DNA of 64,000 nucleotides from Pseudoflavonifractor sp. 524-17 (GTDB taxonomy: Bacteria; Bacillota; Clostridia; Oscillospirales; Oscillospiraceae): positions 1-64,000 of the forward strand of contig NZ_QWEK01000016.1 of NCBI RefSeq assembly GCF_009935845.1, in the 5' to 3' direction. Below the pieces are notes generated by a model. It saw only the letters and a list, made by a program, of their open reading frames with translations. It was not told where the DNA came from and searched no databases. Below, piece after piece: positions 1 through 64,000 of the stretch; the stretch's first letter is position 1, and the number at the start of each line of letters is the position of its first letter. The position numbers were made by a program, and so were the translations under genes.

Positions 1-103
1 CCGCCCCGTTTTCCGCTGCCCTTAAAAACATTGATTTTACTGGGTTTTCTCATGTTTTCTTATGGCAACGCCCTTAATGCGGCGCTTTTTCTGAAATAAA
101 CTC

Positions 104-379
104 TTACTCAGACTCGGAGAAGTTGGTGGAGATCAGCTCGATCAGCGCCTCCACCGCCTCTTTCTCGTCCTGGCCCTCAGCGATGAGGTTGATGGAAGTC
201 CCCTGCACAATGCCCAGGGAGAGTACGCCCAGCAGACTCTTGGCGTTGACTCTTCGGTCTTCCTTCTCCACCTCTACCCAAATGGAGCTCTTGAACTCAT
301 TGGCCTTCTGGATAAAAAACGTCGCGGGGCGCGCGTGAAGGCCAACCTCGTTATTCACCATTGCCTCTTTCATATACAT
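104..379 (-). CDS. HPr family phosphocarrier protein
   Basis: Small cytoplasmic phosphocarrier of the PTS family. The active-site motif GLHARPAT puts the phosphorylatable histidine at residue 15. A regulatory-type serine lies in NAKSLLGVLSLG at about residue 48. The His-to-Ser distance is about two residues longer than in Bacillus HPr. Length (91 aa) is normal. A GGAGG lies 8 bases before the chosen ATG, while a second ATG two codons in is too far away. No enzyme I or other PTS gene is near, so whether it transports sugars or acts mainly as a regulator (Crh-like) cannot be told. A sigma-A-like promoter lies upstream. Confidence 0.9.
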   Translation of the reverse strand: MYMKEAMVNNEVGLHARPATFFIQKANEFKSSIWVEVEKEDRRVNAKSLLGVLSLGIVQGTSINLIAEGQDEKEAVEALIELISTNFSESE

Positions 380-419
380 AAGCGTTTCCTCCCCATATGC
401 ACTTGCATACTCTACCTAT

Positions 420-448
420 AGCATAGCAAATTTGTCCCAAACCGTCAA
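420..448 (-). promoter_or_regulatory. sigma-A-like promoter of the HPr gene
   Basis: Reading the minus strand, TTGACG (448-443) and TATGCT (425-420) are separated by 17 bases. They lie about 40 bases upstream of the HPr start codon. Confidence 0.5.
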
Positions 449-566
449 TGACAATTTACACAAATTCCGCCTCAGAAAGCGTCGGGTTTCACAGTTTCTT
501 CTCCAATACTCCCAGGTTTTCTTCCTTTTCCGTACCTTTCTTCTCCCCCGGACAGAAACAGCCGTT

Positions 567-2939
567 CTACTTCAGCTCGGCCACAGTGACGCCGTCCTCC
601 CCCTCACCGTAGCGGCCGGGGCGGAAGGACTTGACATAGCGGCTGCGCTTCAGATAGTCCCGCACCGCCTTGCGCACGGCGCCGGTGCCCTTGCCGTGGA
701 TGATGGTCACCTCGTGGAGCTTGCCCAGCAGGGCGTTGTCCAAGAAGATCTCCAGCGCGCCGATGGCCTCGTCGGTCATCATCCCCCGCAGGTCCACCTC
801 CGGCGAGGCGCCCAGGCTGCGCAGCTTGTGCTCCGCCCGCTGCACCACCTTCTTTACCGTCTTCTGTGTCTCTCCCTCCACCACCCGCACCTCGGACTGC
901 TTGGCAGTGATCTTCAAAATACCGGCCTGGAGCTGGAGAGCGCCGTCCTTGCCCACCGAGAGCACCGTGGCCTGGGTGCCCATCTTCAGCAGCTCCACCG
1001 TGTCCCCGGCCTGGGCGGGCCGGGTGGGAGGCGGGACAGGGGCCTCCTCCCCCCCGCCCAGCTGGTCCTCGGCGGTGTTCAGCCGGTGGCGCAGATCCGC
1101 CCGGGCCTCGTTGACCCGCTGCCAGTCCTCCTCCTTGCGCTGCTGCCGGCGCATGTTGTTGAGCTCCTTGAAGACCTGGCCGGCGGTCTCCCGAGCGGTG
1201 TCCAAAATAGCCCGGGCCTCCATTCTGGCCTTTTCCATCGCCTTCTCCCGCTCCTGCTCCAGCTTGGCGCGGTACTCTCTGGCCAGCTTGGCCGAATCCT
1301 CCATCTCCCGGCGCAGCTGGGCCGCGGTCTCCTTCTCCCGCTCCATCTGCTGGCGCTGCTCGTCCAGCTGGGTGAGCACGTCCTCAAACCGGACGTTTTC
1401 CGCGTCGATGCGGGCGGCGGCCTTCTGGATGATATACTTGGGCAGGCCCAGCCGCTCCGAGATGGCGAAGGCGTTGGACTTGCCGGGAATGCCGATGAGC
1501 AGGCGGTAGGTGGGGGCCAGGGTCTCCACATTGAACTCACAGGAGGCGTTCTCCACCCCCGGGGTGGTCATGGCGTATACCTTGAGCTCGGCATAGTGGG
1601 TGGTGGCGGCCACCAGCGCCCCCAGCTCCCGGGCGCTGTCGATGATGGCGGCGGCCAGCGCCGCGCCCTCAATGGGATCGGTGCCCGCGCCCAGCTCGTC
1701 AAAGAGAATCAGCGTCTGGCTGTCGGCCTGTCCCAGAATGCCGACAATGTTTACCATATGCGAGGAGAAGGTGGACAGACTCTGGGCGATGGACTGCTCA
1801 TCCCCCACATCGGCCAGCACCCGCTGAAACACTTGGATGCGGCTGTCTCCGTCCACCGGGATATGCAGGCCGCACTGGGCCATCAGCACCAGCAGCCCAA
1901 TGGTCTTGAGGGTGACGGTCTTGCCGCCGGTGTTGGGGCCGGTGATCACCAGGGTATCAAAGCTTTCCCCCAGCATCAGGTCGTTGGCCACCGCCTTAGC
2001 CGGATCCAGCAGGGGGTGCCGCGCCCGCTGGAGAAACACCCCTTTTGGGACAATCTTTGGCTCACTGGCCTTCATCCGGTAGGACAGCTTCGCCCGGGCG
2101 AAGATCACGTCCAGGGCGATGAGCAGATCGTAATTTTGTGCGATATCCTCCCGGTAGGAGGCGCACTCGGCGGACAGCTCCGCCAAGATCCGCTCAATCT
2201 CCTTTTCCTCCCGGGCCTGGAGCTCCCGCAGCTCGTTGTTGGCTTTCACCACTCCCATGGGCTCGATGAAGAAGGTGCCGCCAGAGGAGGACACGTCGTG
2301 GACCAGGCCGGGAATTTCGTTTTTGTGCTCCGACTTCACCGGCACTACAAAGCGGTCGTTGCGCTGGGTAATAATGGCTTCCTGGAGGTATTTTGCCTGG
2401 TTGGAGGAGATCAGGCGGTTGAGAATATCCCGCACCTTGCTGGCCGTGGCCCGGATGTGCCGCCGGATGCTGGCCAGCTCCGTACTGGCGGAGTCGGCGA
2501 TCTCGTCCTCCCCCACAATGGAGCCGGTGATCTTCTCTTCCAGATACCGGTTGGGCGTCAGAGAGGCGAAGAGCGCGTCAATGCAGGTCTTGGCGCCGCC
2601 GCCCCGGCCGTCGGCGTACTCCTTAGCCGAGCGGGCCGAGCGCAGCACCGCCGCAATGTCCAGCAGCTCCCGGGTGTTCAGCGCGCCCCCCATCTCCGCC
2701 CGCTGGAGCGAGGCCGCCACCGGCTTCACCCCGGAAAAGGAGGGACTGCCGCTGAGTGTCATCATCTCCGCCGCCGCCGTGGTCTGGCTGAGCAGACGCC
2801 TCACGTCGTCCTCATCGGCGAGGGGGCGCAGGGCCAGCGCCCGCTCCTTTCCCTCCGCCGTCACCGCCTGCTCCGCCAGGCGCTCCAGCACCCGGGGCAG
2901 CTCCAGCGTCTGGATGGATTTTTCAAATAAATCGCTCAT
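567..2939 (-). CDS. mutS2: Endonuclease/ATPase MutS2
   Basis: MutS2 of Firmicutes, a MutS homologue without the mismatch-recognition domain, linked to suppression of recombination and to rescue of collided ribosomes. In order the protein has a MutS-like core, the P-loop GPNTGGKT near residue 334, a Walker B region with FDELGAGTDP, a long charged coiled coil (about 500-620), and a C-terminal Smr nuclease domain with VDLRG and HGKGTG. At 790 aa it is full length. The start MSDLFEKS is chosen because GAGG lies 8 bases upstream; a reading frame reaching 3035 adds residues unlike the family. It diverges from the Bax-inhibitor gene. Confidence 0.96.
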   Translation of the reverse strand: MSDLFEKSIQTLELPRVLERLAEQAVTAEGKERALALRPLADEDDVRRLLSQTTAAAEMMTLSGSPSFSGVKPVAASLQRAEMGGALNTRELLDIAAVLRSARSAKEYADGRGGGAKTCIDALFASLTPNRYLEEKITGSIVGEDEIADSASTELASIRRHIRATASKVRDILNRLISSNQAKYLQEAIITQRNDRFVVPVKSEHKNEIPGLVHDVSSSGGTFFIEPMGVVKANNELRELQAREEKEIERILAELSAECASYREDIAQNYDLLIALDVIFARAKLSYRMKASEPKIVPKGVFLQRARHPLLDPAKAVANDLMLGESFDTLVITGPNTGGKTVTLKTIGLLVLMAQCGLHIPVDGDSRIQVFQRVLADVGDEQSIAQSLSTFSSHMVNIVGILGQADSQTLILFDELGAGTDPIEGAALAAAIIDSARELGALVAATTHYAELKVYAMTTPGVENASCEFNVETLAPTYRLLIGIPGKSNAFAISERLGLPKYIIQKAAARIDAENVRFEDVLTQLDEQRQQMEREKETAAQLRREMEDSAKLAREYRAKLEQEREKAMEKARMEARAILDTARETAGQVFKELNNMRRQQRKEEDWQRVNEARADLRHRLNTAEDQLGGGEEAPVPPPTRPAQAGDTVELLKMGTQATVLSVGKDGALQLQAGILKITAKQSEVRVVEGETQKTVKKVVQRAEHKLRSLGASPEVDLRGMMTDEAIGALEIFLDNALLGKLHEVTIIHGKGTGAVRKAVRDYLKRSRYVKSFRPGRYGEGEDGVTVAELK

Positions 2940-3062
2940 AGCTGTTACCTCAATCATATGTGGCGTACATGGTACATAATTCTGTAATGGCATTATCATA
3001 CACCATTTTATCCCTGTTGAACAGTATTTTATCATGCGCCGGCAAATACTGGCCCAGCCCTA

Positions 3063-3092
3063 TTGAATTATCCGTTCCATTCATGGTATAAT
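3063..3092 (+). promoter_or_regulatory. sigma-A-like promoter of the BI-1 gene
   Basis: TTGAAT (3063-3068) and TATAAT (3087-3092) are 18 bases apart, about 55 bases before the start codon. Confidence 0.55.
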
Positions 3093-3147
3093 CAATATGC
3101 AGGCTGCTTGCAGCCCAATCGACATTTCAAGAATTGGAGTTGATTTT

Positions 3148-3864
3148 ATGGCGTTTCAACCTGGCGACCTCTACGGTCAGCAATCTCAGGGCCAGTATGG
3201 CCAGCAGGAGCAAGCCGGCGCCTATGCCGCCAAGACCTTTTTGTGGATGTTCCTGGGGCTGCTGGTAACCTTCGGCGTCGCTGTGGCCAGCTATACGGCA
3301 AATGTTTTTATGTTCTTCTACACAGTGCCCGGCGGCTATGTCATCCTTACCGTGGCGGAGCTTGCGGTGGTCCTCATCCTGTCCGCCCGGCTGCAAAAGC
3401 TGTCGGTGGGCGGCGCTATGGCCCTCTTCTTCGTCTATGCCGTGCTCAACGGCGTCGTCTTCTCCACCCTCTTCTGGGCCTTTGACGTAGCCACCCTGAT
3501 TTTGGTCTTCGGCGTCACCGCCCTCTATTTCGGCGGACTGGCTCTCTATGGCTACTTTACCAAGGCCGATCTCTCCCGACTGCGTCCCATTCTTGTAGGC
3601 GGCCTGATCTTCCTGCTGGTGGCAGGCATCCTCTCCCTGTTCCTCCCCCTGGGTAGCTTTGAGCGCATTTACTGCCTCATCGGCATCGCCGTCTTCCTTG
3701 GCTTCACCGCCTACGATACCCAGAAGATCCGCACGTTTTACGCCGCGTTCTCCTACGACCAGGCTCTGCTGCAAAAGGCGTCCATCTATGCCGCCCTCCA
3801 GCTCTACCTGGACTTTGTCAACCTGTTCCTGTATCTGCTGCGCTTCCTGGGCAAGCGCAAGTAA
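3148..3864 (+). CDS. Bax inhibitor-1/YccA family membrane protein
   Basis: Integral membrane protein of the BI-1 (TMBIM) family, 238 aa. After a short Gln/Gly-rich cytoplasmic N-terminus, about seven hydrophobic segments run from residue 30 to the end, including the family-like region GIAVFLGFTAYDTQKI near the C-terminus. Members act as pH-sensitive calcium leak channels or as FtsH-interacting proteins; the bacterial role is poorly defined. The start MAFQPGDL has GGAG upstream. An upstream in-frame ATG would add 17 atypical residues. The gene is monocistronic and ends at a bidirectional terminator shared with recO. Confidence 0.88.
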   Translation: MAFQPGDLYGQQSQGQYGQQEQAGAYAAKTFLWMFLGLLVTFGVAVASYTANVFMFFYTVPGGYVILTVAELAVVLILSARLQKLSVGGAMALFFVYAVLNGVVFSTLFWAFDVATLILVFGVTALYFGGLALYGYFTKADLSRLRPILVGGLIFLLVAGILSLFLPLGSFERIYCLIGIAVFLGFTAYDTQKIRTFYAAFSYDQALLQKASIYAALQLYLDFVNLFLYLLRFLGKRK

Positions 3865-3880
3865 AACCTGCCAAACAATC

Positions 3881-3914
3881 TGCCGCTGGCCAGCTGGCCA
3901 GCGGCAATTTTTTA
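3881..3914. terminator. Bidirectional terminator between BI-1 gene and recO
   Basis: Perfect 26-base palindrome (arms TGCCGCTGGCCAG / CTGGCCAGCGGCA, 3881-3906) followed by a T-run. It lies between convergent genes. Confidence 0.8.
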
Positions 3915-4667
3915 TGTCCGGAGACACAGGCTTTTATAGAACTCCAGGGTATGAAATCCCCGCTCCAGCTGGGCGGTCAAAAACCCTTCGCACACCTGGC
4001 CAAAGCGCCTCAGCGCATCCTCCCCCAAGGCGAAGGAAAACAGCCGCCTGGGGTCGCCGTAGAGCACCCGCCGCATGGCGCGGAGCACCGCCCCTTCCGC
4101 CGGCATGGAACGTCCCTCTCCCGCCGCCGGCCGGCACCGGCCGCACACCAGCACCCCCTCCGCCAGCAGCAGCCGCGCCTCCTCCGGCTCCGGCGCGCCG
4201 CAGACGCTGCACCCCTCCAAGAGGGGCTCAAACCCCATCAGCGCCATCAGCCGCAGCTCAAACACCCCTTTTACCAGCGCCGCCGGCCGGTTCAGCTTGT
4301 CCAGGGCATACAGGGCGTTGAGCAGCAGCGACACCAGCGCCGGGTCAGCCTGCCCCTCCCCTGACGTTGTCTCCAGCACCTCAGCAAAATAGGCCCCCAG
4401 GGCCACCTTCTCCACATCGGACCGCACCCCCCAGAACAGCTCCAGGGGCTCTGCCTCGTTCATGGTGCAGTGATCCCGGTATTCAAACAGAGTCATCTCT
4501 GAGTAGGCCAGCAGCTGGGCCGCCGCTGCCAGACGGCTCCCCCGCCGGCGGCACCCCCTGGCCTTTACAGTCAGCTTTCCCGCCTCCCGGGTGAGCACCG
4601 TCAATATCTTGTCCGACTCCTTATAATTGACCTCCCGCAGGACAATCCCCTGTACCGTTATCAGCAT
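3912..4667 (-). CDS. recO: DNA repair protein RecO
   Basis: Recombination mediator that helps load RecA on SSB-coated single strands with RecR and RecF. The N-terminal OB-fold begins with ITVQGIVLREVNYKESDKILTVLT, followed by the helical domain and a four-cysteine zinc knuckle (CSVCG...CGRC). The 251-aa length is normal. It is the last gene of the yqfC-to-recO operon, downstream of era and the yqzL-like gene, an order conserved in Firmicutes. It ends at the shared terminator. Confidence 0.95.
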   Translation of the reverse strand: MLITVQGIVLREVNYKESDKILTVLTREAGKLTVKARGCRRRGSRLAAAAQLLAYSEMTLFEYRDHCTMNEAEPLELFWGVRSDVEKVALGAYFAEVLETTSGEGQADPALVSLLLNALYALDKLNRPAALVKGVFELRLMALMGFEPLLEGCSVCGAPEPEEARLLLAEGVLVCGRCRPAAGEGRSMPAEGAVLRAMRRVLYGDPRRLFSFALGEDALRRFGQVCEGFLTAQLERGFHTLEFYKSLCLRT

Positions 4668-4686
4668 GGTCGTTCCCTCATCTTAG

Positions 4687-4755
4687 AACCTGGATTCACA
4701 ACCGGGGCGGCAAAAGACCCGGCCGGACAGCCTTCTGCGCTTTGGAATACAGGTT
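4687..4755. repeat. 69-bp imperfect inverted repeat sharing a motif with 22842-22873
   Basis: The ends AACCTGGATTC (4687-4697) and GAATACAGGTT (4745-4755) are complementary at 10 of 11 positions. The 15-base word gaacctggattcaca (4686-4700) occurs again at 22842-22856, where it also begins a hairpin. It lies between yqzL and recO. It could be a small dispersed repeat or a shared terminator-like hairpin. Confidence 0.45.
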
Positions 4756-4790
4756 TTATGTAGGGGGACGCCTTATCCCCCAATGGTCTG

Positions 4791-4901
4791 TCAGGCCGTT
4801 TTTTCCTCCGGCTGAGAGGATTCCTCCAGAAAAGCGGCCAGGGCGGCGGCCTCCGGCAGGCCAGTGGCCCAGAACAGCGCCCACATCAGCTGCGCATCCA
4901 T
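4791..4901 (-). CDS. YqzL-like small protein
   Basis: A 36-codon frame beginning MDAQLMWALF and containing ATGLPEAAALAAF lies between era and recO. Firmicutes carry the tiny yqzL gene at exactly this place, with the pattern L(W/F)xLF..TG.xxAYLLY, which this resembles. AAGGGGG precedes the ATG by about 7 bases. Family function is unknown. Position and the aromatic/TG pattern are the main support, since a frame this short carries little statistical weight. Confidence 0.7.
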   Translation of the reverse strand: MDAQLMWALFWATGLPEAAALAAFLEESSQPEEKTA

Positions 4902-4997
4902 GATCAAGCCCCCTTTTGCTTTTAGCTTGACCAGGAGGCCCCGCTTTATCACCGGTAATATCTTCGGATTTTCCCTTATCTGGATCCGGAATACCGC

Positions 4998-5897
4998 TCA
5001 TCTGTCGTTTTGATAGCCGAAATTGTGGATTAGATTGAGATTATCCCGCCAGTTCTCTTTTACCTTTACCCACGTCTGAAGGTAAATTTTGGCCCCCATA
5101 AACGCCTCCATCTCCTGCCGGGCCAGGGTGGAGATCTTTTTCAGCATTGCCCCGCCCTTGCCGATGATAATCCCCTTGTGGCTATCCTTTTCGCAGTAGA
5201 TCGTGGCGTCGATTTCGATCACCTCATCCCGCTCCCGCTCAATAAAGCGGGTCAGTTCTACGGCGGTGCCGTGTGGGATCTCCTTATCCAGACAGAGCAG
5301 CAGCTTTTCCCGTAAAATTTCCCCGCAGATCTGCCGCTCCGGCTGGTCGGTAATCATATCCTCTGGGAAAAGCTGGGGGCCCTCCGGCAAAAAGGGCTCC
5401 AGCAGACCCAGCAGCTCCTCCACGCCCTCCTTCCGCCGTGCGGAGACGGGCACAATGGCCTGGAACGGATGGGCCTGACCATAGGTCTCCATTACCGCCA
5501 GCAGATCCTGCTTCTCCACGGTGTCGATTTTGTTGATGGCCAGCACCGCCGGCACATTCAGGGCCTTGACACGCTGGATGAGCTCCGCCTCCGGGGCGCC
5601 GATGTGGGGAATGGGCTCCACCATCAGTACCACAGCATCCACATCCGCCACGCTCTCCTTGACCACCTTCACCATATAATCTCCCAGCTTGGTCCGGGCC
5701 CGGTGGAGGCCTGGCGTGTCCAAGAATACGTACTGGCACTCCCCCCGGTTTACCACCGCGCAGATGCGGTTTCGTGTGGTCTGGGGCTTATTGGTGACAA
5801 TGGCAATCTTCTCCCCCACCAGGGCGTTCGTCAAGGTGGACTTGCCCACATTGGGCCGACCCACTACGGCAATCATACCGGATTTTTTTATCTCCAT
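4998..5897 (-). CDS. era: GTPase Era
   Basis: Essential Ras-like GTPase that binds the 3' end of 16S rRNA during 30S assembly. G1 is GRPNVGKS (13-20), G3 DTPG (60-63), G4 NKID (122-125). The C-terminal KH domain is shown by GIIIGKGGAMLKKI. At 299 aa it is full length. It lies in the phoH-ybeY-era-recO ribosome/repair operon. The space usually filled by dgkA and cdd upstream of era holds an unrelated membrane protein here. Confidence 0.97.
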   Translation of the reverse strand: MEIKKSGMIAVVGRPNVGKSTLTNALVGEKIAIVTNKPQTTRNRICAVVNRGECQYVFLDTPGLHRARTKLGDYMVKVVKESVADVDAVVLMVEPIPHIGAPEAELIQRVKALNVPAVLAINKIDTVEKQDLLAVMETYGQAHPFQAIVPVSARRKEGVEELLGLLEPFLPEGPQLFPEDMITDQPERQICGEILREKLLLCLDKEIPHGTAVELTRFIERERDEVIEIDATIYCEKDSHKGIIIGKGGAMLKKISTLARQEMEAFMGAKIYLQTWVKVKENWRDNLNLIHNFGYQNDR

Positions 5898-5985
5898 GTG
5901 AGATTCTCCTCAACTTTCCTTAATTCAATTTTAGTTGTGCGCTCCGCATCGATCCGGCGCCGCAGCAGTCCCACAGGCCGCCCCC

Positions 5986-6360
5986 CTATATTCCATACTC
6001 CGTCAGGAAAATCAACGCGCACAACCCATGCCACCCCAGCACCGCCACCATATGGACGCCGGCCATTGCGGCCCCCACCGCCCCCAAGGCGGCCCGGTAC
6101 TGCCAGTAGCCATACACGCACACAGCGAAGGCAATCAGGCTGACCACCCCCGCTTTCCATCCAAAAAATCCCAGCCACACCCACAGCAGCCGCAGCAGAA
6201 GGGGCTGTCCCCAGGGAACACCCGCCAGAAGCATCATCAGCACCGGCAGAAACAGGGCGCACATACCCAGCACCAGCGTGCCCGCGCCGCCGCCAATCCC
6301 CACTGCCACAGCGATCCCCGCCGGCAGGGGTAATTTTTCCGCTTTCTTATTTTGATTCAT
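5986..6360 (-). CDS. Hypothetical membrane protein, about 4 TM segments
   Basis: 124-aa hydrophobic protein with a short charged N-terminus (MNQNKKAEKLPLP) and about four membrane segments. I recognise no family. It lies between ybeY and era, where many Firmicutes have diacylglycerol kinase and cytidine deaminase. It lacks the DgkA motif and cannot be that enzyme. A purine-rich GGGAGAGAGGG precedes the ATG. A competing frame (5888-6262) on the same strand looks unlike a protein. Membrane topology supports it as real, but function is unknown. Confidence 0.6.
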   Translation of the reverse strand: MNQNKKAEKLPLPAGIAVAVGIGGGAGTLVLGMCALFLPVLMMLLAGVPWGQPLLLRLLWVWLGFFGWKAGVVSLIAFAVCVYGYWQYRAALGAVGAAMAGVHMVAVLGWHGLCALIFLTEYGI

Positions 6361-6545
6361 TGTACCCTCTCTCCCAGCGCCGCACAGGCTTAAAAAGCCG
6401 CGCCAATACCGTCCGATTTGCGAGGCAAAATTGCCGGCGGCAGGGCAAAAAATCGCAGGAATCCTAGGTGGATTTCAGGATTTCTCAACCCGGCCGGAGG
6501 CAGTTTGGGCCGCAACGTGTTGTGTTGCGGCTTTTGGTGCGGCTT

Positions 6546-7040
6546 CTAACACCGGCGAATGTCCAGGCCGTCCAAAATGGCCTCCTCCCGCACACGCATC
6601 TGCTCCTTCATGGCCCCCTCGTCCAGGTGGTCATAGCCCAGCAGGTGGAGCACCGAGTGAACCGCCAGATAGCACGCCTCCCGCCGCTCACTGTGGCCAT
6701 ACTCTGCCGCCTGGGCCCGAATCCGATCCACGGACAGCACCATATCCCCCAGAGGCAGCAGGCCGCTACCTGGATCCAGCAGGTCCTCCGCTCCGTCCCC
6801 CGGGGGCGTACCAGGGGAGAAGTCAAACATGGGGAAGGAGAGCACGTCGGTAGCCCGGTCCACCCCCCGCTGCTCCAGGTTGATCTGCCGGATGCCCTCG
6901 TCACCGGTGAGCAGCACATTGATCTCGCAGGGCAGAGCCACTCCCTCCGCCGCCAGAGCCGCCGGGATCACCGCCTTCAGGTCACCGGCAAAGTCCTCCG
7001 CACCCGCTGCCTCACATTCCAGGAAAATCTGATGCTTCAT
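6546..7040 (-). CDS. ybeY: Endoribonuclease YbeY (rRNA maturation factor)
   Basis: Metal-dependent RNase for 16S rRNA 3'-end maturation and ribosome quality control. The UPF0054 signature HSVLHLLGYDH carries the three zinc ligands near residues 125-135. A conserved RxxDxxTDVLSFP-like stretch (RGVDRATDVLSFP) precedes it. Length 164 aa is typical. The start overlaps the phoH stop by 4 bases (ATGA), indicating translational coupling. Confidence 0.95.
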   Translation of the reverse strand: MKHQIFLECEAAGAEDFAGDLKAVIPAALAAEGVALPCEINVLLTGDEGIRQINLEQRGVDRATDVLSFPMFDFSPGTPPGDGAEDLLDPGSGLLPLGDMVLSVDRIRAQAAEYGHSERREACYLAVHSVLHLLGYDHLDEGAMKEQMRVREEAILDGLDIRRC

Positions 7041-8023
7041 TGCGCCTGCCGCCCCTTCTTTCCGGCGCTCCGCCGGTTCTCGTCCTCCTCATAGGCCTTG
7101 ATGATCCGCTGTACAATGACATGGCGCACCACATCGCTCTCATTGAGGCGGCAGATCTCGATATCTTCCACCCCTTTGAGCACCCGCATGGCCTCCTTCA
7201 GACCGGACACCTTATCCGCTGGCAGGTCGATCTGGGTGATGTCGCCGGTGATCACAATTTTTGAGCCGAAGCCCAGCCGGGTGAGGAACATTTTCATCTG
7301 CTCCCGGGAGGTATTCTGGGCCTCGTCCAAAATGATAAAGGAGTCGTCCAAGGTACGTCCCCGCATATAGGCCAGGGGGGCCACCTCGATATTCCCCCGC
7401 TCCACATACTTTTGATAGTTCTCCGGCCCCAGCATGTCAAACAGGGCGTCATACAGGGGCCGCAGGTAGGGGTCCACTTTACTCTGGAGATCCCCGGGCA
7501 GGAAGCCCAGCCGCTCCCCCGCCTCCACCGCCGGCCGGGTGAGGATGATCCGGTTGACCTGCTTGTCCCGGAACGCGGCCACGGCGGCGGCCACCGCCAG
7601 ATAGGTCTTTCCCGTTCCGGCGGGGCCGATGCCCAGCGTGATCGTGTTCTTTTTCACTGCCTCCACATACCGCTTCTGGCCCAAGGTCTTGGGCTTGATG
7701 GGCCTGCCCTTGGCCGTGACGCACAGCACGTCCCGGACAAGGGCGCCGATCTTGTCCTCGTTCCCCGCCCGCACCAGATTGATGATATAGCGGACGTTCT
7801 GCTCGTTGATGGCCTCCCCCTTAGCCGACAGGGACAGCAGGCCCTGGATGGCCTTTCCGGCATACATCACCGCCTCAGCCTCACCGCCGATCTTCAGCTG
7901 GCTGTCCCGGTTCACCACCGACACCCCCAGCTCCTGCTCAATCAGGCGGATGTTTTCATCAAAGGAGCCAAACAGCTCCACAGCTTCCTCCATACGTTCG
8001 ATATTGATGGTCTGTTCTGTCAT
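7037..8023 (-). CDS. PhoH family ATPase
   Basis: PhoH-like P-loop protein of the RNA-associated branch that travels with ybeY. It has an N-terminal KH-like region, Walker A GPAGTGKT, then VILTRPAVEAGERLGFLPGD and the Walker B-like FIILDEAQN. The start MTEQTINI (8023) has GGAGG 7 bases upstream. A frame from 8041 would add six residues and overlap yqfD. The protein is 328 aa, normal for the family. The biochemical role is probably nucleic-acid ATPase; physiological role is not settled. Confidence 0.93.
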   Translation of the reverse strand: MTEQTINIERMEEAVELFGSFDENIRLIEQELGVSVVNRDSQLKIGGEAEAVMYAGKAIQGLLSLSAKGEAINEQNVRYIINLVRAGNEDKIGALVRDVLCVTAKGRPIKPKTLGQKRYVEAVKKNTITLGIGPAGTGKTYLAVAAAVAAFRDKQVNRIILTRPAVEAGERLGFLPGDLQSKVDPYLRPLYDALFDMLGPENYQKYVERGNIEVAPLAYMRGRTLDDSFIILDEAQNTSREQMKMFLTRLGFGSKIVITGDITQIDLPADKVSGLKEAMRVLKGVEDIEICRLNESDVVRHVIVQRIIKAYEEDENRRSAGKKGRQAQ

Positions 8024-8037
8024 TGGCAGCCTCCATT

Positions 8038-9255
8038 TCACCCCGCCGGGTGGGATTCGTTTTTCTCAAACGGTACAAAGCAGCCGATCTCCTCGCTGCA
8101 CTGGGCGTTCAGCGTGACCTTCAGCACGCCGTCCTGAATGACGGCGGAGAAGTCCATAGACACCACGGAACCCTGGCCGATTTCCTTCCGTAACGCCTCT
8201 TCCAGACGCTGCCGGAGCATGTCTTCCGCCGCGGCCTGGTCGATGGGAGCACATGTCAGGGTGTACTCCCGTATGGTTTCCCGGCCCACACTGACCGGAA
8301 TCAGCCAGCCGCCGCCCTCCCCGCTCCAAATCTCACTTATTTTATCATAAAGAGGGAAGGGAATTCCACTCTTTCCATAAAAATTGACCCGCCTTCCCAT
8401 AAATTCTAAAAAGCATCGCTGCCGCCGGGCGCCGGTGTAGGTTTTTACCTGGGCCTCCAGGGGAATTTGGGCCTCCAGTGTCCGCCAGGTCCGGGCCCAC
8501 ACCCGGCCTCTGGCCCGAACCTGCCGCCAGCCCACGTCCTGCTCGCTGTACATCGGCCCCTCCAGCAGGACGTTGCCGCTGATGAGCAGGTCCCCTTCCG
8601 CCACCGCCGCTCCTACCTTCCACTCTGTCTCCCCATCCAGCACCTCCAGCCGGGTGATGACGCCGCCCCGGTCCGCTACCACATCGCCATAGGCCGACTC
8701 GTCCACCACCTCCGGCGGCGCCACCCGCTCCCGCACCAGCACCTCCGCCCGGGCGCCGTAGAGATTGATGGCAATCCATGACAGCTCTGACTGCTCCAGC
8801 AGCACCTGCTGCTCAATGAGATCGACATCAATAGCGGGGCCAAAAGCCCCCGGCCGCACCCCCAGCCGCCGCAGCGTAGACAAAATTGCCGCAGAAGACA
8901 CCCGCTCGTTTCCCGACACGTCCACCACCAGCACAAACTGCGTCATCAGCAGCACCGCCAGCAGCGAGAGGGCCAGCCCAATGAGCAGGGCATACCGGGT
9001 CCGGAACCGGGCCAGGAAGGAGGGTAATCCCTCCCGCACCACCTCCTCCACCGTACAGCCCGCCCGCGCCCCCAGCTCCTCCAGCCGGGGACGCTCCCGC
9101 CGGGCCACCGTCAGACGCACCGCCCCATCCGGCTGCCACTCCACCCCCCAGAAGACAATCCCCCGCCGGGCGCAGAGATTCAAAAAGCGCTCTGGAAAAG
9201 GCCCTGCCGCCTCTATCTCCACACTTCCCCGGAGATAATTTACGATACGCTTCAT
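8038..9255 (-). CDS. yqfD: Sporulation protein YqfD
   Basis: Family made in the mother cell during sporulation. The N-terminal cytoplasmic domain (MKRIVNYLRGSVEIEAAG) is followed by one TM helix near residues 90-112 and a large extracytoplasmic region with a GNVLLEGP-type stretch. Length 405 aa is typical. It follows yqfC by 13 bases and precedes phoH, the conserved order in endospore formers. It supports a sporulating host. Confidence 0.92.
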   Translation of the reverse strand: MKRIVNYLRGSVEIEAAGPFPERFLNLCARRGIVFWGVEWQPDGAVRLTVARRERPRLEELGARAGCTVEEVVREGLPSFLARFRTRYALLIGLALSLLAVLLMTQFVLVVDVSGNERVSSAAILSTLRRLGVRPGAFGPAIDVDLIEQQVLLEQSELSWIAINLYGARAEVLVRERVAPPEVVDESAYGDVVADRGGVITRLEVLDGETEWKVGAAVAEGDLLISGNVLLEGPMYSEQDVGWRQVRARGRVWARTWRTLEAQIPLEAQVKTYTGARRQRCFLEFMGRRVNFYGKSGIPFPLYDKISEIWSGEGGGWLIPVSVGRETIREYTLTCAPIDQAAAEDMLRQRLEEALRKEIGQGSVVSMDFSAVIQDGVLKVTLNAQCSEEIGCFVPFEKNESHPAG

Positions 9256-9268
9256 CTTCTCCCCCCGC

Positions 9269-9550
9269 TCAGTTCAGATCCACGCCAAAAATCCTGCCTG
9301 TAATCAGCAGCTCCCCGGCGTTCATGGAACGCAGCTCCAGATCCTCTCCCCGTACCTTCACAATCAGCTTTCCCCCGGATATGTGGATCTCTTCTTTTCC
9401 ATAGGCCAGAATCCCCCGGTGGTTTTCCATCCGGAGCTCTCCGGCCCCGATGAGCTCCACCCGGGGCAGCCCCGCCACCAGATCCCCCGGCAGGTCGAAC
9501 ACCTGCGCCGTTTTCTCCAAAATGCCCTCTTTTTTTCGCCGTGTCCCCAT
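9269..9550 (-). CDS. yqfC: Sporulation protein YqfC
   Basis: 93-aa YqfC family protein, a sigma-E regulon member in Bacillus. The sequence shows the family pattern of repeated beta-strand units (PRVELIGAGELRMENHRGILAYGKEEIHI and RSMNAGELLITGRI). AGGAGGG lies 6 bases before the ATG. It heads the operon running to recO. Upstream, CATATGGT with a poor -35 is only a weak sigma-E match, so the promoter is not assigned. Confidence 0.9.
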   Translation of the reverse strand: MGTRRKKEGILEKTAQVFDLPGDLVAGLPRVELIGAGELRMENHRGILAYGKEEIHISGGKLIVKVRGEDLELRSMNAGELLITGRIFGVDLN

Positions 9551-9631
9551 GGCCAGCCCTCCTGTTCCCGATTACCATATGCGCCGTCCCCGGTTTATTT
9601 GCCTGTTTCATGAAAAAAGACGCTGCTTTTC

Positions 9632-9660
9632 TTGCAATCCGGGCTGGAATGGACTATCAT
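9632..9660 (+). promoter_or_regulatory. sigma-A-like promoter of nadE
   Basis: TTGCAA (9632-9637) and TATCAT (9655-9660), spacer 17, 40 bases before the start codon. Confidence 0.5.
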
Positions 9661-9699
9661 GGTACCATAGTTATATTCCTCAAAGGGAGGTTGCAAAAG

Positions 9700-11616
9700 A
9701 TGCGTGACGGTTTTATTAAAGTGGCCGCCGGCACCCCTAAAATCCGGGTGGCCAACTGCCGGTATAACGCGGAACAAATTTTCACCCTTATGCGGGAAGC
9801 CGCTAATCAGGGGGTGCGGGTGCTGGCCCTGCCGGAGCTGTGCATTACCGGCTACACCTGCGCCGACCTGTTTTTTCACGATACCCTGATTCGCGGCGCG
9901 GAAGAGGCCCTTTCCACCATTCTGGAGGCCACCAAGAATCTGGATTTGGTCACCGCCGTGGGCCTGCCGGTGCCCTATGGGGGCAAGCTGTGCAACTGCG
10001 CCGCCCTCATCCACAAGGGGGAGATCCTGGCCGTCATCCCCAAGACGTTTCTGCCCAACTACAGCGAGTTTTACGAAAAGCGCTGGTTCGTCACCGATGT
10101 CCCGGGAGACCGGCTTTTTACCCTCTGCGGCCAGGAGACCTATTTCGGCCGGGACGTTATCTTCCCCTGTGACACCATGCCGGGCCTGACCCTCGGGGTG
10201 GAGCTGTGCGAGGACCTGTGGGCCAGCACGCCCCCCTCTGTCGCCCTGGCCGAGGCGGGGGCCACGATAATCCTCAACCTGTCCGCCAGCAATGAAGTGG
10301 CCGGCAAGGCGGACTACCGCCGCCGTCTCGTCACCGGGGAATCCGCCCAGCTGGTGTGCGGCTATGTCTACGCCAACGCCGGCGAGGGGGAGTCTACCAC
10401 CGATCTGGTCTTCGCCGGCCACAATCTCATCGCGGAGAACGGCGCCCTGCTGGCGGAGCGGCGGTTCACCTCCGGCCTGACCATCTCCGAGATCGACGTC
10501 CAACGCCTGATCAGTGAGCGGCGGCGCATGACCACCTTCCGCTCCGGGGAGAGCCGTCCCTTTATCCGCATTCCTTTCTCATTGGAACAGGCCACCACCA
10601 CCCTCACCCGGCCGGTCAATCCCCTCCCCTTCCTCCCCCAGGACCCCTTGGAGCGCAAGGAGCAGTGCGACGAGATTCTCCTCATTGCCGCTCTGGGCCT
10701 GAAAAAGCGCCTGGAGCACAGCGGGGCCAAGACCGCCGTGGTAGGCCTGTCCGGCGGGCTGGACTCCACTCTGGCCATCCTTATCACCAGTCTGGCCATG
10801 CACCTGCTGGGCCGCCCCGCCAGCGATATCATCGCCGTCACCATGCCCTGCTTCGGCACCAGCGACCGCACCCGGGATAACGCCGTGGTCCTGGCCCAGC
10901 GCCTGGGCGCCACCCTGAAGCGCATTGACATCGGCGCGGCGGTGCGGCAGCACTTTCAGGACATCGGCCAGGCCATGGACAACCACGACGTCACCTATGA
11001 GAACAGCCAGGCCAGAGAGCGCACCCAGGTGCTCATGGACATCGCCAACCAGTACGGCGGTCTGGTGGTGGGCACCGGGGATCTGTCCGAGCTGGCCCTG
11101 GGCTGGTGCACCTACAACGGCGACCATATGAGCATGTACAGCGTCAACGCCTCCATCCCGAAAACGCTGGTGCGCCACCTGGTCTCCTTTATCTCCGACG
11201 ACAAGGCGGAGGAGGACCAGCGTCTGGCCGATGTGCTCACCGACATTCTGGACACCCCGGTTTCTCCCGAACTCCTCCCCGCCATTGAGGGGGCCATCAG
11301 CCAAAAGACTGAGGATCTGGTGGGTCCCTATGAGCTCCACGACTTTTTCCTCTATTACGCCATCCGCTGGACGTTCCCGCCCCGGAAGGTGCTCCGCCTG
11401 GCGGAGTACGCTTTCGGCCGGGCCTATGACCACGCCACTGTCTTGAAGTGGCTGCGGCAGTTCTACCGCCGCTTCTTCTCCCAGCAGTTCAAGCGCTCCT
11501 GTCTCCCCGACGGGCCCAAGGTAGGCTCGGTCTCCCTCTCCCCCCGCGGGGACTGGCGGATGCCCAGCGACGCCGCCGCCGCCCTCTGGCTGGCAGAGCT
11601 GGAGGAGCTGTCATGA
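9700..11616 (+). CDS. nadE: Glutamine-dependent NAD+ synthetase
   Basis: Two-domain enzyme that makes NAD+ from deamido-NAD+, ATP and glutamine. The N-terminal nitrilase-type glutaminase has the Glu-Lys-Cys triad at about E46, K115 and C170. The C-terminal NAD synthase domain has the pyrophosphatase loop SGGLDS at about 351-356. The start MRDGFIKV has AAAGGGAGG upstream; longer frames add 53 atypical residues. The 638-aa length matches two-domain NadE. Its stop overlaps the next gene's ATG, so NAD synthesis is co-translated with a chromate-transporter pair. Confidence 0.96.
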   Translation: MRDGFIKVAAGTPKIRVANCRYNAEQIFTLMREAANQGVRVLALPELCITGYTCADLFFHDTLIRGAEEALSTILEATKNLDLVTAVGLPVPYGGKLCNCAALIHKGEILAVIPKTFLPNYSEFYEKRWFVTDVPGDRLFTLCGQETYFGRDVIFPCDTMPGLTLGVELCEDLWASTPPSVALAEAGATIILNLSASNEVAGKADYRRRLVTGESAQLVCGYVYANAGEGESTTDLVFAGHNLIAENGALLAERRFTSGLTISEIDVQRLISERRRMTTFRSGESRPFIRIPFSLEQATTTLTRPVNPLPFLPQDPLERKEQCDEILLIAALGLKKRLEHSGAKTAVVGLSGGLDSTLAILITSLAMHLLGRPASDIIAVTMPCFGTSDRTRDNAVVLAQRLGATLKRIDIGAAVRQHFQDIGQAMDNHDVTYENSQARERTQVLMDIANQYGGLVVGTGDLSELALGWCTYNGDHMSMYSVNASIPKTLVRHLVSFISDDKAEEDQRLADVLTDILDTPVSPELLPAIEGAISQKTEDLVGPYELHDFFLYYAIRWTFPPRKVLRLAEYAFGRAYDHATVLKWLRQFYRRFFSQQFKRSCLPDGPKVGSVSLSPRGDWRMPSDAAAALWLAELEELS

Positions 11617-12218
11617 ATCTCTGTCTGGATCTCTTTCTCACCTTTGCCCGCATCGGGGTATGCACCTTCGGCGGAGGGTACGCCATGCTTCCCATCCTCC
11701 AGCGGGAGGTGGTGGACAAAAAGGGCTGGTGTACGGTGGAGGATCTGGCCGACTACTATGCCATCGGCCAATGTACCCCCGGGGTCATTGCGGTAAACAC
11801 CGCCACCTTTGTGGGGACCAAGCTCAAAGGAAATTTAGGCGGCGTCTTTGCCACCTTGGGGGTGGCCTTTCCCTCCACCGTAATTATTCTGGCCATCGCC
11901 TCCTTTCTCAACACCTTCTCCAGCTTCCCCCTGGTTCAGCACGCCTTTGCCGGGGTGCGCGCCTGCGTGTGCGCCCTGATTCTCTCCAGCGTCCTCAAGC
12001 TGTGGAAGAAGACTGTAGTGGACAAGGCCACCCTGGCCCTGTTTACCGTGATCTTCCTGCTCAACGCCTCCGCCGGGGTTCTCACCGGCGCCGCGTCCGG
12101 CGCAGGCCTGACCGCACTGGCCGCAGTCCTTGACACTTTGCTCTCCCCGGTGGTTCTGGTGGCGGCAGCGGGCCTGTGCGGCCTGACGGTACGCAAATCC
12201 AGGGGGTGGGCCAAGTGA
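11613..12218 (+). CDS. Chromate transporter (CHR), first half-size subunit
   Basis: Short-chain CHR protein of 201 aa, one half of the ChrA fold. It has the CHR N-terminal signature CTFGGGYAMLPILQREVV and the TPGVIAVNTATFVG stretch, with about five or six hydrophobic segments. ATGA overlap with nadE sets the start. Short CHR proteins work as pairs encoded side by side, and the partner follows directly. Substrate may be chromate/sulfate or another anion; the pairing with nadE gives no clear clue. Confidence 0.88.
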   Translation: MNLCLDLFLTFARIGVCTFGGGYAMLPILQREVVDKKGWCTVEDLADYYAIGQCTPGVIAVNTATFVGTKLKGNLGGVFATLGVAFPSTVIILAIASFLNTFSSFPLVQHAFAGVRACVCALILSSVLKLWKKTVVDKATLALFTVIFLLNASAGVLTGAASGAGLTALAAVLDTLLSPVVLVAAAGLCGLTVRKSRGWAK

Positions 12219-12784
12219 TCTATCTGCGTCTCTTTTATGAATTTTTTAAGGTAGGGCTCTTCTCTGTTGGCGGCGGCCTGGCTACCATTCCCTTCCTGCG
12301 CCAGATTGCCCAGCAGACCGGCTGGTTCACCGAGGCGGACCTGGCCAACATGATCGCTGTCTCCGAGTCCACCCCCGGCCCCATGGGGCTGAATATGGCC
12401 AGCTATGTGGGCTTTACCAGCGGCGGGCCCCTGGGCACCTTCGTAGCCGCCCTGGGCCTGATCACCCCGTCCATTCTGATCATTCTGGTGGTTGCCCGCT
12501 TCCTGAAAGCCTTTCGGGACAGCAAGTATGTGGACGCCGTGTTCTACGGCCTGCGCCCCGCCTCCACTGCCCTCATCGCCGCCGCCGGGCTGTCCGTGGC
12601 CATGCTCACGCTGGTGCGCACCGACGCCCTGCCGGCCGGCCAGGTGCTGGACTTCTTCAATTTCAAAACCATCGCCCTGGCCGCGGCGGTCTATCTGTGT
12701 ATGACCCGCACCCCCCTGAAAAAGCTCCATCCGGTGGTCTTTATCGCCGCCGGCGCTGTCGCCGGCATTGTGTTCCAGTTCTGA
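12215..12784 (+). CDS. Chromate transporter (CHR), second half-size subunit
   Basis: Partner CHR protein of 189 aa with LFSVGGGLATIPFLRQ and STPGPMGLNMASYVG, paralogous to the preceding gene but expected to insert in opposite topology. The start is taken as GTG at 12215, overlapping the upstream stop as GTGA and preceded by AGGGGG. An ATG at 12176 would overlap the upstream gene by 43 bases. The stop is followed immediately by a C12A11 tract. Confidence 0.87.
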   Translation: MIYLRLFYEFFKVGLFSVGGGLATIPFLRQIAQQTGWFTEADLANMIAVSESTPGPMGLNMASYVGFTSGGPLGTFVAALGLITPSILIILVVARFLKAFRDSKYVDAVFYGLRPASTALIAAAGLSVAMLTLVRTDALPAGQVLDFFNFKTIALAAAVYLCMTRTPLKKLHPVVFIAAGAVAGIVFQF

Positions 12785-12807
12785 CCCCCCCCCCCCAAAA
12801 AAAAAAA
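12785..12807 (+). repeat. C12A11 homopolymer tract
   Basis: Twelve C followed by eleven A directly after the stop of the second CHR gene. Such tracts slip during replication and sequencing. It is outside coding sequence and about 24 bases before the next promoter. Confidence 0.9.
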
Positions 12808-12830
12808 TTGCGCAAACCCGGAACCTTCTC

Positions 12831-12859
12831 TTGACAGGCCGCATAGGATATGCCATAAT
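12831..12859 (+). promoter_or_regulatory. sigma-A-like promoter of the NiCo riboswitch transcript
   Basis: TTGACA (12831-12836), spacer 17, CATAAT (12854-12859). The predicted start of transcription falls about 45 bases before the riboswitch aptamer. Confidence 0.65.
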
Positions 12860-12910
12860 AATTTTACTCTTTGCACTGCATTACATTCTGTAAAGAATGG
12901 GAAAGCTACA

Positions 12911-13027
12911 GTACAAACTGAGCAGGCGATGATCCTCCGGATCATGGGGCCGGGCCGCCAGACGGCGGCAGCAGATCGCACATTGCGCGTCTGTGGGACA
13001 GTTGTATGTTCCACAGACGCGTTTTTT
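12911..13027 (+). ncRNA. NiCo (czcD) riboswitch with intrinsic terminator
   Basis: The aptamer carries the class hallmarks in order: ACTGAGCAGGC, GCCGGGC, CAGAT, then TCTGTGGGACAG. P1 forms between TACAAACTG and CAGTTGTA with one bulge. The expression platform is a terminator with arms CGCGTCTGTGG (12986-12996) and CCACAGACGCG (13011-13021) plus six T. Its 5' arm reuses the 3' side of the aptamer, so ligand binding should block termination and switch the gene on. The class responds to Co2+/Ni2+, and Fe2+ has also been reported. A cation efflux gene follows, as expected. Confidence 0.9.
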
Positions 13028-13111
13028 CTCTCTTTCCGGGAACCATGGGTTTTCGTCTGGCCCAGCAAAGAATCCTTTCCCATATCCGCGGCAGAACAGG
13101 AGGATTATGTT

Positions 13112-14038
13112 ATGCCAGCCAACAAAGAGAATTTGACTGTAAACACCACATCCAAATCAGGAATTGATGAAAACGCCATCATACGGCGCACCTCACTGGT
13201 GGGGATCGCCGGGAATGTAGTCCTGTCCGCCTTCAAGCTCTTTGCCGGCATTGTTGGCAGCTCCGGCGCCATGGTGTCCGACGCCATCCACTCCCTCTCC
13301 GATGTCTTCGCCACCTTTATTGCCTTTCTGGGGGTCCGGCTCTCAAAAAAGGCGGCGGATCAGGAGCATCCCTACGGCCACGAGCGCTTTGAGTGCGTCG
13401 CCTCTCTGCTTCTCGGCTTGATCCTTTTGGCAACCGGACTGGGGATCGGCAAGGTGGGGCTGGAGCGTATCCTCGCCGGCAGCTATGAGGCCCTGCCTGT
13501 CCCCAGCGCCCTCGCCCTGGCCGCGGCGGTGGTCTCCATTGCCTCCAAGGAGGCTATGTACTGGTATACCCGCCACTGCGCCAAGCTTCTCAACTCCCCG
13601 GCTTTCATGGCGGACGCTTGGCACCACAGGTCAGACGTCTTTTCCTCTATCGGCTCCCTCACCGGCATCGCGGGGGCCATGCTGGGCTTCCCCGTAATGG
13701 ACCCCATCGCCAGCGTGATTATCTGCCTATTCATTCTAAAAGTCTCTTACGATATCCTGAAGGGCGCTATTGTAAACATGCTGGATACCTCCTGCGGGGC
13801 GGATTACGAGCGGGCTTTGACCGAGTATATCGCGGCCCAGAAGGACGTGGTCTGGGTGGACGCCCTCCACTCCAGGATGTTCGGCAATAAGGCCTATATC
13901 GACCTGGCGATTCAGGTAGACGGCAGCCTTCCCCTCCGGGAGGCCCACGATATCGCCCAGCGCATCCACGACAGCGTGGAGGAGCGCTTTTCAGAGGTCA
14001 AGCACATTACTATTTATCTCAACCCAGCCGTTCAATAA
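13112..14038 (+). CDS. Cation diffusion facilitator transporter
   Basis: CDF-family proton-coupled metal exporter, 308 aa, with six membrane segments and a C-terminal cytoplasmic dimer domain. Metal-site motifs are SDAIHSLSD in TM2 and ADAWHHRSD in TM5. The start MPANKENL has GGAGG upstream; an open frame from 12929 runs through the riboswitch and is not real. The NiCo riboswitch in its leader suggests efflux of Co2+, Ni2+ or Fe2+ rather than Zn2+. It is followed by a strong terminator. Confidence 0.93.
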   Translation: MPANKENLTVNTTSKSGIDENAIIRRTSLVGIAGNVVLSAFKLFAGIVGSSGAMVSDAIHSLSDVFATFIAFLGVRLSKKAADQEHPYGHERFECVASLLLGLILLATGLGIGKVGLERILAGSYEALPVPSALALAAAVVSIASKEAMYWYTRHCAKLLNSPAFMADAWHHRSDVFSSIGSLTGIAGAMLGFPVMDPIASVIICLFILKVSYDILKGAIVNMLDTSCGADYERALTEYIAAQKDVVWVDALHSRMFGNKAYIDLAIQVDGSLPLREAHDIAQRIHDSVEERFSEVKHITIYLNPAVQ

Positions 14039-14042
14039 CAGG

Positions 14043-14083
14043 AAAAGTCCCTGGGAATCAATGATTCCCAGGGACTTTTATGC
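14043..14083. terminator. Bidirectional terminator between CDF gene and eno
   Basis: 18-bp perfect arms aaaagtccctgggaatca (14043-14060) and its complement (14062-14079), with T-runs on either strand. It lies between convergent genes. Confidence 0.75.
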
Positions 14084-14098
14084 TCTTTTTTGTTGGGC

Positions 14099-15490
<1,392 letters not shown>

Positions 15491-15569
15491 CTATCTCTGC
15501 CCGTTCCCATCGCGCGAAGGGGGCCAGCATGCGCCGGCACGGGGGGCAAACTCAGTCTTTCAGCGCTTC

Positions 15570-17090
15570 TCAGTTCTCAATCAGGGTATTGCCGTCCATC
15601 TCCGCCGGCTTCTCCAGGCCCATCAGGTCCAGCATCGTGGGGGCGATGTCCGCCAGACGGCCATTGCGCAGCTTCACGTCCGCGCCCACGATATAGAAGG
15701 GCACCAGGTTGGTGGTATGGGCGGTATAGGGGGTGGTTCCGTCCTCGTCCACCATCCGTTCGGCATTGCCGTGGTCGGCGGTGATGAGGGACACGCCCCC
15801 CATCCGGGTGGTGGCCTCCACCACCTTATTCACGCACTCGTCCACGGCCTCCACCGCCAGGCGGGCGGCCTCATACACGCCGGTGTGGCCCACCATGTCG
15901 CAGTTGGCGAAGTTCAGAATAATCACGTCGTAATTACCGCTCTCAATCCGCTTGACTGCCTCGTCCGCCACCTCTGCCGCGCTCATGTCCGGCTTCAGGT
16001 CGTAGGTGGGCACCTTGGGAGATGGGATCAGCACCCGGTCTTCTCCAGGGAAGACCTGCTCGGCGCCGCCGTTGAAGAAAAAGGTGACGTGGGCGTATTT
16101 CTCCGTCTCCGCGATGCGCAGCTGAGTCAGACCCAGCTTGCTGATATACTCGCCAAAGATGTTGTGCAGCTCCTTGTGGGGGAACGCCACCGATACATTA
16201 GGCATAGTGGCGTCGTACTCCGTGGTACACACATAAGTCACAGGCTGGAAGCCCCGTTTGCGCTTCACGTCGTCAAAGCCGGCGTCCACGAAGCAGCGGG
16301 TGATCTCCCTGGCCCGGTCGGGGCGGAAGTTGAAGAAAATGATGGAGTCGCCCTCGCTTACCTTGACCCCCTTCACACAGACCACCGGCTCTACAAACTC
16401 GTCGGTGACTGCCTTATCATAGGATGCCTGCACCGCCGCCACAGGGTCCTCACAGAAGGTCCCCTCGCCGTCGGCAATGGCGTCGTAGGCCCGCTGCACC
16501 CGCTCCCAGCGCTTGTCGCGGTCCATGGCGTAGAACCGGCCCATTACGGTGGCAATCTGGCCCACGCCCAGTTCCCGGCACTTGTCCGCCAGCTGCTGCA
16601 CGTAGCCCCTGCCGGAGGCGGGGGGCACATCCCGCCCGTCCAGGAAGCAGTGGACATATACGCGGCTCAGCCCCCGCCGCTTGGCCAGCTCCAGCAGGGC
16701 GAACAGGTGGGTGATATGGCTGTGGACCCCGCCGTCGGACAGCAGGCCCATCAGGTGCAGGGCGCTGCTGCGCTCCTTGCAGTCGTCCATGGCCTCCAGA
16801 TATGCCTCGTTTTGGAAGAAGTCTCCGTCCTCCACCGCCTTGCTAATCCGGGGCAAATCCTGGAACACCACCCGGCCGGCGCCGATGTTGGTGTGGCCTA
16901 CTTCGGAGTTGCCCATCTGCCCGTCCGGCAGGCCCACGTCCAGTCCGGACGCAGAGAGTCTGCACCCCGGACAGTTAGCGAAGATGCGGTCCAGATTGGG
17001 AGTGCGGGCGTTGAGAATGGCGTTGCCCTTCTCCTCTTCCCGCATCCCAAATCCATCCATGATAATCAGGGTAGTCGGCGTTTTACTCAT
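15570..17090 (-). CDS. gpmI: 2,3-bisphosphoglycerate-independent phosphoglycerate mutase
   Basis: Manganese-dependent mutase interconverting 3- and 2-phosphoglycerate. It belongs to the alkaline phosphatase superfamily. The catalytic serine lies in GQMGNSEVGHTNIGAGR near residue 62. Other metal-site segments are FFNFRPDR and ITADHGNAE. The 506-aa length fits. GAGG lies 6 bases before MSKTPTTL. It lies between tpiA and eno. Confidence 0.96.
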   Translation of the reverse strand: MSKTPTTLIIMDGFGMREEEKGNAILNARTPNLDRIFANCPGCRLSASGLDVGLPDGQMGNSEVGHTNIGAGRVVFQDLPRISKAVEDGDFFQNEAYLEAMDDCKERSSALHLMGLLSDGGVHSHITHLFALLELAKRRGLSRVYVHCFLDGRDVPPASGRGYVQQLADKCRELGVGQIATVMGRFYAMDRDKRWERVQRAYDAIADGEGTFCEDPVAAVQASYDKAVTDEFVEPVVCVKGVKVSEGDSIIFFNFRPDRAREITRCFVDAGFDDVKRKRGFQPVTYVCTTEYDATMPNVSVAFPHKELHNIFGEYISKLGLTQLRIAETEKYAHVTFFFNGGAEQVFPGEDRVLIPSPKVPTYDLKPDMSAAEVADEAVKRIESGNYDVIILNFANCDMVGHTGVYEAARLAVEAVDECVNKVVEATTRMGGVSLITADHGNAERMVDEDGTTPYTAHTTNLVPFYIVGADVKLRNGRLADIAPTMLDLMGLEKPAEMDGNTLIEN

Positions 17091-17150
17091 AATTAACCTC
17101 AGTTCCGATGAATTCACGGCTGTATTAGCAGCCAGGGCCACAAGCCCTTC

Positions 17151-17924
17151 TTATTCCTGGTTGGCCGCGTTGACAATCTGCACAAAGTCGGGGGCCTTCA
17201 GGGCCGCGCCGCCAATCAGGCCGCCGTCCACATCGGGCTGAGCCAGCAGCTCGTGGGCGTTTTTCGCGTTCATGGAGCCGCCGTACTGAATGGTTACGGA
17301 GCGGGCCACCCGGGCGCCGTACAGCTTGCGGATCACCGCGCGGATGGACTCGCACACCTCGCCGGCCTGCTCTGCCGTGGCGGTCTTGCCGGTGCCGATG
17401 GCCCACAGGGGCTCGTAGGCGATGACCACGTGGCGCATCTTCTCCGCCGGCACCCCGGCCAGGGCCGCCTTGACCTGATAGGAGATCAGATCCATGGTCA
17501 CCCCCAGCTCCCGCTGCTCCAGACTCTCACCCACGCATACAATGGGGAACAGCCCGGCCTCCAGGGCGGCGTGGACCTTCTTGTTCACGGTAAAGTCCGT
17601 CTCATTGTAGTAGCTGCGGCGCTCTGAGTGGCCGATGATCACGTACTTCACGCCCAGCTCCTTGAGCATCTCGGCGGAGACCTCGCCGGTGTAGGCCCCG
17701 TTGGACTCATAATGGACGTTCTCCGCGCCGATGGCCACCCGGCACTCTTTGAACAGGCGCACAGCGGCCTGAATATTCACATAGGGGACACAAAGCACCA
17801 CCTCGCACCACTTGGGCTTGCCCAGCAGGGGCTTGAGCTCCTCGGCAAAGGCCCGGGTCTCGGACAGGGTTTTATTCATTTTCCAGTTGCCGGCGATGAT
17901 GGTCTTACGATATCTTCTGTTCAT
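17151..17924 (-). CDS. tpiA: Triosephosphate isomerase
   Basis: Interconverts dihydroxyacetone phosphate and glyceraldehyde-3-phosphate. Catalytic residues are the lysine of GNWKMN, the histidine of IIGHSERR and the glutamate of AYEPLWAIGTGK. The phosphate-binding GGSMN and GGLIGGAAL follow. Length 257 aa is normal. GGAGG is 9 bases before the ATG. A separate promoter and a 15-bp leader hairpin lie between it and pgk. Confidence 0.97.
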   Translation of the reverse strand: MNRRYRKTIIAGNWKMNKTLSETRAFAEELKPLLGKPKWCEVVLCVPYVNIQAAVRLFKECRVAIGAENVHYESNGAYTGEVSAEMLKELGVKYVIIGHSERRSYYNETDFTVNKKVHAALEAGLFPIVCVGESLEQRELGVTMDLISYQVKAALAGVPAEKMRHVVIAYEPLWAIGTGKTATAEQAGEVCESIRAVIRKLYGARVARSVTIQYGGSMNAKNAHELLAQPDVDGGLIGGAALKAPDFVQIVNAANQE

Positions 17925-17971
17925 GGCTTATGGCCTCCTCACGCATCTTAGCACAACAGATTCGGACGGCT

Positions 17972-18008
17972 GGTCAGACAGCGCCCGTCCTTGGGGCGCT
18001 GTCTGACC
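17972..18008 (-). promoter_or_regulatory. Leader hairpin of tpiA
   Basis: Perfect 15-bp arms ggtcagacagcgccc (17972-17986) and complement (17994-18008). It begins a few bases after the predicted transcription start of the tpiA promoter and has no following T-run on the minus strand. It may be a 5' stabilising hairpin rather than a terminator. Confidence 0.5.
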
Positions 18009-18019
18009 CCAATTCACTT

Positions 18020-18047
18020 ATTTTACGTTATTTTTGCCGCTTGTCAA
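18020..18047 (-). promoter_or_regulatory. sigma-A-like internal promoter before tpiA
   Basis: Minus strand TTGACA (18047-18042), spacer 16, TAAAAT (18025-18020). It allows tpiA-gpmI-eno to be transcribed separately from pgk. Confidence 0.65.
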
Positions 18048-18100
18048 GCGATTTTATTACAACGCCCTCCGCGATCCCGCGGAAAAGCCCGGTTTTTCCC

Positions 18101-19294
18101 TTACCGGTCCAGCAGGCAGGCCACGCCGGGCAGCTCCTTGCCCTCCAGGAACTCCAGAGAGGCGCCGCCGCCGGTGGAGATATGGGTCATCTGATCCGCG
18201 AAGCCCAGCTGGGACACCGCCGCGGCGGAGTCGCCGCCCCCCACAATGGTGACGGCGCTGGTGGCCGCCAGGGCCTTGGCCACCGCCCGGGTGCCCTCGG
18301 CAAAGGCGGGGAACTCGAACACGCCCATAGGCCCGTTCCAGATCACCGTTCCCGCGTCTTTCACCGCGTCGGTATAGGCCTCGATAGTTTTGGGGCCGAT
18401 GTCCATACCCATGCGGCCGTCGGGGATGTGCATGGTGTCCACCAGCTCCGGCTTCGCGTCGGCGGAGAACTCCGCTGCGCACAGGGTATCCACCGGCAAC
18501 AGGAAGCGCACTCCCTTTTCCTTGGCCTTGGCCAGCATCTCCTTGCAGTAGTCCAGCCAGTCGCTCTCCAGCAGGGAGGTGCCCACGCTGCCGCCCATGG
18601 CCTTGATAAACGTATAGGTCATACCGCCGCCCACAATGATGGTGTCGGCAATGTCCAGCAGGTTGTTGATCACGCCGATCTTGGAGGACACCTTGGCGCC
18701 GCCCAGAATGGCCACCAAGGGCCGCTTGGGATTGGCCAGGGCGCTGCCCATGATCTCCAGCTCCTTGCCGATGAGGAAGCCGGACACCGCAGGCAGATAG
18801 GCCGCCACCCCCGCGGTGGAGGCGTGGGCGCGGTGGACCGTACCAAAGGCATCGGACACGTAGATCTCCGCAAGATCGGCCAGGGCCTTGGCAAACTCGG
18901 GGTGGTTCTTCTCCTCCCCGATGTCAAAGCGCAGGTTCTCCAGCAGCATAATCTGGCCGGGCTGGAGGGCGGCGGCCTTGGCCTTGGCGTCCTCACCCAC
19001 GATATCCTTGGCGAAGATCACATCCTTCCCCAGCAGCTCACCCAGCCGGGCGGCCACGGGGGCCAGGGACAAGGACTGCTTCCACTCCCCCTTTGGCTTG
19101 CCCAAGTGAGAGCAGGCGATCACCGCCGCGCCCTGCTCCAGCAGATACTGGATGGTGGGCAGCGCCGCCACAATCCGCTTGCCGTCAGTGATCGCGCCGG
19201 TGGCCTTGTCCTGGGGTACGTTGAAATCGCAGCGCAGCAGGACCTTCTTGCCCTTTACATCAATGTCCTTCACGGTTTTCTTGTTATAATTCAT
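18101..19294 (-). CDS. pgk: Phosphoglycerate kinase
   Basis: Transfers phosphate from 1,3-bisphosphoglycerate to ADP. Signatures are [12 protein letters not shown] near the N-terminus, the LLENLRF stretch and the nucleotide-site GGGDSAAAV near the C-terminus. Length 397 aa is normal. The start MNYNKKTV is chosen; the frame to 19408 overlaps trmL and lacks family similarity. gapA, its usual partner, is not in the window. Confidence 0.97.
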
Positions 19295-19341
19295 ACTTGA
19301 ATAAACTCCTTTCTTTGTTCCGCCAAAACGGCGGGAAGGGA

Positions 19342-19875
19342 TTACAAACTGTCTTTGCCGCCGCCGGCGGCCATCTCTCCCATCTGCTCCAGCCCGGGAA
19401 AGCCCCACTGGCGCAGTGCCTCAAAGGCCAATACCGCCACGCAGTTGGACAGGTTGAGGCATCGCGCCTCCTCCCGGATGGGAATGCGGATGCAGCGCCG
19501 GGCATAGGCCTCCCGAACGTGCCGGGGCAGCCCCACGCTCTCCTTGCCGAAGACCAGCCAGCAGCCCGGACGGAATTGGGCCTGTGTGTAAGGCCGCCCC
19601 GCCTTGGCGGTGGCCAGCCACAGATCCTCCGCCCCGGTGCAGGCAAAAAAATCATCCAGATTTTCGTAGACGTGCAGATCCACCATGTGCCAGTAGTCCA
19701 GTCCCGCCCGCTTCACCGCCTTGTCGCTGATGTCAAAGCCCAGGGGCTTGATCAGGTGGAGCCTGCTGCGGGTGGCCGCGCATGTACGGGCAATGTTGCC
19801 GGTGTTCATATGGATTTCCGGCTCCACCAGTACAATGTTAAGCACACGGATCACCGCTTTCTCTTTTTTTACCAT
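19342..19875 (-). CDS. trmL: tRNA (cytidine(34)-2'-O)-methyltransferase
   Basis: SPOUT-class methyltransferase acting on the wobble base of certain tRNA-Leu. Motifs are [27 protein letters not shown] and the knot segment [15 protein letters not shown]. The first ATG is given, but its spacing to AAGGG is poor. A GTG at 19845 ([11 protein letters not shown]) better matches the usual N-terminus. It leads into pgk, 47 bases away. Confidence 0.9.
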
Positions 19876-20019
19876 CCCTTATTGCTGGTTATTGTACTCC
19901 AATTTTCTCCGAATTTCAATCACCAAAATCATAAAAAAGGTCGGAATTTTCAATTTTTCTTCTGATCATCGTTAAAAATCTCCGACTGTAAAGTTTAGCT
20001 TTTTCCCTAAGCCATTCTG

Positions 20020-20028
20020 TGGTATACT
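20020..20028 (+). promoter_or_regulatory. Extended -10 promoter of proBA
   Basis: TGG-TATACT (20020-20028) is an extended -10 with no good -35. Downstream, CCTA...TAGG and GTTCT...AGAAC can pair and would place the proB ribosome-binding site in a stem. Confidence 0.45.
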
Positions 20029-20122
20029 TTAGTTCGGCACAATTGCGCAAAAAGACATCCGGTGTGACAGATGCCTATGGTTCTGACTGGATGACGAGAA
20101 CTATTCTAGGAGCGTGAATCCT

Positions 20123-20935
20123 TTGGACAGACAAACTGCCGCCCTGCGGGTGGTGGTCAAGGTAGGCACATCCACCCTGACCCGGCCCAACGGGAGCCTG
20201 AATTTGCAGAGCATGGACCACCTGGCCCGCACCCTGTCCGACCTGAAGGGCATGGGCCATCAGATCATTCTGGTTTCCTCCGGCGCCATCGGCATCGGCG
20301 CCGGCAAGCTCAAGCTGAGCCAGCGGCCTCAGGAGCTGCGGATGAAGCAGGCCGCCGCTGCCGTAGGACAGTGTGAGATGATGCACATCTATGACAAGCT
20401 CTTTGGCGAATATGGCCAGAATGTGGCCCAGATCCTCCTCACCGGCGAGGACGTGGATGATCCCATCCGATCCAACCACCTCTCCAGCACCTTCTCCGCC
20501 CTGCTGGAGCTGGGGTGCATTCCCATTGTCAACGAGAACGACTCGGTCTCCTCCGCGGAGATTGAGACCGAGACCGGCAAGGCCAAGGTACTGGGGGACA
20601 ATGACACCCTCTCCGCCATTGTGGCCGGCCTGTGCCGGGCGGACCTGCTCATTCTCCTGTCCGACATCGACGGGCTGTACGACTCCGATCCCCATCAAAA
20701 CCCCAATGCCAAACTGATCCACCGGGTGGAGGCCATCACGCCTGAGATCGAGGCCCTGGCCGGCGGCAAGGGCTCCAAATGGGGCACCGGCGGCATGGTC
20801 ACAAAAATCACCGCCGCCCGCCGGGCCATGGAACACCATATCGACATGGTCATCGCCAACGGCGCCCGGATGGAGCTGCTCTACGACATTGTTGCCGGCG
20901 CCGGCGTGGGCACCCGCTTTTCCGCCCGGTCCTGA
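20123..20935 (+). CDS. proB: Glutamate 5-kinase
   Basis: First step of proline synthesis, phosphorylating glutamate. Amino-acid kinase fold with VVVKVGTSTLT, ILVSSGAIGIGAGKL and NENDSVS. At about 270 aa it lacks the C-terminal PUA domain of E. coli ProB. The start is taken as TTG (20123, MDRQTAAL), 10 bases after AGGAG. GTG at 20114 is only one or two bases from that sequence. proA follows on the same strand. Confidence 0.92.
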   Translation: MDRQTAALRVVVKVGTSTLTRPNGSLNLQSMDHLARTLSDLKGMGHQIILVSSGAIGIGAGKLKLSQRPQELRMKQAAAAVGQCEMMHIYDKLFGEYGQNVAQILLTGEDVDDPIRSNHLSSTFSALLELGCIPIVNENDSVSSAEIETETGKAKVLGDNDTLSAIVAGLCRADLLILLSDIDGLYDSDPHQNPNAKLIHRVEAITPEIEALAGGKGSKWGTGGMVTKITAARRAMEHHIDMVIANGARMELLYDIVAGAGVGTRFSARS

Positions 20936-21017
20936 CTGCCTCACCGCCAATTTCCCCACTTTTCCATGAAACCATACAAACCAACGCACATATCTATTTT
21001 GTCAGGAGGTTTTTCCT

Positions 21018-22265
21018 ATGACCATATTGGAAACCCAGGGCCTTGCCGCCCGCAACGCCGCCCGCATTCTCAGCGTGGCGGGGAGCGCCCGGAAGGATGC
21101 CGCCTTAGAGGCCATCGCCGCCGCGCTGGAGGGGCGCACCGCCGAAATTCTACAGGCCAATGAGCAGGACGTGCAGGCCGCCAGACAGGCAGGCATCCGC
21201 CCCGCCATGCTGGACCGCCTGGCCCTGGACGGCAAGCGCATTGCCGGCATTGTAGCGGGGGTACGGCAGGTAAAATCCCTCCCCGACCCCATCGGCGTGA
21301 CCACCAAAATGTTTACTCAGTCCAACGGTCTGGTTATCGGCAAGCGCCGGGTGCCTCTGGGCGTCATCGGCATTATCTACGAGGCCCGGCCGAACGTGAC
21401 GGTGGACGCCGCCGCTCTTTGCCTCAAGTCCGGCAACGCAGTTCTTCTCCGGGGTGGCAGCGACGCCTTCCACTCCAACCGCGTCCTGGTAAATATCATG
21501 CGGGACGCCCTGGAGTCCGTCCGCCTTCCCCGGGACTGCATTGCCTTGGTGGGGGACACCAGCCGGGAGAGCGCCGCCGAGCTGATGAACCTGACGGCTT
21601 ATCTGGATCTGCTCATCCCTCGGGGCGGGGCGGGTCTGATCCGCTCAGTGGTGGAGAACGCCCGGGTGCCGGTAATCCAGACCGGCACCGGCATCTGCCA
21701 TGTCTATGTAGATGGGGACGCCGATCTGCACATGGCCGCCCGCATCATCCATAACGCCAAGTGCTCCCGGCCCTCTGTATGCAACGCCGCGGAGTGCCTC
21801 CTGGTAGACCGGGCGGTGGCCGCCGCCTTCCTCCCCATGGCCTGGCAGCTTCTCGAGGCTGACAACGTACAGCTGCGGGGATGCGCCGAAACCCGGGCCA
21901 TTCTGGGGGATTGGGTGGTCCCTGCGGCGGCGGCGGACTGGGATACGGAGTTCCTGGACTATATTTTGGCCGTCAAGGTGGTCTCCGGCCCGGAGGAGGC
22001 CATTGACTTCATCGCCCAGCACAGCTCCGGTCACTCGGAGGCCATTGTCACCAATAACTATCTGACCGCCCAGCGTTTCTTGGACGAAGTAGACGCGGCG
22101 GCGGTCTACGTCAACGCCTCCACCCGCTTTACCGACGGGGGCGAGTTCGGCCTGGGGGCGGAGATCGGCATCTCCACCCAGAAAATGCACGCCCGGGGCC
22201 CCATGGGCCTGGAAGAGCTCACCTCCAGCAAATTCGTCATCTACGGCACCGGACAGATCCGGTAA
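21018..22265 (+). CDS. proA: Gamma-glutamyl phosphate reductase
   Basis: NADPH-dependent second step of proline synthesis, giving glutamate semialdehyde. Aldehyde-dehydrogenase fold, with YEARPNVTVDAA, LLRGGSDA and the catalytic cysteine in the SVCNAAECLLVDR segment. Length 415 aa is normal. AGGAGG precedes the ATG. Forms an operon with proB; no proC is in the window. Confidence 0.96.
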   Translation: MTILETQGLAARNAARILSVAGSARKDAALEAIAAALEGRTAEILQANEQDVQAARQAGIRPAMLDRLALDGKRIAGIVAGVRQVKSLPDPIGVTTKMFTQSNGLVIGKRRVPLGVIGIIYEARPNVTVDAAALCLKSGNAVLLRGGSDAFHSNRVLVNIMRDALESVRLPRDCIALVGDTSRESAAELMNLTAYLDLLIPRGGAGLIRSVVENARVPVIQTGTGICHVYVDGDADLHMAARIIHNAKCSRPSVCNAAECLLVDRAVAAAFLPMAWQLLEADNVQLRGCAETRAILGDWVVPAAAADWDTEFLDYILAVKVVSGPEEAIDFIAQHSSGHSEAIVTNNYLTAQRFLDEVDAAAVYVNASTRFTDGGEFGLGAEIGISTQKMHARGPMGLEELTSSKFVIYGTGQIR

Positions 22266-22271
22266 GCATAG

Positions 22272-22309
22272 GATAGAGCGTCCGTACCCTGCGGGCGCTC
22301 TATCTTTTT
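22272..22309 (+). terminator. Terminator of proBA
   Basis: Arms gatagagcgtcc (22272-22283) and gggcgctctatc (22293-22304) with one G-U pair, then five T. Confidence 0.8.
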
Positions 22310-22370
22310 CACTGCCTGCCGTACATATGGGCCCCGCCCATATGAATCTGAATTTCCGCGAGGTGCTGAC

Positions 22371-22787
22371 ATGGAACTCTATTCCTGTGATACCGGGCTG
22401 AAATGCGCCTTTTCCCTTCACGACAGCCATCTGGTCCACTGCAACCTGGGCAGTCTGGACCCAGACAGCGGCAGGGTCGTCACCTTCTCCGTCCGCCTGA
22501 GCGGCGTGCGTCCCGACCGGCGGGTGGCGCTGTCCGTCCAGCTTTTTGAGCTGGACAGCCAGGATGAACCCCTCCCCCGGGGCCTGCGTACCTACGCCCT
22601 CCCCCCCGTTTACGGCGAGGGTCCCCAGGATCTGCTCCTGGAGGACATACGCTTTATCCTGCCCCGCTCTTCCAACGGGGAGGAGGACGGCGAACGCCGC
22701 CTGATGGTACAGGCGGACGCCCACTACCTGGACTGCAACGACAGCTGTCCCCTCCTCACTGGACAGCCTGTACAAAAGTATTTCTGA
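22371..22787 (+). CDS. Hypothetical protein, 138 aa
   Basis: I recognise no family. The protein is soluble, rich in predicted beta strands and has several cysteines (C6, C12 and CNDSCP near the end). It has no signal peptide. GAGG lies 7 bases before the ATG. A catatgggc/gcccatatg hairpin (22324-22344) sits just upstream and could be a leader structure or operator. It stands alone between proA and the convergent DUF1349 gene. Confidence 0.6.
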   Translation: MELYSCDTGLKCAFSLHDSHLVHCNLGSLDPDSGRVVTFSVRLSGVRPDRRVALSVQLFELDSQDEPLPRGLRTYALPPVYGEGPQDLLLEDIRFILPRSSNGEEDGERRLMVQADAHYLDCNDSCPLLTGQPVQKYF

Positions 22788-22793
22788 GCAAAA

Positions 22794-22828
22794 CGCAGGC
22801 ACAGGGACAAACCATCCCTGTGCCTGCG
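22794..22828. terminator. Terminator between orphan gene and DUF1349 gene
   Basis: 14-bp perfect arms cgcaggcacaggga (22794-22807) and complement (22815-22828). A short T-run follows only on the minus strand. Confidence 0.6.
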
Positions 22829-22841
22829 CACAGCATATTTG

Positions 22842-22873
22842 GAACCTGGATTCACAGTTGTGACTCCAGGTTC
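22842..22873. repeat. Second copy of the gaacctggattcaca motif
   Basis: gaacctgga (22842-22850) and tccaggttc (22865-22873) form a hairpin overlapping the 3' end of the DUF1349 gene. The 15-base word at 22842-22856 is identical to 4686-4700. Confidence 0.45.
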
Positions 22874-23487
22874 TCAGCCTGCTCCTCCTTGTCCGGCGGC
22901 TGGCCGTCATGGGCCTGCCACTGGCATTCCAGGAGCCGCATTTCTGTAAACACCGCTTTAAAAGAGGACGCCTCCGGCGAGCAGGCGTAGATCCCAAACC
23001 GAATCCTTCCCCCTCCCCGGTTCATATGGCAGATCCGCATCTGCTCAAACCGCACCCCATCTCTGGAGCACTCAACGCGGTAGTCCCCCTCCCTGCGGCT
23101 GAGGCGATACCACATGGACGTCACGCCGGCATCTATCACAGCCGTCGCCCAGTCCGAGTAGCCCCCGTTTGTCACTACGCTGCCCAAATGCTGACCGCTC
23201 TCGTTCTCATACTCCACAGATGCTTTCAGCCAGTTTTCACTGTCCAGATACATCACAATTCCGCACTGGTCAAAGCGATGGCGGCTTCCCGCGAACTGCG
23301 TCTTTACCACAAAGCTGAAATAGGGCTCCTCTGTCTCCATCTGAAAAACCGGGGCGCTGTCATTCCGAAAGTGATAATAGGTCCTCTGCCATAGATCCGT
23401 ATGGGGCTGGGTCACAATTTCAATTCTTCCATCCTCTATTTTATACGTTTGGGGCTGTCTTATCCATTGAAAGTGCTCTAACTCCAC
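22852..23487 (-). CDS. DUF1349 domain protein (concanavalin A-like)
   Basis: 211-aa protein of the DUF1349 family, a beta-sandwich fold often annotated as enolase-regulating or laminarinase-like. Typical features are FSFVVKTQF, DQCGIVMYLDSENWLKASVEYE and the GIYACSPEASSFKAVFTEM ending. GTG start with GGAGG 8 bases upstream. No signal peptide. Carbohydrate binding is likely from the fold but not shown. It follows the SGNH/MBOAT pair by 38 bases and may be co-transcribed. Confidence 0.85.
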   Translation of the reverse strand: MELEHFQWIRQPQTYKIEDGRIEIVTQPHTDLWQRTYYHFRNDSAPVFQMETEEPYFSFVVKTQFAGSRHRFDQCGIVMYLDSENWLKASVEYENESGQHLGSVVTNGGYSDWATAVIDAGVTSMWYRLSRREGDYRVECSRDGVRFEQMRICHMNRGGGRIRFGIYACSPEASSFKAVFTEMRLLECQWQAHDGQPPDKEEQAENLESQL

Positions 23488-23525
23488 CGTTTATTCCTCC
23501 CAATTCCGCCGCTTCTTTCTATAAT

Positions 23526-24548
23526 TTACCTGTTCTCAAACCGAGTCTGATAAGACTCATCGTCCGCCTCCCACCGGGGGTCCTCCGACTCCACATGGAG
23601 CTGGGGGTATCGCTTTTGCAGCAGGTAGGAGATATAATCCGTGAATTTGACCGCCCCGGCGCCGGTCAGGTGGCGCTGGTCGTAGAAATCCTCCGTTGTG
23701 ATGCCCATCTCCCCATACAGGTGGTTGAAGTCGTCAAAGGGCACCCCCCGCCGGGCGGCCAGCCGCCCCACCTGCTCCATCCGCAGGGCCTGGATCTCCT
23801 CCAGGGCGGTGTTGGAGGGGGCCTTGATCAGCCACAGCGCAATCCCCCTGCTCTGACACAGGTCGATGATGCAGTTGAGCCACTGTACGTTTTTGTCCAG
23901 CAGCTCCCCCGTCTCCCCCTCCTCCGGCGGGATAAGCTCCGGCGCCGCCGCCTGGCGGTCCGGCAGGAGCACATGGCCCTTCAGGGGATCCCGCAGGGCG
24001 TCCCGGTCCGTGTGCCAGTCCTCGTCCTCCAGCTCGCTCCAGCGGGTGTGGTACTTGATCAGATTCCACACCAGGGGGAGGCGCTCCCCCGCCGGCGCCG
24101 CCGTCCGGGCCAGGCGCACCTTGTCCCAGGAGAAGCGGAGATCGTCCATAAAGGAGAAGTTGACTCCGTCGTCGTAGTACGCCTCCCCGCCCCCCATCAT
24201 GTTGCACTCCACCACCACCAGCTGGGGGGTCTGGTATTTCAGCGCCTCTTTTAAATAGAAATAGGTGGCCCACATGGGCTGGAGCTGGGTGGCAAAGACA
24301 TAGCTTTTTACCCCGGTATTGTGCCACAGCTCCAGGGGCGACAGGGATGCGTAAATATGAGAGGAGCCGAAGAACATCACGGCGAACTCCCCCCGGGGCT
24401 CGTTGTAAAAGCCGCCGATCTTCCGGGTCATGTCCCAGGGGCCCTCCAAAGACTTTCGGGCCAGAACCCAGGTCACCGGCCCCGCCGTCAGGGCAAACAC
24501 CAGCAAAAAGGCGGCCACACCCGCCAAAAAACGTCTGGTCTCTCTCAC
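23526..24548 (-). CDS. SGNH-like protein, AlgJ/DltD-type partner of MBOAT
   Basis: 340-aa protein with one N-terminal membrane anchor (about 8-30) and an extracytoplasmic SGNH-hydrolase-like domain. The candidate nucleophile serine lies in MFFGSSHIYASL and the DxxH pair in YDQRHLTGAGAVKFTDY near residue 300. Such proteins move acyl groups delivered by MBOAT membrane proteins onto exopolysaccharide or teichoic acid. GTG start preceded by GAGGAGG. It follows the MBOAT gene by 12 bases. The acceptor polymer is unknown. Confidence 0.82.
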   Translation of the reverse strand: MRETRRFLAGVAAFLLVFALTAGPVTWVLARKSLEGPWDMTRKIGGFYNEPRGEFAVMFFGSSHIYASLSPLELWHNTGVKSYVFATQLQPMWATYFYLKEALKYQTPQLVVVECNMMGGGEAYYDDGVNFSFMDDLRFSWDKVRLARTAAPAGERLPLVWNLIKYHTRWSELEDEDWHTDRDALRDPLKGHVLLPDRQAAAPELIPPEEGETGELLDKNVQWLNCIIDLCQSRGIALWLIKAPSNTALEEIQALRMEQVGRLAARRGVPFDDFNHLYGEMGITTEDFYDQRHLTGAGAVKFTDYISYLLQKRYPQLHVESEDPRWEADDESYQTRFENR

Positions 24549-24560
24549 AGCAGCCCCTCC

Positions 24561-26033
24561 TCAGAACTGGAAATAGATAAACTGGGACTCGGAAAAGCCC
24601 GGGCCGTACATCCCGAAAATCAGCACCGCGTAGATCCCCGCCAGATAGATGATCCACCGCACCGGCAGGGGCAGCGCCATGATCTTCGCGGGGATCTGCA
24701 CTCTGGTGCCGGCCAGATCAACCCCGATCAGAACCACAATGGACAGGAGCATCACCCGCAGCTCCGGCCCGGCCAGACCCAAGGAGACAGCCCCCGCCGC
24801 GCCGCCGGTCAGGGCGTGGCGGAGGATGTCCAGGGCGGTGAGCAGAGAGGGCGCCCGGAAAAACAGCCAGGCAAAGTCGATGAGCACAAAGGTCACCGCC
24901 ACCTGGACCGCGCCCCGCAGCCGCTTCCAGCGCCCCAGGCCCAGGGCGGCCCACGTTTTTTCCCGGGCCGGGCGGGAGACCTCCCCCGCGATCTGATAAA
25001 TACCATTTATCCCCCCCCAGACCACGAAATTCCAGCTCGCGCCGTGCCACAGGCCGGAGGCCAGGAAGGTGATCAGAAGATTGAGGTACTTTCGTCTCTT
25101 CCCCTTCCGGTTTCCCCCCAGGGGGATATACAGGCAGTCCCGGAACCAGGTGGACAGCGAGATGTGCCACCGCCGCCAGAACTCCCCGCAGGAGCGGGAC
25201 AGGTAGGGCTGGCGGAAATTCTCCATCAGCCGGAAGCCCATCACCCGGGCCGCGCCGATGGCCAGGTTGGAGTACCCGCCGAAGTCGCAGTAGATCTGCA
25301 CCGCGAAGAGAACTGTCCCCGCCAGGATCGCCCACCAGGGCATCTGGTTGTAGCTGTCAAACACCGTGTTCACCACAACGGCCGCCCGGTCGGCAATCAC
25401 CATCTTTTGAATGTACCCCCACAGCATCAGCAGCAGGCCGCTTCTCGCCCGGTTGGCGTCGAAGGTATGGCGCTCCCGCACCTGGCAGAGCAGATTCTTG
25501 GACCGCTCAATGGGCCCCGCCACCAGCTGGGGAAAGAAGGAGACAAACAGGGCGTACCGGAAGAAATTCCGCTCCGCCGGCACCTCGCCCCGGTAGACGT
25601 CCATGGTATAGCTCAGCGCCTGGAAGGTGTAGAAGGAGATCCCCACCGGCAGCATCACGTCAAAGGCGGGCCGGCGCAGTCCAATGCCTGCCAGACCCAG
25701 CGTTCCCTCCACATTGTCCCAGAAAAAGCCCCAGTACTTGAAAAAGAACAGAATGGCCAGATTGGACAAAAAGCTCAGCGCTACCCACAGCTTTCGCAGC
25801 CTGACCCGGCGCTTCTCACCCCCCTCTCTCTCCGCCCCGGCGATGAGCAGGCCGCTCAGATAGGTAATCCCGGTGGACAGCGCCATCAGCAGAGCGTATT
25901 TGGGGTTCCAGCACATATAAAAGTAATAGCTCGCCCCCAGCAGCCAGATCCACCGTATCTCATGGGGCAGCAAAAAATAAAGCAGTGTGACAACCGGAAA
26001 GAAGAGCAAAAAATCTACCGAATTAAACAGCAT
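24561..26033 (-). CDS. MBOAT family O-acyltransferase (AlgI/DltB-like)
   Basis: Polytopic membrane acyltransferase of about 490 aa with around 10-12 membrane segments. Family marks are WHISLSTWFRDCLYIPLGGNRKG and the catalytic histidine in ASGLWHGASWNF. The start is the second ATG (MLFNSVDF), which has GGAGGG at 6 bases; the first ATG abuts that sequence. With the following SGNH protein it probably O-acetylates a cell-surface polysaccharide. No alginate or dlt genes are nearby. Confidence 0.92.
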   Translation of the reverse strand: MLFNSVDFLLFFPVVTLLYFLLPHEIRWIWLLGASYYFYMCWNPKYALLMALSTGITYLSGLLIAGAEREGGEKRRVRLRKLWVALSFLSNLAILFFFKYWGFFWDNVEGTLGLAGIGLRRPAFDVMLPVGISFYTFQALSYTMDVYRGEVPAERNFFRYALFVSFFPQLVAGPIERSKNLLCQVRERHTFDANRARSGLLLMLWGYIQKMVIADRAAVVVNTVFDSYNQMPWWAILAGTVLFAVQIYCDFGGYSNLAIGAARVMGFRLMENFRQPYLSRSCGEFWRRWHISLSTWFRDCLYIPLGGNRKGKRRKYLNLLITFLASGLWHGASWNFVVWGGINGIYQIAGEVSRPAREKTWAALGLGRWKRLRGAVQVAVTFVLIDFAWLFFRAPSLLTALDILRHALTGGAAGAVSLGLAGPELRVMLLSIVVLIGVDLAGTRVQIPAKIMALPLPVRWIIYLAGIYAVLIFGMYGPGFSESQFIYFQF

Positions 26034-26127
26034 TGGCATCCCTCCGTATTTGCCCCGCCGAAATCATACTATAATCAGGACACGCCGAGCCGTCGCGCCC
26101 TGCTATATTTGACGGAGCACCCCGGCC

Positions 26128-26158
26128 TCCCCGCGAAGCCCAAGCGGGTTCGCGGGGA
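26128..26158. repeat. Hairpin downstream of tRNA-Arg
   Basis: Arms tccccgcgaa (26128-26137) and ttcgcgggga (26149-26158) with inner G-C pairs. No T-run follows on either strand. Confidence 0.5.
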
Positions 26159-26164
26159 AAGCGA

Positions 26165-26227
26165 AGAAATTCCCATCACAGCGCAGTTTTCGCCGTTAGG
26201 CGGAAACGGAGCAGTGATGGGAATTTC
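26165..26227. repeat. 63-bp element with 15-bp perfect inverted ends
   Basis: agaaattcccatcac (26165-26179) and its exact complement (26213-26227) flank an inner stem gttttcgcc/ggcggaaac. The element lies between tRNA-Arg and the MBOAT gene. It could be a terminator for the tRNA or a small MITE-like repeat; no clear target duplication is seen. Confidence 0.55.
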
Positions 26228-26232
26228 TGAGC

Positions 26233-26309
26233 TGGTACGGCTGAAGGGATTCGAACCCCCGACCTACTGGTTCGTAGCCAGTCACTCTATCCAGCTGAGC
26301 TACAGCCGC
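26233..26309 (-). tRNA. tRNA-Arg (anticodon ACG)
   Basis: On the minus strand a full cloverleaf runs from 26309. The D-arm is GCTCAGCTGGATAGAGT. The anticodon stem ACTGG/CCAGT encloses CTACGAA, giving anticodon ACG. The T-arm is GGGGGTTCGAATCCC. The 3' CCA is encoded (26235-26233). The acceptor begins with a G-U pair. ACG is deaminated to ICG by TadA and reads CGN codons. Confidence 0.96.
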
Positions 26310-26343
26310 ATACCGTGCAGTGTTTCTCACTGACAGCTTGATT

Positions 26344-26372
26344 ATAATAGCACACTGCCGGACAAAATGCAA
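26344..26372 (-). promoter_or_regulatory. Promoter of tRNA-Arg
   Basis: Minus strand TTGCAT (26372-26367), spacer 17, TATTAT (26349-26344), about 35 bases before the mature tRNA 5' end. Confidence 0.5.
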
Positions 26373-26411
26373 GTGGTTTTTTCCAAAAAATCCGTGGTTT
26401 TTCTGGCGGCA

Positions 26412-26440
26412 TTGACTTCCCGCCGGTTAACTGCTATGAT
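26412..26440 (+). promoter_or_regulatory. Promoter of the TlpA-Gx operon
   Basis: TTGACT (26412-26417), spacer 17, TATGAT (26435-26440). Confidence 0.6.
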
Positions 26441-26504
26441 GACGGTAATTTGAACGTTCCTTCTCAACCGATGGTATATTGGGAAATTTAGGAGGTTTTC
26501 TGTT

Positions 26505-27086
26505 ATGGGAAGTAAACTCCCCACCCTGTGCGCCGCGCTGCTTCTGACGCTGACGGCCTGTTCCTCCGCCGCGCCGGCGGAGGTCACGCCCTCTCCCGCC
26601 TTTTCCCCCGCCCCCTCTGAGCAGGCTCAGTTTGGGGTGCTCAGTTCCTTTTCCGCCACGGATCTGGAGGGCAATCCGGTAGATCAGTCCATTCTCTCCG
26701 GCTGCGATCTGACCATGGTGAACGTCTGGGGCACCTTCTGCCCCCCCTGCAAGGAGGAAATGCCCTACCTGGCGGAGCTCCATGAGGAATACGCCGGCCG
26801 GGGCTTTCAGATTGTGGGCCTGGTCAGCGACGTGCTCAACCAAGACGGCTCCATCAACCAGGACCAGGTGGCCTCCGCCCGGGAGATCGCCCAGGCCACG
26901 GGGGCGGATTATCTCCACCTTCTCCCTTCTGAGGACCTTTTCTTCCTTCTCAGCCAGGTCTACGCCCTCCCCTCCACCTTCTTTGTAGACAGCGAGGGCA
27001 ACCAGATCGGCTCCCTCCACCTGGGCATGAAGACCAAGGAGCAGTGGGCCGCCCTCATCGAAGAGATGCTGGAGGAGGTATCATGA
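26505..27086 (+). CDS. TlpA-like thioredoxin lipoprotein
   Basis: 193-aa lipoprotein. The signal peptide ends in the lipobox LTAC (Cys 19), followed by a Pro/Ser-rich linker and a TlpA/ResA thioredoxin fold with active site WGTFCPPCKEE. It should reduce or oxidise thiols outside the membrane. GGAGG is before the ATG. Its stop overlaps the next gene, tying it to the redox proteins downstream. Confidence 0.92.
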   Translation: MGSKLPTLCAALLLTLTACSSAAPAEVTPSPAFSPAPSEQAQFGVLSSFSATDLEGNPVDQSILSGCDLTMVNVWGTFCPPCKEEMPYLAELHEEYAGRGFQIVGLVSDVLNQDGSINQDQVASAREIAQATGADYLHLLPSEDLFFLLSQVYALPSTFFVDSEGNQIGSLHLGMKTKEQWAALIEEMLEEVS

Positions 27087-27238
27087 GTCCCCTCAAATCC
27101 TCTCTCAAATTTCTTCCGGCCCTTGTCCTTACTCTGACGGGGCTGGCGCTGCTGGTCATCGGGACCCGGCTGGGGGGCCGGGACGCCGTCTTTATCAAGG
27201 CGGTCAATCTGTGTATGGAGTGTATCGGCCTTGGCTAA
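27083..27238 (+). CDS. CD1871A family CXXC miniprotein
   Basis: 51-aa protein with one membrane helix (about 12-28) and a C-terminal CMECIGLG motif. It matches the small CD1871A-type family found in Clostridia beside TlpA and 4Fe-4S proteins. The ATG overlaps the upstream stop (ATGA) and has GAGGAGG before it. Function is unknown; the CXXC at the extracytoplasmic end suggests thiol or metal chemistry linked to its neighbours. Confidence 0.82.
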   Translation: MSPLKSSLKFLPALVLTLTGLALLVIGTRLGGRDAVFIKAVNLCMECIGLG

Positions 27239-28112
27239 TCAGAACACGCGGCGGGGGCCGCGGCTGTTGGTACAGCTGGCCTGGGCCGCCCTTACCAACG
27301 GATACGCCCAGGGCTTTGCCCAGGGAAAAATCTGGCGGGGCGCCTCAAAAGGATACTGCGTCCCCGGCCTTAACTGCTACTCCTGTCCCGGCGCGCTGGG
27401 CGCCTGCCCCCTGGGCGCCCTCCAGGCCGCTCTAGCCAGCGGAAATTATAAATTTGCCCTCTATGTGACGGGATTTCTCCTGTTCTTCGGGGCGGTGCTG
27501 GGCCGCTTTGTGTGCGGGTGGCTGTGCCCCTTCGGGCTGGTCCAGGATCTGCTCCACCGTATTCCCTTCCCCCGCAAGCGAAAGACCCTCCCTGGAGATC
27601 GACTTCTCCGCTGGGTGAAGTATCTCCTTCTGGCCGGCTTTGTCGTCCTTTTGCCCATGTTTGCCCTGGACGCTTTTGGGCAGGGCTCCCCCTGGTTCTG
27701 CAAATGGGTCTGCCCCTCCGGCACACTGCTGGCCGGCTGGCCCCTGGCTGCGGCCAACGGCGCCCTCCGCGCGGTTTTAGGCGCTCTTTTCGCCTGGAAG
27801 AGCGCTATTCTGATTGTTCTGATCCTCCTCTCTGCGGCAGTATACCGGCCCTTCTGCCGCTATCTGTGCCCTTTGGGGGCTGTCTACGGCCTGTTTAACC
27901 CCATCGCCTTCTGCCGCTTAAAGCTGGATGAGGAAAAATGCATTGGCTGTGGACAGTGCCGCGCCGCCTGCAAGCTGGACCTGTCCCCCTGCCGCCAGCC
28001 CAACAGTATGGAGTGTATCCGGTGCGGGGACTGCCTCCGGGCCTGTCCCACCGGCGCGCTCACCTCCACCTTTCCCTTGACGCCCCGCCCCCGGAAGGAG
28101 CGCAAGCCATGA
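27231..28112 (+). CDS. Membrane 4Fe-4S protein (NapH/CcoG-like)
   Basis: 293-aa membrane protein with about five hydrophobic segments and many cysteine motifs. GLNCYSCPGALGACP lies near residue 50, CGWLCPFG near 105, KWVCPSG and RYLCPLG follow. Two C-terminal ferredoxin clusters are CIGCGQCRAACK and CIRCGDCLRACP. It resembles NapH/RdxA quinol-linked electron carriers. The start is TTG (27231) with GGAG 10 bases upstream, overlapping the miniprotein gene by 8 bases. Confidence 0.87.
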   Translation: MANQNTRRGPRLLVQLAWAALTNGYAQGFAQGKIWRGASKGYCVPGLNCYSCPGALGACPLGALQAALASGNYKFALYVTGFLLFFGAVLGRFVCGWLCPFGLVQDLLHRIPFPRKRKTLPGDRLLRWVKYLLLAGFVVLLPMFALDAFGQGSPWFCKWVCPSGTLLAGWPLAAANGALRAVLGALFAWKSAILIVLILLSAAVYRPFCRYLCPLGAVYGLFNPIAFCRLKLDEEKCIGCGQCRAACKLDLSPCRQPNSMECIRCGDCLRACPTGALTSTFPLTPRPRKERKP

Positions 28113-28606
28113 ATCCGCGTACCCTCACCCGCTGCGCCGTGCTCACCGCTCTGGCGCTGGCCCTGTCTGCCGTGGAGCGTCTGGCCCCCCTCACCGTTCT
28201 CATCCCCCTCCCCGGCCTGCGGCTGGGGCTGTCCAATCTGGTGACGGTGTACGCCCTATGCCGCCTGCGCCGGCGGGAGGCTTTGGCGATTCTTCTGGTC
28301 CGCTGCTTTTTGGGCAGCCTTCTGGGGGGGAATCTGACGGCCCTGGCTTTCTCCCTCACCGGCGGACTGCTGGCCCTTGGTGTGACGGCCGCCGCCCTCT
28401 GCCTGCCGGGGCTGTCCCTCTATGGGGTGTCCATTTTGGGCGCCGCCGCCCACAACACCGGGCAGATCCTGGCCGCTATGGCGGTGCTGGGCAGCCGGGC
28501 TCCTTTGGTTTACCTGCCTGCGCTGCTTTTATGCTCCATCATCACCGGCGGCGTCACCGGCACTGTCTCTTCCCTGCTGGTGCGGCGGGTGGTCCCTGTG
28601 CAATAG
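28109..28606 (+). CDS. Gx transporter family protein
   Basis: 165-aa membrane protein with about five helices. The PGLRLGLSNLVTVYAL and RCFLGSLLGGN segments match the Gx transporter family (once annotated heptaprenyl diphosphate synthase component I), an ECF-S-like fold. AAGGAG is upstream and the ATG overlaps the previous stop (ATGA). In related Clostridia it accompanies FMN-binding and ApbE-type proteins; neither is present here. Confidence 0.85.
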   Translation: MNPRTLTRCAVLTALALALSAVERLAPLTVLIPLPGLRLGLSNLVTVYALCRLRRREALAILLVRCFLGSLLGGNLTALAFSLTGGLLALGVTAAALCLPGLSLYGVSILGAAAHNTGQILAAMAVLGSRAPLVYLPALLLCSIITGGVTGTVSSLLVRRVVPVQ

Positions 28607-28739
28607 CGCGGAAACGGGCGCTGTTCCCCAAAAATATTCCGGCAAAGGAAACTTTTTCGCCGGCGGCAGCGTCTAATTGAATGCCTGCCAGGAGAATTGG
28701 GCCGAAATCTTCATAAATCTGTAAGGATTTGTAACTGAT

Positions 28740-28768
28740 TTGTGATTTATTTTGCTGCGTACTATTGT
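28740..28768 (+). promoter_or_regulatory. Promoter of the deacetylase lipoprotein gene
   Basis: TTGTGA (28740-28745), spacer 17, TATTGT (28763-28768) in an AT-rich stretch about 55 bases before the start codon. Confidence 0.45.
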
Positions 28769-28824
28769 ATTATGGTAACTGTACTCCGACAGACAAATGA
28801 TATCACGAGAGGATGCGATCCAAG

Positions 28825-30117
28825 ATGAATCTGTTCAAATCAGGTGCGGCTCTTTCCATGGCGCTGCTGCTCACCTTATCCATAGCCGGCTGCAAAAAGG
28901 GAGCTTCTCCGGGCGGCAGCGAACCCACGCCCACGCCCTCCCCCTCCGCCGCCCAGGACGGCCAGCAGACCCCCGCGCCTACGCCGGATCCCCCCTCCGC
29001 CGCAGACCCCTATGACGCGGTGAAGACCTACTGGTCCGAGGATCAGCTCACCCAGGCCTGGGGGCCTAATCAGGTGGTGGAGCACCTGTTTTTTCACCCT
29101 GTCATCGCATACCCCCAGTGGGCCTTCCACGACTGCGCCTCCTCCCAGAGCCAGAAAGACGGCCTGGACGACTGGATGGTAACGGTGGATGAGTTCAACA
29201 AAATCATCCAGAGCGTCTACGACCGGGGCTACATTCTGGTTCGTATGGAGGATGTGTGGACCGAGGAGGCCGGCGAGAACGGCAGCACCCGGATGGTGCG
29301 CAACACCCTCATGCTCCCCGAGGGGAAAAAGCCTCTGGTCATCTCCTTCGACGACGTGAACTACTATGAGTATATGCTGGAGGAGGGCTTTACCTCCAAG
29401 CTGGTCCTGGGGGACGACGGCCAGATCTGGGCCCAGTGTACCGACCCCTATACCCAGGAGACCTTCCTCACCCAGGATCTGGACGCCACCACCTTGCTGG
29501 ACAAGTTCGTGCTGGAGCACCCGGACTTCTCCCTGAACGGGGCCAAGGCCATCTACTCCCTCACCGGCTATCAGGGCATTCTGGGCTACCGCACCCAGAA
29601 CGACATCGACATCGCGCTGGACGACCCCGCCCGCCCCGCCTTTGACGCTAACCGCCAGGCCGAGATTGAGGCAGTCAAGCCCATTATCCAGCGCCTGAAG
29701 GAGACCGGCTGGACTTTCGGCTCCCACACCTGGGGGCATATCAATCTGTCTACCAGCTCTATGGAGCGCATCCAGCGGGACACCCTGCGCTGGGCGGAGG
29801 AGGTGGGCACTCTGGTGGGGCCCACCCAGATCCTGTTCTACCCCCACGGCGCCCGCCCCGACGGCGACCATGACCAGGGGGAGGCCGGTCCCCAGTTCCA
29901 GTGGCTCCACAGCCAGGGTTTCCGCATTTTCGCCAGCGTGGGCATCAACTCCTACTCGAAAATCAAGAGCGATATCTCCGCCGTCATCTGCGACCGCCTC
30001 CACCCAGACGGCACTACCCTGCGCAGCGCCCGGGCCCGGGAGTGGTACCAGCAGTTCTATGACGCCACTGAGATCATTGACCTGGAGGTCCGTCCGAACC
30101 TGGGCTGGTATAAATAA
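28825..30117 (+). CDS. Polysaccharide deacetylase family lipoprotein
   Basis: About 430 aa. The signal peptide ends at the lipobox SIAGC, followed by a Thr/Pro linker. The NodB-type deacetylase domain follows with VISFDDVNYY (motif 1), GSHTWGHINL (motif 2) and YPHGAR (motif 3). A long insertion separates motifs 1 and 2. It likely removes acetyl groups from cell-wall glycans on the outer face of the membrane. The second ATG (28825) is preferred because AGAGG abuts the first at 28813. Confidence 0.88.
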   Translation: MNLFKSGAALSMALLLTLSIAGCKKGASPGGSEPTPTPSPSAAQDGQQTPAPTPDPPSAADPYDAVKTYWSEDQLTQAWGPNQVVEHLFFHPVIAYPQWAFHDCASSQSQKDGLDDWMVTVDEFNKIIQSVYDRGYILVRMEDVWTEEAGENGSTRMVRNTLMLPEGKKPLVISFDDVNYYEYMLEEGFTSKLVLGDDGQIWAQCTDPYTQETFLTQDLDATTLLDKFVLEHPDFSLNGAKAIYSLTGYQGILGYRTQNDIDIALDDPARPAFDANRQAEIEAVKPIIQRLKETGWTFGSHTWGHINLSTSSMERIQRDTLRWAEEVGTLVGPTQILFYPHGARPDGDHDQGEAGPQFQWLHSQGFRIFASVGINSYSKIKSDISAVICDRLHPDGTTLRSARAREWYQQFYDATEIIDLEVRPNLGWYK

Positions 30118-30252
30118 TCATTGGAGCGGCGGCAGCGATAGGGCGCTTGCCCCTGCAGGACACCTCAATCAATAGGTACCCCCCTGTTCTTGATTGACAA
30201 AGGTTTTCCCCGCCCCGCTTTCGGAAATGATTTGTGAGAAAACCATACAAAA

Positions 30253-30285
30253 AAGCCTGCCGAAAGAGGTTTCGGCAGGCTTTTT
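30253..30285. terminator. Bidirectional terminator
   Basis: aagcctgccgaaa (30253-30265), loop gagg, and complement (30270-30282), with A-run before and T-run after. It serves both the deacetylase gene and the convergent DUF4363 gene. Confidence 0.85.
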
Positions 30286-30290
30286 GCGGC

Positions 30291-30671
30291 TTACAGCAAA
30301 TTCTCCAGGGTGAGCTGTTCCGCCTCGGAGATCAGCTGGAGCTGGCGGACCAGCCGGGCGGAGGCGGCGGCGTACTCGCCCCCTTCCCGGCTGCGCAGCA
30401 GGCGGAGGGTCTCGTCAAAGCCGGTTTTGATCTGGTCCGTGTCCCCGTGGCGCAGGGTGACGTGGAGGTAGAACTCCCGGGCATCCCATGCCCCCTGGGC
30501 GGCGCGGATCAGGGCCTCGGACTGGCCCCAGTCCTCCCTGGCGGCCAGCTGCTCCGCCTGGAGGAGCTGTACGCAAAGCTGTCCGGTGAGCCGATCCAGA
30601 TATTGGGCGTTATACAGTGTGGCGGTCAGCAGCAGGCCCAACAGGCCCAGGGCGATCCACAGACGCTTCAT
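30291..30671 (-). CDS. DUF4363 family protein
   Basis: 126 aa with one N-terminal membrane helix (about 4-20) and a helical extracytoplasmic part. DUF4363 proteins usually stand next to DUF421 proteins in spore formers, as here, with a 4-base overlap. Function is unknown. The sigma-G-like promoter upstream suggests expression in the forespore. Confidence 0.8.
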   Translation of the reverse strand: MKRLWIALGLLGLLLTATLYNAQYLDRLTGQLCVQLLQAEQLAAREDWGQSEALIRAAQGAWDAREFYLHVTLRHGDTDQIKTGFDETLRLLRSREGGEYAAASARLVRQLQLISEAEQLTLENLL

Positions 30672-31348
30672 TTCTGCTCCTCCTTCGCGGCGAAATAGAC
30701 CTTCCCCTGCTCATCCACGGTGAGGAGGAAGACCTCCTCCGGCCGGCGGGCGTTGTGCTGGGCCAGGCAGTCGTCCAGCCAGGCCCGGCTGAGCCCCCGG
30801 ACCCGGAGATTAGGCTCAATCACCCGGCCGTCGTTGATCAGCGGCAGGGGCAGGCCGGGCTCTTCCGCCTTGTGATTCATCTGCTTGACGGTAATGGGCT
30901 GCTCCTCCGCCCGGAGGAGGACGGACAGCTGTCCATTGGTCTCCAGAATGGCGTATTTTATGGTATTCAGGTCGGTAACTCCATTGAGGCGCAGCTCCTC
31001 CATCAGCTCGTCCAAAGTAAAGCGGTTGCGGCGCAGTTCATGCTCAATGACCCGGCCGTTCTCCACCACCATGCTGGGCCGGCCGCACAGCAGCGCCCGG
31101 AAGCGCAGGCTGCGCAGATTGAGCACGGAGATCACCATCGTCAGGGCCAGCAGCGCCAGAATGGGCATGACCCCCGCCGCCAGGGGAATCCCTAGATCCT
31201 GCATGGGCACCGCCGCCAGGTCTGCGATGAGCAGGGCCAGCACCAGCTCCGAGGGTTCCAGCTCCCCCACCTGCCGCTTGCCCATCAGCCGGATGCCGGC
31301 GATAATGAGGATGTATAAAATGACCGTGCGCAGCAGGGCAATGACCAT
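30668..31348 (-). CDS. DUF421 (YetF family) membrane protein
   Basis: 226 aa with three N-terminal membrane helices and a C-terminal cytoplasmic DUF421 domain (GRPSMVVENGRVIEHELRRNRFTLDELMEELR). The start MVIALLRT has AGGAGG 7 bases upstream; the frame from 31486 crosses the promoter. DUF421 proteins are abundant in endospore formers and some are found in the spore inner membrane. Co-translated with DUF4363. Confidence 0.9.
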   Translation of the reverse strand: MVIALLRTVILYILIIAGIRLMGKRQVGELEPSELVLALLIADLAAVPMQDLGIPLAAGVMPILALLALTMVISVLNLRSLRFRALLCGRPSMVVENGRVIEHELRRNRFTLDELMEELRLNGVTDLNTIKYAILETNGQLSVLLRAEEQPITVKQMNHKAEEPGLPLPLINDGRVIEPNLRVRGLSRAWLDDCLAQHNARRPEEVFLLTVDEQGKVYFAAKEEQK

Positions 31349-31389
31349 AGAGGGACCTCCTAAAGACAAGGTTGGACGTGCGCTGCCTC

Positions 31390-31419
31390 TAGTATGAGCC
31401 TGCGCTGCCGGATTTATTC
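31390..31419 (-). promoter_or_regulatory. sigma-G-like promoter of DUF421-DUF4363
   Basis: Minus strand GAATA (31419-31415), 18 bases, CATACTA (31396-31390). Both boxes and the spacing fit the Bacillus sigma-G consensus (GHATR-N18-CATWHTA) without mismatch. Confidence 0.6.
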
Positions 31420-31424
31420 CCTGG

Positions 31425-31465
31425 TGGAAATCGCGGCCGCGCCGTAGTATAATGTCTGTCAGACA
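31425..31465 (+). promoter_or_regulatory. Promoter with start-site dyad upstream of the HSP90 module
   Basis: TGGAAA (31425-31430), spacer 17, TATAAT (31448-31453). The dyad TGTCTG-T-CAGACA (31453-31465) begins at the last base of the -10 box and covers the expected transcription start, a typical repressor position. Confidence 0.5.
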
Positions 31466-31538
31466 AATAAAAAAATTTTTATGCACACAAAAAGAACAGC
31501 CCCGGGGCGGACCGGCGGCTGAACGGGAGCGTGATAAA

Positions 31539-32339
31539 ATGAGTCAACAGAAGGAACGGGAGCGCTATGAGGGGCGCTTTTGCCTGGAGACGGAGGAATG
31601 GCTGGTACTCACCGGGGCCAGCGGCGTAAGCGCCGGAAAAAGCCGTGGGGAGACGCTGTGGCTGGCCTCCATTGACCTTGCGGCCTGGCGGGCGCCGGGG
31701 GAGGAGATGTGCGAGCAGCGCCGCTGTCTGTCGGCCCAGGTGGACGACGGCGGGCTGAAGGCCATGCAAAAAACGCTGGAGGCCGACCATATCTACCGGG
31801 TAACGGTGCGCCGCTCCAAGGAGGGTGGCGCCGCCCTGCTGCTGGCGGGGGAGGTACTCCCTGGGGCGGACCCGGCGCTGGAGGCCCTTCTGGCCCGGCG
31901 GCTCACGCCGGTGTACTACGACCACCCGGCCCTGGGCCGGCTTACCCTGGAGCGGACGGTAAACTGGTTTGAGGGGGCGGCCCAGTGGATGGGCCGGACG
32001 GTGGACGTCTACTTTGACCAGGGCGGACAGGAAGAGATGGCGGACAGCGCCCGCACGCTGTGTACCCTGCTGGACCACCAGGGGGAGTGGAACCGCCGCG
32101 TGCTGGAAAAGGCCAGTCAGGAGCTGTTGGAGCTGAAAAACGACGCCTGGCTGGGCGACGGTGAGGACCCGCTGACAGAGGAGGCGTTCCACCGCCGGAT
32201 GCGGCTGGAGAGCATTGAGGGCAGGCCGGAGGGCGTGTTTACCTTCTGGTTTGACGACGGAGATCTGTTCTGGGGACACGCCATTGTGGTGTCCGGCACT
32301 CTGGATCAGGGGCCCCAGGACGCGGAAATCATGGGCTGA
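31539..32339 (+). CDS. DUF2262-like protein, first gene of the HSP90 module
   Basis: 266-aa soluble protein. The C-terminus (WFDDGDLFWGHAIVV...DAEIMG) resembles the DUF2262 domain, with its acidic-FWGH pattern; the N-terminal half I do not recognise. It has no signal peptide. The start MSQQKERE has GGGAG upstream. It ends 13 bases before the HSP90-family gene. Function unknown; the shared operon suggests action with the HSP90-like ATPase. Confidence 0.7.
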   Translation: MSQQKERERYEGRFCLETEEWLVLTGASGVSAGKSRGETLWLASIDLAAWRAPGEEMCEQRRCLSAQVDDGGLKAMQKTLEADHIYRVTVRRSKEGGAALLLAGEVLPGADPALEALLARRLTPVYYDHPALGRLTLERTVNWFEGAAQWMGRTVDVYFDQGGQEEMADSARTLCTLLDHQGEWNRRVLEKASQELLELKNDAWLGDGEDPLTEEAFHRRMRLESIEGRPEGVFTFWFDDGDLFWGHAIVVSGTLDQGPQDAEIMG

Positions 32340-32352
32340 GGAGGGGGAAGCG

Positions 32353-34113
32353 ATGAGCGAATCCTTTCACTTTCAGGTGAATTTAGGCGGAATGCTGGAT
32401 GTACTGTCCAACCACCTCTATAAAAGCCCCGACGTCTTTCTCCGGGAGCTGCTGCAAAACGGTGTGGACGCCATTACCCAGCGCCGGAAGGAGCAGCCGG
32501 GCTGGGACGAGGGGCGTATTACCATCGCCCTTGCCGAGGGGAGGCGGCTCACCTTCCGGGACAACGGCATGGGGCTCACTGAGGCGGGGATCCACCGCTT
32601 TCTGGCGGTGATAGGACAGTCTTCCAAGACGCAGCTCCAGGACGGCCGCATTCCCGAGGATTACATCGGCCGGTTCGGCATTGGCCTGCTGTCCTGCTTC
32701 ATGGTATCCGACGCCATTGTGGTCCACACCCGGCCGGCGGACGGCGGCCCGGCCCACGCCTGGACAGGGCGGCCCGACGGCACCTATACCCTGGAGCCCC
32801 TGGAGGATTGCTCCCCCGGCACCACGGTCATCCTCACCGCCAGGCCCGGGGCGGAGCACTACTTCCAGCGGGAGGCGGTGGAGGAGCTGGTGCGGTACTA
32901 CGGTCTGGCTCTTCCGGTGCCGGTGTACTTCGCCGGAGAGGACCGGCGGCTCAACGCCATCCCCGACGACTTTGTCCACACTGGCCGGGGACAGCTGCTC
33001 TCCTTCGGCGCATGGCTCTTTGGAGAGGAATTTCTGGAGGCCATTCTCATCCACACACCCCATCTGAACGGGGTGGCCTTTGTCCTGCCCTATCAGACCG
33101 ACGCGTCGGTGAAGAGCGGACACCGGATTTACTTAAAGTACATGCTCCTTACCGAGCGGGGGGACCGGCTGCTCCCCCCCTGGGCCTTCTTCCTGCGGTG
33201 CTTTCTCAACACCAGCGGCCTGCGCCCCACCGCCTCCCGGGAGGATTTTTATGAGGACGGCGCCCTGGAGGCCGCCACAGCGGAATTCGAGGGGGCGGTG
33301 CGGGCCCATCTGGAGCGCCTGGCCCGGGAGTCGCCGGACATTCTGGAGGAGCTTGTGGCCGTCCACAGCCAGGCCATCAAGGCCATGGCGGTGTGGGACG
33401 ACAGTCTGTTCCGCCTGTTCATCGACCATCTGACCTTTGAGACCTCCGAGGGCCGCCTCAGCGGCGGCAAGCTGAAACGGCTGGGCCGCGGGGAGTGGGT
33501 GAGCAGTGTGGATCGCTTCCGCCAGCTCAAGCCTATCTTTCTGGCCCAGGACCGGCTGCTCATCTGCACCGGCTACGCCTTTGACGGGGAGCTCATCCCC
33601 AAGCTGGCCCGCGCCTTCTCCCTGGCCATCGGCCCGCTGCGGGAGGAGAGCATGGACGTGGTGCTGGAGGAACCCACCCTGGACGAGCGGCAGCAGGTCT
33701 TCGCCCTTCAGCGGGCGGCCAGCCGGGCGCTGGCCCCCTTTGACTGCCGGGCGGAGGCGCGCCGCTTTCTGCCGGCGGAGCTGCCTGCCCTGTACACCAT
33801 GAGCGACGAGGTGCAGTTCTTCCGCCAGGTCCAGACCGCCCAGGACATGAGCCGCGGGGTCTTCTCCGACGCGCTGGCCTCTCTGCTTGCCGGGGCGGAG
33901 GAGCGGCCGGCGGCCAGCCTCTATCTGAATCTGAACAGCAGGTTAATCCAGCGGCTGGCCCAGGTGGAAGACGCCGGCCTGCTGGGGAGCGTGGCCCGAA
34001 TTCTCTACGTCCAGGCTCTCATCACCGGGGGATATGCCCTGCGCAGCGGGGAGCTGAAGACCATGAGTGAGGCCCTGCTGGAGCTGCTTGACCACCAGGG
34101 GGGAAGCATATGA
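32353..34113 (+). CDS. Divergent HSP90 family protein
   Basis: 586-aa HSP90-type ATPase. GHKL motifs in order are LRELLQNGVDA (N-box, about 29-39), DNGMGL, GQSSKT (lid) and GRFGIGLLSCFMVSD. The middle domain has GLRPTASREDFYED, corresponding to the conserved SRE region of HtpG. It is shorter than HtpG and the C-terminal third is not recognisably the dimerisation domain. It lacks a C-terminal MEEVD. GAGGAGGGGG lies before the ATG. Its stop overlaps the next gene. Probably a specialised chaperone rather than the housekeeping HtpG. Confidence 0.88.
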   Translation: MSESFHFQVNLGGMLDVLSNHLYKSPDVFLRELLQNGVDAITQRRKEQPGWDEGRITIALAEGRRLTFRDNGMGLTEAGIHRFLAVIGQSSKTQLQDGRIPEDYIGRFGIGLLSCFMVSDAIVVHTRPADGGPAHAWTGRPDGTYTLEPLEDCSPGTTVILTARPGAEHYFQREAVEELVRYYGLALPVPVYFAGEDRRLNAIPDDFVHTGRGQLLSFGAWLFGEEFLEAILIHTPHLNGVAFVLPYQTDASVKSGHRIYLKYMLLTERGDRLLPPWAFFLRCFLNTSGLRPTASREDFYEDGALEAATAEFEGAVRAHLERLARESPDILEELVAVHSQAIKAMAVWDDSLFRLFIDHLTFETSEGRLSGGKLKRLGRGEWVSSVDRFRQLKPIFLAQDRLLICTGYAFDGELIPKLARAFSLAIGPLREESMDVVLEEPTLDERQQVFALQRAASRALAPFDCRAEARRFLPAELPALYTMSDEVQFFRQVQTAQDMSRGVFSDALASLLAGAEERPAASLYLNLNSRLIQRLAQVEDAGLLGSVARILYVQALITGGYALRSGELKTMSEALLELLDHQGGSI

Positions 34114-35207
34114 GCGGACAAGTACCATTTTCAGGGGAGGCCCTGGATCGGAGCATTGAGCAGATGCCCAGGGGGACCATAAAGCTGGAGGCCCTTCAGC
34201 AGGCCATCCGGCAGGCGGACCAGGCGGGGGATCTCTTTTGGCGGCTGCGCTTTCGCTGCGACTATATTTTCGATGTGGGCTTTGTGGACGACAAGACCAA
34301 GGCCCTGCCGGTGTGCGGGGAATTCTTTGCCCTGCTGGACGAGTATCCCGACGGCCTGGGAAATTTGGGAGAGATGTGCCGCTTTCTGGCGGCAGAGCCC
34401 TGCGCGGAGCTGGGGGTAAACCTGCCTCAGCTGTCTATGGAGACCTGCGAGGGACTGCTGGGCCGTCTGGAAGAGCAGGTGCGCCGCTACCGCAAGGGGG
34501 AACGGCTGTGGCACTGGATCTGCTGCGAGTTCTACGCCTACGTGGATCTGGATCGGGCCAAGGAGCACTATGCCGCGTTTCAGCGCAGCAAGATCGATAT
34601 CTACTCCGACTGCAGGGCCTGCGAACAGGACGGCATGGTGTGGTTTGCCCTGCACATCGGGGACTGGCCCCAGGCCCAGCGGCTGGCGGCGTCCATCTTC
34701 GACGGGAGCCGGGAATGCCACGACGTACCGTGGAACACCTACCATAGCTTTATTGAGGCCCATCTCAACCGGGGGGAGTGGAAAAAAGCCCAGCCTCTGG
34801 CCAGAAAACTGCTCCGCGGCGGCTGCCGGGATAAGAGCGATTTGGAGTATGTGGGCTCACTGATGCGCTGCTTTGCCTTCTGCCAGCCCGACACAGGCGC
34901 GGCCCTGCTGAGCCGCTGGATGAAAGACGCCCTGGGTCTGTGGGACGCGGGCCGGAAGTATTACTTTTTCAAGGGGGCGTGGGTACTGTGTTCCCAACTG
35001 AGGGGGATGGGTCCCCTGCCCCTCGATCTCCCCCAGACTTTCCCGCTGTGGCGGAAGGATGGACAGTATGGCTGTGATGCCCTGGCGGAGTGGTTTTACG
35101 CCCAGGCGCTGGACATCGCCCAGGCCTTTGACCGGCGCAACGGCACCGGCTGGTATGGGGAAAATCTGGCCCTGGCGGGCCGCTGGATTAGGGAGGATCC
35201 GTTATGA
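34110..35207 (+). CDS. Hypothetical helical-repeat protein A of the HSP90 module
   Basis: 365 aa, soluble, probably alpha-helical with TPR-like spacing (for example LNRGEWKKAQPLARKLL). I recognise no family. It is clearly paralogous to the next gene. Shared features are AIRQADQAGD, LPQL.ME, a SDCRACE motif near residue 168, RDKSDL.Y, FYKGAWV-like and FDRRNG.G near the end. The ATG overlaps the HSP90-family stop (ATGA). A co-chaperone or client-adaptor role is only an inference from context. Confidence 0.72.
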   Translation: MSGQVPFSGEALDRSIEQMPRGTIKLEALQQAIRQADQAGDLFWRLRFRCDYIFDVGFVDDKTKALPVCGEFFALLDEYPDGLGNLGEMCRFLAAEPCAELGVNLPQLSMETCEGLLGRLEEQVRRYRKGERLWHWICCEFYAYVDLDRAKEHYAAFQRSKIDIYSDCRACEQDGMVWFALHIGDWPQAQRLAASIFDGSRECHDVPWNTYHSFIEAHLNRGEWKKAQPLARKLLRGGCRDKSDLEYVGSLMRCFAFCQPDTGAALLSRWMKDALGLWDAGRKYYFFKGAWVLCSQLRGMGPLPLDLPQTFPLWRKDGQYGCDALAEWFYAQALDIAQAFDRRNGTGWYGENLALAGRWIREDPL

Positions 35208-36289
35208 GCAAAGTCTTTCAGGGCAGACTGTGGGAGGGGCGGATTCAAAGCACACAGGGCACAGCCGCCAAAATGGCGGTGATTCAGGACGCCATCCGGC
35301 AGGCGGATCAGGCGGGAGACACCTACTGGCGGCTGCTCTTCCGGTATGAGTACGCCTGCGAAGCTACCTTCCGGGACGATCCCCCAAAAGCCATGCCGGT
35401 GTCGGCGGAATTCGCCGCCATCTTCGAGGCAGATCCCGACGCTTTGGGGCCGGAGGGCTATGAGATGTACCTGATGATTATGCAGATGGGCATCGACCCC
35501 ATTGTCTGCCTGCCCCAGATCCCCATGGAACAGTGGGAGGCCCTCATGGACCAATTCCACGCCCTGGTCAAGCGCTATCGCTTCGGCCTGCGGACCTACT
35601 GGTGGCAGATGTGCCAGTTTTATATGTATGTAGACAAAGACAAGGCATTTTCTTACTTCCAGAAGTTTTGGAAGACCGGCCGAGACGGCCTGTCTGACTG
35701 CCGGGCCTGTGAGCGGAGCCACGCAGTACATATGAGCCTGATCATGGGGGATCGGAAAGCGGCGGACGAGTACGCCAAGCCCCTGAAAGCGGGGCGCACC
35801 CACTTCTGCTCGGACACGCCCCAGCTTATGTGGCTGGCTTATCTGGAGGATTACCTCAGCCGGGGGGAATGGGACGCCGCCGCCGGGCAGGCCAACGCCC
35901 TCTTCCGCAAGGGAAACCGGGACAAGAGCGATCTGTCCTACCTGGGCGCAGTACTGTGCGCCTGGGCCCGCTCTGATCTGGACAGCGCCGTGGCCCTGGC
36001 GGAGCGCCGGCTGGTGTGGACGCTCGGGATGTGGGATCAGAAAAAGCGGTACGACTTCTACAAGGGGGCATGGGTCACATTCCAGGCCCTGGCAAAGCAG
36101 CGGGACGAGGTCCTGCTGGAGCTGCCGGAACAATTCCCCCTCTGGCAGGCGTCGGGGCGGTATCTCTCCGCTGAGCTGGCCGGCTGGTTCTATCACCAGT
36201 GTTCGGAGATCGCAGGGCGGTTCGACGCCCGCAATGGGTCTGGGTTATTTACCGATGACTTGGCGCGGACGAAGAGGCTGAATCCGTAG
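35204..36289 (+). CDS. Hypothetical helical-repeat protein B of the HSP90 module
   Basis: 361-aa paralogue of the preceding gene, aligning over the whole length. It keeps AIRQADQAGD, LPQIPMEQ, SDCRACE, LSRGEWDAA, RDKSDLSYLG, YDFYKGAWV and FDARNGSG. No membrane segment or signal peptide. Starts within the previous stop (ATGA). Tandem duplication followed by divergence is the simplest history. It closes the four-gene module. Confidence 0.72.
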   Translation: MSKVFQGRLWEGRIQSTQGTAAKMAVIQDAIRQADQAGDTYWRLLFRYEYACEATFRDDPPKAMPVSAEFAAIFEADPDALGPEGYEMYLMIMQMGIDPIVCLPQIPMEQWEALMDQFHALVKRYRFGLRTYWWQMCQFYMYVDKDKAFSYFQKFWKTGRDGLSDCRACERSHAVHMSLIMGDRKAADEYAKPLKAGRTHFCSDTPQLMWLAYLEDYLSRGEWDAAAGQANALFRKGNRDKSDLSYLGAVLCAWARSDLDSAVALAERRLVWTLGMWDQKKRYDFYKGAWVTFQALAKQRDEVLLELPEQFPLWQASGRYLSAELAGWFYHQCSEIAGRFDARNGSGLFTDDLARTKRLNP

Positions 36290-36330
36290 GCGGTCCCCAC
36301 GGAGCGCCCCTGCGGGGGAATAATATGTCT

Positions 36331-36390
36331 GCCTGCGGGTTGGGCGTCAGAGAGGGGCGTCTCCCCCCTCTGGACGCCCAACCCGCAGGC
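36331..36390. repeat. 60-base hairpin between convergent genes
   Basis: 18-bp perfect arms gcctgcgggttgggcgtc (36331-36348) and complement (36373-36390), with further inner pairing AGAGGGG/CCCCTCT. No T-run. It lies between the HSP90 module and fbp and may stop transcription from both sides or be a small repeat. Confidence 0.55.
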
Positions 36391-36465
36391 GGGCGGCTGT
36401 CTAGTCATACTGTGTACGCGGCGCGGGTAAAACCGCTGTGCATTTTGCTATTTTTCAAACATGGC

Positions 36466-38457
36466 CTAGTCCTGATGCCCCTCCGCAATCGCGCCGTTCC
36501 GATAGGCGGAGAGAAGGTCCATAAGGTCGTCCACCTGGTCCTGAAGCCGGCGGCCAATGTCCGTCTGGGCGATTTTCATACGGGATTCCAGCCGCTCGAA
36601 GACCACGGAGGTGGAGTTGATATCCCGGTTTTTCCGGATGGCGTTGGCCTGGCCTACAAAGGGTTCGTGGGAGACCAGGCGGAAGCAGCTGGAGTTGTAG
36701 ATGAGGGTATAACCGGCAATGCCGGTGGTCTTCTGATAGGCTTTGCAGAAGCCGCCGTCGATGACCAGCAGCTTGCCGCCAGCCTTCAGAGGGCTTTCCC
36801 CCTTTTTGGACTTGACGGGGACGTGGCCGTTGACGATGTGGCAGTGGGGCCCCTCCAGGCCAAATTCCTTAAGCAGGCTTTGACAGATTTCTGGTTCGTT
36901 ATAGTGCTTGTAGTAGGCGTTTTTGGGCTCCGTCCAGGAGGACTCGTCGGCAATGAGCCGCCGTTCGAAGGTGGTCATCCGGTCCCGGCCGAAGATTGGA
37001 CTGTTCCGCCCGGCCCACAGGAACCAGAGGAAGTCCATACCGAACTGCCGCTCGGGGGAGCCGGGCTTGTTATAATAGGCCCGGCGGGCCAGCAGCTCCG
37101 CGTGATCCAGGAAGGCCCGGCCACCCAGATTATTGCACTGGATGGAGAAGCGCATCAGCTCTCCCTCTTCCGTCATGGGGATACAGCCGTGGAAGAGCAG
37201 GTTTCCGTTGAAAATCTTGTACAGTCCCCCCTTGGAGTAGAGGAAACGGATGTGCCGCTGGAGCTTTTCGCTGTGCTGGAAGGAGTTGGTAAGCTGGACG
37301 ATGAGCGCGTCCTCCTCCTCGGTGAGGGTATAGGGATCCTTGGGGTCCACGGTGGGGAAGTCGGTGTCCTCCAGAGCGTAGGTAACGCCGCCGATTTCAA
37401 TGGACTTGCGCTCATAGTCGATTTTGTCCAGCAGCAGCCGGTCGTTCATCTGGAAACAGGGATTACGCAGGATCTTCTGTCCCTCCAGCTTGAAGAGGAT
37501 GATGGTAATGGCCTTGTGCATCCGGGCCGCCAGGAGCTTGTCCTTCTCTGTATACTGAGCGGCGTCCTCGTTGGTGAGCTTGACGGCGAACTGCTTCACA
37601 TCACAGTCCCTGTAGACCTCGTTGGCGAAGACGGACAGGGGCCGCAGAGAAATGCCGTAGCCGGTCTCGATAACCTCCAGATTGTTGTACCGCAGGGAGT
37701 TGGCCAGCACGGTGGCCACCAGCGTGCGGGATCCCGAGGCCGCGCCCATCCACAGAATGTCGTGGTTGCCCCACTGGAAGTCGATGTTCTGGTAGTCCAG
37801 CAGAGAGTCCATAATAATATCCGCCCGGGGGCCCCGGTCGAAGATATCACCCACAATGTGCATATGATCCACGGCCATGCGCTTGATGAGCTCGCACAGC
37901 TCAATCAGGAAGTTGGAAGCCCGGTCGGTTTTGATGATGGTGGAGATAATGTTCTCATAATAGTCCCGCTTGTCGCTGTCCTCGTAATGGGTGTGGAGCA
38001 GCTCGTCGATGATGTAGGCGTAGTCCTTGGGGAGGGCCTTTCGCACCTTGGAGCGGGTGTACTTGGAGGTAACCAGACGGCAGACCTCAATAAGGCGATG
38101 GAAGGTGATGCGGTACCACTCGTCCATATCTTCCACTTGGGCGGCAATCTCGTCCAGCTTCTCTTGGGGATAGTAGATCAAGGTGGCAAGCTGGTCCAGC
38201 TCAGAGCGGACAAGACTGGCTCCGTACAGAGAGTCCAACTTCTCCCGCACAACGCCGGAGGCCGAGTTCAGGATATGTAAAAACGCCTCATATTCGCCGT
38301 GAATGTCGGAGATAAAATGTTCCGTCCCCTTGGGCAGATTCAAGATGGCCTGGAGATTGATAATCTCACTGCTGGCGGCCTGGACGGTGGGATACTGGCG
38401 GGCCAGCATTTTTAAATAGTGGAGATTTTCCGGACTGTAGGTCTGTTTACGCTTCAT
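36466..38457 (-). CDS. fbp: Fructose-1,6-bisphosphatase class III
   Basis: Firmicutes-type gluconeogenic phosphatase, 663 aa, of the calcineurin-like phosphoesterase fold. Metal-binding motifs are ISDIHGEYEAF, VGDIFDRGPRAD, WGNHDILWMG and NGHVPVKSKKGE. The large insertion between motifs is normal for the class. The start MKRKQTYSPENL is standard. Runs opposite to the HSP90 module. Provides the gluconeogenic bypass to the glycolytic cluster at 14-19 kb. Confidence 0.96.
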   Translation of the reverse strand: MKRKQTYSPENLHYLKMLARQYPTVQAASSEIINLQAILNLPKGTEHFISDIHGEYEAFLHILNSASGVVREKLDSLYGASLVRSELDQLATLIYYPQEKLDEIAAQVEDMDEWYRITFHRLIEVCRLVTSKYTRSKVRKALPKDYAYIIDELLHTHYEDSDKRDYYENIISTIIKTDRASNFLIELCELIKRMAVDHMHIVGDIFDRGPRADIIMDSLLDYQNIDFQWGNHDILWMGAASGSRTLVATVLANSLRYNNLEVIETGYGISLRPLSVFANEVYRDCDVKQFAVKLTNEDAAQYTEKDKLLAARMHKAITIILFKLEGQKILRNPCFQMNDRLLLDKIDYERKSIEIGGVTYALEDTDFPTVDPKDPYTLTEEEDALIVQLTNSFQHSEKLQRHIRFLYSKGGLYKIFNGNLLFHGCIPMTEEGELMRFSIQCNNLGGRAFLDHAELLARRAYYNKPGSPERQFGMDFLWFLWAGRNSPIFGRDRMTTFERRLIADESSWTEPKNAYYKHYNEPEICQSLLKEFGLEGPHCHIVNGHVPVKSKKGESPLKAGGKLLVIDGGFCKAYQKTTGIAGYTLIYNSSCFRLVSHEPFVGQANAIRKNRDINSTSVVFERLESRMKIAQTDIGRRLQDQVDDLMDLLSAYRNGAIAEGHQD

Positions 38458-38519
38458 TCAGCGGGCCTCCTTCTGTATTTCTATATTTGGGATTAGGAAT
38501 ATGCACACTTATAGGCCAT

Positions 38520-38548
38520 ATTATGCCACACTTTAGTCTGACTTTCAA
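38520..38548 (-). promoter_or_regulatory. Promoter of fbp
   Basis: Minus strand TTGAAA (38548-38543), spacer 17, CATAAT (38525-38520). Confidence 0.6.
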
Positions 38549-38632
38549 TGATATTTCAATAAGTAATTGTGGGAAGAGGCAATTTTAAAGGGAAAATGCG
38601 GCGCTCTTTTCGTCAGTTCTGCCGTGACATGG

Positions 38633-38660
38633 AAAAAGGGAACCGGTCCGGTTCCCTTTC
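38633..38660 (-). terminator. Terminator of the 61-aa gene
   Basis: aaagggaaccgg (38635-38646) and its complement (38648-38659), with a T-run on the minus strand. Confidence 0.7.
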
Positions 38661-38668
38661 TCCTTCCC

Positions 38669-38854
38669 TCACAGGGCAGCGCTGGGCAGGTGGTCCACGA
38701 ACTGCTCTACCTCCTGGGTAGAGCGGAGCTTCTGGAGCTGGCACAGAATGGCCTGCCGCTGCTGGGAGCTGCACGCGTCATAGAACTGCGCCGCCTCACC
38801 GTTGGAGCGCAGGCAGGCGCCAAAGACAATTGCGGGGGAAAAATTCTCTTCCAT
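38669..38854 (-). CDS. Small hypothetical protein, 61 aa
   Basis: MEENFSPAIVFGACL followed by a QRQAIL..L..L(R)S..EVEQFVDHL pattern. I have seen similar small proteins of unknown function in Oscillospiraceae, but no family name is certain. GGAGG is 9 bases before the ATG and a terminator follows the stop, which support it as a real gene. Confidence 0.65.
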   Translation of the reverse strand: MEENFSPAIVFGACLRSNGEAAQFYDACSSQQRQAILCQLQKLRSTQEVEQFVDHLPSAAL

Positions 38855-38970
38855 AAAATTCAGCCTCCATCCACAGATGCTGACATCAGTATGTCCAAAA
38901 CCGAGAAAATTATCGCCGGCGCCCTGAGAATCAAGAAAAATGCGGCGCAGCCGTAAAACACAAAAACAAA

Positions 38971-39000
38971 GCCGGCCGGGCGGATGCTCCGCCGGCCGGC
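38971..39000 (-). terminator. Terminator of the 128-aa gene
   Basis: gccggccgggcgg / ccgccggccggc stem, followed on the minus strand by a T-rich stretch (38970-38955). Confidence 0.7.
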
Positions 39001-39010
39001 ATATACGGGT

Positions 39011-39397
39011 TTACTCGTTGTCCTGGCTGTCCTCATCGGGCGCGCCGCAGTGAAAGGCAGTAACGTTGCCGCAGTCCTCCCCGGCCTGCTGCCGGGCGAT
39101 CTCCGCGGCCTGGCGCTCCTCTTCGTCCAGGTCATCCAGCTTCTTTCGCAGCGCTTGGCGCTCCTCAGCGGTGAGGGCAGCAATGGCGGCGTTAAACCGC
39201 TGCTCCTGCCGCTCCTTGGAGATGGCGCGGCCCTTCTCCTGGAGCTCGTCGTTGAGCTGGCGGCCCTGCTCTACAGCCTCCTCCCCCTTCTCCACCAGGA
39301 CCTTGCCCACCTCGCCGGCCTTCTCCACCGCGATGGCCGCAGCGCCTACGCCGGCAAAGGCCACGTTCATCAAAGCGTCGCTGAATTTATCCCACAT
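39011..39397 (-). CDS. Hypothetical coiled-coil protein, 128 aa
   Basis: N-terminal Ala/Val-rich amphipathic segment (MWDKFSDALMNVAFAGVGAAAIAVEKAGEV begins it), then a charged helix likely to form a coiled coil (about 30-105), and an acidic tail with two cysteines. It resembles phasin-type or stress-associated helical proteins in composition, but no family is assigned. AAGGAGG stands 7 bases before the ATG, and a terminator follows. Confidence 0.65.
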   Translation of the reverse strand: MWDKFSDALMNVAFAGVGAAAIAVEKAGEVGKVLVEKGEEAVEQGRQLNDELQEKGRAISKERQEQRFNAAIAALTAEERQALRKKLDDLDEEERQAAEIARQQAGEDCGNVTAFHCGAPDEDSQDNE

Positions 39398-39918
39398 AAG
39401 TGTACCTCCTTAAAAAGTCGTGAAAGGTCAATGTCCGCCGCCAAGGGAAGACGTCGGTCTTCAGCCTCCCCAGCGTGAGTCTATTATACCCCGGGCCGGC
39501 GGAAATGTCTTTGATTTTCCATAAAGGAAAGATTAAAAATGGATGAAAGAACGGGAAATACCCAGACCATATTCCAGCGGCACGGCGGAAAAATTTTTTG
39601 ACCGCTTCCCCAAAATTCACACAAAAAGCGCCCGATACGCACGGGCGCCAGTGTGTCAAAAAACGCAAAAGCGGAAGGTTCCGGAGGGACAAATCGTGTG
39701 AACAGGAGCTGTCAGGTTTCCCGTTTATGCCCAAGCAAGACTGTGTTCCGAACCCTTTGAAGTTCTGAACACTGCGCCCTGCCTGCCGAACACACTTTTT
39801 CCACAGGCTGGAACACCTCCGCGGTGGAGGTCCGGCAGTCCCGGCCTGGCAAGCCCCACGTTCCGCGCGCCAGGCGCGGATGAAGGGAGAGGCACCCGCC
39901 GCCCCTGGCCGGCCGGTC
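39398..39918. other. Non-coding gap of 521 bases with stem-loops
   Basis: No convincing gene. It holds the minus-strand terminator at 39624-39649 and other stem-loops: acctcc...ggaggt near 39805-39821, and gcctggc/gccaggc (39844-39850 and 39869-39875). A long minus-strand open frame here has no ribosome-binding site or family features. The part next to the nucleotidyltransferase gene could be its 3' untranslated region. Confidence 0.5.
39624..39649 (-). terminator. Terminator downstream of the galE-nucleotidyltransferase genes
   Basis: gcgcccg (39628-39634) and cgggcgc (39642-39648) with TTTTTG on the minus strand. It lies 270 bases past the last gene. Confidence 0.6.
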
Positions 39919-40842
39919 CTATTCTCCCCCCCACAGCTGCTCAGGGTAGAGCCCTGCGGCGGTCTTTTCGGCAATGGCGGCCATCACTGCGGGCTTGTCC
40001 TCCCGGTAGGTAACGCCGTACCACTTGTCCCCACTTCTGAGCACCTTCACCCGGGCCTTGCCCTCGTCAATGAGCTGACTCACCACGCCGGGCAGGAAAT
40101 ATTCCCCCTTGAGGGGGTTTTCCGCCAGCGTTTTGTCCAAAAAGGCGGGGAACCGGGCCGCCGCCTCGTCCAGAAAGCTGCGGTGGAAGCCCCACATATT
40201 CAGCGAGACGACAGTGTTCTCATCCAGATCCGTCCAGGTTGTCCCGTCGTCCTCAGTAAAGCGCGGGGGCGTGCCCCGCTGGATTTTGGTCCGTTCCACA
40301 ATCTGGGTCAGGTAGTGATCCTCTGTCTCCTCGCACACGCCCCGGGCCACAGTACCGTTTTCGCTGAGGGTATTTTTCAGCAGGTAGCCCACCATGGCAT
40401 ACTCATAGATCGCCCCGTCGGCGTGCCCGCACAGATAGCGGTAGATCTCCGCAAAGGCCTCCGGCCCGTAGTAGTCGTCGGCGTTGATCACCGCGAAGGG
40501 GCCGTCCACCACGTGCCGGGCCGCTAACGCGGCGTGGGCGGTGCCCCAAGGCTTTACCCGCTCCGGCGGGAGGGCGTACCCCTCCGGCAGATCCTCCTTC
40601 CGCTGGCAGACATATTTTACCTCCATAGACCGGGCCACCCGGCCGCCGATACACGCCTTGAAATCCGCCTCAATCTCCGGCTTGATGACGAAGACCACCG
40701 TCTCAAATCCCGCCCGGCGGGCGTCATAGACAGAATAGTCGATGATCAGCTGGCCGTGGCTGCCTATGGGATCCAGCTGCTTCAGGCCGCCGTACCGGCT
40801 GCCCATACCGGCGGCCATAATCACCAGAACAGGCTTGCTCAC
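39919..40842 (-). CDS. Sugar-phosphate nucleotidyltransferase (GalU-like)
   Basis: 307-aa NTP-transferase with MAAGMGSRYGGLKQLDPIG at the N-terminus and the metal-site INADDYYG near residue 115. It probably activates a sugar 1-phosphate, likely glucose with UTP, but the family includes other specificities. The start is GTG at 40842, overlapping the galE stop (GTGA), with GGAGGG 6 bases upstream. A frame to 40905 has no ribosome-binding site. Coupled to galE, so it likely supplies UDP-sugars for surface glycans. Confidence 0.85.
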   Translation of the reverse strand: MSKPVLVIMAAGMGSRYGGLKQLDPIGSHGQLIIDYSVYDARRAGFETVVFVIKPEIEADFKACIGGRVARSMEVKYVCQRKEDLPEGYALPPERVKPWGTAHAALAARHVVDGPFAVINADDYYGPEAFAEIYRYLCGHADGAIYEYAMVGYLLKNTLSENGTVARGVCEETEDHYLTQIVERTKIQRGTPPRFTEDDGTTWTDLDENTVVSLNMWGFHRSFLDEAAARFPAFLDKTLAENPLKGEYFLPGVVSQLIDEGKARVKVLRSGDKWYGVTYREDKPAVMAAIAEKTAAGLYPEQLWGGE

Positions 40843-41870
40843 ACAGCGCCCTCCCCTCTGTATCCGTCCGGATTCATCGACTGCCACTTCCAGGAGGAGG
40901 CGCACATGTCCTCAATCCCGAACTGGGCCTCCCAGCCCAGCTCTTCCCTGGCCTTGGCCGGGTCGGCGTAGCACACGGCGATGTCGCCGGGCCGGCGGGG
41001 GGCGATGGTATAGGGCAAGGTCTTGCCGCAGGCCTTCTCGTAGGCGTGGAGCACGTCCAGCACGCTGTACCCCTTGCCGGTGCCCAGATTGCACACAAAC
41101 AGGCCGCACTTGGTGTCCAGCTTTTTCAGGGCGGCCACATGGCCCCGGGCCAGATCCACCACGTGGATATAGTCCCGCACGCCGGTACCGTCAGGGGTGG
41201 GGTAGTCGTTTCCAAAGACATGGAGCTTCTCCAGCTTGCCCACCGCTACCTGGGCGATATAGGGTACCAGGTTGTTGGGGATGTCGTTGGGGTCCTCCCC
41301 GATGAGGCCGCTGTCATGGGCGCCGATGGGGTTGAAGTACCGCAGCAGCGCCACATTGAGCCCCGGGTTGGCGGCGCAGCAGTCGGTCAGAATCCGCTCC
41401 AGAAAGAGCTTGGTGGTGCCATAGGGGTTGGTGGTGCCGCCGGTGGGGAAATCCTCCCGGATGGGCACGGTGGCCGGGTCGCCGTACACTGTTGCCGAGG
41501 AGGAGAAGACAAAATGCTTCACCCCATGCCGCCGCATGGCATTGAGCAGCACCAGGGAGTTTACCAGATTGTTGGTATAGTACTCCAGCGGCTTGGCCAC
41601 GCTCTCCCCCACCGCCTTCAGGCCGGCAAAGTGGATGACCGCGTCAATGTTCGGATAGCGGGTGAAGAGCGCCTCCACCTCGTCCTCATGGCACAGCTCC
41701 GCCTTGACAAAGGGAACCTGTTTGCCGGTGATCCGCTCCACCCGGCGGACGGCCTCCTCGCTGGAGTTGCACAGATTGTCCGCCACAACAATGTCGTACC
41801 CTGCCTGGATAAGCTCCACACAGGTGTGGCTGCCGATATATCCGGCGCCGCCGCTGACCAAAATAGACAT
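40839..41870 (-). CDS. galE: UDP-glucose 4-epimerase
   Basis: Interconverts UDP-glucose and UDP-galactose. Short-chain dehydrogenase fold with GGAGYIGSH at the N-terminus, SSSATVYG and the catalytic Tyr/Lys in NPYGTTK. Length 343 aa is normal. Translationally coupled to the downstream nucleotidyltransferase. The AraC regulator gene lies 86 bases upstream on the same strand. Confidence 0.95.
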   Translation of the reverse strand: MSILVSGGAGYIGSHTCVELIQAGYDIVVADNLCNSSEEAVRRVERITGKQVPFVKAELCHEDEVEALFTRYPNIDAVIHFAGLKAVGESVAKPLEYYTNNLVNSLVLLNAMRRHGVKHFVFSSSATVYGDPATVPIREDFPTGGTTNPYGTTKLFLERILTDCCAANPGLNVALLRYFNPIGAHDSGLIGEDPNDIPNNLVPYIAQVAVGKLEKLHVFGNDYPTPDGTGVRDYIHVVDLARGHVAALKKLDTKCGLFVCNLGTGKGYSVLDVLHAYEKACGKTLPYTIAPRRPGDIAVCYADPAKAREELGWEAQFGIEDMCASSWKWQSMNPDGYRGEGAV

Positions 41871-41917
41871 AGATATTTGCCCCTTTCCAGGATTTTTATT
41901 TCAAATTCTTATTTCCT

Positions 41918-41946
41918 ATTGTAGAAGGACTGCGCCGAAATGAAAA
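41918..41946 (-). promoter_or_regulatory. Promoter of galE
   Basis: Minus strand TTTTCA (41946-41941), spacer 17, TACAAT (41923-41918). Confidence 0.45.
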
Positions 41947-41955
41947 TAGACGATC

Positions 41956-42909
41956 CTACCCATTATTTGCACTATCATCCGGCTTTGCTCCGGCAAGCTG
42001 AGAGAGCATTTTGACGCTGCGGGCGTACTCGCTGGGGGACATGCCGGTGGACAGGCGGAACCGGCGGGAGAAGTAGTGAACCGACTGGTAGCCCAGGCGG
42101 GCGGCAATCTGGGTGAAATTCAGCTGCCCCTCTCGGATCATCCGCTGGGCGGCCCGGATTTTCAGCTGGCCAAAGTACTCCATCACCCCGCCGCCGGTGC
42201 GGGCGTGGAAGCGCTTTTGCAGCTGGCTGCGGCCCACCAGATTGTCCCGGCAAATCTGCGCCAGGGTGAGGGGGCGGTCCACCCGCTGCTCCAGATACTC
42301 CATAACCTGCTCTACCGTGCCGGGGGCTCCCGTCTGCCGGGCAGTACGCTGATCCGGCTCCTCCTTGCGGCGGAGCAGCCGTATCAGCAGCTCCTCCAGA
42401 GCGGCGCACAGCAGCTGCTCCCCTCCGAAGGGGGCTCCGGCCCGCCGCTGAAGGGCCGGCGGGGCGGTGTCGTTCAGGGGGGTAGAAAAGGCGTTGGCGC
42501 TCTCCGCCACCATGCGGGCCAGGAGCGCCCGCTCCTCCGCCCCGGCCAGCACCACCTGCCCCCGGAAAAACTCCATCCACCGGCTGTTACAGCCAAAGCC
42601 CGCCACCACCAGATCCGGGGCCGCCCCTGTGGCGGAGAGGGCGTGGAACTCCCCGGGGGCGTGGAAGATCAGCTGCCCCTGGTTCAAAAAAAAGATGCGC
42701 TCCCCCACGGTCACCTGCAGGGCGCCTTTGTCCACATAGAGCAGCTCCCAAAAATCATGGCGCTCTCCGGTGAAGGTATCGCTGCCCCCATACTCAAAGC
42801 GGCGTACCGAATACAGCGCCTGAACCTCCAGGGGGCGGCGGGGCACAAGGGGGCGATCGCCTCCAGTCCCCTCTTTCCCCTGGCCCAAGCCGGTCCGCTG
42901 GCTGTCCAT
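41956..42909 (-). CDS. AraC family transcriptional regulator
   Basis: 317 aa with an N-terminal cupin-like sensor domain (LIFHAPGEFHAL) and a C-terminal double helix-turn-helix (LTLAQICRDNLVGRSQLQKRFH and FTQIAARLGYQSVHYFSRRFR...SPSEY). Likely senses a sugar or related ligand. The second ATG is used because AAGGGGG is 7 bases from it. galE follows on the same strand, so it may govern that operon, though this is only positional. Confidence 0.92.
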   Translation of the reverse strand: MDSQRTGLGQGKEGTGGDRPLVPRRPLEVQALYSVRRFEYGGSDTFTGERHDFWELLYVDKGALQVTVGERIFFLNQGQLIFHAPGEFHALSATGAAPDLVVAGFGCNSRWMEFFRGQVVLAGAEERALLARMVAESANAFSTPLNDTAPPALQRRAGAPFGGEQLLCAALEELLIRLLRRKEEPDQRTARQTGAPGTVEQVMEYLEQRVDRPLTLAQICRDNLVGRSQLQKRFHARTGGGVMEYFGQLKIRAAQRMIREGQLNFTQIAARLGYQSVHYFSRRFRLSTGMSPSEYARSVKMLSQLAGAKPDDSANNG

Positions 42910-42992
42910 AGTCATTCCCCCTTGGGGCTATTGTATCACAGGCGGCGCCCCGGTATGGCTTCATAAGTCAATTTTTTCCGCCGCAGTACACG

Positions 42993-43028
42993 AAAACGGC
43001 CGCCCGCAGATGCAGGCAGCCGTTTTTT
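42993..43028 (-). terminator. Terminator of the antiporter gene
   Basis: aaaacggc (42993-43000) and gccgtttt (43019-43026) stem with T-runs on both strands. It lies between the antiporter stop and the AraC gene. Confidence 0.65.
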
Positions 43029-43047
43029 ACCGCAGATTATTTTTGTT

Positions 43048-44343
43048 TCATTTACTCCCCTGCCGCAGCAGCTTTTTGGAGGCTCTTACCTGGCGCACAG
43101 AGGCGCCGCTTTCGGGCCGGATCTCTCCGGCGGCGGTGAGGGCCCACTTCGTCAGCGTGGGACCTACCAGCTCGTAAATCAGCACGGAGAAGAGCACCAC
43201 ATTGCGCACCATGGTCCCGTCGGACAGGCTTTGAGCGGTCAGCGCCATGCCCAGGGCCACGCCAGCCTGGGGCAGGAGCGTGATGCCTAGGTATTTGGTG
43301 GTCTTTTCGCTGCATTTGGTGGCGGCGCAGCTGAAAAATGCCCCCAGGTATTTGCCCAGAGAACGGGAGACAATATACACCACGCCAATGAGCAGAACCA
43401 GCGGATCAGAGATCACCTTCAGATCCAATTCCGCGCCGGACAGGACAAAGAACAGAATCATCAGCGGGGCGGTCCAGCCGTCTACCCGGTCCATCAGCTC
43501 CTCGGAGAAGTCGCACACATTGCAGAAGATGGTGCCGGTCATCATGCACACCAGCAGCAGGCTGAACCCGCAGTGAACGCTGCCCACCTGAAACTCCGTC
43601 ATGGACAGGCCCACCGTCAGCAGGACAAAGCCAATGGAGATGGACAGCCGCTTGCTGCGGGAGTGAAAATACTTCTCCACACAGTACAGCACCCAGCCGG
43701 CGAAAGCGCCCAGGCCCAGGGAGAGGATAATCTCCACCACTGGCTCTACCAGTACGTTGACAACGCTTACCATGCCGCTCTCCAGGGCGCCGGCCACACC
43801 GTAGGACACAGAGAAGAGCACCAGGCCCACCGCGTCGTCAATGGCCACCACCATGAGCAGCAGATGGGTCAGAGGGCCATCCGCTTTGTACTGACGCACC
43901 ACCATTAAAGTGGCCGCCGGGGCCGTGGCCGCCGCGATAGCGCCCAGAGTAACCGCAGAGGAAATGCTGATGAGGCCGGGGTTCATAAAGTGGAGGCCAA
44001 TCAGCGCCGCATCCACCAATGCCGTCGTAATAACGGCCTGGAGGATACCCACCACAATGACCCGCTGGCCCATGCTCTTCAGCTGGCCCAGACGGAACTC
44101 ATTGCCAATGGTAAAGGCGATGAAGCCCAAAGCCGTCTGAGAGAGGATATTCAGGGCGGAGACCGCCTCCTCGCTGTTGAAGCCCAGACCGGCGATGCCC
44201 AGACGGCCGATACAGTAGGGGCCCAAGAGAAGTCCGGTAATCAGATAGGCTGTAACGGCAGGCAGGCCCAGCTTCTTCGCCACGCCGGACATCAGAAGTC
44301 CGCCCACAAGGGACAGCGCCACACAAACCAAAATTGCTTCCAT
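43048..44343 (-). CDS. CPA2 family cation:proton antiporter
   Basis: 431-aa membrane protein with about 12 helices of the Kef/NapA type. The membrane-core acidic motif is VAIDDAVGL near residue 165, and TAPAATLMVV precedes it. It lacks the C-terminal RCK/TrkA-N domain of KefB/KefC. It probably exchanges Na+ or K+ for H+. The start MEAILVCVA (44343) has GAGG upstream; the longer frame is unsupported. Confidence 0.88.
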   Translation of the reverse strand: MEAILVCVALSLVGGLLMSGVAKKLGLPAVTAYLITGLLLGPYCIGRLGIAGLGFNSEEAVSALNILSQTALGFIAFTIGNEFRLGQLKSMGQRVIVVGILQAVITTALVDAALIGLHFMNPGLISISSAVTLGAIAAATAPAATLMVVRQYKADGPLTHLLLMVVAIDDAVGLVLFSVSYGVAGALESGMVSVVNVLVEPVVEIILSLGLGAFAGWVLYCVEKYFHSRSKRLSISIGFVLLTVGLSMTEFQVGSVHCGFSLLLVCMMTGTIFCNVCDFSEELMDRVDGWTAPLMILFFVLSGAELDLKVISDPLVLLIGVVYIVSRSLGKYLGAFFSCAATKCSEKTTKYLGITLLPQAGVALGMALTAQSLSDGTMVRNVVLFSVLIYELVGPTLTKWALTAAGEIRPESGASVRQVRASKKLLRQGSK

Positions 44344-44409
44344 TCCATTCACACCTCTAATGATTGATGACATTACTAACACCAACTGAGTGTAGAATAT
44401 CACGTTTTA

Positions 44410-44433
44410 CCCCAAACTGCAAACAGTTTGGGG
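44410..44433 (-). terminator. Hairpin after the MATE gene
   Basis: ccccaaactg (44410-44419) and complement (44424-44433). The T-run is weak, so terminator status is tentative. Confidence 0.4.
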
Positions 44434-44502
44434 GGGAAAGTTCAACAAATCAACCCATCCTTTTCCCAAGCTCCCTTGTCGTTTTGCCCGACCACTCGCC
44501 CT

Positions 44503-45879
44503 TTACGACTTAACGCAGCTGTGTGTACACTGGGACAGAGTACGAGGCAGGGCGCAGAGGAAGAGCGCCGTGGACACACAGGCCGCGGTGAGATCCGCGA
44601 TAGGCTCTGAGAGGAACACCGCCTCCGCCCCGAAGCACCGGGGCAGCAGGAGCAGGCAGGCCAGAAAAACGCTCTTGCGGAACATGGAGCAGAACAGAGC
44701 CTGCCCCACCCGGCCTAACGCTGTGGTCTCATCTACCAGGGGATACTGCACCGCCAGGGGGAGGATCATGCAGGTAAACCACTTCATATACCTCACCGAG
44801 CGGGCCGCAATCTCCCCGTCAGCGGTAAACAGGCGGACAAAGAGGGGAGACAGGGTGTGGGTGACGACCATCATCCCAGCGCAGAAGAGCAGGCACACAG
44901 CCACAATGGTTTTCATGGCCTGTTTGATCCGCTCCGGCCGGCCGGCGCCGTAGTTGAAGCTGATCACCGGCTGGGTTCCCAGCGTGAGGCCCCCCATAGG
45001 CATCGTGATAAGCAGCAGATAGCTCTGCACAATGGTGGCGCAGGTGACCAGCGTGTCCCCCAGGCCGGGGCCGCCGTACCGCTGGAGCACCGTATTGAGC
45101 ACAATGAGCAGGACGCTGTCCGACGCGATGATGAGGAAGGGGGACAGCCCGAAGGTGAGCACCCGCCCCATCATCCGCCGCTGGAACCCACCCCAGCCCA
45201 GCCGCACCGGCCTCTTTTTGCTCAGCAGCGCCCCCAGCACAAAGGCGCAGGAGGCCGCCTGGGACAGTACCGTGGCCAGCGCCGCCCCCGCCACTCCCAT
45301 GTGAAAGCCAAAGATAAACACCGGATCCATAGCGATGTTGAGTACCGCCCCCAGCATCACTGTGACCATGCCCAGGCCGGAAAACCCCTGGCAGATCAGA
45401 AACTGGTTCAGCCCAGCGGAGAGCAGGGCGAAAAAGGTGCCTGCTGTGTAGATGGTAAGGTAGGTATCCGCATAGGGAAACGTGGCCTGGCTGGCGCCGA
45501 ACCACATCAAAAGCCAGTTCTTGGACAGGAGGAACAGGGCGGTGAGTGTTCCCGACAGCACCAGCAGCATCAGAAAACAGTTGTTCAAAATGCGCTGGGC
45601 CTCGTCTATCCGCTCCTCACCCATGCGCATGGCCATCAGGGGCGAGCCCCCCAGGCCCACCAGGCTAGCAAAAGATCCCAGCAGGGTCACAATGGGGCCG
45701 CACACCCCCAGCCCCGCCAAGGCCAACCCTCCTGCCTCCGGAATATTGCCGATGTACATCCGGTCCACAATGCTGTACAGCACACTCACCAGCTGGGCCA
45801 GCATGGTGGGCACGGCCAGCCGCAGCACCAGCGGCGCCACCGGGTCCCGCCCCAGATCGTTTCCCCTTCTCTTCTTCAC
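44503..45879 (-). CDS. MATE family efflux transporter
   Basis: About 458 aa with 12 membrane helices in two homologous halves. Typical MATE stretches are VPTMLAQLVSVLYSIVDRMYIG near the N-terminus and TLGTQPVISFNYGAGRPERIKQA in the second half. Exports drugs or metabolites by Na+ or H+ antiport. The start is GTG 45879 with GGAGG 10 bases upstream; a TTG at 45906 precedes the ribosome-binding site. Confidence 0.9.
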   Translation of the reverse strand: MKKRRGNDLGRDPVAPLVLRLAVPTMLAQLVSVLYSIVDRMYIGNIPEAGGLALAGLGVCGPIVTLLGSFASLVGLGGSPLMAMRMGEERIDEAQRILNNCFLMLLVLSGTLTALFLLSKNWLLMWFGASQATFPYADTYLTIYTAGTFFALLSAGLNQFLICQGFSGLGMVTVMLGAVLNIAMDPVFIFGFHMGVAGAALATVLSQAASCAFVLGALLSKKRPVRLGWGGFQRRMMGRVLTFGLSPFLIIASDSVLLIVLNTVLQRYGGPGLGDTLVTCATIVQSYLLLITMPMGGLTLGTQPVISFNYGAGRPERIKQAMKTIVAVCLLFCAGMMVVTHTLSPLFVRLFTADGEIAARSVRYMKWFTCMILPLAVQYPLVDETTALGRVGQALFCSMFRKSVFLACLLLLPRCFGAEAVFLSEPIADLTAACVSTALFLCALPRTLSQCTHSCVKS

Positions 45880-45979
45880 AGCCTCCGCTCCTCCTCTAGC
45901 GCCCAAAACTCCAACGCTGAGGTTGAGTATAGCGCACCGCTCCCCTTCCGTAAAGGAAAACCTTCGCTGTCCGGCAGTT

Positions 45980-46006
45980 TTAGCACTCTCGTATTAAGAG
46001 TGCTAA
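45980..46006 (+). promoter_or_regulatory. CIRCE operator (HrcA site)
   Basis: TTAGCACTC-N9-GAGTGCTAA, identical to the consensus. It is 198 bases before hsp20. HrcA represses from this site and is released on heat shock. A -10/-35 pair nearby is not certain. Confidence 0.93.
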
Positions 46007-46066
46007 GTTTACAATTCAGACATATTTAGAGGCATATTTGTTCATAATATTCCCCTATACTTGAAG

Positions 46067-46651
46067 CAACAAAAAGAGATGAGGCCCTCTGAGCCCCCTG
46101 AAGTCTCCGGAAAAACCGGATGAATTTCCAGGCGGTTAGCAAAGGAATGCTCGGATTGCCAAGCCCATCCACCTTTGAATTTATTGTGAAGGAGAGATTA
46201 TTTATGTTTGGTATGCTCCCTTTTGAACGGGGTAACGACAACTTTTTCGACACGTTTGACAATTTCCAGCGGAAGGTCTTTGGGGACAGCGCAGCCAGCC
46301 TGCCTGCCTTCCGCACCGACATTCGGGACGGCGGCACCCAGTTCGTCCTGGAGGCAGAGCTGCCCGGCTTCCGCAAGGAGGACATCAAGCTGGACCTGAA
46401 GGACGGCATCCTCACCATCTCCGCTGAGCACACCGAGAAAAAGGAGGAGAAGGACGGCAAGGGCCAGTATATCCGCCGGGAGCGCCGGTACGGCTCCTTC
46501 TCCCGCAGCTTTGATGTTACTGGCATTGATGAAAGCGGCATCACCGCCGCCTACCGGGACGGCATTCTGGAACTGTGCCTGCCCAAAGCCAAGCCCGTCC
46601 TGCCGGAGGCCCGGCGCATCACCATTGAGTAAACTTCATCTCTTTTTGTTG
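46067..46651. repeat. 16-bp inverted repeat flanking hsp20
   Basis: caacaaaaagagatga at 46067-46082 is exactly complementary to 46636-46651, just after the hsp20 stop. The two arms are 553 bases apart and bracket the leader and coding region. Confidence 0.7.
46204..46632 (+). CDS. Small heat shock protein, Hsp20 family
   Basis: 142-aa alpha-crystallin-type chaperone. The domain includes FRTDIRDGGTQFVLEAELPGFRKEDIKLDL and the A-x-x-x-n-G-v-L box (AAYRDGILELCLPK), ending with a short tail ITIE. It holds unfolded proteins for refolding. The start MFGMLPFERG has GGAGA 8 bases upstream; an earlier in-frame ATG is not supported. Controlled by CIRCE and followed by clpB, a disaggregase that works with it. 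Confidence 0.92.
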   Translation: MFGMLPFERGNDNFFDTFDNFQRKVFGDSAASLPAFRTDIRDGGTQFVLEAELPGFRKEDIKLDLKDGILTISAEHTEKKEEKDGKGQYIRRERRYGSFSRSFDVTGIDESGITAAYRDGILELCLPKAKPVLPEARRITIE

Positions 46652-46716
46652 ACAGCACACGGGGGGCCAGCTCACTTTTGCTGGCCCTCTTCCTTTAAGA
46701 AGGGACGTGAATCAGG

Positions 46717-49344
46717 ATGAATCCTCAAAAATATACCCAAAAATCCCTGGAGGCCATCCAGGGGGCCCAGTCCATCGCGGTGGAGTACGGCAACCAGCAG
46801 ATTGAGCAGCCCCATCTGCTCCTCTCCCTCCTGCTGGCGGAGGAGGGGCTGGCGCCCCAGCTGCTGGCCCACATGGGGCTCACCGTGCCCAGCTTTACCG
46901 CCGCGGTAAAGGCCCAGGTGGAGAAGCTCCCCCGGGTGTCCGGCTCCGGCCGGGAGGCCAACAAGATCTACGTGGCCCAGGATGTGGAACAGGTCCTCAA
47001 CGCCGCCGAGTCCACCGCCGCCTCCATGAAGGACGACTATGTATCGGTGGAGCACCTGCTGCTGGCCCTGGCAGACCACCCCAATCAGGCTCTGAAGGAG
47101 CTTCTGCGGGTGTACAACGTGACCAGAGAGGGCATTTTGCAGGCTCTGGCCGCAGTGCGGGGCAATCAGCGCGTAACCTCGGACAATCCGGAGGAAACCT
47201 ATGAGGCGCTGAAAAAATACGGCTCTGACCTGGTAGCGCGGGCCCGGCAGAACAAGCTGGACCCGGTGATCGGCCGGGATGACGAGATCCGCAATGTCAT
47301 CCGCATTCTCAGCCGCAAGAGCAAGAATAATCCGGTGCTCATCGGTGAGCCCGGCGTGGGCAAGACCGCCATCGCCGAGGGGCTGGCCCAGCGCATTGTG
47401 AAGGGAGACGTCCCCGCCAGCCTGCGGGACAAGACCATTTTCGCCCTGGACATGGGCTCCCTCATCGCCGGGGCCAAGTACCGGGGGGAATTTGAGGAGC
47501 GGCTCAAGGCCGTCCTCAACGAAGTCAAGAAGTCGGAGGGGAAAATCCTCCTCTTCATTGACGAGCTGCACACCATCGTGGGGGCGGGAAAAACCGAGGG
47601 CGCCATGGACGCAGGCAATCTGCTCAAGCCCCTGCTGGCCCGGGGGGAACTCCACTGCATCGGCGCCACTACCCTCAACGAGTACCGGCAGTATATCGAA
47701 AAGGACGCCGCGCTGGAGCGCCGCTTCCAGCCTGTACTGGTCAGCGAGCCCACTGTGGAGGACACCGTGGCTATCCTCCGGGGGCTGAAGGAGCGGTATG
47801 AGGTTTTTCACGGGGTGAAAATTCAGGACGGCGCCATCCTCGCCGCCGCTTCCCTGTCCAACCGGTACATTACCGACCGCTTCCTCCCCGACAAGGCCAT
47901 CGACCTGGTGGATGAGGCCTGCGCCATGATCCGTACGGAGATCGACTCCATGCCCACCGAGCTGGATGTCATCCAGCGGAAGATCATCCAGCACGAGATC
48001 GAGGAGGCCGCCCTGAAAAAAGAGGACGATCCCCTCTCCAAGGAACATCTGGCGGACATACAGCGGGAGCTGTCCGACATGCGGGACGAGTTCAAAGCCA
48101 AAAAGGCCCAGTGGGAGAACGAGAAAAACGCCATCGGCAAGGTCCAGCAGCTCCGGGCCGAGCTGGAGGAGGCCAACGCCCAGCTGGAAAAAGCCCAGCG
48201 GGAATATGACCTGAACCGCGCCGCCGAGCTCCAGTACGGCAAAATTCCCGAGCTGCGCCGCGCCCTGGAGGCGGAGGAGGCTCTGGCCCAGCAGAGTAAG
48301 GCCCATTCCCTCCTGCGGGACAAGGTGACGGAGGAAGAGATCGCCCGCATTATCGAGCGGTGGACCGGCATTCCCGTGGCCCGGCTGATGGAGGGGGAAC
48401 GGGAAAAGCTCCTCCACCTGGAGGATATCCTCCACCGGCGGGTAGTGGGCCAGGAGAACGCCGTGCGCCTGGTGGCAGAGTCCATTCTCCGCAGCCGGGC
48501 GGGGGTGGCCAGTCCGGACCGGCCCATCGGTTCCTTCCTGTTCCTGGGCCCCACCGGCGTGGGCAAAACCGAGCTGGCCAAGACTTTGGCCGAGGCCCTC
48601 TTTGACAGTGAGAAAAATCTGGTGCGCATTGACATGAGCGAGTATATGGAGAAATTCTCCGTCTCCCGGCTCATCGGCGCCCCGCCCGGCTATGTGGGCT
48701 ACGAGGAGGGCGGCCAGCTCACCGAGGCGGTGCGGCGAAAACCGTACAGCGTCATTCTATTCGACGAGGTGGAAAAAGCCCACCCGGACGTATTCAACAT
48801 CCTGCTGCAGGTCCTGGACGACGGCCGGATTACGGACAGCCAGGGCAGAACCGTGGACTTCAAGAATACCATCATCATCCTTACCTCCAACCTGGGCAGC
48901 CAGATTCTGCTGGAGGGTATTGGCGCGGACGGAGCGATCACCCCCGCCGCCAAGGAACAGGTCAGCGCGCTGCTCAAGCGCTCCTTCCGGCCGGAATTCC
49001 TCAACCGGCTGGACGAGACTGTCTTCTATAAACCCCTGTCCAAAGAGAATGTCGCCCACATCATCGATCTGATGGTAGACGAGCTGAACCGGCGGCTCCA
49101 GGACAAGAATCTCCGCTGCACCCTCACCGGACCGGCCAAGCAGCTCATCATCGACACGGCCTACGACCCCGTCTACGGCGCCCGGCCTCTGCGCCGCTAC
49201 CTCCAGCACACAGCGGAAACCCTCATCAGCCGCAAAATCATCGCCGGCCAGGCCGGCGCCGGCGATACCCTGCTGGTGGATGTCCAAAACGGGGCGCTCA
49301 CTGTGGACGCCATGGCCATCCTTCCCAGGACGGAGGAGGCCTAA
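46717..49344 (+). CDS. clpB: ATP-dependent chaperone ClpB
   Basis: 875-aa disaggregase. The N domain (1-150) begins [16 protein letters not shown]1 has Walker A GEPGVGKT near 210, the coiled-coil middle domain runs about 410-530, and NBD2 has Walker A GPTGVGKT near 611 and the WTGIPVARL motif before it. The middle domain separates it from ClpC/ClpA. Lies 84 bases after hsp20 with no strong terminator between, so read-through from the CIRCE-controlled promoter is likely. Confidence 0.97.
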
Positions 49345-49411
49345 CCAGAAGAACGCCACCCCGGGCGGCTTTGCCCACCATCCGAAGCGGCGGCAGCCGC
49401 AACACATGGAG

Positions 49412-49457
49412 GAGATTACTTCCAGCCCTTTGGCCTGGAAGTAATCTCTTTCACTTT
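49412..49457 (+). terminator. Terminator of clpB
   Basis: gagattacttccag (49412-49425) and complement (49435-49448), then a T-rich stretch. Confidence 0.75.
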
Positions 49458-49572
49458 TTACTGGTTTCCCTTTCTTTTTTCAGTCAAGTGTGGCAAAATA
49501 GGGAATAAGGCTTGTCTGAGGTTTCTCTGCAACGCCGGTACAAAAGAACACACAGAACAGGAGGAACAACAG

Positions 49573-51540
49573 ATGGGCAGGAGTCACCGCACTCCCATGT
49601 GGATACTGGCCGGACTGCTTTTCGCCGGTCTTGCCGCTCCGGCGGCCGCCGCCGGGCCGGACACGCTGACCATTCTATTTACCCACGACACCCACGACCA
49701 CTGGCTGCCGGCGGCCAATGAGGACGGGAACGGAACCTATGGAGGCTATACCAGGCTGGCCACCTTGATCAAGCGGGAGCGGGATACCCCCGTCCAGGCC
49801 GGGGACGCAACCTCCTACCGCGCCCCCACCGTCACCCTGGACGCAGGCGATTTCTCCATGGGCTCCCTCTTTCAGACCATTTATTCCACCGACGCGCCGG
49901 AGCTGCGGGCCCTGGGGGCCATGGGCTACGACGCGGCCACCCTGGGCAACCACGAGTTTGACTACCGCGCCGCCGGACTGGCCCAGATGCTCACCGCCGC
50001 GGCGGACAGCGGGGACCCACTCCCCGCCCTTGTGGCTGCCAACTACAAGCCCCCGGAGGAGGACGCCGAGAGCCGGGCTGCCTGGGACCGCTTCGGCGTT
50101 GCCGATTATACTATAATCGAGCGCGCCGCCGCCCCGGGAGAGGAGCCGGTGCGGGTGGCGGTATTCGGCCTTATGGGGGAGGAGGCCGACTCCAACGCCC
50201 CCATGTCCGGCATGGACTTCTACCCCGCCGTGGACACCGCCAAGGCGGTGGTGGCGGAGATCCAGGCAAAGGAGAACCCGGATTTCATCCTCTGCCTCTC
50301 CCACAGCGGTACGGATAACGGCAAGGGGGAGGACTACACGCTGGCCAAAGAGGTGCAGGGCATTGACGTCATCATCTCCGGCCACACCCACACCACTTTG
50401 GAGGATCCCATCCGGGTGGGGAACACCCTTATCGTCTCCTGCGGCCCTTATACGGAAAACCTGGGGCGGCTCACCATCTCCAAGCAGGGAGATGCCCTGG
50501 AGGTCCAGGAGTACAAACTGATCCCCGTGGACGATTCCGCGGCGGAGGACCCGGAGCTGGTCCGGATGGCGGACCAGTTCCAGGCGGCGGTGGAGGACCG
50601 CTATCTCAGCCAGTACGGCCTGGGCTTCCGCCAGGTGCTGGCCCACAATCCCTACTCCTTTACCCCCATCCGCGCCTTCGCAGACCAGCAGCGGGAGGAG
50701 CCCTTGGGCAATCTCATCGCTGATTCCTATGTCTACGCTGTCCAGGAGGCGGAGGGCGCGGACTACATACCAGTGGACTTCGCCGTGGTGGCGTCGGGAG
50801 TCATCCGTGCCTCCTTTGCCCCAGGGGATATCACCACCAGCGACGCCTTCAACGTCTCTTCTCTGGGGGTAGGGGCGGACGGCACTCCGGGCTATCCCCT
50901 CATCTCCGCCTGGATCTACGGCCGGGAGCTGAAGGATGCCTTTGAGGTGGACGCCTCCGTCACCCCCCTGATGCCCGCCGCCCAGCTCTACGGCGCGGGG
51001 ATGGAGTGGACCTTCAACCCCCACCGGCTGATCTTCAACAAGGTCACCGGCTGCGCCCAGGTGCTGCCGGACGGCGCCCGGGCGCCCATTGAGGACGGAA
51101 AGCTCTACCGGGTGGTCACCGGGCTGTACTCCGGCCAGATGCTGGGGACGGTAAACGGGAAGTCCTTCGGCCTGCTGTCCATCACCCCCCGGGACGCCCA
51201 GGGAAACCCCATCGACGATCTGGAGGCCCACATCATCCACAATGCCAACGGCGCCGAGGTAAAGGAGTGGTACGCCCTGGCCTCCTATCTCCAGTCCATG
51301 GGCACCGTGGACCAGCGCTATCAGGCCCCCGAGGGGCGCAAGACGGTACACCCCTCCTGGAACCCCCTGGAACTGCTCAGAAATCCCAACCGGATTGCCC
51401 TCATTCTCTACGCCGCCGTGCTGGCGGCTGTGATCCTCGTGGTCTTTTTGGTCTGGCGGCTGCGCAGCGGCAGGCGGAAGCGCCGGGTCTACGGTTCCCA
51501 CAGCCGCAGGAGGCCCGCCCGCCGCCGCTACCGGGGCTGA
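49573..51540 (+). CDS. Surface 5'-nucleotidase/metallophosphoesterase
   Basis: 655 aa. Signal peptide (about 1-27, ending AAPAAAAG), calcineurin-like catalytic domain with FTHDTHDHW, LDAGDF, TLGNHEFDY, SHSGTDNG and SGHTHT, then the 5'-nucleotidase C-terminal domain, and a C-terminal membrane helix (about 610-630) with an Arg-rich cytoplasmic tail. It is held on the outer face of the membrane. Likely releases phosphate and nucleosides from nucleotides or cyclic nucleotides. Confidence 0.93.
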   Translation: MGRSHRTPMWILAGLLFAGLAAPAAAAGPDTLTILFTHDTHDHWLPAANEDGNGTYGGYTRLATLIKRERDTPVQAGDATSYRAPTVTLDAGDFSMGSLFQTIYSTDAPELRALGAMGYDAATLGNHEFDYRAAGLAQMLTAAADSGDPLPALVAANYKPPEEDAESRAAWDRFGVADYTIIERAAAPGEEPVRVAVFGLMGEEADSNAPMSGMDFYPAVDTAKAVVAEIQAKENPDFILCLSHSGTDNGKGEDYTLAKEVQGIDVIISGHTHTTLEDPIRVGNTLIVSCGPYTENLGRLTISKQGDALEVQEYKLIPVDDSAAEDPELVRMADQFQAAVEDRYLSQYGLGFRQVLAHNPYSFTPIRAFADQQREEPLGNLIADSYVYAVQEAEGADYIPVDFAVVASGVIRASFAPGDITTSDAFNVSSLGVGADGTPGYPLISAWIYGRELKDAFEVDASVTPLMPAAQLYGAGMEWTFNPHRLIFNKVTGCAQVLPDGARAPIEDGKLYRVVTGLYSGQMLGTVNGKSFGLLSITPRDAQGNPIDDLEAHIIHNANGAEVKEWYALASYLQSMGTVDQRYQAPEGRKTVHPSWNPLELLRNPNRIALILYAAVLAAVILVVFLVWRLRSGRRKRRVYGSHSRRRPARRRYRG

Positions 51541-51562
51541 TTCCACAAGAGGAGTGTTTCCC

Positions 51563-52333
51563 ATGAGAGAGAACGCCTATGACAACCCAGTCTTCTTTAA
51601 ACAATACCGCCGGTTTCCCCGATCTGTGGAGGGGCTGTCTGCCGCCGGAGAGTGGCACGCCCTGCGGGCGCTGCTGCCTGATTTTTCTGGAAAGCGGGTG
51701 CTGGATCTGGGCTGCGGCTTCGGCTGGCACTGCCGGTACGCCGCACAGCAGGGAGCCGCCACCGTGCTGGGGGTGGATCTGTCGGAAAAGATGCTGGCCC
51801 AGGCCAGGGCCATGACCGGGGACCCCTGCGTTACTTACCAGCAGGAGGCAATTGAGGACTGCAGGCCCGCTCCCCGCTCCTTTGACATTGTGCTCAGCTC
51901 TTTGGCCTTCCACTACGTAGCCGATATCAGACCGGTGTTTGAAGCGGTTTTTCAGGCCCTGGTTCCCGGCGGCGCCTTTGTCTTCTCCTGTGAGCATCCG
52001 GTCTTTACCGCCCAGGGCAGCCAGCAGTGGCACTGTGACAGCGGCGGCGTCCCCCTTCACTGGCCGGTGGACCGCTACTTCTCCGAGGGGGCGCGGACCG
52101 CCCGGTTTTTAGACTGCGACGTGGTGAAATACCACCGCACCCTGACCACCTATCTGGACGCCCTCCTGGACGCCGGCTTTCTCTTGAAGCGGCTGGTGGA
52201 GCCCAGACCGGATCCCGCCCTTATGGACCTGCCCGGCATGGCCGACGAACTGCGCCGGCCCATGATGCTCCTTATCTCCGCCCAGACGCCCGGGCTGCAG
52301 TACCTTACTAAGGGGCTGGGAGCGGGTTTTTAA
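51563..52333 (+). CDS. Class I SAM-dependent methyltransferase
   Basis: 256 aa with Rossmann motif VLDLGCGFGWHCRYAA (motif I), GVDLSEKML (post I) and FDIVLSSLAFHYV. Resembles UbiE/Coq5-type small-molecule methyltransferases; the substrate is unknown. The start is the ATG at 51563 with GAGGAG 8 bases upstream, not the GTG at 51554. It begins 22 bases after the nucleotidase stop. Its stop lies within the loop of a terminator. Confidence 0.88.
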   Translation: MRENAYDNPVFFKQYRRFPRSVEGLSAAGEWHALRALLPDFSGKRVLDLGCGFGWHCRYAAQQGAATVLGVDLSEKMLAQARAMTGDPCVTYQQEAIEDCRPAPRSFDIVLSSLAFHYVADIRPVFEAVFQALVPGGAFVFSCEHPVFTAQGSQQWHCDSGGVPLHWPVDRYFSEGARTARFLDCDVVKYHRTLTTYLDALLDAGFLLKRLVEPRPDPALMDLPGMADELRRPMMLLISAQTPGLQYLTKGLGAGF

Positions 52334-52352
52334 ACCCGCTCCCAGCCCCCAT
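52312..52352. terminator. Bidirectional terminator between methyltransferase gene and sigG
   Basis: 18-bp perfect arms ggggctgggagcgggttt (52312-52329) and complement (52332-52349). The methyltransferase stop codon falls inside. Confidence 0.8.
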
Positions 52353-52370
52353 TTTCTATTTTCTCACTGG

Positions 52371-53141
52371 TCACATATTTTTCCGGATCTGCTTCAGGGC
52401 GTTTTTCTCCAGCCGGGAGACCTGAGCCTGGGAGATCCCCACCTCGGCGGAGACCTCCATCTGGGTGCGGCCCTCAAAAAAGCGGAGATTCAGGATGTGG
52501 CGCTCCCGCTCGCTGAGTTGGGCGATAGCCTCCTTGAGAGCGATGTGCTCCAGCCAGTTCTCGTCGGTGTTCTTAGCGTCCCGCACCTGGTCCATGACAC
52601 AGATGGTGTCCCCGCCGTCGGAGTACACCGGCTCGAAGAGGGAGACCGGGTCCACGATGGCGTCCAGGGCGAAGACCACCTCCTCCCGCTTGATGCCCAG
52701 AATTTTGGCCACCTCCTCCACCGTTGGCTCCCGCTGGTGCTCCGCCAGATATTTCTCCTTGGCCTGGAGAACCTTGTAGGCCGTGTCCCGCATGGAGCGG
52801 GACACCCGAACCGCGCTGTTGTCCCGGAGATAACGGCGGATCTCCCCCACGATCATCGGCACACCGTAGGTGGAAAAGCGCACGTCCAGGTCGGTGTTGA
52901 AATTGTCAATCGCCTTAATCAGGCCGATGCAGCCCACCTGAAACAGGTCGTCGGCCAGCTCTCCCCGGCCGCTGAATTTTTGAATCACGGACAAAACCAG
53001 CCTCAGATTCCCGGCGATCAGCTTTTCCCTGGCGGCGGTGTCCCCGGTTTTGGCCCTCTTGAGAAGGCCGATGGTCTCCTCGTTTTTCAGCACCTTCAGC
53101 TTTGCCGTGTTGACGCCGCAGATCTCCACTTTTCCCTGCAT
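52371..53141 (-). CDS. sigG: Sporulation sigma factor SigG
   Basis: 256 aa. The N-terminal KVEICGVNTAKLKVLKN is the SigG hallmark that distinguishes it from SigF. Region 2 contains DDLFQVGCIGLIKAIDNFN and region 4 the HTH TQMEVSAEVGISQAQVSRLEK. Drives late forespore transcription. SpoIIGA and sigE, its usual neighbours, are not adjacent. The upstream promoter fits SigF/SigG recognition. Confidence 0.95.
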   Translation of the reverse strand: MQGKVEICGVNTAKLKVLKNEETIGLLKRAKTGDTAAREKLIAGNLRLVLSVIQKFSGRGELADDLFQVGCIGLIKAIDNFNTDLDVRFSTYGVPMIVGEIRRYLRDNSAVRVSRSMRDTAYKVLQAKEKYLAEHQREPTVEEVAKILGIKREEVVFALDAIVDPVSLFEPVYSDGGDTICVMDQVRDAKNTDENWLEHIALKEAIAQLSERERHILNLRFFEGRTQMEVSAEVGISQAQVSRLEKNALKQIRKNM

Positions 53142-53173
53142 AAAAGCGCCTCCCGCGAATAAGGATTTGCTTT

Positions 53174-53202
53174 CAGTATTTCCCAGGCGCCTGGATTCAT
53201 AC
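53174..53202 (-). promoter_or_regulatory. SigF-like promoter of sigG with central palindrome
   Basis: Minus strand GTATG (53202-53198), 14 bases, GGAAATACTG (53183-53174), which matches the SigF -10 consensus GGNRANAHTR. The spacer overlaps a 12-bp palindrome CCAGGCGCCTGG (53183-53194). Confidence 0.5.
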
Positions 53203-53351
53203 TTCCGGGACAGGGGAGATATTTTTTATCATTCGACGCCTTTCGATGGACTTCCGCCGGGCAAAAGCAAAAAATGGCCCCAGGATTGCCCCTGTGGCCA
53301 TTCCGGAACCGGGTGTATTTCCTGACGCGGCGCAGGGATTACGCACTGCCC

Positions 53352-54305
53352 TCAGAACTGCTCCAGCAGAAAGCGGCCGATGCTCTCCATGGCCTCCCCC
53401 GCCCGCCTGATGGGGAACATCTGAAACACATGCCACATGTCCCGCCACACCTCCAGGCGGCAGGGAATCCCCGCGGACACCAGCCGGTCCCGCAGGCGCA
53501 CCGAGTCAGACAGGAGAATCTCATGGGTGCCGGCCTGGATCAGCACCGGCGGGAAGCCGGAGAAATCGCCGAACAGGGGGGACAGGCCGGGATCGCTCCA
53601 GTCCGCGCCCCCGGCGTAGGCCTCCCGCACCGCATAGATATACTCCAGGGTCAAGGAGGGATCCAGCCCCGCCCGCTCCCGGTAGGAGCGCCCGCTGGCC
53701 GTCATATCCGTCCAGGGGGACATGAGGATCAGCGCGGCGGGAAGCCGCCGCCCCGCCGCCTTCAGCCGGTGGGTCAGCACCAGGGCCAGATTGCCCCCCG
53801 CCGAGTCCCCGGCCACCACAATGTCCCGGGCTCCGTAACCCAGGTACATCAGGTAATCCCATGCCTTCAGCGCATCCTCTACCGCGGCGGGGTAGGGATG
53901 CTCCGGGGCCAGGCGGTACTCGAAGGAGAGCACCTCGTACCCCGTCACATTGGACAGCTTGGAGGCAATGGGCCTGGAATAGCCCAGATTGCCGCTGGTG
54001 TAGCCGCCGCCGTGGCAGTACAAAATGGCATGCTTGCGGTCGTGTCCCCGGTTGGGCCGGGCCCAGGCGGCGTCCATTCCCTCCAGGTTAAAGGGCTCCC
54101 AGCGGACGCCGGCGATGGGGGCAATGAGACGGCCCAGCACCTCCTGCCCCCTGCGCTGGCGCTCCAGATCCTCCGGCGCCATAGATTCCGGCGAGGCGGC
54201 GGTATGGACGGCCTTCAGGGCTTTCATTATGGGCGCGAGACGGCGGGACTCCGCCCGGCGGCGGCCGTCCTCCCCGGACCGTTTCTGCTTGGGACTGTGT
54301 TCCAT
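53352..54305 (-). CDS. Alpha/beta hydrolase (HSL family)
   Basis: 317-aa esterase/lipase-like enzyme with oxyanion motif YCHGGGYTSG and nucleophile GDSAGGNLAL. The acid and histidine lie toward the C-terminus (SDS...DMWHVFQMF). No signal peptide. The start MEHSPKQK (54305) has AAGGAGAAGGGG upstream; longer frames are not supported. Divergent from the acetyltransferase/DUF6320 pair, with which it may share function. Confidence 0.88.
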   Translation of the reverse strand: MEHSPKQKRSGEDGRRRAESRRLAPIMKALKAVHTAASPESMAPEDLERQRRGQEVLGRLIAPIAGVRWEPFNLEGMDAAWARPNRGHDRKHAILYCHGGGYTSGNLGYSRPIASKLSNVTGYEVLSFEYRLAPEHPYPAAVEDALKAWDYLMYLGYGARDIVVAGDSAGGNLALVLTHRLKAAGRRLPAALILMSPWTDMTASGRSYRERAGLDPSLTLEYIYAVREAYAGGADWSDPGLSPLFGDFSGFPPVLIQAGTHEILLSDSVRLRDRLVSAGIPCRLEVWRDMWHVFQMFPIRRAGEAMESIGRFLLEQF

Positions 54306-54468
54306 AGACCCCTTCTCCTTTGCCTTTCTTCCGCAGCGCATGGGCTGCTCCTTCAATGCCACGCTCATCTTACCCCCCGCAAGCTGGAATGTCAATAAGC
54401 TCCCTCGTTTCTCCTCCCGCGGCAGCCGCAAACAGACACGGCAGGTGCGCCGCCCTCCGCCGTTTCCC

Positions 54469-54497
54469 TTGTAGTTTACAGAAAAGGGTGCTAAACT
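54469..54497 (+). promoter_or_regulatory. Candidate promoter of the acetyltransferase gene
   Basis: TTGTAG (54469-54474), spacer 17, TAAACT (54492-54497), only 21 bases before the start codon. Confidence 0.35.
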
Positions 54498-54518
54498 ATG
54501 GCTACAGGAGGCGGTGCT

Positions 54519-55811
54519 ATGTCAAAAAAGAATGCAGCTCCCCCGCAAAAGGAATGGTTCCCCCTGGACAACGCCGGCGTCCTGTACTCCGCGCTTCAGA
54601 AGGAGGACTACTCCGCCATCTACCGTTTTTCCGCGGTAATGGACGCCCCGGTGGATCCGGCGGCTCTCCAGCGGGCGGTAGCGCAAACCATGCCCCGGTT
54701 TCCCGGCTTTGGGGTGCGCATCAAGCGGGGGGCCTTTTGGTACTACTTTGAACCCAACCACGCCCCCGGGCCCTTTGTGAAGCGGGATATCTCCAACCCC
54801 TGCCAGCCTGTGCGCTTCAAGGAGGACAACGGGTGGCTGGTGCGGTTTTACTACTACGAGGCCCGGATCTCCCTGGAGGTCTTTCACGCCCTGTCCGACG
54901 GGGCGGGGGCGCTGGTCTTTTTCCGCACACTGCTTGCGGTCTACCTCCGGGAGCTGGGTCACGACGTGCCCAGCGAGGGGGGCGTGCTGGATGTGGACGA
55001 GCCCCCCCAACCAGAGGAGCTGGAGGACGCCTACGCCCGGTACGCCGGGAAAAAGGTACTGCGCAGCCCCATTCCCCCCAGAGCTTTCCAAAACACCGGG
55101 ACGCCGGAGCCCTTTTATACTCTCAACGTCACCATGGGGTTTCTTCCGGTGGATCAGCTAAAGGCAAAAGCCAAATCCTATGGCGTGTCTATAACGGAAT
55201 ATTTAACAGGAGTTCTACTAAAAGTTATAATAGACAACCAGGAGCGGCAGCGGCCTCTCCGGCCCAAGCCGGTGGCTCTGGCCATCCCGATCAATCTGCG
55301 GCCCTGGTTCCCGTCAAAAACCCTGCGCAACTTTATCCTCACCGTGCGGCCCTGCATCGACCCCACCTTGGGGCGCTACACCTTTCCCGAGCTGCTGGCC
55401 CAGGTCCATCACTTTATGCGCCTGCACATCAACCGGCAGGAGATGCAGGCGCTGCTCACCGGAAACGTCCGGTTCCAGACCAACCCTGTCCTCCAAGCCA
55501 TCCCCATCTGGGTGAAAAATCCCATCATGGCCCTGAGCTACCTTGTGGCCGGCACATGGCCCTACTCCGGCACCTACACCAACCCCGGCGCCTTTTCCGT
55601 GCCCCCGGCCATGGCCCCTCACATCCGGCGCATGGAGGTCATTTTGGGACAGGCCACCAACCCCCGGGTCCACTGCGCCTCCATCAGCTACGGCAATCAA
55701 ATGGAGATCACCTTCGCCGGCACGCTGAAGGAGACGGACACCGAGCGGGACTTCTTCCGCTTTCTGGTCCGGGAGGGCATTCCCGTCAGGGTGGAGAGCA
55801 ACCGGATCTGA
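54519..55811 (+). CDS. Condensation/alcohol acetyltransferase-like protein
   Basis: 430 aa with a chloramphenicol-acetyltransferase/condensation fold. The catalytic HxxxDG motif is FHALSDGAG near residue 130. A DFGWG-like second motif is not obvious. Related proteins are annotated as alcohol acetyltransferases or PapA-type acyltransferases that build lipids. The start is ATG 54519, 7 bases after AGGAGG. The DUF6320 gene follows 42 bases downstream. Donor and acceptor are unknown. Confidence 0.82.
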   Translation: MSKKNAAPPQKEWFPLDNAGVLYSALQKEDYSAIYRFSAVMDAPVDPAALQRAVAQTMPRFPGFGVRIKRGAFWYYFEPNHAPGPFVKRDISNPCQPVRFKEDNGWLVRFYYYEARISLEVFHALSDGAGALVFFRTLLAVYLRELGHDVPSEGGVLDVDEPPQPEELEDAYARYAGKKVLRSPIPPRAFQNTGTPEPFYTLNVTMGFLPVDQLKAKAKSYGVSITEYLTGVLLKVIIDNQERQRPLRPKPVALAIPINLRPWFPSKTLRNFILTVRPCIDPTLGRYTFPELLAQVHHFMRLHINRQEMQALLTGNVRFQTNPVLQAIPIWVKNPIMALSYLVAGTWPYSGTYTNPGAFSVPPAMAPHIRRMEVILGQATNPRVHCASISYGNQMEITFAGTLKETDTERDFFRFLVREGIPVRVESNRI

Positions 55812-55853
55812 GCCTCAAAACCGGCTATTTCACCACAAAAGAGGAGGAATTTC

Positions 55854-56558
55854 ATGTCCTACTGCGTTAACTGCGGAGTGGAGCTGGATAAAACCGCGTC
55901 CGCCTGTCCGCTGTGCCATACCCCGGTCCGCAATCCCAACCAGCCGGTAGACCGCACCTCCCCGCCCCCCTTCCCTGCGGAGCGGGGGGAGGTGGCGCCG
56001 GTGTCCAAGCGGGAGCTGGCCCTGCTGCTCACCGCCATGCTGGCCTGTGTGGCGGTATGCTGCGCGGTGCTCAACCTCTTCCTCCCCGCCAAGCGGATTT
56101 GGTCGCTGTACATCATCGGGGCGGTGCTGATGCTGTGGCTGTGGCTGGTGCCTCCCCTGCTGGCCCGGGGAATGCCCCTGCTGCTGCGTCTGGGGATCGA
56201 CACCACCGCCATCGCGGTCTACGTCCTGCTCATCGCCATCGACCTGGACGGCGCCGGCTGGTACCGTGCCCTGGCGCTGCCCATTATTCTCACTGGCGGA
56301 GCCTGCGCCCTCTTCCTTGGACTGACTCTGGGCATATCCAAGCGATCCATCCTCACCTCCGTGACGCTGATTCTGGGGACCACCGGCGTCTTTCTCCTGG
56401 GGGTGGAGTTCTTCGTGGATCGGTTCTGCACCGGTACCTGGGACCCGGGCTGGTCGCTGGTGGTAATGACCATCTGTGCCGCCCTCATCATCCCCCTGCT
56501 GGTGGTGCGGCGGGTGCCCTCCCTCCGGGAGGAGGCCCGGCGCAGGTTTCACATGTGA
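55854..56558 (+). CDS. DUF6320-like zinc-ribbon membrane protein
   Basis: 234 aa. The N-terminal zinc ribbon (CVNCGVELDKTASACPLCHTP) is followed by a Pro-rich linker and six membrane helices (about 50-220). This arrangement matches proteins found directly after the acetyltransferase-like gene in other Clostridia (DUF6320). Function unknown. GAGGAGG precedes the ATG. Likely co-transcribed with the upstream gene. Confidence 0.78.
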   Translation: MSYCVNCGVELDKTASACPLCHTPVRNPNQPVDRTSPPPFPAERGEVAPVSKRELALLLTAMLACVAVCCAVLNLFLPAKRIWSLYIIGAVLMLWLWLVPPLLARGMPLLLRLGIDTTAIAVYVLLIAIDLDGAGWYRALALPIILTGGACALFLGLTLGISKRSILTSVTLILGTTGVFLLGVEFFVDRFCTGTWDPGWSLVVMTICAALIIPLLVVRRVPSLREEARRRFHM

Positions 56559-56706
56559 CCCACCGCTATCCCCCGCCGCCACAGCAGCATATTGTCCTCA
56601 AACACCGCCTCCAGACGGCCGGCGTCCTTCAGCCAGGAGAGGCGGGCGCACGCAGCAGGGGCGCATGGATTCACCATCCACACGCCCCTGCTATGCACAC
56701 CCGCGG

Positions 56707-57267
56707 TTACGCGGTGAGCGACAGATTTTTGCCCTTTGTCTCCTCCTGGGGGATGCCGATCTGGAACAGAGACGCCCGGTCGTCGTTCTGGGTCACTGTG
56801 CGGGTGGTGCCGCCGGAGACATAGACCCGTCCGCACTCGGGACAGATGGCGGTGTGGTAGGTGACGCTTTGGGAGACCACCTTCCGCTCCTCCCGCAGGG
56901 CCTTTTGCTGGTTGCGCACCACATGCTCCATCTCGTGGGCCCGGACCATGCTGGCCGCCTCCTCCGGCGACAGCCGGGTGGGCGTCTTGAAGGACACCCC
57001 CGGGTCGCTGGATCCGTCCTGATACTTCCGGTTCTTGCAGGTCTCGCACTCCCCGGTGTCCCGGCCCTGCAGGTCATTGCGCAGGCCGTCCTGACCTTCT
57101 GCCTCTGCCGCGCCGGTCACCGGCGGCACAGCCGAGTCCGCGGACAGCGCCGGCACATCCCCAGGCCGCTCTCCCTGAGCAGCCTCGGCCCGTCCAGCCC
57201 CGCCTGCGCGGGAAAGGGAGGACCAATAGGACGGATATCCCCCATAGCCGCTGATCAATGGCAGCAT
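56707..57267 (-). CDS. SprA-related putative metalloprotease
   Basis: 186 aa. A low-complexity N-terminus (about 1-90) is followed by a CETCKNRKYQDGSSDPGVSF segment and VRAHEMEHV, a HExxH zinc-protease motif. CPECGRVYVSGG is near the C-terminus. The arrangement matches the SprA-related family. No signal peptide seen. The start MLPLISGYGG has GGAGG 8 bases upstream. A nearby ATG at 57271 is in another frame. Confidence 0.75.
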   Translation of the reverse strand: MLPLISGYGGYPSYWSSLSRAGGAGRAEAAQGERPGDVPALSADSAVPPVTGAAEAEGQDGLRNDLQGRDTGECETCKNRKYQDGSSDPGVSFKTPTRLSPEEAASMVRAHEMEHVVRNQQKALREERKVVSQSVTYHTAICPECGRVYVSGGTTRTVTQNDDRASLFQIGIPQEETKGKNLSLTA

Positions 57268-57301
57268 ACATATTCCCTCCTCTCCTGATTTTGTCTCTCT
57301 T

Positions 57302-57330
57302 ATTATAGCCAAAAAATCCCCGCCGCGCAA
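57302..57330 (-). promoter_or_regulatory. Promoter of the SprA-like gene
   Basis: Minus strand TTGCGC (57330-57325), spacer 17, TATAAT (57307-57302). Confidence 0.5.
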
Positions 57331-57342
57331 GATGCACACGGC

Positions 57343-57378
57343 AAAACAGGCGCCGCTGAATTCCTCAGCGCCGCCTGT
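57343..57378 (-). terminator. Terminator of the infC-rpmI-rplT operon
   Basis: acaggcgccgctga (57346-57359) pairs with tcagcgccgcctgt (57365-57378) with one mismatch, then TTTT on the minus strand. Confidence 0.65.
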
Positions 57379-57400
57379 CTGTAATATGGGTTTGTTCCGG

Positions 57401-57757
57401 TTACGCCAGCTTACTCTTGGCCAGGTCGGTGAGCTGGGTGAACGCGGCCTTGTCGTGGATGGCCAGCTCGGAGAGCATCTTGCGGTTAATCTCCACGCCC
57501 GCCTTCTTCAGGCCGTTCATAAAGGTGGAGTAGTTCATTCCGTTCTGCTTGCAGCCGGCGGAGATGCGGGCGATCCACAGCTGACGGAAGTCGCGCTTCT
57601 TCAGCCGGCGGCCGGTGTAGGCGTAGGTCAGGGACTTCATGACCTGCTCTTTCGCCATCTTGAAGTGCTTGGACTTAGCGCCAAAGTAGCCCTTGGCCAG
57701 CTTCAGGGTTTTATTTCTTCTCTTGCGCGTCATCATCGCGCCTTTCACTCTAGCCAT
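57401..57757 (-). CDS. rplT: 50S ribosomal protein L20
   Basis: 118-aa primary-binding protein of the large subunit ([24 protein letters not shown]...). Full length with the typical basic N-terminal extension. In Firmicutes L20 also represses its own operon by binding the infC leader. It is the last gene of infC-rpmI-rplT. Confidence 0.98.
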
Positions 57758-57794
57758 TGTCGGTTAGCCTCCTATATCAATGAGTAAAATTCGG

Positions 57795-57998
57795 TTATTT
57801 GTAGGGAATCATGCGCTTGATGGCGGGCTCGTTGGTCTTGTCCGCATAGGCGCCGGCGCGGAGGCCCCGCTTGATCTTGGTGGTCTTTCCGTGGCCGTTG
57901 AGCAGGTGGCGCTTGTTAGCGTGGGCGCGCTTGACCTTGCCGGTCTTGGTGAGGTTGAATCTCTTCTTCGCGCCGCTGTGGGTTTTCAGCTTAGGCAT
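57795..57998 (-). CDS. rpmI: 50S ribosomal protein L35
   Basis: 67-aa ribosomal protein with [17 protein letters not shown] and [15 protein letters not shown] precedes the ATG. It lies between infC and rplT as usual. Confidence 0.98.
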
Positions 57999-58113
57999 GG
58001 TAGTATCTCCTTTACGTTACAATGTGGGTACCCCGGGTCCTTGTAGTCCCGGATGCCGGCGGCGTGCCGGCGCCTCAGCCCGTCGAAACAGTCTTTTCGC
58101 CCGGCTGAACTTC

Positions 58114-58644
58114 CTACTTCTTGCCCTCTTTGGCAGCCTTCGGGGAGAGGAAAATGGACATGTGCCGTCCGTCCAGCTTGGGTTCCTTATCCAACGCGGC
58201 GACCTCAGCACACTCCTGAGCGAACTTGACCAGAAGATTCCGGCCGATGTCGGTGTGGGCCATCTCGCGACCGCGGAAGCGGACGGTGACCTTGACCCGG
58301 TTGCCCTCACTGAGGAATTTCTGCGCGTTTCGGAGCTTGACGTTGAAATCGTTCACATCAATGCTGGGAGACATGCGGACTTCTTTGATCTCCACGACGC
58401 GCTGGTTCTTCTTCGCCTCTTTTTCCCGCTTGGTCTGCTCAAACTTGAACTTGCCGTAGTCCATCAGCTTGCAGACAGGGGGAACGGCGGTGGGGGAAAT
58501 TTTCACCAGGTCCATATCTGCCTCCACTGCCTTCTCCAGTGCCTCCCGCGCGGACATAATGCCCAGCTGCTCACCGGCGGCAGAGACCAGACGGACCTCT
58601 TTGTCGCGGATCTCCTCGTTGATTTGATGACCCTTGTTGCTGAT
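58114..58644 (-). CDS. infC: Translation initiation factor IF-3 with AUC start
   Basis: 176-aa IF3. The N-domain reads SNKGHQINEEIRDKEVRLV then EQLGIMSAREALEKA, followed by the linker and C-domain with DYGKFKFEQ and VKVTVRFRGREMAHTDIG. No ATG, GTG or TTG is available in frame before INEEIRDKEVRL. The only start placed after a ribosome-binding site (GGGAGG, 9 bases) is AUC at 58644-58642. Non-standard AUU/AUC/AUA starts are a hallmark of infC and let IF3 limit its own synthesis. A shorter ATG at 58557 would remove a conserved part of the N-domain. Confidence 0.93.
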   Translation of the reverse strand: MSNKGHQINEEIRDKEVRLVSAAGEQLGIMSAREALEKAVEADMDLVKISPTAVPPVCKLMDYGKFKFEQTKREKEAKKNQRVVEIKEVRMSPSIDVNDFNVKLRNAQKFLSEGNRVKVTVRFRGREMAHTDIGRNLLVKFAQECAEVAALDKEPKLDGRHMSIFLSPKAAKEGKK

Positions 58645-58816
58645 ACGACAGCACCTCCCATTCTCAATTTTTCAACAAAAAAGCGGCTACCTCTTCCGGT
58701 ACCCGCGCTACATGAACAAAGCCCGCCGGCACTGCCGGCGCGCAAAACCATGTTGACCTCTTCGCTGACACGCTGGAGGTGAGGACGGGAACCGTTCTGC
58801 TTTATTGTGCGTTCCT
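58645..58816 (-). ncRNA. infC leader, probable L20-type autoregulatory leader
   Basis: About 170 bases of untranslated leader between promoter and infC. It contains a GCCGGC-AGT-GCCGGC hairpin and ends in an attenuator terminator just before the infC ribosome-binding site. Firmicutes infC operons use L20 binding to such leaders for feedback. I infer the class from position and layout, not from a consensus match. Confidence 0.6.
58677..58706 (-). terminator. Attenuator terminator in the infC leader
   Basis: Minus strand GCGGGTACC-ggaaga-GGTAGCCGC (58706-58683) with one mismatch, then six T (58682-58677). Confidence 0.7.
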
Positions 58817-58845
58817 AGTATACCAGCGTCTGACAGCGTTGTCAA
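58817..58845 (-). promoter_or_regulatory. Strong sigma-A promoter of infC-rpmI-rplT
   Basis: Minus strand TTGACA (58845-58840), spacer 17, TATACT (58822-58817). Confidence 0.8.
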
Positions 58846-58937
58846 CAAAAATTTTCTGCTTCATACCTTGTGATATGACGTAAGCGCCTGTATTCCCAAC
58901 CGGCGGTTTCATGGCGCGGATTGCGCGCAAATACCCC

Positions 58938-58966
58938 TTGTTTTCTTCTTTCAACTGTGCTATCCT
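58938..58966 (+). promoter_or_regulatory. Promoter of the lytic transglycosylase gene
   Basis: TTGTTT (58938-58943), spacer 17, TATCCT (58961-58966). Confidence 0.45.
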
Positions 58967-59009
58967 AATAAAACAAAGATTGCATTTGAGAGGAAAGGCG
59001 TGTCCGCGT

Positions 59010-59744
59010 ATGATGGTTGGCGCACTGTCCATGGATCTCCCCCAGTCCCGTATCCGTCTCAGCGGTTCGGGCGTTGCTTCAGAGATGGATTTCCGGCAGG
59101 TTATGCAGGCCGTCTCTGACAAGACCAATTTAGACGGGCTGTTCGTCCAGGCCTCCCAGGCCACCGGCGTCCCTGCCGCCCTGCTCAAGGCGGTGGCCAA
59201 GGCGGAGTCCAACTTCACCCCCGACGCGGTCTCCCACTGCGGCGCGGTGGGCGTAATGCAGCTGATGCCGGCCACCGCCCGGGCTCTGGGCGTCAGCGAC
59301 CCCTACAATGCCGGCCAGAACATCCTGGGCGGCGCAAAATACCTCCGGCAGATGCTGGACCGCTACGACGGAAATACCACCCTGGCCCTGGCGGCCTATA
59401 ATGCCGGCCCCGGCAGTGTGGACCGGTACGGCGGCGTTCCTCCCTACGCCGAGACCCAGAACTATGTACGCAAGGTGATGGGCTACCTGGGGGGCGACTG
59501 CTCTGTTCCCGCCTCTGTCTCTGCCTCCTCCCCCACCGGGGTGATGGACCGGCATGTGGAGTCCGCCTCCGCCGCCCTGTCGGAGATCGTCCAAGAGCTC
59601 AATGGTACGCCGTGGCTCACCGGGGAGGACCTGGTGCTCTTCTGCGAGTCCATGAAGCTGTCCGCCGCCGACCGTCTCAACGAGATTCTCTCCGGCGAAG
59701 CGGACAGCGGGGAACGGGATTCCCACGGCCCCCGCGCACTGTAA
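59010..59744 (+). CDS. Lytic transglycosylase (SLT domain)
   Basis: 244 aa with an SLT/goose-lysozyme-like domain at about 45-165. The catalytic glutamate lies in VAKAESNF, followed by [24 protein letters not shown] and [11 protein letters not shown]. It cleaves peptidoglycan glycan strands. No signal peptide is visible, as in flagellar- or phage-type SLT proteins. The start [10 protein letters not shown] is chosen with AGAGGAAAGG upstream, at a loose distance. Followed by a strong terminator. Confidence 0.88.
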
Positions 59745-59754
59745 AACCCACCGC

Positions 59755-59795
59755 CGCCCCCGGAACGCCTTTCAGCGTTCCGGGGGCGTTTTTTT
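59755..59795 (+). terminator. Terminator of the lytic transglycosylase gene
   Basis: cgcccccggaacgc (59755-59768) and complement (59775-59788), then seven T. Confidence 0.88.
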
Positions 59796-59861
59796 ATGTC
59801 CCGGGCCAAATTATTGTTTTTCTCTATATCTACAACAGCATAAATTAAAAATTCGAATATA

Positions 59862-59890
59862 ATTTGACAACCGCGATGCAGACTAATATA
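59862..59890 (+). promoter_or_regulatory. Strong sigma-A promoter of the iron-type ABC operon
   Basis: TTGACA (59862-59867), spacer 17, TATAGT (59885-59890), preceded by an A/T-rich stretch. No clear Fur box was recognised. Confidence 0.75.
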
Positions 59891-59955
59891 GTAATCGCAA
59901 TGCCGCCGGTTCGCCGGAGGGCATAGCATGTACACAGAAAGGAATGCTGTCAAAA

Positions 59956-61071
59956 ATGAAACGGAAATTGTTGCCGCTGCTCCTGGCACTGTCCATGGTT
60001 CTCGCCCTGGCCGCCTGCGGCGGCGGACAGAGCGCCGCTACCCCCACTCCTGAGGCCACGCCCAGCGCCGCCCCCTCCGCCGCGCCTACGCCGGAGGCCG
60101 ATCCCACGCCCGAGCCGGCCCCCGCGCTGTCCGGCACCATGAAGGTTGTGGCCACCAGCGAGGACTATGTGGCCCTGTTTGACGTCTTTACCCAGGAGAC
60201 CGGCGTCAAGGTAGAGCTGCTGTCCATGTCCTCCGGCGAGGTACTCTCCAAGCTGCGGGCTGAGGGCGGCACCCCCTCCGCTGACCTGTGGTTCGGCGGC
60301 GGCATTGACGCCTTCATGAGCGCCAAGGAGGACGGCCTGCTGGAGCAGGTGACCTTTGACGCCTCTGCCGACTTGGCTGACACCTACAAGGATGCCGACG
60401 GCTACTGGTTCTCCAAGGGCATCACCATTGTGGGCTTTTTGGTCAACGACGCCCTGGCCCAGGAGCTGAGCCTCACCGCCCCCGCCAGCTGGGCCGACCT
60501 GACCAAGCCGGAGTACGCCGGTGAAATCATCATGTCCAACCCCGCCGTTTCCGGCACCAACTACGCTGTCGTCAACGCCCTGCTCCAGACTTTGGGCGAC
60601 GAGGAGGGCTGGACCTATTTTGAGGCCCTGAACGAGAATATCGCATACTACGGCAAGCGGGGCTCCGACCCCCTGAATAAGACCGGCGCCGGCGAGTACG
60701 CCATCGGCATCTCCTATATTGACCGGGGCGTGGAGGCCCAGGCCCAGGAGAAGGGGCTGACCATCGTCTATCCCTCTGACGGCATTCCCTGGGTGCCGGA
60801 GGGCGTGGCCGTGTTCAAGAACGCAGAGAATGTGGAGGCCGCCAAGTACTTTGTGGAGTGGCTGTTCAGCAGCGACGAAAACCTGCGTATGCTGGCCGAC
60901 ATCGACAAGAAGGACGGCGCCAAGCTGGTCAAGCCCTCTCTGGAGGGGGTTGAGCTGGGCTACGACACCGGCATTCTCATGAAAGAGGATCTCTCCCTGT
61001 TCGGCAGCCAGCGCACCGAGATTCTGGAGCGCTTTGAGACCTTGATGGGCGACAAGGCCGCCGATGAATAA
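59956..61071 (+). CDS. ABC transporter substrate-binding lipoprotein (iron type)
   Basis: 371-aa lipoprotein. Signal peptide with lipobox LAAC, then a Thr/Pro/Ala linker (about 28-60), then a class II periplasmic-binding fold typical of AfuA/FbpA proteins (LSKLRAEGGTPSADLWFGGG, SGITIVGFLVND-like). The ATG at 59956 (MKRKLLPL) suits the ribosome-binding site AAAGGA better than 59944. First gene of an ABC operon. Ligand could be Fe3+ or a small anion such as a phosphonate. Confidence 0.88.
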   Translation: MKRKLLPLLLALSMVLALAACGGGQSAATPTPEATPSAAPSAAPTPEADPTPEPAPALSGTMKVVATSEDYVALFDVFTQETGVKVELLSMSSGEVLSKLRAEGGTPSADLWFGGGIDAFMSAKEDGLLEQVTFDASADLADTYKDADGYWFSKGITIVGFLVNDALAQELSLTAPASWADLTKPEYAGEIIMSNPAVSGTNYAVVNALLQTLGDEEGWTYFEALNENIAYYGKRGSDPLNKTGAGEYAIGISYIDRGVEAQAQEKGLTIVYPSDGIPWVPEGVAVFKNAENVEAAKYFVEWLFSSDENLRMLADIDKKDGAKLVKPSLEGVELGYDTGILMKEDLSLFGSQRTEILERFETLMGDKAADE

Positions 61072-62803
61072 GCATGGCACTTCCGCGCCGCCCCCCCGCC
61101 CCCAGGGCGGGGGGGATCGCTGCGGTTCCGCCGGAAAAGGGGCATCTTTGGATGCCCTTTTTCGCCTTTTCGGCCGCGGGGCAGACAAGCTGGTTCTGCT
61201 GACCCTGCTGGGACTGGTGTGCCTGTTCGTCCTCGTCCCCATTGTGTTCATCGTCCTGCGCAGCTTCCGGGGTGCGGACGGCCTCACCTTGGAGTTCTAC
61301 CAGACGGTCTGGCAGCAGTACCGGGACAACCTGTGGAACAGCGTCTTTGTGGGGGTGTGTACGGCGGTATTGTGTACCCTCTTCTCGGTGGCCGCCGCGC
61401 TCTTTCTGGCCACACGCCAGCGCTGGGGCAAGCTGTTGTGCATGGCTATTCTGCTTATCACCATGGTCTCGCCCCCCTTTGTCTCCTCTCTGGCCTATAT
61501 CCAGCTCTACGGCCGGCGCGGCTGGATCACCCACCGGCTGCTGGGGCTGTCTTGGAATCCCTACAACTGCTGGGGCGTCATTTTAATGCAGAGCATTTCC
61601 TTTGTCCCCCTGAACGCCCTCTTCCTCAACGGGATGCTGGAAAAGCTGGACACAGGAAGCCTACAGGCCGCCCGGGACCTGGGCGCCAAGCCCGCCGCCA
61701 TTCTGCGGGACGTGGTTCTCCCCCTGCTGGGGCCAGGCATTCTGGTATCGCTGCTGCTGTCCTTTGTCCGCTCTCTGGCCGACTTCGGTACGCCGGTGAT
61801 CATCGGCGGGCGGTTCTCCACCATCGCCTCGGAGATCTATCTCCAGCTGGTGGGCTACTCCAATCTGGAGAAGGCCGCCGCTATGAATCTCTTTCTGCTG
61901 CTCCCCTCCATCGCCGCCTTTTTTGTGTACCGCGCCCTGATGCGGCAGACCGACCGCCTGGCCCAGGCCGGCCGCTCCCGGCAGGAGGCGCTGCAGCTCC
62001 CCCTGCGCCGCTGCGGAGCGGCGGGGGTGCTGATCCTCGCCGTCAGCCTGCTGTTCTTTCTGGCCATGGTGCTGCAATACGGCTGCATTTTCCTGTCCGG
62101 CTTCCTGCGCAGCAGCCGGGAGGGGTATGTCTTCACCACCCAGTATCTCAAGCAGCTGTTCACCTATGATCGCAGCACCATGCTGCGCAGCGTAGGCTAC
62201 GCCCTCATTGTCTCTCTGGCCGGCACTCTGCTTGCCATGCTCTTCTCCTACTATATGGAGCGGCGGCGGGTGCCTGGGCGACACTTCTTCGACTGCCTGG
62301 TCACTCTGCCCTATATGATCCCCGGCACCTGCTTCGGCATCGGCTATATTCTGGCCTTCAACCATCCGCCCCTGAAGCTCACTGGCACGGCGGTCATTGT
62401 GCTGGCTAACATGCTCTTCAAGCAGCTGCCCACCACCACCAAGATCTGTTCCGCCGCCTTAGCCCAGGTCCCCACTTCTCTGGAGCGGGCAGTCCGGGAT
62501 CTGGGCGGCGGCCAGTGGTCCGTGCTGCGGGATGTCATCTTCCCCGGCCTGCGCCCCGCCTTCCTCAGCTGCTTTGTCTACAACTTCTCCAGCAGCATGA
62601 CTACTGCTGGAGCCATTCTCTTCCTCATCAGTCCCGGGCGGAAGCTGGCGGTCTTCAAGCTCTTCGACGCGGTCCAGGTGGGGGAGTACGCCACGGCCTC
62701 CCTCATTGCCACCACCATCATTGTCCTGGTGCTGGCGGTGGAGGGGAGCGTCTACGCCCTCACCACCCTGGGCGCCCGGCGGCCCGCCCCGAAACGATCT
62801 TAA
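61064..62803 (+). CDS. ABC transporter permease, FbpB-like fused permease
   Basis: About 550-579 aa with two permease domains in one chain, each with six helices and an EAA loop (LQAARDLGAKPAAILRDVVLPLLGPG and ERAVRDLGGGQWSVLRDVIFPGLRP). That is the usual FbpB layout. The longest frame starts at 61064, overlapping the upstream gene, but its first 28 residues are low-complexity and coincide with two strong hairpins. A TTG at 61148, after AAAAGGGG, is the likelier start (LDALFRLF). Confidence 0.88.
   Translation: MNKHGTSAPPPRPQGGGDRCGSAGKGASLDALFRLFGRGADKLVLLTLLGLVCLFVLVPIVFIVLRSFRGADGLTLEFYQTVWQQYRDNLWNSVFVGVCTAVLCTLFSVAAALFLATRQRWGKLLCMAILLITMVSPPFVSSLAYIQLYGRRGWITHRLLGLSWNPYNCWGVILMQSISFVPLNALFLNGMLEKLDTGSLQAARDLGAKPAAILRDVVLPLLGPGILVSLLLSFVRSLADFGTPVIIGGRFSTIASEIYLQLVGYSNLEKAAAMNLFLLLPSIAAFFVYRALMRQTDRLAQAGRSRQEALQLPLRRCGAAGVLILAVSLLFFLAMVLQYGCIFLSGFLRSSREGYVFTTQYLKQLFTYDRSTMLRSVGYALIVSLAGTLLAMLFSYYMERRRVPGRHFFDCLVTLPYMIPGTCFGIGYILAFNHPPLKLTGTAVIVLANMLFKQLPTTTKICSAALAQVPTSLERAVRDLGGGQWSVLRDVIFPGLRPAFLSCFVYNFSSSMTTAGAILFLISPGRKLAVFKLFDAVQVGEYATASLIATTIIVLVLAVEGSVYALTTLGARRPAPKRS
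61091..61162 (+). promoter_or_regulatory. Two hairpins between binding protein and permease
   Basis: Hairpin 1: cccccccgccc (61091-61101), loop cca, gggcggggggg (61105-61115). Hairpin 2: aaaggggcatc (61136-61146), loop tttg, gatgcccttt (61151-61160) with T-run 61158-61162, which looks like an intrinsic terminator and also covers the likely permease start. They may lower permease expression relative to the binding protein. Confidence 0.6.
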
Positions 62804-62818
62804 CAAGGAGGACTGTCT

Positions 62819-63601
62819 GTGTATCTTGACTTGTCCCATTTGAAGAAACGCTTTAGTGAGAAAGAGGTGGTGCAGGATCTCTCCCTCTCCTTGGAGCGGG
62901 GGCAGCTCCTGTGTATCCTGGGGTCCTCCGGCTGCGGGAAGACCACCACGCTGAACATGATCGGCGGCTTTCTCACCCCGGACGGCGGGCGCATCCTGCT
63001 GGACGGTCAGGACATCACCCACATGCCGCCGGAACAGCGGCCTGTGACCACCGTCTTTCAGTCCTACGGCCTGTTTCCCCACATGACGGTGCTCCAAAAT
63101 GTGATCTACGGACTGAAATTCCGCGCCTATTCCAAAGCCCAGGCCAGAGAGAAGGGGGCGGAGTACCTCCGCCTGGTGGGGCTGGAGGGCTATGAAAACG
63201 CCCGCATCTACGAGATCAGCGGCGGACAGCAGCAGCGGGTGGCCCTGGCCCGGGCCCTGATTGTGGAGCCCAAGCTCTGCCTGCTGGACGAGCCCTTCTC
63301 CAATTTAGACGCCGCGCTGCGGGTGAAAATGCGCCAGGAGCTGAAAAAGCTCCAGCGGGACCTGGGCATGACGATGGTCTTTGTCACCCACGACCAGGAG
63401 GAGGCCCTCATTCTGGCCGACTATATGGCCATCATGGAGAAGGGCCGTCTGGTCCAGTACGGCACTCCTCTGGACATCTACCACCAGCCTGCCGACTCCT
63501 TTGTCTCCGGCTTCCTGGGGCTGGACGACCTCCTCTGGCAGCCGGACGGCTCCGTCTGGAAAGTGGTCAAAAAAGAGGTGAAGGGGGAATCTCCATGCTG
63601 A
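62819..63601 (+). CDS. ABC transporter ATP-binding protein (FbpC-like)
   Basis: 260-aa ATPase with Walker A GSSGCGKTT, Q-loop FQSYGLFPH, signature SGGQQQR, Walker B LCLLDEPFSNLD and H-loop THDQEEA. Belongs to the iron/putrescine/spermidine group by sequence pattern, but is shorter than FbpC and lacks a full TOBE domain. GTG start 7 bases after AAGGAGG. Energises the upstream permease. Confidence 0.93.
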   Translation: MYLDLSHLKKRFSEKEVVQDLSLSLERGQLLCILGSSGCGKTTTLNMIGGFLTPDGGRILLDGQDITHMPPEQRPVTTVFQSYGLFPHMTVLQNVIYGLKFRAYSKAQAREKGAEYLRLVGLEGYENARIYEISGGQQQRVALARALIVEPKLCLLDEPFSNLDAALRVKMRQELKKLQRDLGMTMVFVTHDQEEALILADYMAIMEKGRLVQYGTPLDIYHQPADSFVSGFLGLDDLLWQPDGSVWKVVKKEVKGESPC

Positions 63602-64000
63602 TTGACATGCACCTGCACGAGCGGACCTGCTCCCTGGACAGCGCTCTGTCCTTGGAGGAGATTGTCACCCTGGCCAAGGCCCGGGGGCTGGACGGCGTGT
63701 GCATCACCGACCACGACAGCATGGGCCTGCGGGAGGAAGCGGAGCGCTACTCCCGCAGGGTAAACTTCCCCATCTTTGTGGGCATTGAGTTTTTCTCCCT
63801 CCAGGGCGATATCACCGCCTGGGGGATCGACGACTACCCCCCCACCCGGGTGGATGCCCAGACCTTTATCGACCATGTCAACGCCGCCGGAGGCTTCTGC
63901 GTCTCCTGCCACCCTTTCCGCAACAACAACCGGGGGCTGGAGGACAACCTGCGCCGGGTAAAGGGCCTCCACGGCGTGGAGGTCCTCAACGGCAGCACCA
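63595..64000 (+). CDS. PHP domain phosphoesterase (incomplete at window end)
   Basis: Open to the window edge (at least 135 aa). Begins MLIDMHLHERTC with the HxH metal motif; further metal-site segments are ITDHDSMGLREEA, VGIEFF and CVSCHPFRNNN. Typical of PHP-domain nucleoside or histidinol-phosphate-like phosphatases. The ATG lies inside the ATPase gene (7-base overlap), after GGGGGAA. Its link with the ABC transporter suggests the imported ligand may be phosphorylated, but the substrate is unknown. Confidence 0.85.
   Translation, partial: MLIDMHLHERTCSLDSALSLEEIVTLAKARGLDGVCITDHDSMGLREEAERYSRRVNFPIFVGIEFFSLQGDITAWGIDDYPPTRVDAQTFIDHVNAAGGFCVSCHPFRNNNRGLEDNLRRVKGLHGVEVLNGST

What the first reader, a model, noticed from the sequence alone, without database searches (positions are those of the whole stretch)
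31539..36289. Four-gene HSP90-family module with two paralogous unknown proteins
A divergent HSP90-like ATPase (not the housekeeping HtpG) lies in a compact operon with a DUF2262-like protein and two tandem helical proteins. The last three genes overlap by ATGA, and the first is 13 bases from the second. Bacteria generally lack the TPR co-chaperones known from eukaryotic Hsp90; here helical-repeat proteins are encoded with it. This could be a dedicated chaperone system, a stress pathway or a conflict/defence module.
Basis: partly seen in the sequence, partly recalled or inferred. Interest (0 to 1): 0.75.

Follow-up and report, generated by a model that had tools for sequence, protein, structure and literature searches.

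The report
Bacterial Hsp90 paired with TPR protein
A second, divergent Hsp90 chaperone gene in this bacterium shares an operon with two copies of a helical-repeat partner, and the same two-gene partnership recurs in distant bacteria, which suggests that some bacterial Hsp90s have a dedicated helper protein of the kind best known from eukaryotic cells.

Summary
Genes and coordinates are as described: DUF7021-DUF2262, an HSP90-family ATPase and two helical paralogues, a 13-base gap and two ATGA overlaps. The HSP90 belongs to a curated known family (NF010683/PRK14083), not HtpG; HtpG lies elsewhere in the genome. Its catalytic residues are intact. The paralogues are TPR-like solenoids with three cysteines kept in 62 of 62 distinct relatives. 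The conserved unit is two genes, not four: HSP90 plus this TPR protein. In 148 genomes of one Bacilli family, separate searches matched HSP90 in 53 and TPR in 53, side by side; after inspection 53 pairs, one HSP90 alone, no TPR match elsewhere. The pair recurs in Listeria, Clostridia and Streptomyces (there the TPR protein exceeds 1000 aa). A more distant HSP90 with a different TPR-like gene is co-located in all 245 carriers among 5426 E. coli genomes. DUF2262 is not conserved in the unit and occurs without it. Defence has only weak hints. Best explanation: a dedicated ATP-driven chaperone with its own TPR adaptor, a candidate bacterial Hsp90 co-chaperone. Physical interaction and function are inferred, not shown.

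The parts
31425..31453 (+). promoter-like site (TGGAAA - 17 - TATAAT, 10 of 12) ahead of the four genes; consensus match only
31539..32339 (+). DUF7021-DUF2262 protein, 266 aa; first gene of the operon here but not part of the conserved unit
32353..34113 (+). HSP90-family ATPase, 586 aa, NF010683/PRK14083; E32, N36, D70, lid glycines and R296 kept
34110..35207 (+). TPR-like partner A, 365 aa, ATGA overlap with HSP90; predicted 17-helix solenoid, pLDDT 90.7
34611..34622 (+). codons of C168 to C171 of partner A (motif DCxACE); third invariant cysteine C203 at 34716-34718
35204..36289 (+). TPR-like partner B, 361 aa, ATGA overlap with A; 40% identical to A
35699..35710 (+). codons of C166 to C169 of partner B; third invariant cysteine C202 at 35807-35809

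Best explanation
The core is a two-gene chaperone unit: an Hsp90 paralogue that works as an ATP-driven homodimeric clamp, and a TPR-solenoid partner that binds it and selects or delivers a small set of clients, or gates the clamp's ATPase. Translational coupling makes the two in matched amounts. In this genome the partner is duplicated (A and B), which would give two adaptors for one clamp. Shown: gene order, overlap, co-occurrence, correlated divergence, intact ATPase residues, solenoid fold (model), invariant cysteines. Inferred: binding between the two, the adaptor role, a metal or redox role for the three cysteines. DUF2262 is a local passenger.
For: Same 148 genomes: NF010683 HSP90 in 53, TPR profile in 53 with 57 places. 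In the 52 shared genomes all 56 TPR places follow the HSP90 on its strand: 52 at 8-47 nt between profile matches, four second copies at 1.1-1.2 kb. The 57th place (G1066) has a shortened HSP90 ORF beside it that had missed the E-value cut. Gene spacing is -4 to +1 nt in 36 of 47 loci (L073 and L094 are one genome; seven of the other 11 show long overlaps that come from mechanical start calls, four have gaps of 6-15 nt). The unit recurs in Listeria (HSP90 + 2 TPR), Clostridia (L044: HSP90 + 3; G189: HSP90 + 1), 3 Streptomyces records and one gut contig, whose 1000+ aa proteins carry this TPR domain near the N-terminus (E 3e-46 to 4e-61). 18 HSP90 rows form one clade apart from 12 HtpG rows, 100/100. 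HSP90 and TPR identities correlate over 47 loci (Spearman 0.89) and TPR is the lower in 1070 of 1080 comparisons (the 1081st pair is the genome counted twice), as expected of a client- or ligand-facing part. P0002 model pLDDT 90.7, 17 helices. Three cysteines kept in 62 of 62 distinct TPR sequences, the four actinobacterial-type ones included. E. coli parallel: both genes in 245 of 5426 genomes, in one place.
Against: No physical or functional data. No MEEVD tail in the 11 HSP90s whose full C-termini were aligned, so eukaryote-type docking is not expected. The HSP90 model failed (pLDDT 36.7), so no interface could be examined. The TPR profile was built from HSP90-linked proteins, which favours linked matches. 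One genome keeps HSP90 without TPR (G1076); one plasmid has the long TPR protein without HSP90 beside it (Actinomyces oris); one genome has a 157 aa TPR-like fragment with no HSP90 seen nearby (G363). The proteobacterial TPR genes show no sequence homology to this TPR family.
Confidence: 0.6

Rival explanations
1. The TPR protein is itself the client or the actor: a peptide- or ligand-sensing solenoid (in the manner of Rap, NprR or AimR) whose folding or switching depends on its private HSP90. HSP90 serves the TPR protein, not the reverse.
For: The P0002 model aligns best with MalT domain III (Z 21.6) and, among others, with Rap/NprR/AimR peptide sensors (Z 13.5-18.6) over most of its length. 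TPR evolves faster than HSP90 (E. coli bands). Copy number varies from one to three while HSP90 stays single. Actinomyces oris has the long TPR protein without HSP90 beside it.
Against: APC/C subunits, CCR4-NOT and other unrelated solenoids align as well as the sensors, so the fold does not point to sensing. Across the 13 aligned partners Pfam gives TPR-type models and a few single weak matches, no DNA-binding or effector domain. A client should often survive without its chaperone; in the 148 genomes the TPR profile found none.
Confidence: 0.22
2. A conflict or defence module in which HSP90 and TPR sense or activate an effector.
For: Patchy distribution (1 of 295 genomes of the order). A Pseudanabaena plasmid has an HSP90-like protein with a weak C-terminal TIR match (19.5 bits, below Pfam's 24.7 cut-off), a TIR gene on the other strand and a TPR gene close by. 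A SUKH gene follows the Listeria unit and FHA genes precede the G189 unit. The DUF7021 part of P0001 has a weak match (E 0.005) to PADLOC's candidate PDC-M02A. A few records of the phage collection hold HSP90s of this type: gut contig L050 and two Listeria phage fragments of about 1.5 kb.
Against: No third gene is shared: beyond HSP90 and TPR no gene cluster occurred in more than 4 of 21 loci. PADLOC matches of the HSP90s cover about 50-130 N-terminal residues, the common GHKL fold; the TPR partners of this family have none. Three scans of viral contigs found no relative. The Pseudanabaena protein falls on the HtpG side of the tree, not in this family (98/93, long branch).
Confidence: 0.12
3. 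A general stress chaperone operon with no private partner; the TPR genes are there by operon inertia.
For: The Listeria gene lmo0942 is listed among heat-shock genes (passages of PMC10393277; an annotation list, not a test).
Against: Linkage persists between HSP90s that share only 25-45% identity. No CIRCE or CtsR-type box upstream in the window or 25 relatives, while a perfect CIRCE lies ahead of an Hsp20-like gene and ClpB in the same window.
Confidence: 0.04

Closest known systems
NF010683 / PRK14083 'HSP90 family protein' (a bacterial Hsp90 paralogue; long-branch clades hsp90B and hsp90C are described in PMC3708813, section 6, and three HTPG groups in PMC1525184, passages)
   Same: Full-length match over the curated cut-off; Streptomyces, Listeria, G189 and L050 proteins score over it too. 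S. coelicolor has two HTPG genes in PMC1525184.
   Different: Neither text mentions TPR (0 occurrences of 'TPR' in either; 'tetratricopeptide' was looked for only in PMC3708813, 0; supplements not seen). Whether hsp90B or hsp90C is this family was not tested.
HtpG (bacterial hsp90A)
   Same: Same ATPase motifs and alignable middle and C-terminal parts.
   Different: Separate clade; far below the HtpG cut-off; HtpG present elsewhere in the same genome.
Eukaryotic Hsp90 TPR co-chaperones (Hop/Sti1, Cpr6; passage in PMC11687934)
   Same: A TPR-type solenoid paired with an Hsp90.
   Different: No MEEVD tail in the 11 HSP90s aligned in full; the TPR protein has its own cysteine motif; pairing is known here only from the operon.
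HSP90-like + about 770 aa TPR-like gene of E. coli, Salmonella, Pseudomonas, Xanthomonas
   Same: Same arrangement; HSP90s are sister to this family in the tree (98/93, long branches meet).
   Different: HSP90 below the NF010683 cut-off (E. coli 282.7, Pseudomonas 292.9 bits); TPR proteins without detectable homology to this TPR family.
Rap / NprR / AimR and MalT solenoids
   Same: Similar all-helical solenoid.
   Different: No sequence relation found; no DNA-binding domain; a shared fold shows no function.

Membership tests
NF010683 HSP90 family protein | score over curated cut-off, full length | tested here: met
   585.5 bits, cut-off 455, residues 4-581 of 586
NF010683 HSP90 family protein | groups with other members, apart from HtpG | tested here: met
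   18 rows one clade, 100/100
HSP90 ATPases in general | GHKL catalytic Glu, Asn, Asp, glycine lid and middle-domain Arg | tested here: met
   E32, N36, D70, IGRFGIG, R296 in the window protein; same positions kept in all 11 family rows; residue roles recalled
HSP90 ATPases in general | ATP hydrolysis and dimeric clamp | not testable with these tools
   needs biochemistry; model failed
HtpG (NF003555) | score over curated cut-off | tested here: not met
   147.4 bits, cut-off 371
Tetratricopeptide repeat proteins | Pfam TPR gathering score | tested here: not met
   P0002 best 11.6 bits, P0003 14.2; of 13 family rows at most 4 match any one TPR model at E 0.01; one Listeria partner is just over a cut-off (26.1 against 25.7)
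Tetratricopeptide repeat proteins | stacked helical hairpins; profile relation to TPR | tested here: met
   17-helix model pLDDT 90.7; aligns to TPR-type solenoids, Z up to 21.6; profile hits designed PPR (3e-7) and TPR (0.003) chains
Eukaryote-type Hsp90 TPR co-chaperone system | MEEVD tail on Hsp90 | tested here: not met
   full C-termini of 11 HSP90s
Eukaryote-type Hsp90 TPR co-chaperone system | carboxylate clamp in the TPR domain | not tested
   model coordinates were not among the files given to scripts
Eukaryote-type Hsp90 TPR co-chaperone system | physical binding and effect on ATPase | not testable with these tools
   -
Known anti-phage systems (PADLOC) | match beyond the shared ATPase fold | tested here: not met
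   HSP90 matches cover about 50-130 residues of much longer models; TPR partners of this family none; P0001 only E 0.005 to a candidate family

The most novel reading that the evidence does not exclude
This is a dedicated Hsp90 co-chaperone system in bacteria: a private Hsp90 with an obligate TPR adaptor, evolved apart from the eukaryotic MEEVD-TPR mode, using a new docking surface and a three-cysteine (metal or redox) site, with adaptor duplication widening client choice.
Probability: 0.4. Interest if true: 0.8.

Novelty: new variant of a known kind. Interest (0 to 1): 0.62.

Why it matters
[quoted passage not shown] A two-gene unit kept together across Bacillota and Actinomycetota, with a parallel arrangement in Proteobacteria, gives a concrete candidate that a simple pull-down and ATPase assay can test. 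If it holds, the TPR-Hsp90 partnership is not confined to eukaryotes, and these small systems could show how a TPR adaptor steers an Hsp90 clamp without the many clients that complicate the eukaryotic case.

Tried and rejected
Four-gene module: rejected, because no relative of P0001 was detected at the other HSP90 loci examined and DUF2262 genes sit in clusters with ankyrin, DUF1963 and DUF6138 genes in two same-genus genomes; that such clusters look like immunity-gene arrays is recalled, not tested.

Mobile island: not shown. The left neighbour (DUF421) was not found near fbp in the nine stretches of same-genus genomes examined, some of them short or at contig ends, so no empty site could be defined. 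Viral contigs held no relative; the phage collection did hold a few records with one.

Heat-shock regulon: no CIRCE or CtsR-type box (up to 3 mismatches) and no sigma-B-like pattern within about 400 bases upstream of 25 relatives; CIRCE and CtsR also absent upstream of the window operon.

An HSP90-TPR complex could not be run. Carboxylate clamp and cysteine geometry were not examined.

PDB search with P0001 gave nothing below E 0.5. Paper searches: DUF2262 in none; HSP90 family protein, conflict terms, gene names, HtpG + tetratricopeptide, Hsp90-like + defence (none), HSP90 family evolution, HtpG paralogue + TPR, HtpG + TPR domain + operon. Among the titles and abstract starts listed (10-25 per search, of up to 497 papers) I saw none on a bacterial Hsp90-TPR operon; most subscription journals are not held, so this is not proof of absence.

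Rows left out: one search used 18 of the family HSP90s held and 12 of the HtpGs; the window ORF was cut to its ATG and L052 to 660 aa. One search kept distinct rows over 300 aa (62 sequences from 107 matches); Actinomyces oris was fetched later and is not among them. Mechanical ORF picking missed some real genes (for example HSP90 in L106), so absences there are soft.
Full report
What is there. The four genes lie as described: DUF7021-DUF2262 (31539-32339), HSP90 (32353-34113), TPR-A (34110-35207), TPR-B (35204-36289); 13 bases between the first two, ATGA overlaps after that. A promoter-like site at 31425-31453 precedes DUF2262. NCBIfam names the HSP90 NF010683 'HSP90 family protein' (585.5 bits, cut-off 455); against HtpG it scores 147.4 where 371 is required. 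The genome's own HtpG is on contig C86. In nine other genomes of the genus the window HSP90 has only partial, N-terminal matches in eight and none in one. The paralogues score under every Pfam cut-off, but the profile of 13 relatives reaches designed PPR and TPR chains and the model of P0002 is a confident 17-helix solenoid (pLDDT 90.7).

How common. HSP90 over the NF010683 cut-off: 1 of 295 genomes of the order, own only; 2 of 391 of the class, own and G189; 6 of 398 of the phylum, own included; 53 of 148 in family f108. That f108 is Paenibacillaceae is my inference: L096 (G1110) shares flanking genes with the Paenibacillus cellulosilyticus record L048.

The pair. The same 148 genomes were searched with the TPR profile alone: 53 genomes, 57 places. 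The profile was built from HSP90-linked proteins, so it favours them, but it would also have shown close copies elsewhere. Fifty-two genomes were in both lists, and all 56 TPR places in them were on the HSP90's contig and strand, directly after it, four of them second tandem copies. The TPR-only genome, G1066, has an HSP90 ORF (531 aa, lacking about 60 middle residues of the profile) beside the TPR gene. The HSP90-only genome, G1076, lacks the TPR gene between flanks that resemble those of its relative G1060. So 53 pairs, one HSP90 alone, no TPR match elsewhere. In the class the TPR profile matched 3 of 391: own, G189 and a 157 aa fragment in G363 without HSP90 seen nearby.

Beyond that family. 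The two closest HSP90s in named genomes are 69% identical. L044 (uncultured Clostridia) has HSP90 and three TPR genes; two of them match TPR-A and TPR-B at 53% and 63%, so that duplication is probably older than the split. L045 (Clostridiales bacterium CCNA10) has HSP90 followed by resolvase/recombinase, Mob_Pre and integrase-like genes; a TPR remnant with stops lies about 9 kb further on the same strand, so this exception looks like a locus broken by an insertion. Listeria has HSP90 plus two TPR genes. The three Streptomyces plasmid records with a near full-length match, and gut contig L050, have HSP90 plus a long protein whose N-terminal part of about 340 aa belongs to the TPR family. In the plasmid collection the TPR domain was found in 7 records; 6 carry the HSP90 beside it and one, Actinomyces oris, does not. 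Counting 54 f108 genomes, window, L044, L045, G189, L047-L050, L054, L055 and the second Listeria record, 63 of 65 HSP90 loci have the TPR gene adjacent; L048 may repeat an f108 species.

Proteobacterial parallel. A more distant HSP90 (below the NF010683 cut-off in E. coli and Pseudomonas) is followed by a different, about 770 aa gene in Salmonella, E. coli, Pseudomonas and Xanthomonas; in Salmonella and Xanthomonas it has weak TPR matches below the cut-offs. In E. coli each gene alone, and both together, match 245 of 5426 genomes, one place each. The second gene is less conserved (147 genomes at 99% or more, 3 at 90-95%, 95 at 80-90%) than the HSP90 gene (147, then 23 at 95-99% and 75 at 90-95%). 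Many of these genomes are close relatives, so 245 is not 245 independent events.

Sequence of the parts. Catalytic residues are kept in all 11 family rows; no MEEVD ends the 11 HSP90s. The family is one clade, 100/100, apart from HtpG (its join with the proteobacterial group may be a long-branch effect). HSP90 and TPR identities correlate over 47 loci (0.89), TPR being lower in 1070 of 1080 comparisons. Three cysteines, C168, C171 and C203 in TPR-A, are kept in 62 of 62 distinct sequences. In the model's secondary structure they lie at the start of helix 169-182 and in the loop before helix 208-220, so a shared metal or redox site is possible; this is inference, coordinates were not examined.

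What is not part of it. No relative of P0001 was detected at 34 other loci nor in 18 wider stretches. Three same-genus genomes carry DUF2262 genes, in two of them seen to lie in clusters with ankyrin, DUF1963 or DUF6138 genes. Single-locus neighbours are FHA proteins (G189), an alpha/beta hydrolase (L044), a SUKH protein (Listeria) and a HEAT-repeat protein (L054), with no common theme.

Mechanism. Most likely the HSP90 is an ATP-driven clamp and the TPR protein its adaptor or regulator, made in matched amounts by translational coupling. The nearest rival is that the TPR protein is the client or sensor and HSP90 its keeper. Defence has weak hints only and no clear PADLOC support.

Literature, as seen. 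PMC3708813: section 6 and passages: bacterial Hsp90 has hsp90A, B and C paralogues; no obligate co-chaperone identified; that study is limited to hsp90A. PMC1525184: passages. PMC11687934: passages, eukaryotic MEEVD-TPR mode. PMC3603443: passages. PMC10393277 and PMC3534079: passages naming lmo0942 only; that lmo0942 is the gene in L049 is inferred from the neighbouring fri gene. Everything else from papers: search listings.

Noticed in passing
window 45980-46006: Perfect CIRCE element (0 mismatches) ahead of a 170 aa ORF that reads like an Hsp20 small heat-shock protein (46120-46632, by eye) and then ClpB (46717-49344, Pfam); the HSP90 operon has none.
   Followed up: partly
L052 7950-10583 (Pseudanabaena plasmid): HSP90-like protein of 877 aa with a C-terminal stretch weakly resembling a TIR domain (below cut-off), a TIR gene on the other strand just upstream and a TPR gene downstream.
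   Followed up: partly
L154 and L153: DUF7021-DUF2262 genes recur in pairs within clusters that also hold ankyrin, DUF1963 or DUF6138 genes in same-genus genomes.
   Followed up: partly
L175 (CCNA10, AP018533.1 about 1585510-1596900): Mobile DNA (recombinase, Mob_Pre, integrase-like genes) appears to separate HSP90 from a decayed TPR gene.
   Followed up: partly
L165 5998-9033: Actinomyces oris plasmid with the long TPR protein but YbjN-like genes, not HSP90, upstream.
   Followed up: no
L097 6026-7843 and 11900-13798: One Bacilli genome carries this HSP90 and an HtpG only about 4 kb apart.
   Followed up: no
E. coli fdhD-yiiG interval (L087): HSP90-like + TPR-like gene pair present in 245 of 5426 complete E. 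coli genomes, in at least two identity classes; function unknown to me.
   Followed up: partly
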